From an uncultured Muribaculaceae bacterium (lineage in GTDB: Bacteria; Bacteroidota; Bacteroidia; Bacteroidales; Muribaculaceae): a stretch of DNA of 34,794 bases. Positions 1 to 34,794 of the stretch are shown here, one piece after another. The DNA is taken from the NCBI GenBank assembly GCA_944321905.1, contig CALUNI010000011.1, forward strand, positions 1-34,794, written 5' to 3'. Both the position numbers and the translations under genes were made by a program. Each line of letters starts with the position of its first letter. Within the stretch, counting starts at the first letter, position 1. The notes beneath the pieces are model-generated. The model searched no databases and was not told the DNA's origin. It saw nothing but the letters and a program-made list of their open reading frames with translations.

Positions 1-379
1 AGCAAATTGCGAAGTATATGGCTACAAACCAGAAGTCGCCGCTCAGCCCGTCGAGAATGCGTCCAAGCCGCGAATACTGGTGCGTGAGGCGAGCCAGTTG
101 CCCGTCGGCGCTGTCGAAGCTGTTTGCCCATATCAGCAAGAATATCCCTATGTAATTGAGCCAAAGCAGGTCGTCGTGGAAGTAAAACAGCACTCCGGCC
201 GCCACGCCCAGGAAAATCGACGCTATCGTAATCACGTTTGGCGTTATGCCAACCTTTGCTGCGAGCAACGCCCACATGTAGCCTATAGGCCTGTAAAACA
301 TCAAGTCGAGCGTCTCTTCGGTATCGAGCGACTTTAGCGAGTCTTTGTATTGTTGTTTTATCTGTGCAAATTTTCCCAT
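1..379 (-). CDS. CDP-alcohol phosphatidyltransferase family protein (3' end cut by window edge)
   Basis: Integral-membrane enzyme that would join an alcohol or polyol phosphate to a CDP-activated partner, releasing CMP. The first 126 residues are visible. The signature segment DSADGQLAR is followed eight residues later by G and then ILDGLSGD, which supplies the metal-binding aspartates; the last Asp lies one residue further out than in the textbook motif. Hydrophobic stretches near residues 32-45 and 48-90 fit the first membrane helices. The start at 379 lies 16 nt after the ATP-grasp stop, so it is the last visible gene of the pdxA-nucleotidyltransferase-ATP-grasp run. The partner gene encoding a nucleotidyltransferase recalls the archaeal inositol-phosphate cytidylyltransferase/DIPP synthase pair; the actual substrate is unknown. 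Family assignment is firm, function is not. Confidence 0.85.
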   Translation of the reverse strand, partial: MGKFAQIKQQYKDSLKSLDTEETLDLMFYRPIGYMWALLAAKVGITPNVITIASIFLGVAAGVLFYFHDDLLWLNYIGIFLLIWANSFDSADGQLARLTHQYSRLGRILDGLSGDFWFVAIYFAIC

Positions 380-395
380 TATGACGAGTGGAAGG

Positions 396-1259
396 TTAGA
401 ATTTTTTCTTTATTTCGCTTATTACGCATTTTGCTATGTGAGGAGCAGCCTCGGCTCGGCATGGCGCGAAACTCGGCCAGTCGTTGAAGTCGATTATGCG
501 TATTTCGCCCGATGGCGACACGATGCAGTCGCCACCGTATATTAATACGTTGAGTTCCTCGGCTGCATGTTGGCACATCTGCTTCAATTGTTCCTTGTCG
601 AAATCTATCCCTTGCGCTTTCCCGTTGATTGTCTCGTAGCCATACTTGCTGTGTCCCATGTCGAGAGGGTAGAACCAGTAAAAGAAAGGAGTGCCGTGTA
701 CGCCGTAGAATTTCACGAGGTCGCCAACAAGGTGCTTGTTGATGACTGCACGCTTTATTCCGCGGTAGAAATATTCTTGTAGCACTTCCTGCGCCTCCTC
801 GGGGTGACGCACGTAGCTCACGTCTTCCTTGTGCATGGCGTGGAAGTCGCCACGCTTTATCCAGCAACTTTGGAATCCGGCCTTTTTCAATGCCGGTATC
901 ACGGCTTCGTCAGTGTTGACGATGAGGCTTTCGGGATAAGGGATATCGCTGCCAAGCAGGATGCGCGTCATGCGCTCGCGGGTGCAGTTTTCTATGCCGT
1001 ATCCCGAGTTTATGACTAATTTACCGTTATCTTCGAGCTGTTGCAGCTTCTTTATCGACGCTTGTTCCCTGCACATGTCGAGTATCACAGGTTCCTGTAT
1101 GTCGGTGGAATTGAAGCGGTCCTCGCTATAAACGTTTACTATGTATCCACGTTTGCGCAGGTGTTCGGCGGTTGCGTTGAATATTGCGGCATCGTTGCCG
1201 ATGTGGTTGGGCGAATAAGCACCGGCTCGCATTATGCCGGCAATTTCTATTTCAGCCAT
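396..1259 (-). CDS. ATP-grasp domain protein, probable ligase of the nucleotidyltransferase/CDP-alcohol transferase cluster
   Basis: Predicted cytosolic protein of 287 residues, begun at the internal ATG at 1259. The frame stays open upstream to an ATG at 1340, but that would overlap the preceding gene by 50 nt, and MAEIEIAGIMRAG looks like a natural N-terminus. The C-terminal third carries an ATP-grasp-like metal/ATP site (GDCIVSPSG then IIDFNDWPSF, with Asp and Asn as probable magnesium ligands). The N-terminal 100 residues resemble a pre-ATP-grasp domain. ATP-grasp enzymes activate a carboxylate for ligation to an amine or thiol; the substrate cannot be read from the sequence. It sits 31 nt after the nucleotidyltransferase and 16 nt before the CDP-alcohol transferase, so it is probably co-transcribed and acts in the same pathway. 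Confidence 0.75.
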   Translation of the reverse strand: MAEIEIAGIMRAGAYSPNHIGNDAAIFNATAEHLRKRGYIVNVYSEDRFNSTDIQEPVILDMCREQASIKKLQQLEDNGKLVINSGYGIENCTRERMTRILLGSDIPYPESLIVNTDEAVIPALKKAGFQSCWIKRGDFHAMHKEDVSYVRHPEEAQEVLQEYFYRGIKRAVINKHLVGDLVKFYGVHGTPFFYWFYPLDMGHSKYGYETINGKAQGIDFDKEQLKQMCQHAAEELNVLIYGGDCIVSPSGEIRIIDFNDWPSFAPCRAEAAPHIAKCVISEIKKKF

Positions 1260-1290
1260 ATGAAAATATGTAGTGTGTGATTGTATTTGG

Positions 1291-1992
1291 TTAACTGCGT
1301 ATGAAATTTTCGGCGGTGGCAATGTCTCCTGCGTGGTCAACGTCGATAATCTTGTCGATTGCGTAGGCTTTGAGCTTCAGCCCGTTCTCGATGAGTGCGC
1401 GTTGGAAGTTGCGCATACGCGAAATGCCGCGTTCCATGCACTTTTCAAGCACTTTTACCGCTTTGCCGTCGAGGGCATAAACTCCGCCCGAAATGTAACG
1501 TGCTCCTTCAAAGGGAGCATCGTAAAAACCGCCGACCCACATCTGGCTGTCAACATCGACGTACAGAGGTTTTTCATCGTCGATAAACGGAGTGACTGCC
1601 ATCATCCCGTCGCATTCGTTGCCTTCGGCTTCGTATGCCGCGATGTAGCGTGAGAAATCCTGTTCCTTGAATATCGTATCGACCGTCGTCAGACAGAATT
1701 TCCCTTGAGGCATTATGCGGCTGAGTTCATAAAAGCTGTGCATCGAGCTTGGTGTGGATTTCACCACCACGTTGAGTGGCACGTCGAGTTTCACCGTGTC
1801 GAGAAATTCTTTTACTTCGGTCATTTCGCGGTTGACTATTATGCTTATGCTTTCGGCGTTGCATTGGGTGAAAATCCTTATCAAGCGGCCAATCATTGGT
1901 TCGCCGTTAAGTTCTACAAGGGGCTTGGGCTTTTTTACCCCTTCTTGTACGAGCCTTGAGCCTTCTCCGGCTGCAATTATTGCGTAGTTCAT
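1291..1992 (-). CDS. Sugar/polyol-phosphate nucleotidyltransferase (NTP_transferase family)
   Basis: A 233-residue Rossmann-type nucleotidyltransferase that would transfer NMP from an NTP to a phosphorylated sugar or polyol. The N-terminus has the family signature: AAGEGSRL at residues 7-14, followed by KKPKPL at 20-25, which bind nucleotide and pyrophosphate. TTVDTIF near residues 105-111 fits the metal-binding Asp region. There is no C-terminal left-handed helix domain, so it is not a GlmU- or RmlA-long type. The neighbouring CDP-alcohol transferase makes a CTP-using enzyme, such as an inositol-1-phosphate or glycerol-phosphate cytidylyltransferase, the attractive guess; that is inference from context. 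It begins 29 nt after the pdxA stop, in the same operon. Confidence 0.8.
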   Translation of the reverse strand: MNYAIIAAGEGSRLVQEGVKKPKPLVELNGEPMIGRLIRIFTQCNAESISIIVNREMTEVKEFLDTVKLDVPLNVVVKSTPSSMHSFYELSRIMPQGKFCLTTVDTIFKEQDFSRYIAAYEAEGNECDGMMAVTPFIDDEKPLYVDVDSQMWVGGFYDAPFEGARYISGGVYALDGKAVKVLEKCMERGISRMRNFQRALIENGLKLKAYAIDKIIDVDHAGDIATAENFIRS

Positions 1993-2021
1993 AGATGTTT
2001 TATTGCGTGTGTTTTGTGTCG

Positions 2022-3149
2022 TTATACGTTTACAGGAACGGTGCCATCGTCGTCATCGTCCTTGGTGAGGTCAAGTACCACGTTGTCGTTGCTCTTGTCG
2101 AAGTATTGCTTGCGCAATGGGTTGGCGTGTATTTCTTCGTAGGTCTTGCGATTGCGGAATATGTCGATTGCGGCATATATCGCTGCAATGAACGAATCGG
2201 GGTTCGCCATCCCTTTGCCGGCGATGTCGTATCCTGTGCCGTGGTCGGGCGAAGTGCGCACGAATGGCAGTCCGGCCGTGAAGTTCACGCCGCTGTCCAT
2301 TGCTATGGTTTTAAATGGTGCGAGTCCCTGGTCGTGGTACATGGCAAGCACGCCGTCAAACTTTGCGTAGCTGCCGTTGCCAAAGAAGCCGTCGGCCGAG
2401 TATGGCCCGAAGCAGCAAATCTTTTTGTTTTCATATGCCTCGTTGATGGCAGGTATTATTATGTCCTGTTCTTCCTTGCCAAGCAGGCCGTGGTCGCCGG
2501 CATGAGGGTTGAGGGCAAGGACTGCTATGCGAGGGTATTCCACGGCAAAGTCGCGGCGCAGCGACTCGTTGAATATTTCGAGCTTCTCGATAATCAGCTC
2601 TTTGGTGATTGAGCTTGCGATCTCCGCAATGGGCAGGTGTGTGGTTACGAGAGCCACTTTTATGTTGTCGTTGAAGAGTATCATGAGCGACTTTGCCCCG
2701 TCGCCTATCGTCGATTCGAGGTATTCGGTATGGCCTGGAAACCTAAACGAGTCGCTTTGTATGTTGTTTTTGTCGATGGGAGCTGTGACAATTGCATCGA
2801 TAATGCCGTTTTTCAAGTCGGATACGGCACATTCGAGCGATGTGAAAGCCGCGCGTCCTGCGGCCTCGCTATTGGTGCCGAATTCTATCTTTAAGTCGTC
2901 TGACCCGATTTCCACCATGTTGCAAACGCCGTCGCGAGCTTGTATTGCATTGTCGATGCTGTTGAACTGCACGGGTTGCAGCCCGCACGCCTTGCGGTGG
3001 AACGTGGCGGCCTTTGACGAGCCATAGACCACCGGTGTAAACAGTTCAAGCATCATAGGCTCGGCAAGGGCTTTTAGAATTACTTCATAGCCTATGCCGT
3101 TGGTGTCGCCTTGTGTAATACCTATTCTTATTTTTTTATCATTTGCCAT
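2022..3149 (-). CDS. pdxA: 4-hydroxythreonine-4-phosphate dehydrogenase
   Basis: NAD-dependent cytosolic enzyme of the DXP-dependent pyridoxal 5'-phosphate pathway. It oxidises 4-phosphohydroxy-L-threonine to the unstable ketone that yields 3-amino-2-oxopropyl phosphate. Its 375 residues are slightly longer than the usual 330-350, the extra length being an acidic C-terminal tail (residues 364-370 are mostly Asp). Visible hallmarks are TQGDTNGIGYE at 12-22, GHTEYL at 139-144, LNPHAGD at 213-219, MYHDQGLAPFK at 270-280 and TSPDHGTGYDIAGKG at 299-313. His171, His216 and His272 fit the metal ligands. It is the first gene of the leftward run, and the 251-nt divergent region upstream is where its promoter must lie. 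A combined PdxA/PdxA2-like role on another substrate cannot be excluded but is less likely. Confidence 0.93.
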   Translation of the reverse strand: MANDKKIRIGITQGDTNGIGYEVILKALAEPMMLELFTPVVYGSSKAATFHRKACGLQPVQFNSIDNAIQARDGVCNMVEIGSDDLKIEFGTNSEAAGRAAFTSLECAVSDLKNGIIDAIVTAPIDKNNIQSDSFRFPGHTEYLESTIGDGAKSLMILFNDNIKVALVTTHLPIAEIASSITKELIIEKLEIFNESLRRDFAVEYPRIAVLALNPHAGDHGLLGKEEQDIIIPAINEAYENKKICCFGPYSADGFFGNGSYAKFDGVLAMYHDQGLAPFKTIAMDSGVNFTAGLPFVRTSPDHGTGYDIAGKGMANPDSFIAAIYAAIDIFRNRKTYEEIHANPLRKQYFDKSNDNVVLDLTKDDDDDGTVPVNV

Positions 3150-3344
3150 TGTTATTCAATTAGTTGGGTTGTTTCATGCCTGCAAGTAGCAGCAACTGTA
3201 TCAAATAGTGCGCTAAATTACACATTTTTTTTGACATATGATTATTTTGAACCGAGTTGCGACGTGCCGTGTGCCGTGTCGCTACGACTTGAGCCATGGT
3301 GAGAGATACTGTAATTTGGGTAAACAAAACCCATATATTATTTA

Positions 3345-3374
3345 TTGCAAGTTTATGGCCGTGCATTAATTTTG
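3345..3374 (+). promoter_or_regulatory. Bacteroidota-type promoter of the acetyltransferase gene
   Basis: TTG at 3345-3347, a 19-nt spacer, and TAATTTTG at 3367-3374, an exact match to TAnnTTTG. It lies 27 nt before the ATG at 3401, so transcription would begin about 20 nt upstream of the gene. This also argues against starting the gene at the ATG at 3296, which would lie upstream of the promoter. Confidence 0.7.
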
Positions 3375-3400
3375 CATCGTATAAAAATAAGAAAACAGTT

Positions 3401-3967
3401 ATGACAGTTGAAGATTTTAAAGAGTATGTGAAAACTCGCAAGGCTTTGAATTCGACCGAGATTCACCGATTCATGGACGAGATGAGCGACGAGGCCAGGC
3501 GTGTGACGTTTGCGCTTAATTCGGCATATCATACGCCCGATGAGGTTAGGGCTTTCTTGTCGGAGCTTTTCGGATATCGAGTTCCCGATTCGTTTCGCGT
3601 GTTTCCTCCGTTTTATACCGACTTTGGGAAAAACATAAAAGTAGGGGAGGAAGTGTTTATAAATGCGTGTTGCCATTTTCAAGATCATGGAGGAGTGGAT
3701 ATTGGCGATGGTTGCCAGATAGGGCATAACGTGGTGTTTGCCACTCTTAACCACGGACTTGAGCCTGCCGACCGCAAATCGACCTATCCGGCACCCATCA
3801 AGCTCGGGCGTAATGTGTGGGTAGGTTCTAATTCTACAATATTGTCGGGAGTAACTATTGGCGACAATGCGGTTGTTGCCGCAGGTGCGGTAGTGACCAA
3901 GGATGTGCCTGCCAATGCCATAGTGGGTGGTGTTCCGGCGAAGTTTATAAAGTGGATCGACGGCTGA
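3401..3967 (+). CDS. Sugar O-acetyltransferase, Maa/NodL/LacA type (left-handed beta-helix)
   Basis: Cytosolic acetyl-CoA-dependent enzyme of 188 residues, the usual length for maltose/galactoside/nodulation acetyltransferases. Residues 1-60 are the helical Maa cap; residues from about 70 on form hexapeptide repeats ([43 protein letters not shown]). NHG in TLNHGLEP supplies the expected catalytic His. The start is placed at 3401 because a strong promoter lies at 3345-3374 and the family normally starts near here. It stands alone on the plus strand, divergent from pdxA and convergent with the MATE gene only 5 nt away. The physiological sugar is unknown; annotations of this family as maltose acetyltransferase are generic. 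Confidence 0.88.
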
Positions 3968-3972
3968 AAGTG

Positions 3973-5394
3973 CTATATTAGGGCTTTATGTTTGAGCCAA
4001 CGGCCTCGGAATAGCCGTATGAGGAAAATTGTGCCACGGAAGCACAACTCGATGCACATGGCAATCCACACGCCTTTTAGTCCCATTATTGGGGCGAGCC
4101 AGGCCGCAAGCGAGAGGCGTACTGCCCAGATGCTGAAAAAGTTCATTATGCTTGGTACGATGGTGCTGCCGGCTCCCACAAATACTCCGTATGCCACTAT
4201 AGCGGCAGCAAACATTGGTTCGGCGAATGCCTCGATGCGCAGAGCCATCACTCCAAGGTCGCGTATCTCGGCCACGGGGGTCATTATGCCTATGATTTGC
4301 GGTGAACCTACGTACATGGCAACGCCCATCAGCCCCATTATTGCCATTCCCATGGCTACGGTGATATAGGCAAACCGGCGTGCGAGGTCTGTTCGGCGCG
4401 CGCCTATGCTTTGTCCTACGAGAGTGGTTGCCGCGTCGCCTATGCCGTATCCGGGCATGTAACACAGGCTTTCGGCCGTGATGGCGAATGAATTGGCCGC
4501 AATGGAGAATATGCCGAGTGGGGCGACGATTACCGTACTCATGATTTGTGCGCCGCATATTACGGTGTGTTCGAGTCCCATCGGCATTCCTATTATGGCT
4601 GCTTTCTTCAATGTGGCTCGTTGCGGGATGAAGCTGCCACTGTCGGTGTGCAGGTTGAGCATGGGAGAGCGGCGGCACAGGTACCATGTCATGAGCGAGG
4701 CTGTGACGGTTTCGGCCAGTACCGTGCCTAATATTGCTCCTTCCACGCCAAGCCCGGCTCCCGGCATACGCACGTTTGAGCCGAAAATCGCTACCGTGCG
4801 GGTATCGAAGATTAAGAAGTAGTTGAATATCACATCGAGAACGCACATTAGTACGTTTAGAATGCTTGGTATGCGCATGTTTCCGCTGCAACGAAGCATT
4901 CCGCTCGCAAGAAAGTTCATTTGCAACACCGGTAGGAACAGTGAATAAATGAGGAAGTAAACCGAAGCGTCTTTGCGTATGACGGCATCTCCGCCGAGCC
5001 ATCCCGGCAAGTGGCTGCTTATTGCCGTTCCAATAACGGCCATCATGCAGCCGAATGTGAGAACCGACACGATTGACTGCCTCAAGACGTTGCGGGCGTG
5101 CTTGATGTCGCCTGCTCCTATGGCATGAGCCACCTGCACCGAGAAACCTGTGGCCGCGGCTCCGCACAGGCCGCTGAATAGCCATGTGGTGGTTGACATC
5201 AGTCCTATCGATGCTGCCGGATTTGCGCCAAGGCTGCCCACCATCGAAGCGTCGATGTATTGCATTGCTATCGACGAGAATTGCGCCAATATCGACGGGA
5301 TACTAAGCTGTATGGTGAGCCATATCTGTTGGCTCACTGTCATTGCTTTCCCTTCCCTGATTAAGGCAAGCAACCCCTCGGTGTCGGTGGTCAT
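3973..5394 (-). CDS. MATE family efflux transporter
   Basis: Polytopic inner-membrane antiporter of 473 residues, the normal MATE size, expected to export cationic drugs or metabolites using a Na+ or H+ gradient. The two-fold MatE repeat is visible: an N-terminal half with IPSILAQFSSIAMQYIDASMVG, split here as IPSILAQFSSIAMQY and IDASMVG, and a C-terminal half beginning near residue 265 with IGMPMGLEHTVI, followed by helices to the basic end (RLFRGRWLKHKALI). The ATG at 5394 is chosen over the one at 5466 because a TACCTTTG promoter element (minus strand, 5425-5432) lies between them and the upstream residues are not membrane-like. It is alone in its transcript. The substrate is not predictable. 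Confidence 0.9.
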   Translation of the reverse strand: MTTDTEGLLALIREGKAMTVSQQIWLTIQLSIPSILAQFSSIAMQYIDASMVGSLGANPAASIGLMSTTTWLFSGLCGAAATGFSVQVAHAIGAGDIKHARNVLRQSIVSVLTFGCMMAVIGTAISSHLPGWLGGDAVIRKDASVYFLIYSLFLPVLQMNFLASGMLRCSGNMRIPSILNVLMCVLDVIFNYFLIFDTRTVAIFGSNVRMPGAGLGVEGAILGTVLAETVTASLMTWYLCRRSPMLNLHTDSGSFIPQRATLKKAAIIGMPMGLEHTVICGAQIMSTVIVAPLGIFSIAANSFAITAESLCYMPGYGIGDAATTLVGQSIGARRTDLARRFAYITVAMGMAIMGLMGVAMYVGSPQIIGIMTPVAEIRDLGVMALRIEAFAEPMFAAAIVAYGVFVGAGSTIVPSIMNFFSIWAVRLSLAAWLAPIMGLKGVWIAMCIELCFRGTIFLIRLFRGRWLKHKALI

Positions 5395-5424
5395 CTTCAC
5401 AATTTGCGTCTCATTTTTCCGCTG

Positions 5425-5432
5425 CAAAGGTA
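5425..5432 (-). promoter_or_regulatory. Bacteroidota -7 element before the MATE gene
   Basis: On the minus strand this reads TACCTTTG, an exact TAnnTTTG, 30 nt upstream of the chosen start at 5394. No convincing TTG was seen 19-21 nt further upstream, so it is only a half-supported promoter. Confidence 0.45.
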
Positions 5433-5604
5433 CTATTATTTGGCCAATGCATGGCATATAAATCACGGCAATGATAACCTTGATTACGGTTGTTCCGCGT
5501 CACTACTTACTGACGGCATTCATTTAAGGAGGTGTCGGTATTGTCGTATTTTGATTTTGATGATGAAAGTTGGTAGTAAGCCGTTTATAGTAGGATTAGT
5601 AACA

Positions 5605-5644
5605 GGGCGGCATGTGATGTCATTGATATTTTCACATGCCGCCC
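5605..5644 (-). terminator. Stem-loop after the GH3/serine hydrolase gene
   Basis: A perfect 13-bp inverted repeat: GGGCGGCATGTGA at 5605-5617 and TCACATGCCGCCC at 5632-5644, with a 14-nt loop, starting 9 nt beyond the stop at 5654. The following bases on the minus strand (TGTTACTAAT) are only moderately U-rich, so it may terminate inefficiently or protect the 3' end. Confidence 0.6.
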
Positions 5645-5653
5645 CCTATTGTG

Positions 5654-8644
5654 TCATTTTAGGCTTTGATACACGATTGAGAATAGCTGTGGGCGGATGA
5701 GCAGCTCGTTGAATGCGCGGTTGTCGCGCGACGGGTTGACACGGTTGCACAGGAAGATGAAAATCATGTCGTTATCGGGATCGACCCAATAAACGGTGCC
5801 GGTGAAGCCTGTATGACCGAACGTGGCGGCTGTGGCCTCTTCGCACGTAGGCGAGTTATCGGGATCTTCGGTATCGGGCTTGTCAAATCCGAGTCCGCGG
5901 TGGGAGTTGGGGCTTTTGTCTTTACAAAACAAATCGACTGTTGACTGCTTCAAGTATCGGCGGTTGCCGTATGTGCCACCGTTGAGCCACATCTGGAACA
6001 GCTTTGCAAGGTCGTTGGCGTTGGAGAACAGCCCGGCGTTGCCTTGCACCCCGCCCGAGTAGGCGGCGGTTTCGTCGTGCACGTATCCGTGTACGAGTTG
6101 ACGACGCAGCATGGGGTCATATTCGGTGGGTGCAATGTCGTTTTTATCGAATCGGGTCAACGGGCGATATAGCGTGTGCCATGCTCCAAGCGGGGCAAAC
6201 ACGTTCTCTTCCACATACTCGTCGTGGTGGCGGTGCGTGACATTTTCCTCGACGTTCATCAGCAGGCAGAAGTTGAGGCAGCTGTAACGGTAATCGTTGT
6301 TCTTGCGCAGGGGAATGTTGTAAATGCGCCGCATTATGGTGTCGTATGTGATTTTACCCCCATATATGCCGTCGGCAATGGCTGTGTTAAAGCCGTCGGT
6401 GGCTTTGCTTGACACTATGTCGGTGCGGACGCGTGCCATGCGGTTGCCATAGAGGTTGCGAGCCACCGGGATTGAATATGTGCCGCTCTTGCGCCGACGA
6501 AACAGCTTGCCGGTATATGACGCAGTGTCAATCATCACGTCATACATGTTGAGCGACGGGGGCATTCCCGATTCGTGGTAAAGCAGCTGCCGCAGGGTGA
6601 TTTTGTCCTTGTCGGTATCTTTGAGCTGCGGAATATATCGTGCAGCCGGCGCGTCGATGTCGATAAGGCTGTCGTCGTAGGCTTTCATTATTCCCGATAT
6701 TGTACCGGTGGCTTTTGATACCGATGCCAAGTCGTAAAGCGTATTGATGGTTACCGGTTTGCCCGATTTGTAGTCGAGGTTGCCATAAGCTTTGTTAATT
6801 ACGATTTTGCCGTGGCGTGCCACGAGTACCTGGCATCCCGGGAACGCCTTCATGTCGAGGCCTTCTTCTACGAGCGAGTCGATACGCATGCTCAGTCTGT
6901 TGTCAAATCCGGCTTCGGCAGGCGTGCCATATCCGAGCCGCGTCTTCTCTGTTTCGAGTCCTGTTCCCGCATCGGCCACTCCGGCTATTGAAACAGGCAG
7001 TGAACCCGATGCCCGGTTGCCCCCGTATATGGTCTGTGCGGCGTAGTCCTGGGCCATGTTGCAGTCGTCGTAGGCAAGGACTACGGCAGCCGACCGGTTT
7101 AAGGCATTGGCGAAACGCGATGTGCTATAGGCAGGAGTGAACATCACGCTCACCACCTTGCCTGTGATTTTTTGCGTGATTTGGTCGAGGACTGTCGCAT
7201 ACTTGCGGTCGCGTGAATGCACGGCCAAAATTACGATGTCATACTCGTTGAGTTCGTTGGCGAGCTTGCTTACCGACATGCCGTCGTAGTAGTCGAATTT
7301 GCCCGTGTCGTCATACATGCGGCAACGGTTTTGAAACATCGATGTCAGTCCGCCTTTGCCGCCGAGCGTCAGCACGGCAACTTTGTTCTTGTCGATGTCG
7401 CCCAATGGTAATATCGAGCCTTCGTTTTTGATAACTGTTATTACGTTTGACCATAACTTGTGGCACATGGCCTCGGCTTCATCCGAGTTGATGTCGGCCA
7501 CGAGGTTTTCCTCGTCTATGTGCTGCCGGTGGCTTAATCCCAAGGCATACTTGAATTGCAGCACTTTGCGGCAACGCTCGTCGATAAGTCGTTCAGACAG
7601 CCTGCCGGTGCCGACGGCACTTTTGACCGACGCTATTTCGCCGATGATATTTGTCGGGCCGAGCATTATGTCGTTTCCGGCAAGCAAGGCTCTGACGCAC
7701 AGGTCCTTTTCCCGGCTTGCGCCTTTCATGGCGAGTCCATCGGTAAAAATCAGCCCGTTGAATCCCATTTCTTTCTGCAACAGGTCGGTGACAACCTTTT
7801 CAGACAGTGACGAAGGTATCTGTTCATCGAAAATGGCCGGGACATACAGGTGTGCCGTGAGCATTCCCGAAAGTCCGGCATCGATGTATCGGGTGAACGG
7901 TACAAATTCACACGTCTTCAGCTCCGACATGTTTTTATTGATCGTGGGTAACGTCTTGTGCGAGTCTTGTGACGAGTTCCCGTGTCCCGGGAAGTGCTTG
8001 GCCACCGACAGTACTCCGCCGTCTTCAAGTCCCTTGGCGTAAGCAATTCCATGCCGAGCCACGAGTTCGGGCGATTCTCCAAAAGAGCGAGTGCCTATTA
8101 CCGGGTTTGAAGGATTGTCGTTTACGTCGAGGACAGGGGCAAAGTTAACGTGGATTCCAGTCCTGCGGCATTGCCGTGCGGTTTCAAGCCCGTATTCATA
8201 GAGAAGCTTGTCGTCGGATATGGCACCGAGAATCATGTTGCGAGGATATTCGGTGGCATCGCTGAAGCGCATCGACAGGCCCCATTCGCCGTCGAGTGTT
8301 ATAAGCAGAGGCACTTTGGTTATCGACTGAGCATAGTTGGTCAACTGAGCCTGTTCGTCGAGCGTGCCGCGGTTGTACAACAGTCCGCCGATGTGGTGGC
8401 GGGTTACCATTTTCTTAACCCAAGCCATGTTTGTGGCATCGGTTGACGGTGAAAGTTGCAATACGAACAATTGTCCGATTTTTTCATCGATTGTCATCGA
8501 CGACATCAGCGAATCGACCCATTCGTTCATCTCGTCGCGGTTTACTCCGTTGAAAATGCCGGGCATGGGCGACGCATTTGCGGCTTCGGATAATAATGCC
8601 GTGAATGTGGCGCAAAAGAATAAGATTAACAGTTTATGTTTCAT
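5654..8644 (-). CDS. Secreted GH3 beta-N-acetylhexosaminidase-like / class C beta-lactamase-like serine hydrolase fusion
   Basis: A 996-residue exported protein with two enzyme modules. Residues 1-25 are a signal peptide. Residues 40-370 are a NagZ-like GH3 barrel: KHFPGHGNSSQDSHK near 215 holds the lysine-histidine and the Asp-His dyad, and FTDGLAMKG near 300 holds the nucleophile Asp. A GH3 C-terminal-like domain follows (about 400-570). Residues 600-980 are a penicillin-binding-type serine hydrolase with SVSK near 640 (SxxK), YSCLN near 786 (in place of YxN) and HTG near 941 (the KTG equivalent). Such fusions are known in Bacteroidota; a periplasmic muropeptide role (glucosaminidase plus peptidase or esterase) is plausible inference. 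It lies 23 nt after the 5'-nucleotidase gene, so the two are probably one operon. No frameshift is seen. Confidence 0.88.
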   Translation of the reverse strand: MKHKLLILFFCATFTALLSEAANASPMPGIFNGVNRDEMNEWVDSLMSSMTIDEKIGQLFVLQLSPSTDATNMAWVKKMVTRHHIGGLLYNRGTLDEQAQLTNYAQSITKVPLLITLDGEWGLSMRFSDATEYPRNMILGAISDDKLLYEYGLETARQCRRTGIHVNFAPVLDVNDNPSNPVIGTRSFGESPELVARHGIAYAKGLEDGGVLSVAKHFPGHGNSSQDSHKTLPTINKNMSELKTCEFVPFTRYIDAGLSGMLTAHLYVPAIFDEQIPSSLSEKVVTDLLQKEMGFNGLIFTDGLAMKGASREKDLCVRALLAGNDIMLGPTNIIGEIASVKSAVGTGRLSERLIDERCRKVLQFKYALGLSHRQHIDEENLVADINSDEAEAMCHKLWSNVITVIKNEGSILPLGDIDKNKVAVLTLGGKGGLTSMFQNRCRMYDDTGKFDYYDGMSVSKLANELNEYDIVILAVHSRDRKYATVLDQITQKITGKVVSVMFTPAYSTSRFANALNRSAAVVLAYDDCNMAQDYAAQTIYGGNRASGSLPVSIAGVADAGTGLETEKTRLGYGTPAEAGFDNRLSMRIDSLVEEGLDMKAFPGCQVLVARHGKIVINKAYGNLDYKSGKPVTINTLYDLASVSKATGTISGIMKAYDDSLIDIDAPAARYIPQLKDTDKDKITLRQLLYHESGMPPSLNMYDVMIDTASYTGKLFRRRKSGTYSIPVARNLYGNRMARVRTDIVSSKATDGFNTAIADGIYGGKITYDTIMRRIYNIPLRKNNDYRYSCLNFCLLMNVEENVTHRHHDEYVEENVFAPLGAWHTLYRPLTRFDKNDIAPTEYDPMLRRQLVHGYVHDETAAYSGGVQGNAGLFSNANDLAKLFQMWLNGGTYGNRRYLKQSTVDLFCKDKSPNSHRGLGFDKPDTEDPDNSPTCEEATAATFGHTGFTGTVYWVDPDNDMIFIFLCNRVNPSRDNRAFNELLIRPQLFSIVYQSLK

Positions 8645-8667
8645 CGGTTCTCGGTAAGGTTATAATG

Positions 8668-10194
8668 TTAGTTTATGCATTGCATTCTTGCGCGGCTGCT
8701 CGGCTGTATCAGCACATCGTTGATACCGAGTTTCTTTACATACTCAAGAGCCCGTGTGCCGAACTTTTCGCTGTCGCAATATATGAAGTCTTTGTTGTCG
8801 AGCGATGCCATGTGGTCGCCGCCGTGAGCCAGATAGTCGAGTGTGGCCACGCGGTATATTTTAGCTCTGTTCACCGCTATGCCCCACACAGTTGCCGCTT
8901 CTACTGAGCCATCCTTCTTGTACAGAACCTTCACGCTGTTGCTTACGGCATCGCCGCCGCGTGCGGCCATTACTTCGAGGGCTTTTATCAAGTCTTCTCC
9001 GCTGACATCGATTACCACGAGTTTGTTGTTGAATGGGAACATGGCACCAAGCAGGCCTTCCGACACGTCTCCTTCGGGCATAGATTGCCTTATGCCGCCT
9101 TTATTCATTATGGCAAGGTCGATTTTCAGGCCGCTTTGTTCGGTCGCTATATCGAAAGCCATGTCGGCAACCCAGTTTTGCATTTCGGTGCTGCTTTTAT
9201 AATAATACTGTTTTGACCGGGCGACTATGTTGTTGAGCAATTTGTGTACAGGTTCTTGGAATGGAGCGAGAAATGCTTCGAGTGCGGGGTAGTGGGCTTT
9301 GGAGTCCCAATGCTCATCGACAGGAATCAAGCCGTAATCGACCGTAAGGCTGTCGAGGTCGATTTTTATGCATCCCACGTTCTTGCCCATGTTTCCTGTC
9401 TGCGTAACCGGGATTTCGCGTCCCGCTTTGTTGGCCACTTTCCATGGAACGCTTTTAGGGTCGGTCGGGTCGATTAGCGTGTGTGAGTGTCCGCCAATTA
9501 CAAGGTCGATGTCGCTGCTCGACTTCACTATTTGGATGTCTCCCGGCGAGTCGGGATTGTTGCTGTCGTAGCCTATGTGCGATACCATTATCACGAAGTC
9601 GGCTTTCTCGGTCTGCTTCAGGCGGCGAGCCGTCTCGTTTGCCACTGTTAATGAATTGACGTAAACGAGACCTTTGCAATTGGCCATGTCTATCATTCCC
9701 ACGGGGTCGAGGTTTATACCCATGATTCCAAATCGCTTGCCGCCGTATTCCTTGATTATGTAAGGAGAGTAGTGTCCGTCAAGTTTGGTCGAGGCAAGTC
9801 GGTAATTGGCCGAGAGTCGCGATACTTTCAGCCGGTTCTGGTAATATGCGAGCGAGTCGATTCCGTTGTCAAACTCGTGGTTGCCCAGGACCGAGATGTC
9901 GTATCCGAGGCTGTCAAGTAACGGATATTCCACCGCGCCGCCGTAAAGGGAGAAATATAGAGTGCCTTGCACTATGTCGCCGGCATCTACCAGCAACACA
10001 TTTTTTTCGGCTCCGCGGATACTGTCGATTATGGCTTTTCGGCGCAAGATACCTCCTTTTCCGTCAAAGTCGGGGTCGATTTGGCTGTGCGTGTCGTTGG
10101 TGGTGAGAATGACCAGATCTTCGGCATTCATGTTGCTGCCAAAGAGCAATACCGCAATGCCGAGCGTTATAAAAATCTTTTTCAACTGTTTCAT
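8668..10194 (-). CDS. Secreted 5'-nucleotidase/UshA-like metallophosphatase
   Basis: Exported two-domain phosphoesterase of 508 residues. Residues 1-24 are a signal peptide ending in MNA. The calcineurin-like domain (about 25-250) shows TTNDTH at 31-36, VDAGDIVQGT, LGNHEFDNG and GGHSHT, the full set of dimetal ligands. The 5'-nucleotidase C-terminal domain (about 310-480) has NKGGIRQ and DYLAHGGDHM, the residues that stack on the nucleotide base. It would hydrolyse nucleotides or UDP-sugars in the periplasm and feed nucleoside uptake. In many Bacteroides relatives the two domains are separate genes (family knowledge); here they are fused in one frame. It is the first gene of an operon with the GH3 fusion, with an 85-nt gap upstream to the metallohydrolase gene. 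Confidence 0.88.
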   Translation of the reverse strand: MKQLKKIFITLGIAVLLFGSNMNAEDLVILTTNDTHSQIDPDFDGKGGILRRKAIIDSIRGAEKNVLLVDAGDIVQGTLYFSLYGGAVEYPLLDSLGYDISVLGNHEFDNGIDSLAYYQNRLKVSRLSANYRLASTKLDGHYSPYIIKEYGGKRFGIMGINLDPVGMIDMANCKGLVYVNSLTVANETARRLKQTEKADFVIMVSHIGYDSNNPDSPGDIQIVKSSSDIDLVIGGHSHTLIDPTDPKSVPWKVANKAGREIPVTQTGNMGKNVGCIKIDLDSLTVDYGLIPVDEHWDSKAHYPALEAFLAPFQEPVHKLLNNIVARSKQYYYKSSTEMQNWVADMAFDIATEQSGLKIDLAIMNKGGIRQSMPEGDVSEGLLGAMFPFNNKLVVIDVSGEDLIKALEVMAARGGDAVSNSVKVLYKKDGSVEAATVWGIAVNRAKIYRVATLDYLAHGGDHMASLDNKDFIYCDSEKFGTRALEYVKKLGINDVLIQPSSRARMQCIN

Positions 10195-10279
10195 GCTTTT
10201 TTTCAGTGTAAAAATACGAGGTTTAAATATTGTCAGTTATTTTATTCATCGCTTCTGCGTTTATTTGTCGGGCTATCGT

Positions 10280-11038
10280 CTATACCGGCACGATTAGGCC
10301 GTCGTAGGCAAAGCTCACATTTTGCGGAAGCAGTTTTGCCGCCTCACGTTCAAGCCCCATGTCATGGCTCATGTGTATGAGATAGGCATGGGAAGGGCAT
10401 ATGCCGGCTATCGCGTCGAGCGACTCTTGCAGCGACATGTGCGACAGGTGGTCTCTAAGCCGCAGTGCGTTGATTACCAGAGTGCGAATGCCGTGAAGCC
10501 TTTTGATTACGGCATCGTCGATGTGCTTTGCATCGGTGATGTATGCCATGTTGCCAATCTTGAAGCCTGAAATCAGCAGCTTGTAATGCCATATGGGCAG
10601 CGGCTCGACAAGCGTTTCTCCCACGTAGAAAGGTTCATCAGCTATAGGTACCATATCAAACGATGGGACACCCGGGTAGGGGTGGGATGTGAAACAATAT
10701 GGCAGGCGGGTGCGTATGTCGCGCAGCACGTCTTCACGTGCGTATATGGGAAACTTGTGGATGGCGCAAAACGGGCGCAGGTCGTCGATTCCGCCTACGT
10801 GGTCGTAGTGGCTGTGTGTGACAAGCAGTGCGCATGGATGATTGTGCCTTGCTCGCAACATTTGTAATCTGAAGTCGGGACCGCAGTCTATCAGAATTTC
10901 TTTCCCGTCGTCGGCTTGCAATACTGCCGACGTGCGCAGCCGCTTGTCGTGAGGGTCGGATGACGTGCATACCTCGCAGTCGCATCCGATTTGTGGAACG
11001 CCTGTCGATGTGCCGGTTCCTAAGAATTCGATTTCCAT
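10280..11038 (-). CDS. MBL-fold metallohydrolase, PhnP-like
   Basis: Cytosolic metallo-beta-lactamase-fold hydrolase of 252 residues. The dimetal motif THSHYDHVGG occupies 74-83 (His75, His77, Asp79, His80), and further ligands are seen in YITDAKH and LIHMSHD. An N-terminal cysteine cluster, GCDCEVC at 18-24, matches the structural zinc site of PhnP, a cyclic phosphodiesterase. No phosphonate genes lie nearby, so the substrate here is more likely another cyclic phosphate or nucleotide; relatives of this type are widespread single genes in Bacteroidota. It begins 13 nt after murB on the same strand, so the two are almost certainly co-transcribed. Confidence 0.85.
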   Translation of the reverse strand: MEIEFLGTGTSTGVPQIGCDCEVCTSSDPHDKRLRTSAVLQADDGKEILIDCGPDFRLQMLRARHNHPCALLVTHSHYDHVGGIDDLRPFCAIHKFPIYAREDVLRDIRTRLPYCFTSHPYPGVPSFDMVPIADEPFYVGETLVEPLPIWHYKLLISGFKIGNMAYITDAKHIDDAVIKRLHGIRTLVINALRLRDHLSHMSLQESLDAIAGICPSHAYLIHMSHDMGLEREAAKLLPQNVSFAYDGLIVPV

Positions 11039-11051
11039 GAGCCTTTGATGT

Positions 11052-12062
11052 TTATATAATGTTGGCCTCGGGTTGTAGCGTTATGCCATATTTTTCTTCT
11101 ATGACAGTTGTCACGTGCTTGTATAGGGCAACCACGTCGTCTGGCGTGGCGGTTCCGCCATTTGCTATTACGAGACACTGCTTGGGATAGACGAGTGCGC
11201 CGCCAATGGCAAAACCTTTCAACCCGGCATTCTCGATAAGCCATCCTGCCGGTACTTTGACCCTGCCGTCGGCTGCGGGATAGTGAGGCATGGCCGGATA
11301 GGACTGCTTCAGTGTTTCAAATTGTTGCCGCAGGATAACCGGATTTTTGAAGAAGCTGCCCACGCTGCCCGTTTCGTCGGGATTTGGCAACTTGCCGTTG
11401 CGAGTGTCGATTATGGTGTTGCGTATGTCGGTCATCGACAGGCCGGGTTGATCGGCAAGCCCTTTCAGCGGGCCGTATGTGAGCGTGAATACAGGTGTCT
11501 TGGATAATCGGTATTCGACCGACGTGACTATGTATCGGTTGGAATATTCGTTCTTGAAAATGCTGTCGCGATAGGCGTATCGGCACTCTTGGTTGTCGAA
11601 GTGTGCAGGCTTGCCGGTCGGCTTGTCGATGCAGTTGACGCGTTCTATTATGCCACAAGCTTCCACGCCGTAGCTGCCTATGTTTTGCACGGCACTTGCG
11701 CCTACTTCTCCAGGAATTCCCGAGAGGTTTTCGGCACCATAATAATTATGGCTTATGCAGTATTTGACAAACTCGTCCCACTTGATGCCGGCTCCTGCTT
11801 CTATTATCACTTCGGTATCGGATTCATCGACCACCGATATGAAACGTATGCAAGAATGCAGCAACATGCCGTCGTAGTCGCGAGTGAACACAAGGTTGCT
11901 GCCTCCGCCTATGTGCATCGAGCGGCACTGGCGGTATGTGGGAGAGTCGAGTATTTGCAGCAGTTCGTCGATTGTCGAGTATTCGGCCAGATATCTGCAC
12001 TTTACGTCAAGGTGCATCGTCGTGGCTTCCTTTAATGGGAAATTTTCAATTAATTTCATCAT
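11052..12062 (-). CDS. murB: UDP-N-acetylenolpyruvoylglucosamine reductase
   Basis: FAD enzyme that uses NADPH to reduce UDP-GlcNAc-enolpyruvate to UDP-MurNAc, the second committed step of peptidoglycan synthesis, in the cytosol. At 336 residues it is of the E. coli-like type I. The FAD domain shows IGGGSNLVF at 51-59 and SGIPGEVGASAVQNIGSYG, split as SGIPGEVG and AVQNIGSYG. The substrate domain shows YAYRDSIFK, then GSVGSFFKNP with the proton-donor Ser, and Glu332 in the C-terminal LQPEANII. The start ATG overlaps the TGA of the upstream lipoprotein gene (ATGA, 12059-12062), so translation is probably coupled. Confidence 0.95.
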   Translation of the reverse strand: MMKLIENFPLKEATTMHLDVKCRYLAEYSTIDELLQILDSPTYRQCRSMHIGGGSNLVFTRDYDGMLLHSCIRFISVVDESDTEVIIEAGAGIKWDEFVKYCISHNYYGAENLSGIPGEVGASAVQNIGSYGVEACGIIERVNCIDKPTGKPAHFDNQECRYAYRDSIFKNEYSNRYIVTSVEYRLSKTPVFTLTYGPLKGLADQPGLSMTDIRNTIIDTRNGKLPNPDETGSVGSFFKNPVILRQQFETLKQSYPAMPHYPAADGRVKVPAGWLIENAGLKGFAIGGALVYPKQCLVIANGGTATPDDVVALYKHVTTVIEEKYGITLQPEANII

Positions 12063-12991
12063 AGTCGGAATGTGGTTAGTAATCCTTCTTCGTCAAAAAT
12101 CAGGTATGCGCCGTTGGCGTAGTACCAATATTCACGCACCCCGTTATATGTCGGCACCTTTTCGAGGTTGTTTGGCGCGCCTATCGACAAGCGGCATTCT
12201 TCGCGTGTCATGTTCAATGCCACTTGTCCGTTGATGATGCGTTGCCAGTCCTCGTCGGTAATCAGCGGATAACGTTCGCGTATGTCGGTCGTCGAGAACA
12301 GGTCGTTGAAGCTGCGGTGCAGATAATTGTCGCGGTATGACATGAACACGTATGCCGTGCGCCCGCTGTCTTGAAATTCTACCTTGTAGGGAAACACTTT
12401 GTCGCCGGGCAGCACGTCGGTTATGGTTACGTTTACATATTTGCGCCCCCACGTCATTTTTCCGGCTGCGTCATACCAAATTGATGTTTTTATGAAAAGC
12501 GAACTCCCATTTAAAACGTCGCGTAGTCGCGTCACCTCATCCATGTCAACGAGAAAGGGTACCTCGAAACGGTCGGCATACCCCGTGATGTCGTCCATGG
12601 TGCGGTTGGTGTTGTATTGCAGGCTGGTTGTGCCATATTTGAAATATGTGTTGACAACCGGGCGACCGTCGATCGACATGCTTATAGTGTATCCGTCATA
12701 TGCAATCTCTTTCCCTTGCAGTTGCAGCGTATCGACCGATAGCTGTTGTGAAGGGGTGAAGATGTATTTTATGTTGTTGTCGGTGACGTAGAATCTTTTT
12801 CCCGTTTCCCAGTGCGGAAACGTGTCGAGTCTTATCTCGATAGTCGGCACGTCGGCTTTGTCGTCGCCGGAATATGCTTTCTCCACGTCTTTTTGTGTTA
12901 TGGCTTTTGTGCCTTCGACGCCGGTAAAGCAGCCCTGTAGCGACGATGCGGCAACGATGCAAGCTATGTATAATAATGCTTTCCTCATCAT
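12059..12991 (-). CDS. Predicted lipoprotein with a BamE/SmpA-like C-terminal segment
   Basis: Exported lipoprotein of 310 residues. The start is placed at 12991 because the sequence then opens with a basic n-region, a hydrophobic core and the lipobox LQGC, with the lipidated Cys at 21. The mature body has no family I recognise. The last 50 residues (MTREECRLSIGAPNNLE, a gap, then YWYYANGAYLIFDEEGLLT) resemble the BamE/SmpA pattern of a short helix with a G-x-P turn followed by strands; this is similarity by eye. It precedes murB with a 4-nt overlap and therefore probably heads the lipoprotein-murB-metallohydrolase operon. Location would be the inner or outer membrane, facing the periplasm. 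A cell-envelope role is inference from context. Confidence 0.75.
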   Translation of the reverse strand: MMRKALLYIACIVAASSLQGCFTGVEGTKAITQKDVEKAYSGDDKADVPTIEIRLDTFPHWETGKRFYVTDNNIKYIFTPSQQLSVDTLQLQGKEIAYDGYTISMSIDGRPVVNTYFKYGTTSLQYNTNRTMDDITGYADRFEVPFLVDMDEVTRLRDVLNGSSLFIKTSIWYDAAGKMTWGRKYVNVTITDVLPGDKVFPYKVEFQDSGRTAYVFMSYRDNYLHRSFNDLFSTTDIRERYPLITDEDWQRIINGQVALNMTREECRLSIGAPNNLEKVPTYNGVREYWYYANGAYLIFDEEGLLTTFRL

Positions 12992-13018
12992 TGGCAATCG
13001 TTGAGTAATGAAACTCGA

Positions 13019-13026
13019 CAAAATTA
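13019..13026 (-). promoter_or_regulatory. Bacteroidota -7 element of the lipoprotein-murB operon
   Basis: Reads TAATTTTG on the minus strand, an exact TAnnTTTG, 27 nt upstream of the start at 12991. No clear TTG was found at the expected distance further upstream. Confidence 0.5.
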
Positions 13027-13083
13027 CACATAATTCATGAATGTTGGCAGGTGGTGAAGCATGTAAAAATATTAAACCCAAAT

Positions 13084-13209
13084 CGGTCGTTAGATTTTAT
13101 GGTGATTTTTAGGATTATGTGAAGGTTTGTGCCTTGAAACGATGCCGACAGAAACTAAAAAGCGGCATAAGAAGCATTTCCAAAACAAATATTTGCGGTC
13201 TAATGGCCG
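13084..13209 (+). repeat. Inverted-repeat-bounded intergenic element, copy 1 (long form)
   Basis: Bounded by CGGTCGTTAGA (13084-13094) and TCTAATGGCCG (13199-13209), which pair over 11 bp with two G-T wobbles. The right part (13180-13213) matches 28530-28563 in 33 of 34 positions. The left part matches 28511-28527 with one extra T. Copy 1 has 75 nt between the two shared blocks where copy 2 has 2 nt. The shared block contains the palindrome CAAATATTTG. I do not recognise the family. Confidence 0.7.
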
Positions 13210-13321
13210 TTTTGGGGGGTAAAATGTATGTTTCTCAAGGCTTGCGGAAGCCGTTGCGCGGAAGCTTTTTATATTGTGTCTCTTAAATAATTTTAATCGC
13301 GCGAAATTTTGACTGATAATT

Positions 13322-13351
13322 TTTGTACTTCACATTTATTTGTTAATTTTG
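13322..13351 (+). promoter_or_regulatory. Bacteroidota-type promoter of rprXY
   Basis: TTTG at 13322-13325, an 18-nt spacer, and TAATTTTG at 13344-13351, an exact TAnnTTTG. The predicted transcript would carry a leader of about 50 nt before rprX. Confidence 0.6.
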
Positions 13352-13394
13352 TGCCGTTGTGTTAATGTGCCGAGGTTGACACGGCAAGAATTAT

Positions 13395-13401
13395 AAAGGA
13401 G
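13395..13401 (+). promoter_or_regulatory. Shine-Dalgarno site of rprX
   Basis: AAAGGAG lies 6 nt before the ATG at 13408. It is a strong site, unlike most starts in this window, and it fixes the start of rprX. Confidence 0.6.
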
Positions 13402-13407
13402 TTAGTT

Positions 13408-14913
13408 ATGAAGAAATCAACGATTTGGCTTTTGACCATAATAATGTCTTGTACATTTATGGGGCTGCTCTACGTGCAAATTATGTATATGGAAAACATG
13501 ATTAAGATGCGCAACGAACAGTTCTCGGAAGTCGTAAAACGTAGTCTTTATGGCGTATCCAACACGTTGGAGCAGGATGAGACGAAGAGGTATCTCGAAG
13601 AAGACCTCGACCGCTTGTCGAATTTCTATACCGATTTCAGCAGCAACAGATCCAAGAGCTTCGAGTATTCGCTTAAGTCGCCCGACGGGTCGTCGGACTA
13701 TAAGATAAAAGGGACGTTGAATGCGATAAACCAGGAAGGCGGCGACAACATCAAGGACCTAAGCGACAGCTACAGCAACATGCAGCGTGTGCTCAAAGGG
13801 CAATATCTTTACCAACAAGGAATATTGAACGAGGTGATATTGAACATGCTCGCCCAATCGTCGAACCGGCCAATAGAGGAACGTGCCGACTCGGCTGTGG
13901 TGCGCAAGTACCTTGGCGTGGAGCTTGAAAACAACGGGCTTGACTTGCCGTTTGATTTCGCATTGGTCAACCGCAACGGGACGGTAGTTTACCAGTCGGC
14001 CGATTTCAACCCCGAGCGTAACGGCAACGTGTATTCGCAAGTGGTGTTCCCCAACGACCCGGTAAACAAGATGAACTACTTGAAGGTAACTTTCCCGACT
14101 AAGAGTGATTACATATTCTCGTCGATTAAGTTCATGATACCGTCGTTTGTGTTTTCGTTCATACTGCTTGCGGTGTTCCTATATACCATTATATTGGCGT
14201 TCAGACAGAAGAAGCTGACCGAGATGAAGAATGACTTCATCAACAACATGACTCATGAGTTCAAGACTCCGATATCGACCATATCGCTTGCCGCCCAGAT
14301 GCTCAACGACGACAGCGTGAGGAAAAGCAGCATGATGATGCAGCACATATCCACGGTGATAAATGACGAGACCAAGCGGCTTCGCTTCCAAGTAGAAAAG
14401 GTGCTGCAGATGTCGATGTTTGACAGGCAGAAGGCCACGCTTAAGTTGCAGGAAATCGATGCCAACGCGGCGATAGCCAACATCGTGAACACATATAAGA
14501 TAAAAGTGGAAAAATATGGCGGGAAGATAACTTCGAGCCTTGAGGCCGAGGATTCGATAATAAACGTTGACGAGATGCACTTCACCAACGTCATATTCAA
14601 CTTGCTCGACAACGCGCTGAAGTACCGCCGCGAGGATGTGCCGCTTGAACTGGGCGTATCGACGCGCGACACGGGCGACCGGCTTGAGATTGTGATATCC
14701 GACAACGGGATAGGAATAAAAAAAGAAGACCAGAAAAAGATATTCGAGAAATTCTACCGCGTATCGACAGGCAACCGCCACGACGTGAAAGGCTTCGGCC
14801 TGGGACTTGCCTATGTGCACAAGATGATTGTGGAGCTGAAGGGCGACATACGGGTGGAAAGCGAGCCTAACGTAGGGTCTAAGTTCATAATAACGTTACC
14901 ATTGTTAAAATAA
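13408..14913 (+). CDS. rprX: Two-component sensor histidine kinase RprX
   Basis: Inner-membrane histidine kinase of 501 residues. TM1 spans about 6-26, a periplasmic sensor domain about 27-240, and TM2 about 241-265. The HisKA motif MTHEFKTPIS at 281-290 places the phospho-accepting His at 283. The ATPase domain follows, with NLLDNALKYR near 400 (N box), DNGIGIKKED (G1) and GFGLGLAYVHK (G2). It matches the RprX type known from Bacteroides fragilis, where overexpression affects tetracycline resistance, and its partner rprY follows after 13 nt. It should autophosphorylate and pass phosphate to RprY; the signal is not known. It has its own promoter and a good ribosome-binding site. The pair is conserved across Bacteroidales, so it need not be dedicated to the polysaccharide locus downstream. 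Confidence 0.9.
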   Translation: MKKSTIWLLTIIMSCTFMGLLYVQIMYMENMIKMRNEQFSEVVKRSLYGVSNTLEQDETKRYLEEDLDRLSNFYTDFSSNRSKSFEYSLKSPDGSSDYKIKGTLNAINQEGGDNIKDLSDSYSNMQRVLKGQYLYQQGILNEVILNMLAQSSNRPIEERADSAVVRKYLGVELENNGLDLPFDFALVNRNGTVVYQSADFNPERNGNVYSQVVFPNDPVNKMNYLKVTFPTKSDYIFSSIKFMIPSFVFSFILLAVFLYTIILAFRQKKLTEMKNDFINNMTHEFKTPISTISLAAQMLNDDSVRKSSMMMQHISTVINDETKRLRFQVEKVLQMSMFDRQKATLKLQEIDANAAIANIVNTYKIKVEKYGGKITSSLEAEDSIINVDEMHFTNVIFNLLDNALKYRREDVPLELGVSTRDTGDRLEIVISDNGIGIKKEDQKKIFEKFYRVSTGNRHDVKGFGLGLAYVHKMIVELKGDIRVESEPNVGSKFIITLPLLK

Positions 14914-14926
14914 AAAATATAGGATT

Positions 14927-15637
14927 ATGGAAGAAAGATTGCGTATTCTGCTATGCGAGGATGATGAGAATCTGGGCATGCTTTTAAGAGAATATTTGCA
15001 GGCCAAGGGGTTCAATGCCGACCTCTTTGCCGACGGAGAGAGTGGCTACAAGGCTTTTTTGAAAGGCAAGTATGACCTGTGCGTGCTCGACGTGATGATG
15101 CCAAAGAAGGACGGTTTCGCCCTGGCACAGGAAATCCGCACGGTCAACAGTGAAGTGCCTATCATATTTTTGACTGCCAAGTCGTTGAAGGAAGATGTGT
15201 TTGAGGGCTTCAAGATTGGTGCCGACGATTATATCACCAAGCCTTTCAGCATGGAAGAGCTTGTGGTCCGGATCGAGGCCATCTTGCGTCGCGTGAAGGG
15301 CAAGAAGGGCAAGGAGATTACCATGTACAAGATAGGCAAGTTTACCTTCGACACCCAGAAGCAAGTGCTTATGATCGAAGACAAGGTGACGAAGCTCACA
15401 ACCAAGGAGTCGGAACTGCTGAGCCTGCTGTGTGCGCATGTCAACGAGATACTCGAAAGGAATTTCGCGCTGAAGACCATCTGGATCGACGACAATTATT
15501 TCAATGCCCGCAGCATGGACGTGTATATCACCAAGTTGCGTAAGCATCTTAAGGACGATCCGTCGATTGAAATCATCAATATCCACGGCAAGGGCTACAA
15601 GCTGATTGCTCCCGATGTTGAAGCCAAAGCAAAGTAA
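14927..15637 (+). CDS. rprY: Two-component response regulator RprY (OmpR/PhoB type)
   Basis: DNA-binding response regulator of 236 residues. The receiver domain (about 5-120) has acidic residues Asp12/Asp13, the phospho-accepting Asp55 in VLDVMMPKKDG, and Lys105 in TKPFS. The winged-helix domain (about 135-230) ends with IHGKGYKL, typical of the OmpR class. The sequence is very close to my memory of Bacteroides RprY over both domains (for example LLCEDDENLGMLLREYLQA near the N-terminus, IWIDDNYFNARSMDVYI near the C-terminus). It is expressed with rprX and ends 28 nt before a strong terminator. Its targets cannot be read from this window. Confidence 0.93.
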   Translation: MEERLRILLCEDDENLGMLLREYLQAKGFNADLFADGESGYKAFLKGKYDLCVLDVMMPKKDGFALAQEIRTVNSEVPIIFLTAKSLKEDVFEGFKIGADDYITKPFSMEELVVRIEAILRRVKGKKGKEITMYKIGKFTFDTQKQVLMIEDKVTKLTTKESELLSLLCAHVNEILERNFALKTIWIDDNYFNARSMDVYITKLRKHLKDDPSIEIINIHGKGYKLIAPDVEAKAK

Positions 15638-15665
15638 ACATACAGATAGGTATGACTAATTTGGA

Positions 15666-15711
15666 GGACAACGCCAAGCATGGTGAATGCGCTTGGCGTT
15701 GTCCTTTTTTT
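15666..15711 (+). terminator. Rho-independent terminator of rprXY
   Basis: A perfect 14-bp stem (GGACAACGCCAAGC at 15666-15679 with GCTTGGCGTTGTCC at 15691-15704), an 11-nt loop, then seven Ts. It cleanly ends the rprXY transcript. Confidence 0.95.
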
Positions 15712-15742
15712 GACACGTGCGTAATCAGAATCGGGCAATTTC

Positions 15743-15773
15743 TTTAAAAATCCAAAACAGTTTCTTAATTTTG
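15743..15773 (+). promoter_or_regulatory. Bacteroidota-type promoter of the plsC-like gene
   Basis: TAATTTTG at 15766-15773 is an exact -7 match; TTTA at 15743-15746, 19 nt upstream, is a weak -33. Transcription would start near 15780, which excludes the ATG at 15782 as the normal start and supports 15836. Confidence 0.5.
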
Positions 15774-15835
15774 CATATATAATGAATATATGGCCTCTTG
15801 AGGGGGCTATCGGAAAAAATCAAAGTACCAATCAT

Positions 15836-16552
15836 ATGAAGTATCTGTTAAGAATTTACCAATGGGTGATCGTATGTCCTATATTGTTGACATTGACCAT
15901 ATTGACGGCTGTGCTGACAGTGCTGTTGAGCCTGCTCGGCATGGGAAAATGGGCCGGTTACTATCCTCCCAAGCTTTGGGCAAAGTTTTGGTGCTGGCTC
16001 ATGTTTGTCAGGGTCGAGGTGCGCAATCGCCGGTTTATAGATAAAAAGACCTCTTATGTGTTTGTCGCCAACCATCAAGGGGCATACGACATATTTTCGA
16101 TATATGCCTATCTTAACCACAACTTCAGGTGGATGATGAAGAAAAGCCTTGAGAAAGTACCCTTTGTGGGTATAGCCTGCAAGAGCAGCGGTCACATAAT
16201 GGTTGACCGTTCGTCGCCGTCGGCCATAAAGGCAACCATGGACGAGGCAAAAGAGAAATTGCGCGACGGGATGTCGCTCGTGGTGTTCCCCGAAGGGGCG
16301 CGTTCGTGGGATGGCAAGATGCGTCCGTTCAAGCGTGGCGCGTTTAAGTTGGCTCTTGATTTCAACCTTCCCGTGGTGCCGATAACCATCGACGGCTCGT
16401 TCAAGGTATTGCCACGCACAACTTATAATATCACTCCCGGCAAGATAGTATTGACCATACACGAGCCGATAATGCCGTCGGCCGAGGGGCATGACCTCGA
16501 CAAGGTGCTTGCCGAAAGTTTTGAGCAGATACAGTCGTCGCTGCCGGCATGA
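15836..16552 (+). CDS. plsC: 1-acyl-sn-glycerol-3-phosphate acyltransferase (PlsC family)
   Basis: Membrane-associated acyltransferase of 238 residues that would convert lysophosphatidic acid to phosphatidic acid in phospholipid synthesis. A hydrophobic N-terminal helix spans about 8-35. Motif I is NHQGAYD at 79-85 (the HX4D catalytic pair, His80 and Asp85). Motif III is FPEGARS at 151-157. VPITIDGS near 180 is the fourth block. The start at 15836 is preferred because the promoter lies just upstream and the ATG at 15782 would be at the transcription start. The gene stands alone between the rprXY terminator and the polysaccharide locus. Bacteroidales often have several PlsC-like genes, so acylation of another lipid, such as an ornithine lipid, is possible. 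Confidence 0.87.
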   Translation: MKYLLRIYQWVIVCPILLTLTILTAVLTVLLSLLGMGKWAGYYPPKLWAKFWCWLMFVRVEVRNRRFIDKKTSYVFVANHQGAYDIFSIYAYLNHNFRWMMKKSLEKVPFVGIACKSSGHIMVDRSSPSAIKATMDEAKEKLRDGMSLVVFPEGARSWDGKMRPFKRGAFKLALDFNLPVVPITIDGSFKVLPRTTYNITPGKIVLTIHEPIMPSAEGHDLDKVLAESFEQIQSSLPA

Positions 16553-16555
16553 GAG

Positions 16556-16570
16556 CCCGCAGCCGGCGGG
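16556..16570 (+). terminator. Weak stem-loop after the plsC-like gene
   Basis: CCCGC (16556-16560) and GCGGG (16566-16570) form a short GC-rich hairpin directly after the stop codon, followed by TCTTGAAATAATTTG. The stem is short and the T tract poor, so termination is only possible. Confidence 0.3.
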
Positions 16571-16595
16571 TCTTGAAATAATTTGTAGCAACCTA

Positions 16596-16625
16596 TTGCG
16601 GTTTGCCGTATTTTACTTACCTTTG
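16596..16625 (+). promoter_or_regulatory. Bacteroidota-type promoter of the polysaccharide locus
   Basis: TTG at 16596-16598, a spacer of exactly 19 nt, and TACCTTTG at 16618-16625 (exact TAnnTTTG). It is one of the two best promoters in the window and points at the UpxY-like gene. Transcription should start near 16632. Confidence 0.75.
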
Positions 16626-16795
16626 CGCATCGAAACACGTCTCTCGTGCTATAGGTGAGGCGTAGCATCAATTAAGGACTCGCACCATCACGGTGCTAAT
16701 ATAAACCATTGAAACATAAAGTGTTGTTTGTGTTTCGATGACCCCAAAGAATGTCGTTCCGTGACATTTCTTTCACAGCTTTGGACAAAAATAGT
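16626..16795 (+). promoter_or_regulatory. Hairpin-rich 5' leader of the polysaccharide locus
   Basis: About 165 nt are transcribed before the first gene. Visible stems: GCACC/GGTGC at 16682-16696; CATTGAAACA (16707-16716) with TGTTTCGATG (16731-16740), 10 bp with one wobble; and AAAGAATGTC (16746-16755) with GACATTTCTTT (16763-16773), 10 bp with one bulge and T-rich on its 3' arm. In Bacteroides capsule loci, UpxY proteins act on the leader of their own operon to prevent early termination (established for the family). A structured leader ahead of a UpxY homologue fits that mode. Confidence 0.55.
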
Positions 16796-17341
16796 ATGAA
16801 TTTGCGGCATATGCCGCAAATGTGGTATGTTTTAAGGGTTACTTATCAGCGGGAGCTTGCGGCCAAGCGGCTCCTTGATGATAGTGGCATATCTAATTTC
16901 GTGCCGACGAAGCTTGTGCGTCGGCGTGGATGTCACGGCCGTTTCACGTGGGAGCGTGAGGTGGCCGTTCATAACTATGTGTTTGCCTATGCCACCCGCG
17001 AAGAAATTCAACGTCTGAAGCAGACAAAAATCCCCTATTTGCGGTATGTGATGACCTCGCGCGACGGGCGCAGCAGTTACCTGACCGTCCCCGACGAGCA
17101 AATGCGCAATTTCATAGCCGTCGCAGGCAACGAGCAGGAGCGCGTCACATTTCTCGACCCGGCCGCCGTGCCGGTTGCCGAGGGCGACCGTGTGCGCATA
17201 ACCGGAGGCCCGTTTGAGGGCGTTGAAGGCGTGTGCGTGCGTATGCACAACGGGCGCGACCGCCGCGTGGTGGTGCAGATAGAAGGTATCGTTGCCGTCG
17301 CCACCACCGCCATCCCCGCAACCCTCATCCAAAAGCTCTGA
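16796..17341 (+). CDS. UpxY-family transcription antiterminator (NusG paralogue)
   Basis: Specialised NusG-like protein of 181 residues, which should bind RNA polymerase and keep it transcribing the long polysaccharide operon. The NGN domain covers about 9-110 and begins MWYVLRVTYQRELAAKRLL; a conserved basic patch KLVRRRG follows. A KOW-like domain (about 125-180) contains GDRVRITGGPFEGVEGV. The ATG at 16796 is chosen because its upstream bases (aaatagt) match those of ugd, manC and a GT4 gene in the same locus; 16811 or 16820 are alternatives and 16751 would lie within the leader hairpin. It is the first gene of the locus, as upxY genes are in Bacteroides; no UpxZ inhibitor gene follows. 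A 22-bp palindrome spans its first codons. Confidence 0.85.
   Translation: MNLRHMPQMWYVLRVTYQRELAAKRLLDDSGISNFVPTKLVRRRGCHGRFTWEREVAVHNYVFAYATREEIQRLKQTKIPYLRYVMTSRDGRSSYLTVPDEQMRNFIAVAGNEQERVTFLDPAAVPVAEGDRVRITGGPFEGVEGVCVRMHNGRDRRVVVQIEGIVAVATTAIPATLIQKL
16800..16821. promoter_or_regulatory. 22-bp perfect palindrome at the start of the UpxY-like gene
   Basis: The core TTTGCGGCATATGCCGCAAA (16801-16820) is a perfect inverted repeat and pairs one base further on each side. It overlaps all three candidate start codons (16796, 16811, 16820). It could be a dimeric repressor operator, or an RNA hairpin that hides the start codon. Confidence 0.6.
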
Positions 17342-17463
17342 TTGAATCCCCATTTTGTTTTCTGCAAGTTCATTTCTTGTCTTATGATGTGTAGCCGCTG
17401 CTCGCTGCGACTTGAGCATGACGGTGTGAGTGCTGTCGTCCATAACACAAATATAGTATTGCA

Positions 17464-18018
17464 ATGAAAGAGATAATAACCTATATAAGAAGCGATTACC
17501 ATAGATATTTCGGGGGGGGGGTAAATATCCCTCTTTATAAGATAATCTTTGAAGCATTGACCGCCCGGAACCACAGGTTTGCCTATTCGTTCTGGCTTAG
17601 GTTGTGCATGAAAAAGAATCCGTTTTACGTCATAGCCCGTCTTAAGCATTACCGGCTTTCGCGCCTTTATGGCATGCAAATACCTCGGACGGTAAAAATA
17701 GGATACGGGCTGTATATCGGTCATGGCGTAGGCATCATAATCAATCCGGGTACCGTTATTGGAAATAATTGTAATATCAGCCAGTTTCTTAACATTGGCA
17801 GCCAAAAACATTCGCCTGCCACGATAGGCGATAACGTGTGGATTGGCCCGCATGTGTGCATCGTGGAAGACGTGAAAATAGGCGACAATGCCACGATAGG
17901 GGCCGGCGCCGTGGTGACGCACGACATCCCGGCAGGCGTGACGGCTGCGGGAGTTCCTGCAAAGGTAATATCCAACCGTTCGCATCCCGAATATGTCAAT
18001 AACAGGTGGCCTGTGTAA
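17464..18018 (+). CDS. CysE/WcaB-like hexapeptide O-acetyltransferase, poly-G tract in frame (ON)
   Basis: Cytosolic left-handed beta-helix acetyltransferase of 184 residues. The N-terminal 75 residues are helical and begin KEIITYIRSDYHRYF, as in serine acetyltransferase-like proteins of polysaccharide loci. Hexapeptide repeats run from about 78 to 165 (GYGLYIGHGVGI, TVIGNNCNIS, ATIGDNVWIGPHV, VKIGDNATIGAGAVV) and end with GVPAKVI. It more likely acetylates a sugar of the glycan than serine, given its position between the antiterminator and ugd; that is inference. Codons 17-19 are a run of ten G (17512-17521). Loss of one G gives a stop right after Gly19; gain of one gives a stop after residue 25. 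The gene therefore looks phase-variable and is ON here. Confidence 0.85.
   Translation: MKEIITYIRSDYHRYFGGGVNIPLYKIIFEALTARNHRFAYSFWLRLCMKKNPFYVIARLKHYRLSRLYGMQIPRTVKIGYGLYIGHGVGIIINPGTVIGNNCNISQFLNIGSQKHSPATIGDNVWIGPHVCIVEDVKIGDNATIGAGAVVTHDIPAGVTAAGVPAKVISNRSHPEYVNNRWPV
17512..17521 (+). repeat. Homopolymer G10 tract inside the hexapeptide acetyltransferase gene
   Basis: Ten consecutive G encode Gly17-Gly19 and the first base of Val20. It is the longest G run in the window. Both single-base length changes produce an early stop, as expected of a contingency locus. Confidence 0.9.
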
Positions 18019-18061
18019 GTGTTACTAAGAAAAGTATGAACAATAATAAAGAAAAATTAGT

Positions 18062-19375
18062 ATGAATATAGCAATAGTAGGAACCGGGTATGTGGGTTTG
18101 GTCTCGGGGACTTGTTTCGCCGAGATGGGCGTTAACGTGACTTGTGTGGATATCGACGAGGCCAAGATTGGCCGCTTGCAAAGCGGGCAAATCCCCATCT
18201 ACGAGCCGGGTCTCGACGACATGGTGCGGCGTAACGTCGAAGCAAAACGCTTGCACTTCAGCACCGACTTGGCTTCGGTAATAGACGACGTGGAAGTGGT
18301 GTTTTCGGCAGTAGGCACTCCGCCCGATGAGGACGGAAGCGCCGACTTGCAATATGTGCTGAATGTCGCACGGACTTTTGGCCAAAATATCAAGAAATAC
18401 ACATTGTTGGTAACAAAATCCACAGTTCCTGTCGGCACGGCGAGGAAGGTAAAAGCTGCCATAGAGGAAGAACTGGCCAAGCGAGGGGTTGACGTGCCAT
18501 TCGACGTGGCATCAAATCCCGAGTTTTTGAAAGAAGGCGCGGCGATAAAGGATTTCATGTCACCCGACCGCGTGGTGGTGGGTGTGGAATCGGACAGGGC
18601 GCGCGAGTTGATGACCCGCCTCTACCGGCCTCTGATGCTAAATAATTTCCGCGTGATTTTTACCGACATACCAAGTGCCGAGATGATAAAGTATGCGGCA
18701 AATTCGATGCTTGCCACACGCATCAGTTTTATGAACGACATAGCCAACTTGTGCGAGTTGGTAGGAGCCGACGTGAACATGGTGCGCAAAGGTATTGGCA
18801 GCGATTCGCGCATAGGCAGCAAGTTCCTTTACCCCGGTTGCGGCTATGGCGGCTCGTGTTTCCCTAAAGATGTAAAAGCTCTCATTAAGACAGCTGAAAA
18901 GAACGGTTATTCGATGCAGGTATTAAAAGCCGTAGAAGCGGTCAACGAAGAGCAGAAAAGTGTGTTGTTCAAGAAACTGGAACGTCATTATGGCGGCGAC
19001 CTTGCAGGCAAGCGCGTTGCCCTGTGGGGACTGGCATTCAAGCCCGAGACCGACGACATGCGCGAATCGACGGCACTGGTAGTGATAGACTTGTTGCTCA
19101 AGGCCGGATGCACGGTGCGTGTGTACGACCCGGTGGCGATGGACGAATGCCGCCGACGCATAGGCGACAGTGTGGAATATGCCACCGACATGTATGACGC
19201 TGTGCTTGATGCCGACGCGCTGTTGCTCGTCACCGAGTGGAAGCAGTTCCGCCTGCCCGGTTGGGGAGTGGTGAAGAAGTCGATGAACACGCCGCTCATA
19301 ATCGACGGGCGTAACATATATGACAGGAGGGAATTGCTTGAAAACGGATTTGAGTATTATTGCATAGGCTTGTAA
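18062..19375 (+). CDS. ugd: UDP-glucose 6-dehydrogenase
   Basis: Cytosolic NAD-dependent enzyme oxidising UDP-glucose twice to UDP-glucuronate, the precursor of uronic acids in the glycan. Its 437 residues are typical. The NAD site is GTGYVGLVSG at 7-16; NPEFLKEG at 152-159 and GYGGSCFPKD at 261-270 form the active site, with catalytic Cys266 and the neighbouring Lys. WGLAFKPETDDMRES near 325-340 is the C-terminal UDP-binding block. The next gene encodes a UDP-glucuronate 4-epimerase, so the pair probably supplies UDP-GlcA and UDP-GalA. A UDP-ManNAc dehydrogenase is the other possibility in this superfamily, but the motifs fit Ugd better. Confidence 0.93.
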   Translation: MNIAIVGTGYVGLVSGTCFAEMGVNVTCVDIDEAKIGRLQSGQIPIYEPGLDDMVRRNVEAKRLHFSTDLASVIDDVEVVFSAVGTPPDEDGSADLQYVLNVARTFGQNIKKYTLLVTKSTVPVGTARKVKAAIEEELAKRGVDVPFDVASNPEFLKEGAAIKDFMSPDRVVVGVESDRARELMTRLYRPLMLNNFRVIFTDIPSAEMIKYAANSMLATRISFMNDIANLCELVGADVNMVRKGIGSDSRIGSKFLYPGCGYGGSCFPKDVKALIKTAEKNGYSMQVLKAVEAVNEEQKSVLFKKLERHYGGDLAGKRVALWGLAFKPETDDMRESTALVVIDLLLKAGCTVRVYDPVAMDECRRRIGDSVEYATDMYDAVLDADALLLVTEWKQFRLPGWGVVKKSMNTPLIIDGRNIYDRRELLENGFEYYCIGL

Positions 19376-19393
19376 ATCTTAAAACGAGGGATA

Positions 19394-20491
19394 ATGAAAA
19401 TATTGGTTACCGGCGCAGCCGGATTCATAGGTAGCAAACTTGCCAACCAATTGGCAAAGCGTGGCGACGAGGTAATAGGCATCGACAACATCAATACTTA
19501 TTACGACCCGAATCTTAAGATTGCGCGCTTGAAAGAATTTTATGGAATAGAGCCGTCGCAATATGCGCCTGTCGGCGAATGCGTTCCCGAGACGGGCGGT
19601 GACGGCAGCTCGGTGGTGCGTTTCCCCGAGATGCAGTGGGGAGTGAAGATGCAAAGCCCTTTGTTGCCGTCGCTCAGTTTCATACGCATGGACATAACCG
19701 ACCGCGACACGCTCGAACGCCTGTTTGAGGTAGAGAAATTCGACAAGGTGATGAACCTTGCAGCCCAAGCCGGAGTGCGGTATTCACTGAAAGACCCTTA
19801 CACCTACGTGCAAAACAATGTGATGGGATTCATGGACTTGCTCGAATGCTGCCGGAAAAACGGTGTGCGCCATCTGGTGTATGCGTCTTCAAGTTCGGTA
19901 TATGGATTGAATACCAAGGTGCCTTATAGTGAAGACGACGAAGTGAAGAGCCCGGTGAGCATATATGCCGCAACAAAAAAGAGCAACGAACTTATGGCTC
20001 ATTCCTATGGTAAGCTCTACGGGTTGCATACCACAGGGTTGCGCTTTTTCACGGTTTATGGACCGTGGGGCAGGCCCGACATGGCTCCGATGCTGTTTGC
20101 CGACGCCATAAGCCACGGCAAGCCTATAAACGTGTTCAACAATGGCGACTTGATCCGCGATTTCACATATATCGACGATATCGTTGACGGAACGATACGT
20201 GCAATCGACACAGTGCCAGATGCGGACGACTGTCCCAACGGCGTGCCTGCCAAGGTGTATAACATAGGTTGCAGCCACCCGGTGAGGCTGATGGACTTTA
20301 TAGGGGAAATGGAGCGATGCCTTGGCCGCGAAGCTGTAAAGAACTTCTTGCCTATGCAGCAAGGCGATGTCTATCAGACCAATGCCGACACCTCGCACCT
20401 TGAAGCCGAAGTGGGATACCACCCCCACGTCCGGCTGCATGAAGGTCTCCGACAGTTTGTTGATTGGTATAAAGGATATTATAAACCGTGA
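19394..20491 (+). CDS. UDP-glucuronate 4-epimerase-like NAD-dependent epimerase
   Basis: Cytosolic extended short-chain dehydrogenase of 365 residues, expected to interconvert UDP-GlcA and UDP-GalA. The Rossmann motif GAAGFIGS lies at 7-14, the catalytic YAATK at 191-195 and the partner SSSSVYG at 166-171. RFFTVYGPWGRPDMA, split from the preceding TTGLR, is typical of the CapI/LspL group of uronate epimerases. The segment at about 52-92 is longer than in most relatives and low in recognisable motifs. It starts 18 nt after ugd, and the pairing with ugd supports the uronate substrate over UDP-glucose/galactose. Confidence 0.88.
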   Translation: MKILVTGAAGFIGSKLANQLAKRGDEVIGIDNINTYYDPNLKIARLKEFYGIEPSQYAPVGECVPETGGDGSSVVRFPEMQWGVKMQSPLLPSLSFIRMDITDRDTLERLFEVEKFDKVMNLAAQAGVRYSLKDPYTYVQNNVMGFMDLLECCRKNGVRHLVYASSSSVYGLNTKVPYSEDDEVKSPVSIYAATKKSNELMAHSYGKLYGLHTTGLRFFTVYGPWGRPDMAPMLFADAISHGKPINVFNNGDLIRDFTYIDDIVDGTIRAIDTVPDADDCPNGVPAKVYNIGCSHPVRLMDFIGEMERCLGREAVKNFLPMQQGDVYQTNADTSHLEAEVGYHPHVRLHEGLRQFVDWYKGYYKP

Positions 20492-20521
20492 TTGTGCGAA
20501 GTGGCAAAAAAGGGCTTTTAA

Positions 20522-21572
20522 ATGGAGAAACTCAGACGGCTGGATGACGTTGTAGTCATTCGTTTGTTGCTCATGTTGCTCGTTGTGCTATATCATGCCT
20601 TTTGTCCTGCGGCGGGCATATGGAAGCCAATAGATGGTATGGGTGATAGTCCGGTCGCCTATTGGTGGATAGCGAAGTTCTCGAGTAGTTTTGTGATGGA
20701 GACTTTTGTATTTATATCCGGATATCTCTTTGGTTATCAGATGTCAAAGAAGTCGGCTATGCAATTTTCCATGAGTGCCGTAGTAAAAAGGAAGGCAAAG
20801 CGGCTTATAATCCCAAGTATAATATTTAGTGTGTTGTATTTAATTACTATCAATAATGCGTTTGACTCGACTATAGAGGTTGCATATGGCATTTTGAACG
20901 GGATAGGCCACATGTGGTTTCTGCCGATGCTGTTCTGGTGTTTTGTGTTTACATCCATTGCCATAAAATTCAACGCCAAGCCCGAATGGGTATTCGCTTT
21001 GTTGATTGTGTTATCGTTGTTTTCTTTCGTTCTGTTGCCATTTAGAATCTCGTCGGCATTCTATTATATGCTGTTTTTCTATGTTGGCTATTGGTTGAAA
21101 AGATATGAGATTGACATTGTTAAGATGATGAATATAAGATGTCTGTCCGTAATAGGTGCGTTGTACTTATTTGTATTTGTTGGATTTACACTCTTTAACA
21201 AATGGGGGGGGGTACAACGAACACTTTGCTAACAATCTTGTAGGGAAATCAATGCTATTGCTGTCAAGTAATTTTTTCAAAATAGTGTATGCATCCTTGG
21301 GCTTGTTTTTTGTGTATCTGAGTGTGAATATAATGCTTAAAAAAGATATTCTGCACATTGGTGACAAAACCGTGAAATTAAGTTCTTATTGCTTTGGTGT
21401 ATATTTGTTTCAGCAATTTATATTGCAATCGCTGTATTATAAGACAGGTTTGCCCGGATGTTTCACTTCATATGCATTGCCGTGGGTGGGATTCATAGTG
21501 GCATTAATAGCATCTGTGGCATTGTCGATATTGGCCTTAAGAACAAGAATAGGTAGATTTTTAATCGGATAA
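20522..21572 (+). CDS. Membrane O-acyltransferase (acyltransferase 3 family), phase-OFF through a poly-G frameshift
   Basis: Polytopic inner-membrane acyltransferase of the type that O-acetylates surface polysaccharides. The N-terminal helix has the family signature LVVLYHAFCP (His25, with Arg14 before it), and about ten hydrophobic segments follow. As written, the first frame ends at 21232 after 236 residues, nine of them out of frame (NKWGGVQRTLC). The rest of the protein continues in another frame to 21572. The break is exactly at a G9 run (21204-21212). Removing one G joins the halves into one 349-residue ORF reading NKWGGYNEHFANN across the tract; G10 gives another early stop. I read this as a switch in the OFF position rather than a decayed gene, because both halves are otherwise intact. 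It ends 5 nt before wzx. Confidence 0.85.
21204..21212 (+). repeat. Homopolymer G9 tract causing the frameshift in the membrane acyltransferase gene
   Basis: Nine consecutive G at about codon 228. Of lengths 8, 9 and 10, only 8 gives the full-length frame (so 11 would as well). It is the second-longest G run in the window and lies in the other acyl-decoration gene. Confidence 0.9.
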
Positions 21573-21577
21573 ATCGA

Positions 21578-22834
21578 ATGGCTTTATATAAACGTGTAAA
21601 AAGTATTTTGAAAAACAGCAAGGATGGTAAAGTTTTAATTTCCAACTTTACTTATCTTACATTGCTTCAAATTGCCGGTTACGTTTTTCCGTTGTTGACT
21701 ATGCCTTATTTGGCTAGAGTAATAGGACCGAGTGGTTTTGGTAAAATAGCATTTGCTTCGGCAATAATAATATGGGTGCAAACAGTTGCAGACTGGGGGT
21801 TTAACTTCTCGGCAACAAGGGACGTGGCCAAGAACCGTGATGATTTGGGAAAAGTTTCAGAAATATTTTCTAATGTATTTTGGAGTAGGTGTGTATTAAT
21901 GATGTTGTCGTTGATAGTATTGATCATATTAATCATTTCGATTCCGTCATTTAGAGAAGATGCTGATGTCATATTGGTTACATTTCTGTTGATACCGGGT
22001 CATATAATGTTTCCTGACTGGTTTTTCCAGGCAGTGGAAAGAATGAAGTATATAACGTATTTAAACATTTTGTCGAAATTAATATTTACTATTGCGGTTT
22101 TTGTCTTTATCGTAGAGGACGACGACTACATATTGCAGCCATTGTTTAATTCGTTGGGGTTTTGCATATGCGGTATCATTGCAATGTATATAATATTGAG
22201 GAAATGGCATGTAAAACTCTTGAAACCGAATTTAACGAAAATATGTATAACAATAAAGGGCAGCACCGACGTTTTTATTAATGAGATAGCTCCTAATCTG
22301 TATAACAGCCTTTCAGTTGTAATGCTAAGCATGTTTTCCGGTTCTATTTCCACGGGTATTTATGATGCCGGGAAAAAGATAAATACTATTGTGTACCAAC
22401 TTTTACTGATTGTCGCAAGGGTATTTTTCCCATTTTTAAATAGGAAACCCGACAAGCATGCCATATATGCGAGAATAAGCTTGCTTATCGCAATTTGTTT
22501 TGCAGTTTCTATTTTTCTTCTTGCTCCGTATTTAATTCGCTTTTTATTTAATAGCGATTTTGAAGACTCGATAATTGTTTTGAGAATAACGTCGATATCA
22601 TTAATTTTCACATCGTTAAGTTCTATATACGGGACAAATTATTTGTTAGTTCATCGCAAAGACAGGCTGTTGCGGAATATCACTTTAATTGCGTCAGCTT
22701 CAAGTTTGCTATATTCTGTTCCATTAATATATTTTTACGGATATATCGGTACTGCTATAACATATACCGTAGCGACAGCTACGATTGGCGGTGCCAAGTA
22801 TTTTTTTGCCCGTAAGGTCAGATTGGCAAAGTGA
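21578..22834 (+). CDS. Wzx-type oligosaccharide flippase
   Basis: Inner-membrane flippase of 418 residues of the polysaccharide-biosynthesis (MOP) superfamily, expected to move the undecaprenyl-linked repeat unit to the periplasmic face. About 12 hydrophobic segments are visible. The N-terminal block FPLLTMPYLARVIGPSGFGK is characteristic, as are the charged loop WGFNFSATRDVAKN near 70-84 and FPDWFFQAVERMKY near 145. Codon use is visibly more A/T-rich than in ugd or gmd, as in the next two genes. It lies directly after the acyltransferase gene and upstream of the polymerase, giving a complete Wzx/Wzy pair. Confidence 0.9.
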   Translation: MALYKRVKSILKNSKDGKVLISNFTYLTLLQIAGYVFPLLTMPYLARVIGPSGFGKIAFASAIIIWVQTVADWGFNFSATRDVAKNRDDLGKVSEIFSNVFWSRCVLMMLSLIVLIILIISIPSFREDADVILVTFLLIPGHIMFPDWFFQAVERMKYITYLNILSKLIFTIAVFVFIVEDDDYILQPLFNSLGFCICGIIAMYIILRKWHVKLLKPNLTKICITIKGSTDVFINEIAPNLYNSLSVVMLSMFSGSISTGIYDAGKKINTIVYQLLLIVARVFFPFLNRKPDKHAIYARISLLIAICFAVSIFLLAPYLIRFLFNSDFEDSIIVLRITSISLIFTSLSSIYGTNYLLVHRKDRLLRNITLIASASSLLYSVPLIYFYGYIGTAITYTVATATIGGAKYFFARKVRLAK

Positions 22835-22934
22835 TTAAATCTGAATTGTATAGCATTTTTGAAGTTCGACATGAGTGATCGTCCACAGTTTGGGCTGCAT
22901 AAATGCGTGATTTTTTACAGTAAAAGGGGAAGAT

Positions 22935-23840
22935 ATGTTTAAGAAAGTATATACAAAAATTAGAAGTCCTCGCAATTTTTTGTTTGGATTATTGCGCAGA
23001 TTCGGATTTTTATTCAGCGATTCTGTATATATAAAATTGCAGTATAGGTTAGAGAATAGGACCAAGCTATGCCTCCGAGAGCCTAAGATTTTTACAGAAA
23101 AGATTCAATGGCTTAAGTTGCATGATCGGAAGCCAGAGTATCCAATGATGGTAGATAAATATGCGGTGAAAGAATATGTAGCCTCGTTGATTGGTGAGGA
23201 ATATATTATTCCTACGCTTGGAGTGTGGAACCGATTTGAAGACATAGATTTCTCCATTTTGCCCGACAAGTTTGTTCTTAAAGCCACTCATAGCAGCCAT
23301 GCATCGATAATTTGTAAAGACAAGCGGGCGTTTAATTGCGCGGATGCCAAAATAAAATTTAAAAAGTTTTTTAAAGACAATCCTTACAAAGGATACAGGG
23401 AATGGGCGTATAAGAATGTAAAGCCCCGCATCATTGCCGAGCAATTTATGGAAAACAAAGGTGACAGGGAACTTACCGACTACAAGTTTTTTTGCTTCAA
23501 CGGCGAGCCCCGTTACTGCCAAGTGATACGTGACCGATCGGGCAGCGAAACTATCGATTTTTATGATGTCAATTGGGTGCATCAGGAATTTGTCGGTTTG
23601 AACCCGGTTGCGCGGCTCGGCCGGAATCCGGTCGCGCGGCCTAAAGAATATGACAAGATGCTTGAAATTGCCGCAAAATTGTCGCAAGGCATTCCATTTG
23701 TAAGGATAGACTTGTATGATATAAACGACAACGTATATTTCGGAGAAATAACATTTTATCCCGGAGCCGGACTTGGTGCCTTTACCCCCGCGGAATGGAA
23801 CCGTAAACTTGGCGATATGATACAGCTGCCAAACGTGTAA
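22935..23840 (+). CDS. TupA-like ATP-grasp protein of polysaccharide biosynthesis
   Basis: Cytosolic protein of 301 residues in the TupA-like ATP-grasp group, common in Bacteroidota glycan loci and often annotated as a glycosyltransferase. In Bacillus, TuaA/TupA-type genes add amino acids or modify teichuronopeptide (family knowledge). Visible blocks are FTEKIQWLKLHDRKPEY at 54-70, DKYAVKEYV, PDKFVLKATHSS at 111-122 (ATP site), ELTDYKFFCFNGEP at 183-196 and VRIDLYDINDNVYFGEITF at 257-275, where Asp and Glu should bind magnesium. It may attach an amino acid to a uronic acid of the repeat unit; that is inference. Residues 222-235 hold an in-frame imperfect repeat (NPVARLGRNPVAR). A purine-rich site, AAAAGGGGAAG, precedes the start. 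Confidence 0.83.
   Translation: MFKKVYTKIRSPRNFLFGLLRRFGFLFSDSVYIKLQYRLENRTKLCLREPKIFTEKIQWLKLHDRKPEYPMMVDKYAVKEYVASLIGEEYIIPTLGVWNRFEDIDFSILPDKFVLKATHSSHASIICKDKRAFNCADAKIKFKKFFKDNPYKGYREWAYKNVKPRIIAEQFMENKGDRELTDYKFFCFNGEPRYCQVIRDRSGSETIDFYDVNWVHQEFVGLNPVARLGRNPVARPKEYDKMLEIAAKLSQGIPFVRIDLYDINDNVYFGEITFYPGAGLGAFTPAEWNRKLGDMIQLPNV
23601..23643 (+). repeat. 24-nt imperfect in-frame tandem repeat in the TupA-like gene
   Basis: GAACCCGGTTGCGCGGCTC at 23601-23619 recurs 24 nt later as GAATCCGGTCGCGCGGCCT, with four differences. It encodes NPVAR twice, with LGR between. The segment is strikingly GC-rich within an A/T-rich gene. Confidence 0.6.
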
Positions 23841-23850
23841 AGCCTTAAAA

Positions 23851-25056
23851 ATGAGAAGTAAGAAATTATTTTTGTTGGCGTTTTTGCTATTCGTTGTATA
23901 TTTCATGCAAGGGGTAGCGTATTCTGTTGGTAGCTTCATATCACAGAGTTGCCTGTTATTGTTTCTGTGCATAGGAATGTATGCTTATTTTAAGTCGCTT
24001 GCAACAGTATCGGTCAATCCGGCCTTTGTAAACGTGTGGATGATATTTTTCCTAATGCATTGTTTCTGTTTTATCTTATCTCCAAAAGTTGTTTACGGAA
24101 CGCTTTATGAGTCGATTGGCAAGGTAGAGACGCTTGACCAGTTTAAGAACATAGCAATGTTTTCTTTGTCTTTCTTTATTGCCTATGCCACTGCACGATA
24201 TAATTATTTCAGCCAAAAACAAATTCTGGCGATGGGATTGATTCTATTGGTCCTGTCGATAGCCAGATATTTTTATCAAATGGTCGAGAGACAAGAATTG
24301 CTTGAGAAAGAAGCCGTAACCAATAATATGGGATACTTGATATTATCGGTATTGCCATGTATGATGTTAGTAATCAAGCGTTATAAGGCGATATCTATAA
24401 TATCTGTTTTGGCTATCATATGTTTTGTAATAATGTCTTCTAAAAGAGGGTCTATCGTGTGCTTGATTGCAATGCTGCTGTTTTCTTTATACTATTACAT
24501 AAAGATAAACAAATTGAAATTTAAGACGGCGGTAGGTCTGTTTGTCATAGCCGTGGCTATGGGTTATGTTGTGTATTACCAATATGCTTCAAACGATTAT
24601 CTCCAAGAAAGGCTTGAAAAGACATCAGAAGGCAAGCAATCGGGTCGATTGGTAGCCTATAGTACGTTATTTGAGCATTGGGCGAGGGAGGACAATCTTG
24701 CAAAATCGTTGTTTGGCAACGGTATGTCTCAAAGTGTCGGCGTATGGGGTAATTATGCGCACAACGACTGGCTTGAATTGCTGATAGACAACGGGCTGCT
24801 TGGTGTTGTACTGTATGCCTCTCTTTTTATTTGCATGAATAAGTACATACGTAAGTCTGCAATGTCGCCGACTCAAAAATTGGCAGCACATTTATGTGTT
24901 ATTTTTTGGTTTTTGAAAACAATATTCTCAATGGGCTACATGTTCAATTCGGGTGCAATATTTTTATTCCTTTTTGGAATACTTGTCGGTAATTATGAGC
25001 GAGACAAGTTGGCGTACCGAAAAACACGCGTGCCTGTAAAATATGTGAATGCGTAA
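23851..25056 (+). CDS. Wzy-type O-antigen/capsule polymerase (O-antigen ligase family)
   Basis: Inner-membrane polymerase of 401 residues with about 11 predicted membrane segments. The large extracytoplasmic loop (about 250-315) carries SGRLVAYSTLFEHW and the O-antigen ligase-family signature YAHNDWLELLIDNGLLGVVL, where His is expected to be essential. It would polymerise flipped repeat units on undecaprenyl diphosphate at the periplasmic face. It begins 10 nt after the TupA-like gene and precedes the glycosyltransferases. A true ligase (WaaL) has the same fold, but location in a locus with Wzx favours Wzy. Confidence 0.87.
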   Translation: MRSKKLFLLAFLLFVVYFMQGVAYSVGSFISQSCLLLFLCIGMYAYFKSLATVSVNPAFVNVWMIFFLMHCFCFILSPKVVYGTLYESIGKVETLDQFKNIAMFSLSFFIAYATARYNYFSQKQILAMGLILLVLSIARYFYQMVERQELLEKEAVTNNMGYLILSVLPCMMLVIKRYKAISIISVLAIICFVIMSSKRGSIVCLIAMLLFSLYYYIKINKLKFKTAVGLFVIAVAMGYVVYYQYASNDYLQERLEKTSEGKQSGRLVAYSTLFEHWAREDNLAKSLFGNGMSQSVGVWGNYAHNDWLELLIDNGLLGVVLYASLFICMNKYIRKSAMSPTQKLAAHLCVIFWFLKTIFSMGYMFNSGAIFLFLFGILVGNYERDKLAYRKTRVPVKYVNA

Positions 25057-25086
25057 ATATTTAAATAAATCGAATTTATACTGAAG

Positions 25087-26172
25087 ATGAAAAAGGTATT
25101 GTGCTTGATCGACAGCCTTGGCTCGGGTGGTGCGCAAAGGCAGCTTGTGGGGCTTGCGGGTCTGCTTCAGCAAAAGGGGTATGACGTGACGTTGGCTTGC
25201 TATTACGAGCGTGTGTTTTATAGGGAACACATAGAGCGCAACCATATCAATCTGGTCAAGCTGACTCCGAAGAACAACAAATTGTCGAAGTATATAGAAG
25301 TATTCAGCCTCATCAGGCGGGAGAGATATGATGCCGTGATTGCCTATTTGTCGGGGCCGGAGGTAATCGTAAGCATGGCAAGGCTGTTTTTGAGGCACAA
25401 GTTTGTGGCGATTGTCTCGGAGCGCAATGTGGTGAACCGCATGACGTTGGTTGACAAGATGCGGTATTGCATATATTCGCTTGCCGATTACGTGGTGTCG
25501 AATTCGCATACGCAAAATTCGATACTGCATAGGCGGTTTCAGTTCTTAAGGAAAAAGGCGTTGACAATCAATAATTTTGTCGATACGCAATATTTTACGC
25601 CTGCCGACGTGGCAAGTGACGGCGACAGCGTGTTGAAAATATTGGTATTGGCCCGGATTAACATGCAAAAAAACGTGTTGGGGCTGATAGAAGCGGCAAG
25701 AAAATTAAAAGACCGGGGCATAAAATTCCGTATAGACTGGTATGGTGATTACAAAGACGCAGATTATCACGACCGATGTGTGGAAAAGATTAGGGCAATG
25801 GACGTGGGCGACCTGTTTTGCCTGCACAGCGCCACGACCGACGTGCTGTCGAAATACAGGGAATGTGACGTGTTTTGCCTGCCGTCGTTTTTTGAAGGTT
25901 GCCCCAACGTCGTGGCCGAGGCCATGAGTTGTGGCAAGCCGGTCTTGTGCAGCAACGTGTGTGACAATCCTTTGATAGTGGAAGATGGCGGCAATGGATT
26001 CCTTTTCGCCCCTGATGATATTGATGGCATGGCATCGTCGATAGTACGATTTTCTGAATTGCCGGTCGGGGATAGGGTGCGCTTTGGGAAGAGAAGCAGG
26101 GAGCTGGCCGTCGAAAAATTCAGCTCCGACGCGTTTGTCGATAAGTATATTAAATTGATAGAATCGAAATAG
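25087..26172 (+). CDS. Glycosyltransferase family 4 protein (first of three)
   Basis: Cytosolic GT-B retaining glycosyltransferase of 361 residues. The N-terminal nucleotide-free half begins KKVLCLIDSLGSGGAQRQL, with the glycine-rich loop typical of GT4. The C-terminal half starts near 190 (LKILVLARINMQKNVLGLI) and carries the E-x7-E signature EGCPNVVAE near 278-286. SERNVVNR near 116 fits the donor/acceptor loop. It should add one sugar of the repeat unit to the lipid carrier; donor and linkage are unknown. Its stop codon is separated from the next GT4 start by one base, so translation is probably coupled. Confidence 0.9.
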   Translation: MKKVLCLIDSLGSGGAQRQLVGLAGLLQQKGYDVTLACYYERVFYREHIERNHINLVKLTPKNNKLSKYIEVFSLIRRERYDAVIAYLSGPEVIVSMARLFLRHKFVAIVSERNVVNRMTLVDKMRYCIYSLADYVVSNSHTQNSILHRRFQFLRKKALTINNFVDTQYFTPADVASDGDSVLKILVLARINMQKNVLGLIEAARKLKDRGIKFRIDWYGDYKDADYHDRCVEKIRAMDVGDLFCLHSATTDVLSKYRECDVFCLPSFFEGCPNVVAEAMSCGKPVLCSNVCDNPLIVEDGGNGFLFAPDDIDGMASSIVRFSELPVGDRVRFGKRSRELAVEKFSSDAFVDKYIKLIESK

Positions 26173-26173
26173 T

Positions 26174-27283
26174 ATGAAGATATTGCACATATGTGACCAT
26201 TTAAAAGTGGGCGGTGCCGAGAAGATAATTGTCGAGATGTCGTTGAGGCAGCGGCAATCGGGGCATGACGTAGGAGTGCTGCTTTTGAAATCGACCGATT
26301 CGGTCTGGGAACGGCAACTTATGGATAGCGGGGTTACGGTCGAATGGCTTATAAAAAAAGGCAGCATATACAATCCCGTCCTTTCCTTTAAGATAGCAAG
26401 ATATCTTAAAAAGGCCGATCTGGTTCATGTGCATCTTTTCCCCGCACAGTACTGGGTGGCAATGGCTCGGTGGATGACCGGAACCAAGGTTCCCATAATA
26501 ACCACCGAACACAGCACATCTAATCGCAGGAGACGAAACAAGTGTCTCAAAGTAATAGACCGATTTGTGTATAAGCAGTTTGCATGTGCGGTGGCGTGTG
26601 CCGACGAAGTTTATGCCAGCGTAAAGGATGATTATGCGTCTGCGACACATTGGGAGGTTATCCCCAACGGCGTGGATGTTGACAGGTACCATAGTGCGCA
26701 GCCTTATGGCAAGGACGAACTTTTGGGCGTGAGCCGGGACGCGTTTTGCATTGCGATGGTATCGCGGTTTATTTATCCTAAAGATCAGCATATATTGATA
26801 GAGGCTGTTGCCGAGTGTCCCGAGGCGGTTCACGCCGTGCTGGTGGGAGACGGCCCCCAACGTGAGTCATGCGAGCAGTTGGCAGCCCGTCTGGGCGTGT
26901 CAGACAGGGTGCATTTCTTGGGAAACAGGAACGACGTTGACCGTATCTTGCGCACTTGCGATGCGGCAGCGTTAATCAGCGAATATGAGGGCTTGTCGTT
27001 GGCATCAATCGAAGGCATGGCTGCCGGCGCTTTTATCGGAAGCGACGTTAAGGGCATATCGAGTATCGTGGGCGGGGCAGGGATTCTTGTAAAAAACGAC
27101 TCTCGCCTCGTTTCCGAAGCCATTGTTTCCTTGATGCATGATGATTATAGAGAAATTATATCGCGGCAGTGTCTTGAACGCGCAAAGTGTTATGACATTA
27201 ACCGCATGGTAGATAAATACATGCATTTATACCAAGCAGTGTTAAACGACGGGGCAAACTACGTCAGACCACAAACCGTCTAA
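26174..27283 (+). CDS. Glycosyltransferase family 4 protein (second of three)
   Basis: GT-B glycosyltransferase of 369 residues. The N-terminus KILHICDHLKVGGAEKIIVE shows the usual G-G-A-E loop. The acceptor side has TTEHSTSNRRRR near 111-122. The C-terminal domain contains IPNGVDVDRYH, VGDGPQRESCEQLA and the E-x7-E motif EGLSLASIE near 275-283. It begins one base after the preceding GT4 and is in the same transcript. The product sugar is not predictable. The upstream bases AAATAGT match the start context used by other genes in the locus. Confidence 0.9.
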   Translation: MKILHICDHLKVGGAEKIIVEMSLRQRQSGHDVGVLLLKSTDSVWERQLMDSGVTVEWLIKKGSIYNPVLSFKIARYLKKADLVHVHLFPAQYWVAMARWMTGTKVPIITTEHSTSNRRRRNKCLKVIDRFVYKQFACAVACADEVYASVKDDYASATHWEVIPNGVDVDRYHSAQPYGKDELLGVSRDAFCIAMVSRFIYPKDQHILIEAVAECPEAVHAVLVGDGPQRESCEQLAARLGVSDRVHFLGNRNDVDRILRTCDAAALISEYEGLSLASIEGMAAGAFIGSDVKGISSIVGGAGILVKNDSRLVSEAIVSLMHDDYREIISRQCLERAKCYDINRMVDKYMHLYQAVLNDGANYVRPQTV

Positions 27284-27304
27284 TTAGCTAAAAATGTTTT
27301 TATT

Positions 27305-28426
27305 ATGAGGCCTCGATTATTTATTGTGGTCAACGAAGACAGGTTCTTCTTGTCGCACAGAAAAGAAATTGCAATCAACGCAATCAAAGGTGGGTATGAC
27401 GTTACGCTCGTGGCAAAAAACACAGGGCGTATGAATGAAGTCAAGGCTCTGGGAATAAATGCAATCGAGCTAAAGATAAATCCTACCGGCGAAAATCTCC
27501 TTGAGGAGTTCAAGACGTTTTGTTTCTTGCTGAAATTGTATAGGCGGGAGAAACCGTTGATTGTTCACCATGTGGGGCTTAAGAATGTGCTGTATGGCGG
27601 ACTTGCGGCCAAACTGGCCAAGATACACGGGGTTGTCGATGCCATAAGCGGCTTGGGCATAATGTTTTCGGGCGAAAAGCCATCTTTGTTGGCAAAGGCC
27701 GTATTAAGTGTAATTCGTTTCTCGTGCAATAGAAAGAACGTGGCGGTTATCTTTCAGAACAAGGAAGACGAGAAAATTTTCAAGGACAGACACATAATTG
27801 ACAGGTGCAAAGTATATTTCACTCACGGTTCGGGCGTGAATTTGAAAAATTACGCATATGTCGATGAGCCGGAAAATGATGTATTGAAAGTGATATTTAC
27901 CGCCCGCATGGTCGAAGATAAAGGAGTGAAAGTCTTGATCGAGGCTGCTGAAAGGTTGAAAGACCTATATCGAGGGAAAGTGAAATTTATCTTGTGCGGC
28001 GGCTTGTCGAAAAATCCCAAAGCCATCAAAGAGGAGTATTTGCGAGAGCATTGCGACGGTGATTATATCTGTTGGCTTGGGTATCGGTCGGATGTCAAGG
28101 AATTGCTTGAACAGTCAAATATAATGTGCTTCCCGAGCTATTACCGCGAAGGCTTGCCTAAGTCGTTGATAGAAGCGGCAGCGATAGGCCTGCCGATAGT
28201 TACCACCGATTCCATTGGCTGCAAGGATACTGTCGTCGATGGATATAACGGCTTCTTGGTTCCTGTAAAAGACAGCGTGTCGCTTGCCGAGAAATTGAGT
28301 ATTTTGTTTGACAATCCCGATTTAAGGAAAAGGATGAGGGTGAATTCAAGAAAATTGGCCGAGAAATATTTTTCCATAGAGCCGGTCATTAAAGAGCATA
28401 TGGAGATTTACAGGTCGTTTACATAG
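27305..28426 (+). CDS. Glycosyltransferase family 4 protein, PglA/WbaZ-like (third of three)
   Basis: GT-B glycosyltransferase of 373 residues. The N-terminus (LFIVVNEDRFFLSHRKEIA), the loop VVDAISGLGIMFSG near 112-125, and IFQNKEDEKIF resemble the PglA-type alpha-1,3-N-acetylgalactosaminyltransferases, which often add the second sugar to undecaprenyl-diphosphate-linked HexNAc. The C-terminal domain has ARMVEDKGVKVLIEAA, split by eye from its neighbours, and the E-x7-E motif EGLPKSLIE near 281-289. It is the last gene before a terminator, in the position where initiating-module genes usually lie, but no initiating phosphoglycosyltransferase follows. Family is certain; the PglA-like specificity is tentative. 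Confidence 0.88.
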   Translation: MRPRLFIVVNEDRFFLSHRKEIAINAIKGGYDVTLVAKNTGRMNEVKALGINAIELKINPTGENLLEEFKTFCFLLKLYRREKPLIVHHVGLKNVLYGGLAAKLAKIHGVVDAISGLGIMFSGEKPSLLAKAVLSVIRFSCNRKNVAVIFQNKEDEKIFKDRHIIDRCKVYFTHGSGVNLKNYAYVDEPENDVLKVIFTARMVEDKGVKVLIEAAERLKDLYRGKVKFILCGGLSKNPKAIKEEYLREHCDGDYICWLGYRSDVKELLEQSNIMCFPSYYREGLPKSLIEAAAIGLPIVTTDSIGCKDTVVDGYNGFLVPVKDSVSLAEKLSILFDNPDLRKRMRVNSRKLAEKYFSIEPVIKEHMEIYRSFT

Positions 28427-28454
28427 CGGTTTCTTTCACCGATGAGTTTTTGTG

Positions 28455-28498
28455 CGCCACGACTAATGAAGTTTTTGATTGGTCGTGGCGTGTTTTTT
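28455..28498 (+). terminator. Rho-independent terminator after the glycosyltransferase block
   Basis: CGCCACGACTAAT (28455-28467) pairs with ATTGGTCGTGGCG (28478-28490) over 13 bp with one G-U, followed by TGTTTTTT. It separates the assembly genes from gmd-fcl-manC unless the UpxY-like factor reads through it. Confidence 0.85.
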
Positions 28499-28508
28499 AT
28501 CCAAAATA

Positions 28509-28559
28509 GGTCGTTAGATTTATGGTGGTCCAAAACAAATATTTGCGGTCTAATGACCG
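28509..28559 (+). repeat. Inverted-repeat-bounded intergenic element, copy 2 (short form)
   Basis: Bounded by GGTCGTTAGA (28509-28518) and TCTAATGACC (28549-28558), which pair over 10 bp with one G-T. It shares a 34-nt block with 13180-13213 (one mismatch at 28556) and lacks 73 nt present in copy 1. It lies 10 nt after the terminator and about 120 nt before gmd. Confidence 0.7.
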
Positions 28560-28676
28560 TTTTATGTATTGTAGTCGCAAGATTGCTTGATAAGAAGCAT
28601 ATTATGAGGGTCTGATTTGTGTAAATGCGATTTTTTTACGAATATTGCATAATAATTAAAATGCAAAGAAAAAGTA

Positions 28677-29765
28677 ATGAAGACAGCGTTGATAACTGGG
28701 ATAACGGGGCAGGATGGGTCGTACTTGGCCGAATTCTTGCTTGAGAAGGGATATGACGTGCATGGCACCATCAGGCGGTCGTCGGTCGATTTCCGCGAGC
28801 GTATCGCCCATCTTGAGGGCAGGCCGCACTTCCACTTGCATTATGCCGACCTCGGCGACTCGATGAGCATAATACAGGTGGTGGGGAAGGTGCGTCCCGA
28901 CGAGGTTTACAACCTTGCGGCGCAGAGCCATGTGCAGGTGTCGTTTGACTCGCCCGAGTTTACTGCCGATGTCGATGCCACAGGCGTGCTGCGCATACTT
29001 GAAGCCGTGCGCCAGTGCGGGCTTGCCGCGACGTGCCGCATCTACCAGGCTTCGACGAGCGAGCTTTATGGCAAGGTGGAAGAAGTGCCGCAGAACGAGC
29101 TTACGCCGTTTCATCCATACAGCCCTTATGCCGTCGCAAAGCTTTATGGGTATTGGATAGTGAAGGAGTACCGGGAGGCTTACGGGATGTTTTGCTGCTC
29201 GGGCATATTGTTTAACCACGAGAGCGAGCGCAGGGGCGAGACGTTTGTGACGCGCAAGATAACGCTTGCCGCCGCGCGCATCAAGCAAGGCAAGCAGGAC
29301 AAGTTGTATCTGGGCAACTTGTCGTCGCTCCGCGACTGGGGCTATGCCAAGGATTACGTGGAGTGCATGTGGCTGATATTGCAGAACGACAAGCCCGAGG
29401 ACTTCGTGATAGCCACCGGCGAGCAGCACTCGGTGCGCGACTTCTGCCGTCTGGCGTTCCACTATGTGGGCATTGAACTCGACTTTGTGGGCGAGGGTGC
29501 CGACGAGAAGGGCATAGACCGGGCTACCGGGCGGGTGCTGGTGGAGGTGTCGCCCGATTTTTACCGCCCTACCGACGTGGTGAACTTGTGGGGCGACCCG
29601 TCGAAAGCTCGACGCGAGCTCGGGTGGAATCCGCAGAAGACTTCGTTTGAGCAGCTCGTCAAGTTGATGGTGGATGCCGACATGGCCAAGGTGGCCGTGG
29701 AGCGCGCGGGCGACCACGTGCGCATGAACCTTGCCGAATATCTCGAAAAGGGAATAGTGAAATAA
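28677..29765 (+). CDS. gmd: GDP-mannose 4,6-dehydratase
   Basis: Cytosolic NADP-dependent dehydratase of 362 residues converting GDP-D-mannose to GDP-4-keto-6-deoxy-D-mannose, the first step to GDP-L-fucose. Signatures: [10 protein letters not shown] at 8-17, the catalytic block QASTSELYG at 124-132 (Thr127, Glu129), [13 protein letters not shown] at 148-160 (Tyr151, Lys155) and [16 protein letters not shown] near 186-201. It is more GC-rich than the flippase-polymerase block. It starts a gene set gmd-fcl-manC behind a terminator, so it probably has its own promoter in 28560-28676, although I see no exact consensus there. GDP-rhamnose or perosamine routes are excluded as the main use by the fcl neighbour. 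Confidence 0.96.
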
Positions 29766-29798
29766 TCTCCGCGTCTTTTTGCGGCAAAAAATATTTTT

Positions 29799-30740
29799 AT
29801 GGAAAAAGATTCCAAGATATATGTGGCCGGACACCGTGGAATGGTGGGATCGGCCATTGTGCGCGAGTTGCAGCGACAGGGCTATGCCAACATCGTCACG
29901 CGCACTCATAAAGAGCTTGACTTGACACGGCAGGATGCCGTGGAGCGTTTCTTTGCCGAGGAACGCCCGGAATATGTGTTTCTCGCCGCGGCCAAGGTGG
30001 GCGGCATTGTCGCCAACCAGTCGGCGCTTGCCGATTTCATGTATGACAACATGATACTTGAGATGAACGTCATCCATGCCGCTTGGCAGAACGGCTGCCG
30101 CAAGCTTGAGTTTCTGGGGTCGTCGTGCATCTATCCGCGCATGGCTCCGCAGCCCATGAAGGAGAGCTGCCTGCTGACCTCGGAGTTGGAAAAGACCAAC
30201 GAGGCGTATGCGCTTGCCAAGATTTCGGGACTGAAGTATTGCGAATATCTCAACCGCCAGTATGGCACGGATTACATAAGCGTGATGCCCACCAACTTGT
30301 ATGGGCCTAACGACAATTACCACCCCGAACACAGCCACGTGCTGCCGGCTCTTATCCGGCGGTTCCACGAGGCAAAGGTGCAGGGGCTGCCTTATGTCAC
30401 TTGTTGGGGCGACGGCTCTCCGTTGCGCGAGTTCCTGTATGTCGATGACCTTGCCAACCTGTGCGTGTTCTTGATGAACAATTACAGCGGCAACGAGACT
30501 GTCAATGCAGGAACGGGCAAGGAGCTTACAATCAAGGCTCTTACCGAGCTTGTGGCGAAGGTGGTGGGCTATGACGGCGAGATACGGTGGGACACCACGA
30601 GGCCAAACGGCACTCCGCGCAAGTTGCTCGACGTGTCGAAGGCCACAGCTCTCGGTTGGGTCTATAAGACCGAGCTTGAAGACGGCATCAGATTGGCATA
30701 CGACGATTTCTTGCACAATCCGATGCGTGCCGAGCGTTGA
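29799..30740 (+). CDS. fcl: GDP-L-fucose synthase
   Basis: Cytosolic NADPH-dependent epimerase-reductase of 313 residues producing GDP-L-fucose from the product of Gmd. Signatures: the Rossmann loop GHRGMVGSA at 11-19, LGSSCIYPR at 106-114 (Ser and Cys of the active site), YALAK at 137-141 (Tyr and Lys), and His180 in EHSHVLPAL, which fits the epimerisation acid. It follows gmd by 33 nt. Together with manC downstream it gives a complete route from mannose-1-phosphate to GDP-fucose. In Bacteroidales GDP-fucose also feeds protein O-glycosylation, so this set may serve more than the adjacent locus. Confidence 0.96.
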
Positions 30741-30807
30741 TGCACACATTACATGTGCTTATAGAAGTATAAAATATTGAATTAGCATTTGACAAAGAAA
30801 TATTAGT

Positions 30808-32091
30808 ATGAAAATTATATTGTTGTCGGGTGGTTCGGGAAAGCGGCTGTGGCCGGTGTCGAACAATGCGCGTTCCAAGCAGTTTGTGCGTGTGTTGCCT
30901 GCTCCCGATGGAGGGGTAGAGTCGATGGTGCAGCGCGTGGTGCGGCAGATAGGCGAGTCGCGCCTGCGGTGTGGCGTCACCGTTGCCACGGGTGCGGCAC
31001 AGCGCGGTGTCATCGAGGCTCAGCTCGGGAGCGGTGTTGACATAGTTACCGAACCCGAACGCCGTGACACGTTCCCAGCCATAGCTCTGTCCACGTCTTA
31101 CCTGTCGATGGAGAAAGGATGTGGCGACGAAGAGGTGGTGGTGGTAATGCCGTGCGACCCATTTACCGACAGTGGATATTTTGAAACCATCGCCCGCATG
31201 ACCGAGGCTGTGGAGACCGGCGGGGCCGACCTTGTGCTGATGGGCATATGTCCCACATATGCGTCGTCGAAGTTTGGGTACGTTGTCCCGATGCCGGGCG
31301 AGGCCGGAAAGCCTGTGATGCGTGTGGCCGGTTTCACCGAGAAGCCCGACGAGGCTCGTGCCGCAAGGCTTATCGAAGAAGGAGCGTTGTGGAACGGTGG
31401 CGTTTTTGCTTTCAGGCTCGGATATATGAGGGCAATTACTGCGCGGTATGTACAAGCCTCGACGTTTGCCGACATGGTGGCCGCATATGGCAGGCTGCCC
31501 AAGATAAGCTTTGACTATGAGGTCGCCGAAAAGGCGCAGTCGATTGCCGTGCTGCCTTTCAACGGCATGTGGCGCGACCTTGGCACTTGGAACGCTCTTG
31601 CCGACGAGTTGCCGGGCTGTTGCATGGGTAATGCAGTGGTTGACAATCCCGAATGTGGCTCGCAAGTGGTAAACCAACTTGGGCTGCCACTGTTGTGCAT
31701 AGGTACGTCTAATTTGATAGTCGCCGCGAGTGCCGACGGCATATTGGTTGCCGACAAGGGCAGTTGTGAACACTTGAAGGACTATGTTGACCGTCTGTCG
31801 CAGGAGCCGCAGTATGAAGAGTTCGGGTGGGGAAGCCGCAAGGTGGTTGACCATTCGGGCGAAGCCGTAACATCGCGGCTCGAAGTCAATGCGGGAGCAT
31901 CGACCGGCATCATGTGTGATTTGGTTCATGCTGCGACATTGACCGTTATAGCTGGTACCGGTGTGGCGACTGTTGACGGCAAGCTCATTGAATTGAGGAC
32001 GGGCGTTGTGATGACAGTGCCTTGCGGAATGCAGTGTGAAATAGAATCGGCCGGCGATGCCTCGCTCGAGGTTATAGAAGTAAAGTATTAA
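30808..32091 (+). CDS. manC: Mannose-1-phosphate guanylyltransferase
   Basis: Cytosolic enzyme of 427 residues making GDP-mannose from GTP and mannose-1-phosphate. The nucleotidyltransferase domain (1-280) shows LLSGGSGKRLWPVSN at 5-19, VVMPCDPF near 113-120 (Asp for metal), FTEKPD and NGGVFAF. Residues 290-340 form the small beta-helix-like linker and 345-427 a cupin-type domain. This last part is divergent and I see no phosphomannose-isomerase metal set, so isomerase activity is unlikely. The start context ATATTAGT resembles that of ugd. It follows fcl by 67 nt and completes the GDP-fucose set; its unusual third position is a local arrangement. Confidence 0.9.
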   Translation: MKIILLSGGSGKRLWPVSNNARSKQFVRVLPAPDGGVESMVQRVVRQIGESRLRCGVTVATGAAQRGVIEAQLGSGVDIVTEPERRDTFPAIALSTSYLSMEKGCGDEEVVVVMPCDPFTDSGYFETIARMTEAVETGGADLVLMGICPTYASSKFGYVVPMPGEAGKPVMRVAGFTEKPDEARAARLIEEGALWNGGVFAFRLGYMRAITARYVQASTFADMVAAYGRLPKISFDYEVAEKAQSIAVLPFNGMWRDLGTWNALADELPGCCMGNAVVDNPECGSQVVNQLGLPLLCIGTSNLIVAASADGILVADKGSCEHLKDYVDRLSQEPQYEEFGWGSRKVVDHSGEAVTSRLEVNAGASTGIMCDLVHAATLTVIAGTGVATVDGKLIELRTGVVMTVPCGMQCEIESAGDASLEVIEVKY

Positions 32092-32417
32092 GTTGCAAAA
32101 TCGTGGGGATTAACTAAATAAATTAATTGATATCCGAAACATGACGAAAATGCAACTCGTTTTTGGTCGGTAAATGAATTTATAGTATGGTTTCGAGGTC
32201 GATGCGTGCCTTGCGCGGGTGCGTGTCGGCCTTGGCGTTTTTATATGCAGGTAGGACATGTGTCGCATAAGGTAGAAACAGTGCCTTTAGAGACGAAGAA
32301 AGCCGACTTTTCACAAAGTCGGCATCCCTCTTCAAAAACTTAATGTATTTATTATTGAATAACCAGTGTGTATTCTTTTTTTATGTGTTTTAGAGACTGC
32401 TTGGTGTGTTGGACGTT
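32092..32417. other. Convergent intergenic region after manC
   Basis: 326 nt without a credible gene. Apart from the hairpin at 32302-32323 I see only A/T-rich sequence, with no promoter match and no repeat of the inverted-repeat element. Confidence 0.6.
32302..32323 (-). terminator. Convergent-region hairpin, probable terminator of the minus-strand gene
   Basis: GCCGACTTT (32302-32310) and AAAGTCGGC (32315-32323) form a 9-bp stem with a 4-nt loop. On the minus strand it is followed by TTTCTT, on the plus strand by ATCCCTC, so it fits termination of the gene at 32418-32981 better than that of manC. Confidence 0.6.
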
Positions 32418-32981
32418 TTATCTTATTTCCTCGTCGTCGTAGTCGGCAAGGTCTCCTAGTTCGTCTTCGTTGAAACCGTCGTCTCCGTAGAAGTCTTCGC
32501 CTATCTCGTCAAAGCCTATGGCATCGATAGATGCGGCCTTGGCTGCTGCGGCTTTTTCGTTGGCCTCGTCGATGTCGATGAACTGAGCCGGAGCTTTGCC
32601 TTCTTTGCGTTGGCATAGCGGGTCTTTAAGATTCTTCCCCGGGACGCATTCCTTCATTTCCATGAAGAATGCGCGGTCGGTCATATAATCGAAGACAAAA
32701 ATAAGTTTCTGCCCTTCGTCTTCAATAAGTTCGCTCAGCTGGGTGTCTTCCATCAGCCATATATCTTGGTCGGAGTCGGTGTCCATTTCCACCAGTGTTA
32801 TTTCCTTTTCCTTGCTCCAGTCGTCGTCGCAGATGAAGAACGAGTCCATTTGGTCTTTTGTATAACCTACGGAGTCGAGTATTGCGTTGCGTAGGCGCAA
32901 GAATGTGTCGTCGGCATCGATTGCTATCTCTCGTTTGAAGTTATCCACTTCATCCGAAACTATACGAAATTTATAAATCAT
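32418..32981 (-). CDS. Plasmid pRiA4b ORF-3-like protein (IS1096 TnpR-passenger family)
   Basis: Cytosolic acidic protein of 187 residues. Residues 1-115 follow the pRiA4b ORF-3 pattern: a beta-rich opening MIYKFRIVSDEV, IDADDTFLRLRNAIL near 20-35, FFICDDDWSKEKEI near 47-60, then LSELIEDEGQKLIFVFDYM near 82-101. The C-terminal 50 residues are extremely acidic and low in complexity (DELGDLADYDDEE). The family name comes from association with an insertion sequence in mycobacteria; no transposase or inverted repeats flank this gene, and the family is common as a stable chromosomal gene in Bacteroidota. The function is unknown. It is separate from the neighbouring coiled-coil gene by 134 nt. Confidence 0.75.
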   Translation of the reverse strand: MIYKFRIVSDEVDNFKREIAIDADDTFLRLRNAILDSVGYTKDQMDSFFICDDDWSKEKEITLVEMDTDSDQDIWLMEDTQLSELIEDEGQKLIFVFDYMTDRAFFMEMKECVPGKNLKDPLCQRKEGKAPAQFIDIDEANEKAAAAKAASIDAIGFDEIGEDFYGDDGFNEDELGDLADYDDEEIR

Positions 32982-33115
32982 CTTTGTGTTTATATAATAT
33001 TTGTATTTTCTCTTGATGCTGTTTTGATGCTGCGAAATTAATAATATTTTTTCACTCTAAGCATCTGTGGGCATATTTTTTTATCGATAATAAAGCGTGT
33101 GTAGCTGTTGCCGCA

Positions 33116-34012
33116 TCACTTCTCGAATGTGAAATCGCGCGATGTGAGACGGTAATCGTCGATAAACAGTTCGACGTTGTATGTTCCTGCGTTTAGCGTG
33201 GTGTTTACGTTCCAGTAAATGGCCATGTCGGGAATTTCCTGTCCGGCATATTCAAATGTTTTGCGCTCGGTATATGGCACCTGTCCGCCTTCAAACGGGA
33301 ACGAGCCGTTCTCCCCGAGCAGGTAACCCTCGGGGCTGGTTATGCGCAGGTATATTGTCTTTTCACCCACTGGGGTTGAATTGTTTTGCGGGATGGTAAA
33401 CATCACCCTCAATTGCTTGGCCTTTGTGATTCTTTTTTCGGTCTTGCCGTTGCTTTTCAGTGCGGTAAGCGTCACTCCGGTCACGTTGAGCTTCTCGGCC
33501 AGAGTCATGCGTTTCGACAGGTCTTCGTTTTCCTTTGTAGCTTGGTTGACTTGCGATGTGAGGCGTTGGTTCTGGGTGCGTATTTTCTCGTTTTCGGCTT
33601 TCAAGCCTGCGTTTTCTTTGTTAAGCGAGTCGATTACTTGTATGTAGTGTTTCATTATCCCGCGCAGGGTCTCTATCTCGTCTTGCAGCTCTTTGATGCG
33701 CTTGTTGCTGGTGATGCGCTGTGTCTTTAGCTCGGTGAGCAGTTTCTCTACCTTGTCCTTGGCTTCGCCATATTTTATGGCGAGCGAGTCGTTGTTGAGG
33801 AATTGCGTCTGGCTTTCGTAGTTTTGGAATTCGGTGCTGAGGTTCTCGTATTCCTGTTTCAATTGCAGCTGTTGGTTTTGCAGCATGAGTTGCTCGTTGG
33901 CGGCCTGGGCATCGTCGATTTGCTTTTTTGCGTAGAATGCAAAAAAGGAAACTAACAGCACTGCCACCAGTGCGCCCACTATGATTAGTGCTTTCTTTTG
34001 TGAAGGAGCCAT
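33116..34012 (-). CDS. Membrane-anchored coiled-coil protein of unknown function
   Basis: I do not recognise a named family. The 298-residue protein has a short basic N-terminus, one membrane helix at about 8-27 (ALIIVGALVAVLLVSFFAFY), then a long coiled coil at about 30-175, rich in Q, E, K, L and N with heptad spacing. A beta-rich domain of about 115 residues ends the protein (MFTIPQNNSTPVGEKTIYLR onward to SRDFTFEK), Ig-like in strand pattern. The topology (N-terminus in, body in the periplasm) is inference. Proteins with a single anchor, coiled coil and small beta domain often bridge or measure the envelope. A TAACTTTG element lies 28 nt upstream. Confidence 0.7.
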   Translation of the reverse strand: MAPSQKKALIIVGALVAVLLVSFFAFYAKKQIDDAQAANEQLMLQNQQLQLKQEYENLSTEFQNYESQTQFLNNDSLAIKYGEAKDKVEKLLTELKTQRITSNKRIKELQDEIETLRGIMKHYIQVIDSLNKENAGLKAENEKIRTQNQRLTSQVNQATKENEDLSKRMTLAEKLNVTGVTLTALKSNGKTEKRITKAKQLRVMFTIPQNNSTPVGEKTIYLRITSPEGYLLGENGSFPFEGGQVPYTERKTFEYAGQEIPDMAIYWNVNTTLNAGTYNVELFIDDYRLTSRDFTFEK

Positions 34013-34040
34013 AATTAATTTCTGTTTTTATTTCGGTTTG

Positions 34041-34048
34041 CAAAGTTA
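34041..34048 (-). promoter_or_regulatory. Bacteroidota -7 element of the coiled-coil protein gene
   Basis: Reads TAACTTTG on the minus strand (exact TAnnTTTG), 28 nt before the start at 34012. No good -33 element was found upstream. Confidence 0.5.
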
Positions 34049-34132
34049 AACATTATGAATAGAAATAGGTGAGAAAACTTTGCAAAAAAAGAATAATCGC
34101 CTCGCGCCGTGAGCCTGCTGGCACGTTGTGTG

Positions 34133-34170
34133 AAAAATCACCCGGAGCAAGTGTGTGCTTGGTCCGGGTG
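34133..34170 (-). terminator. Rho-independent terminator of typA
   Basis: On the minus strand, CACCCGGA-C-CAAG and CTTG-C-TCCGGGTG form a 12-bp stem with one internal C-C mismatch (34139-34170), followed by A and five Ts (34133-34138). It lies about 90 nt after the typA stop. Confidence 0.85.
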
Positions 34171-34261
34171 CAAAAATATAAAATTATGAAACAAAGTCGG
34201 TTCACTGAGCCTGTTTAGTCATTGCGCCGAATGATGCGGTAAACAGGTGGTGCCTCATCGG

Positions 34262-34794
34262 TCAATTGCGGTTGGCCCGCTTGCGCTCGTTCTCGTCGAG
34301 GATGATTTTGCGCAGGCGTATGTGGTGGGGCGTTACTTCCACATATTCGTCGGCCTTGATGTATTCAAGGGCCTCTTCGAGGCTGAATACTACCGGCGGC
34401 ACTATGCGAGCCTTGTCGTCGGCTCCCGATGCGCGCATGTTGGTAAGCTTCTTCGACTTGGTTACGTTTACCACAATGTCGTTCTCCTTGGCATTTTCGC
34501 CTACCACTTGCCCGGCATACACCTCTTCTTGCGGGAAGATGAAGAAACGTCCGCGGTCTTGCAGCTTGTCAATTGCATAGGCGTAGGCCGTGCCGCCTTC
34601 CATTGCTATGAGCGACCCGTTGGTGCGTCGTTCTATGTCGCCTTTCCACGGTTGGTATTCAAGGAAGCGGTGCGACATTATCGCCTCGCCCGCCGATGCC
34701 GTGAGGACATTGGTGCGAAGGCCTATGATGCCGCGCGACGGTATGTTGAATTCCATCTGTATGCGGTCGTTCTGCGTGGCCATCGATGTCATTT
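34262..34794 (-). CDS. typA: GTP-binding protein TypA/BipA, C-terminal part (5' end outside window)
   Basis: The last 177 residues of a translational GTPase of about 600 residues; the frame is open to the window edge. Visible are the end of the EF-G domain V-like region (MEFNIPSRGIIGLRTNVLT) and the BipA-specific C-terminal domain with GEAIMSHRFLEYQPW, GGTAYAYAIDKLQDRG, YAGQVVGENAKENDIVVNV and the basic tail. The GTPase domain lies outside the window. TypA binds ribosomes and aids assembly of the 50S subunit and growth under stress (family knowledge). It has its own strong terminator and no co-transcribed downstream gene. Confidence 0.95.
   Translation of the reverse strand, partial: MTSMATQNDRIQMEFNIPSRGIIGLRTNVLTASAGEAIMSHRFLEYQPWKGDIERRTNGSLIAMEGGTAYAYAIDKLQDRGRFFIFPQEEVYAGQVVGENAKENDIVVNVTKSKKLTNMRASGADDKARIVPPVVFSLEEALEYIKADEYVEVTPHHIRLRKIILDENERKRANRN

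Follow-up and report, generated by a model that had tools for sequence, protein, structure and literature searches.

Variation of the cell surface in gut Bacteroidales has been studied mainly as DNA inversion. The invertible capsule promoters of Bacteroides, as portrayed in PMC11868660, are a case of surface polysaccharide phase variation in this order, but there DNA inversion acts at the promoters of loci, whereas the variation proposed here would act on single enzymes through tract length. For B. fragilis, PMC3090145 describes a polysaccharide locus, PSI/9, in which two genes related to acetyltransferases differ between strains, and suggests slippage; however, the differences are a single stop mutation and a C added to a run of four, and neither a long tract nor a switch is shown. 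An earlier reading of our locus from the sequence alone knew of no described Bacteroidales system of this form. The B. fragilis proposal is a related idea already published, though for a run of just four Cs (PMC3090145).

Outside the Bacteroidales, Haemophilus influenzae oafA encodes an acyltransferase-3 (AT3) protein that O-acetylates lipooligosaccharide and is an AT3 gene switched on and off, with a surface glycan decorated (PMC9558356 and PMC11868660), but by tetranucleotide repeats, going by a reference title in PMC9558356, and not by poly-G. It also differs in being one enzyme, in its lipooligosaccharide target and in its host, a member of the Pasteurellaceae. The polysialate O-acetyltransferase NeuO of Escherichia coli K1 is presumably of the soluble left-handed beta-helix type, as is one of the two enzymes discussed below. 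It makes capsule O-acetylation phase-variable, but it is a prophage gene and a single enzyme, and its repeats are heteropolymeric (PMC3090145). Campylobacter and Neisseria have poly-G/C contingency loci that resemble the present tracts in two respects: in Campylobacter the G/C tracts lie both within and between genes, and the phase-variable genes include restriction-modification systems (PMC11868660). These loci belong to other phyla, and in the eight genomes sampled here AT3 genes are the strongest of the three gene classes tested. To our knowledge, no twin acyltransferase locus exists among them. Poly-G slippage variation of the surface coat is well known in some pathogens, and we found no description of it for Muribaculaceae.

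Two G tracts in an UpxY-headed locus

The window, the whole stretch of DNA analysed here, comprises 34,794 nt of the Muribaculaceae genome GCA_944321905.1 (contig CALUNI010000011.1, positions 1-34,794, forward strand), a draft assembly of 162 contigs and 2.54 Mb. In a scan of all 34,794 bases, only two runs of G reach a length of seven, a G10 at 17512-17521 and a G9 at 21204-21212, both on the plus strand; no run of Cs is that long, so that the original count of two was correct. Contingency loci are recognized by a homopolymer of about eight bases or more in coding sequence in which a one-unit change truncates the product, and both tracts have this form; in both out-of-frame readings a premature stop follows within nine codons of either tract.

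Tract 1, the G10, lies in frame after codon 16 of the open reading frame 17464-18018 (plus strand, 184 aa), which encodes a soluble left-handed beta-helix (hexapeptide) acetyltransferase (Pfam Hexapep, PF00132, 2e-14). Since this protein stays below the cut-offs of the equivalog profiles (EpsC 98.4 of 150 bits, CysE 82.9 of 210.65 bits, and WcaB as well), it is named here only as a hexapeptide acetyltransferase. Tract 2, the G9, falls in a poorly conserved loop of an AT3 acyltransferase and, as assembled, is out of frame and splits the gene. The N-terminal two thirds (20522-21232, plus strand, 236 aa; PF01757, 1.3e-22, profile positions 6-233) end at a stop five codons past the tract, and the C-terminal part follows in the other open frame (21156-21572, plus strand; PF01757, 2.8e-7, profile positions 239-325). 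The C-terminal piece alone scores 30.4 bits against a PF01757 cut-off of 31; together, the two pieces cover the Acyl_transf_3 profile. The assembly therefore presents the soluble acyltransferase gene as on and the AT3 gene as off, one state per gene, and the Pfam matches support the earlier claim that both tract genes are acyltransferases.

This locus is headed by a gene for an UpxY-family transcription antiterminator (16751-17341; NF033644, 151.7 bits, cut-off 100). Downstream of it, on the same plus strand, the hexapeptide acetyltransferase gene is followed by genes for a ugd-like member of the UDP-glucose/GDP-mannose dehydrogenase family (18062-19375; Pfam) and an NAD-dependent epimerase/dehydratase (19394-20491; Pfam), the split AT3 gene, and genes for a Wzx-type flippase (21578-22834; PF01943, 3.3e-49), a TupA-like ATP-grasp protein (22935-23840; PF14305), a Wzy-type polymerase/ligase (23851-25056; PF04932, 5.1e-12) and a family 1 glycosyltransferase (25087-26172; Pfam), and then by two consecutive genes that were assigned as glycosyltransferases by eye (26174-27283 and 27305-28426). 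An UpxY above the cut-off at the head, together with Wzx and Wzy, agrees with an UpxY-headed capsule locus. UpxZ is the partner of UpxY. No UpxZ gene adjoins upxY here, the gaps at 16553-16750 and 17342-17463 being too short, and the neighbors of upxY are an acyltransferase-like gene on one side and the hexapeptide gene on the other.

The sequence TAccTTTG at 16618-16625 on the plus strand, 125 bases before upxY, matches the -7 promoter box of Bacteroidales; the B. fragilis consensus given in PMC3090145 is TAnnTTTG. In the region 16300-17000 no inverted-repeat pair of 10 or more was found enclosing this box, and 11-nt inverted arms at 16628-16638 and 16730-16740 leave it outside. An internal promoter at tract 2 was considered as well and rejected, as inspection by eye gave no TAnnTTTG at the right distance.

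Poly-G tracts across the genome and the family

The genome as a whole contains 12 runs of nine or more, the two in the window included, a list that was checked against a 9-mer count. About 0.16 such runs are expected per window of this size, and the Poisson chance of two or more is near 0.012. In a control of 400 kb from three relatives, G/C runs of five, six, seven and eight occurred 304, 57, 4 and 2 times, and runs of nine or more did not occur, although the control positions were hand-picked after the tract list was known, so that this zero is not an independent estimate. Chance origin of the tracts was rejected on the basis of this run-length spectrum and the AT3 enrichment described below.

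In eight genomes, 13 of the 119 runs of nine or more were found inside one of the 62 AT3 genes or no more than 150 bp from it, where 0.43 were expected (binomial 1e-15); the 150-bp rule sometimes assigns a tract to the upstream neighbor of the gene that it precedes, and the pair count is 13 either way. This is a version of the check that the sequence-only reading had put up for acyltransferases of UpxY-headed loci, and it shows strong enrichment for AT3 genes taken from loci of any kind; 49 of the 62 nevertheless have no tract. A scan of gene sets agreed with this. From 99 of the 119 tracts, 73 of 110 open reading frame pieces were submitted to Pfam, the other 37 being left out by hand as short, overlapping or antisense, and the top family was Acyl_transf_3, whose ten pieces include the two halves of the gene in the window. 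In a control set (120 of 314 genes), Acyl_transf_3 was outside the first 25 families by members, and therefore had at most one. Glycosyltransferase family 2, with 216 matches in the eight genomes, had at least two tracts within 100 bp among the matches listed (by eye) and three tract-side pieces in the Pfam tally, and was rejected as an equally enriched class, being far under the AT3 ratio. Tract enrichment of hexapeptide proteins is weak: at least two among the matches listed carry a tract (by eye; in the window and in contig C2 of genome G005), and two appear in the Pfam tally.

Acyltransferases are not alone in carrying such tracts. Of 99 family genomes, 96 have runs of nine or more, and 106 of the 119 runs lie away from AT3 genes. 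Long poly-G runs being common and non-variable across unrelated genes of the genome had been named beforehand as the finding that would speak against a dedicated system, and by these counts it is half borne out: the private decoration system gives way to two tracts that are part of a family-wide poly-G repertoire. Likewise, the proposal that backbone genes are free of tracts stands for the window, where all other G or C runs are shorter than seven bases, but not beyond it, because a glycosyltransferase and a sugar-phosphate transferase elsewhere in the genome carry runs. A DNA methylase-like gene does so too (G8), and other runs in this genome are intergenic.

Many G runs in the family are intergenic. 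Of 105 tracts, six of them from loci fetched by homology, 87 lie outside called genes, which is an overestimate because the gene caller misses atypical glycan genes, including the window's wzx. Some tracts precede a TAnnTTTG promoter box, and a putative promoter form, TTAAC...G9-TAAAT, would lie about 18 bases before TAnnTTTG, upstream of proteins judged by eye to be secreted and SusC-like. The shared flank AAT-G9-TAAAT was considered as the end of a mobile element, an idea rejected for want of strong conservation past a few bases. Within the window's own assembly, the overlapping ends of contigs C70 and C128 differ only by G8 versus G9 in an intergenic tract, a sign of length heterogeneity that may be an assembly effect.

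The tract sites in related genomes

Three relatives of the soluble enzyme, with protein identities of 81%, 63% and 61%, carry a tract: a G9 at the same codon, in frame (G052), a G8 at the same codon, out of frame (G147), and a G11 three codons on, in frame (L303). Tract 1 thus differs in length between species, and the bases flanking it differ as well. The surrounding locus is not common to these relatives, except for the gene itself and weak glycosyltransferase and dehydrogenase matches, which indicates that tract and gene move together. Only 2 of 29 family loci inspected have a run of at least seven at this site, a further set of 80 loci gave a tract in 1 of the 12 inspected, and the close relatives G058, G187, L304 and L305 are without it.

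As to tract 2, four AT3 matches were obtained in other genomes at 1e-20, and three of these have a tract, which is in the same loop and in frame in two (G8 in G109 and G9 in G067) and elsewhere in the gene and out of frame in the third. Genome G015 contains three tandem AT3 genes with C9, C9 and C10, which are in, in and out of frame. Among the 13 AT3-associated tracts, with start codons judged by hand, 3 are in frame, 9 are out of frame and 1 touches only the tail. Recurrence in different frame states, which supports the switching first suggested, was seen both at the tract 1 site and among AT3 genes. By hand count, the AT3 domain is damaged in 6 of the 13 genes with a tract versus 3 of the 49 without (Fisher 0.0017). 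Some out-of-frame AT3 genes have additional breaks (contigs C3 of G004, C2 of G005 and C5 of G006), and some of the off copies may therefore be in decay. Contig C2 of G005 has a hexapeptide tract at 13447 and an AT3-side tract at 16155, resembling the pair in the window; it was not counted as a functional twin locus, since its AT3 gene is among those with further breaks.

These breaks bear on a reading without switching, in which tract 1 encodes a stable glycine loop and the AT3 gene, disrupted a single time at its G run, is a pseudogene. Such a reading also agrees with the majority of soluble-enzyme relatives being without a tract, and with no within-species length difference having been seen at either tract. 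It is, however, hard to reconcile with the differing frames at the tract 1 site, with tracts recurring in frame in the same AT3 loop, or with an AT3 enrichment unlike the outcome of random decay, and we consider it improbable.

Proposed switching of two decoration enzymes

We consider it quite probable that two decoration enzymes are phase-variable through slipped-strand (simple sequence repeat) changes at the two G tracts. During replication, a tract would gain or lose a G and shift the frame into a stop within a few codons, and each acyltransferase gene would flip reversibly and independently between a full-length and a truncated product. In the off state, the soluble enzyme would be truncated near residue 17, and the membrane enzyme would lose its last third. 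Both are predicted to act, presumably by acyl transfer, on the polymer of one UpxY/wzx/wzy locus, in which case clonal cells should share a backbone and differ in acyl decoration. Four decoration states would be possible, although the four-state system first proposed is not supported as such, four being arithmetic when one state per gene was seen.

With tract 1 in the first gene after upxY, and with same-strand genes separated by short gaps, an off state could instead leave a long untranslated stretch, lower downstream expression and thereby switch the whole polymer. UpxY-family antiterminators should counter premature termination, and one heads this locus; moreover, it is the fourth gene downstream of upxY that carries tract 2, and such polarity seems decidedly unlikely. 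RNA polymerase or the ribosome can also slip where nine to ten identical bases follow one another, and a single DNA length would then give several products side by side, so that the tracts would set dosage and not act as a genetic switch. The stops close behind the tracts in both wrong frames and the different tract lengths in relatives speak against this without being decisive, and we give it very little weight. That the true tract lengths, and hence the frame states, differ from those in this draft assembly through assembly or sequencing error is hardly credible, given that independent genomes have tracts of comparable length at these sites or close to them, and a miscount would still leave a long tract in each gene.

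Replication slippage at the two tracts may be part of something wider. As likely to be right as wrong, in our judgment, is that Muribaculaceae possess a genome-wide poly-G repertoire with a coding and a promoter arm, in which slippage operates beside inversion to vary the surface of Bacteroidales and the present locus contributes four-state decoration; the coding arm would be strongest in AT3 glycan acyltransferases and extend to glycosyltransferases and DNA methylases. The AT3 enrichment offers a simple marker for locating such loci, and switching by slippage lends itself to a direct test in cultured Muribaculaceae by sizing of the tracts. If true, inversion finders would miss a slippage layer that acts on glycan decoration, draft assemblies could blur it, and abundant gut commensals would be able to vary phage receptors, antibody targets and glycan recognition while leaving the backbone unchanged.

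Two poly-G tracts in the acyltransferase genes of one glycan locus

A scan of the whole window for G or C runs of at least seven yielded exactly two, a G10 at 17512-17521 (tract 1) and a G9 at 21204-21212 (tract 2), in agreement with the sequence-only reading, which had placed both in acyltransferase genes of the same operon. Tract 1 lies in frame, behind codon 16 of a hexapeptide acetyltransferase of 184 residues; tract 2 splits a gene of the membrane acyltransferase-3 family (AT3). The N-terminal frame of this AT3 gene, of 236 residues, runs into a stop five codons past the tract, a different open frame holds the C-terminal part, and both halves match the Pfam family Acyl_transf_3 over consecutive profile ranges. 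In both genes, either wrong reading frame meets a stop codon no more than nine codons from the tract. The locus around them encodes UpxY, whose score exceeds the NCBIfam cut-off, together with a ugd-like dehydrogenase, an epimerase, Wzx, an ATP-grasp protein, Wzy and glycosyltransferases (two of three assigned by eye). The sequence TAccTTTG, which matches the Bacteroidales -7 promoter box TAnnTTTG, is found 125 bases upstream of upxY, and a perfect 11-nt inverted repeat (16628-16638 and 16730-16740) lies between this box and the gene.

The Muribaculaceae genome to which the window belongs as contig C11 (2.54 Mb in 162 contigs, completeness 92.9%) carries other tracts. Its longest run, a G13 (L035:4001-4013), is in frame in a family 2 glycosyltransferase, a G9 is in frame in a sugar-phosphate transferase, and a G8 (L037:3728-3735) stands in frame right behind the ATG of a DNA methylase-like gene, whose function was assigned by eye and which is a candidate phase-variable methylase. 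By eye, an apparent transposase gene precedes it. Further tracts occur at several intergenic sites. The ends of contigs C70 (L045) and C128 (L049) overlap by about 50 bases, with a G8 versus a G9 as the sole difference, and we take this to be heterogeneity in tract length at which the assembly broke; the 21 bases surrounding this tract are identical to 21194-21214 of the window, in the AT3 gene. The end of contig C84 (L048:1-120) is a dispersed repeat with 66 matches in the genome, many overlapping on both strands. In relatives, the genes for an EcoRI-type adenine methylase and for a type I specificity subunit carry tracts (L154 and L209).

Conservation of the tracts in relatives

At 1e-20, relatives of the soluble enzyme were found in 40 of 297 family genomes, its own counted; the eight other genomes of the genus that were searched had none at this threshold, matches there being partial or weaker. 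A run of at least seven at the tract 1 site was present in 2 of the 29 inspected loci of family genomes, and both rank among the three closest relatives. One of these genomes (G052, 81% identity), from a different genus, has a G9 in frame at the identical codon, and the other (G147, 63%) has a G8 at that codon, out of frame. Immediately upstream, G052 has a second hexapeptide-like gene with its own G9, in frame. No tract was present at the site in G058 (63%), G187 (58%) or the loci L304 and L305. Among public genomes, 12 of 80 loci with a relative of the soluble enzyme were inspected; an uncultured Bacteroidales locus (L303, 61%) has a G11 in frame three codons beyond the tract 1 site, and the others of these 12 have no tract there. 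Porphyromonas levii has an interrupted run at the site. The loci surrounding the tract 1 gene and its relatives share nothing but this gene and weak matches, thus the tract has been kept with the gene.

Relatives of the N-terminal half of the AT3 protein are rare at 1e-20, occurring in 4 of 297 genomes, own included. The three other genomes have four matches between them, of which three contain a tract. In G109 contig C6 (G8) and in G067 (G9) it is in frame and lies in the poorly conserved loop that also holds tract 2, and in G109 contig C8 a G10 lies out of frame at another place in the gene. The match in G219 has no tract.

Tracts at AT3 genes and at possible promoters

Enrichment was assessed in eight genomes (the own genome, five of its genus and two of another genus), in which 119 runs of at least nine were listed, in agreement with 9-mer counts. 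Pfam PF01757 gave 64 matches, or 62 genes once pieces were merged. When a margin of 150 bp around the AT3 spans is allowed, 13 of the tracts fall there, with 0.43 expected, under a binomial that uses rounded genome sizes and assumes independent tracts, which is untrue for three tandem genes of G015. Twelve are within 100 bp, nine within 50 bp and one within the profile span itself; most fall in the short stretch preceding the domain. According to our own reading of start codons, tracts are in frame in G042 C25 and two of the G015 tandem genes, and out of frame in G042 C15, the third G015 gene, G003, G004 (two), G005, G006 (two) and the window; one at G015 C11:628677 alters only the tail of the protein. 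Additional frame breaks occur in the AT3 genes of G004 C3, G005 and G006 C5:27283. Damaged domains, as we read them and with contig ends included, were counted in 6 of 13 genes with a tract versus 3 of 49 without (Fisher 0.0017). The G015 locus (L290, C11:209949-215481) has five tandem AT3 genes, three of which have poly-C near the start codon in differing frame states. A locus of G005 (L282, C2:13447 and 16155) resembles the window pair in that its hexapeptide and AT3 genes are both tracted; this AT3 gene carries more breaks, and the locus is therefore not counted as a functional twin.

A second class of tracts lies in front of possible promoters. For 95 of 97 tracts with sufficient flank (loci L031-L049 and L152-L231, the window's two tracts lying outside this set), TAnnTTTG starts 17-20 bases past the tract in 17, against 0.67 expected from intergenic background. 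TAA follows the run in 16 of these 17, and TTAAC occurs within 12 bases before it in 11. Intergenic G9 tracts of this kind, flanked as TTAAC...G9-TAAAT, stand about 18 bases before TAnnTTTG (e.g. L173, L170 and L188). In a pool of which a large share had been selected for long runs, TAA directly follows the run in 38 of 78 cases for G9, 10 of 27 for longer tracts and 3 of 17 for G8; for shorter runs the counts were 0 of 18 (G7), 2 of 137 (G6) and 52 of 3793 (G4). A smaller group (L175, L179 and others) has TAnnTTTG 25-29 bases past the tract, which places it farther out than in the main group by roughly one helical turn. Many genes behind promoter-type tracts are, by eye, secreted or SusC-like. 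These observations suggest that tract length controls such promoters. Control of a promoter by repeat length is described for nadA of Neisseria. Across 99 family genomes the median density of G9 words, uncorrected for base composition, was 3.7 per Mb; in 145 genomes of the order's other families it was 1.2.

Probable phase variation of acyl decoration

Tracts 1 and 2 are best read as sites of slipped-strand phase variation, acting on two acyl-decoration enzymes encoded in one locus. Both the slippage mechanism and the enzyme class are already known from other systems. An AT3 review (PMC9558356) describes oafA of Haemophilus and OafB-type acetylation in Salmonella as phase-variable, and the term 'bacteroid' gave no hit in it. 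Patrick et al. 2010 (PMC3090145) proposed slippage for acetyltransferase genes of B. fragilis on the basis of four consecutive Cs. Neither 'bacteroid' nor 'acetyltransferase' gave a hit in a survey of prokaryotic homopolymeric tracts (PMC2831843), and no account of poly-G phase variation in Muribaculaceae was found in search listings and text passages drawn mostly from open-access journal papers. What appears to be new is the pairing of two such tracts within one locus, the taxon, the enrichment at AT3 genes and the promoter class.
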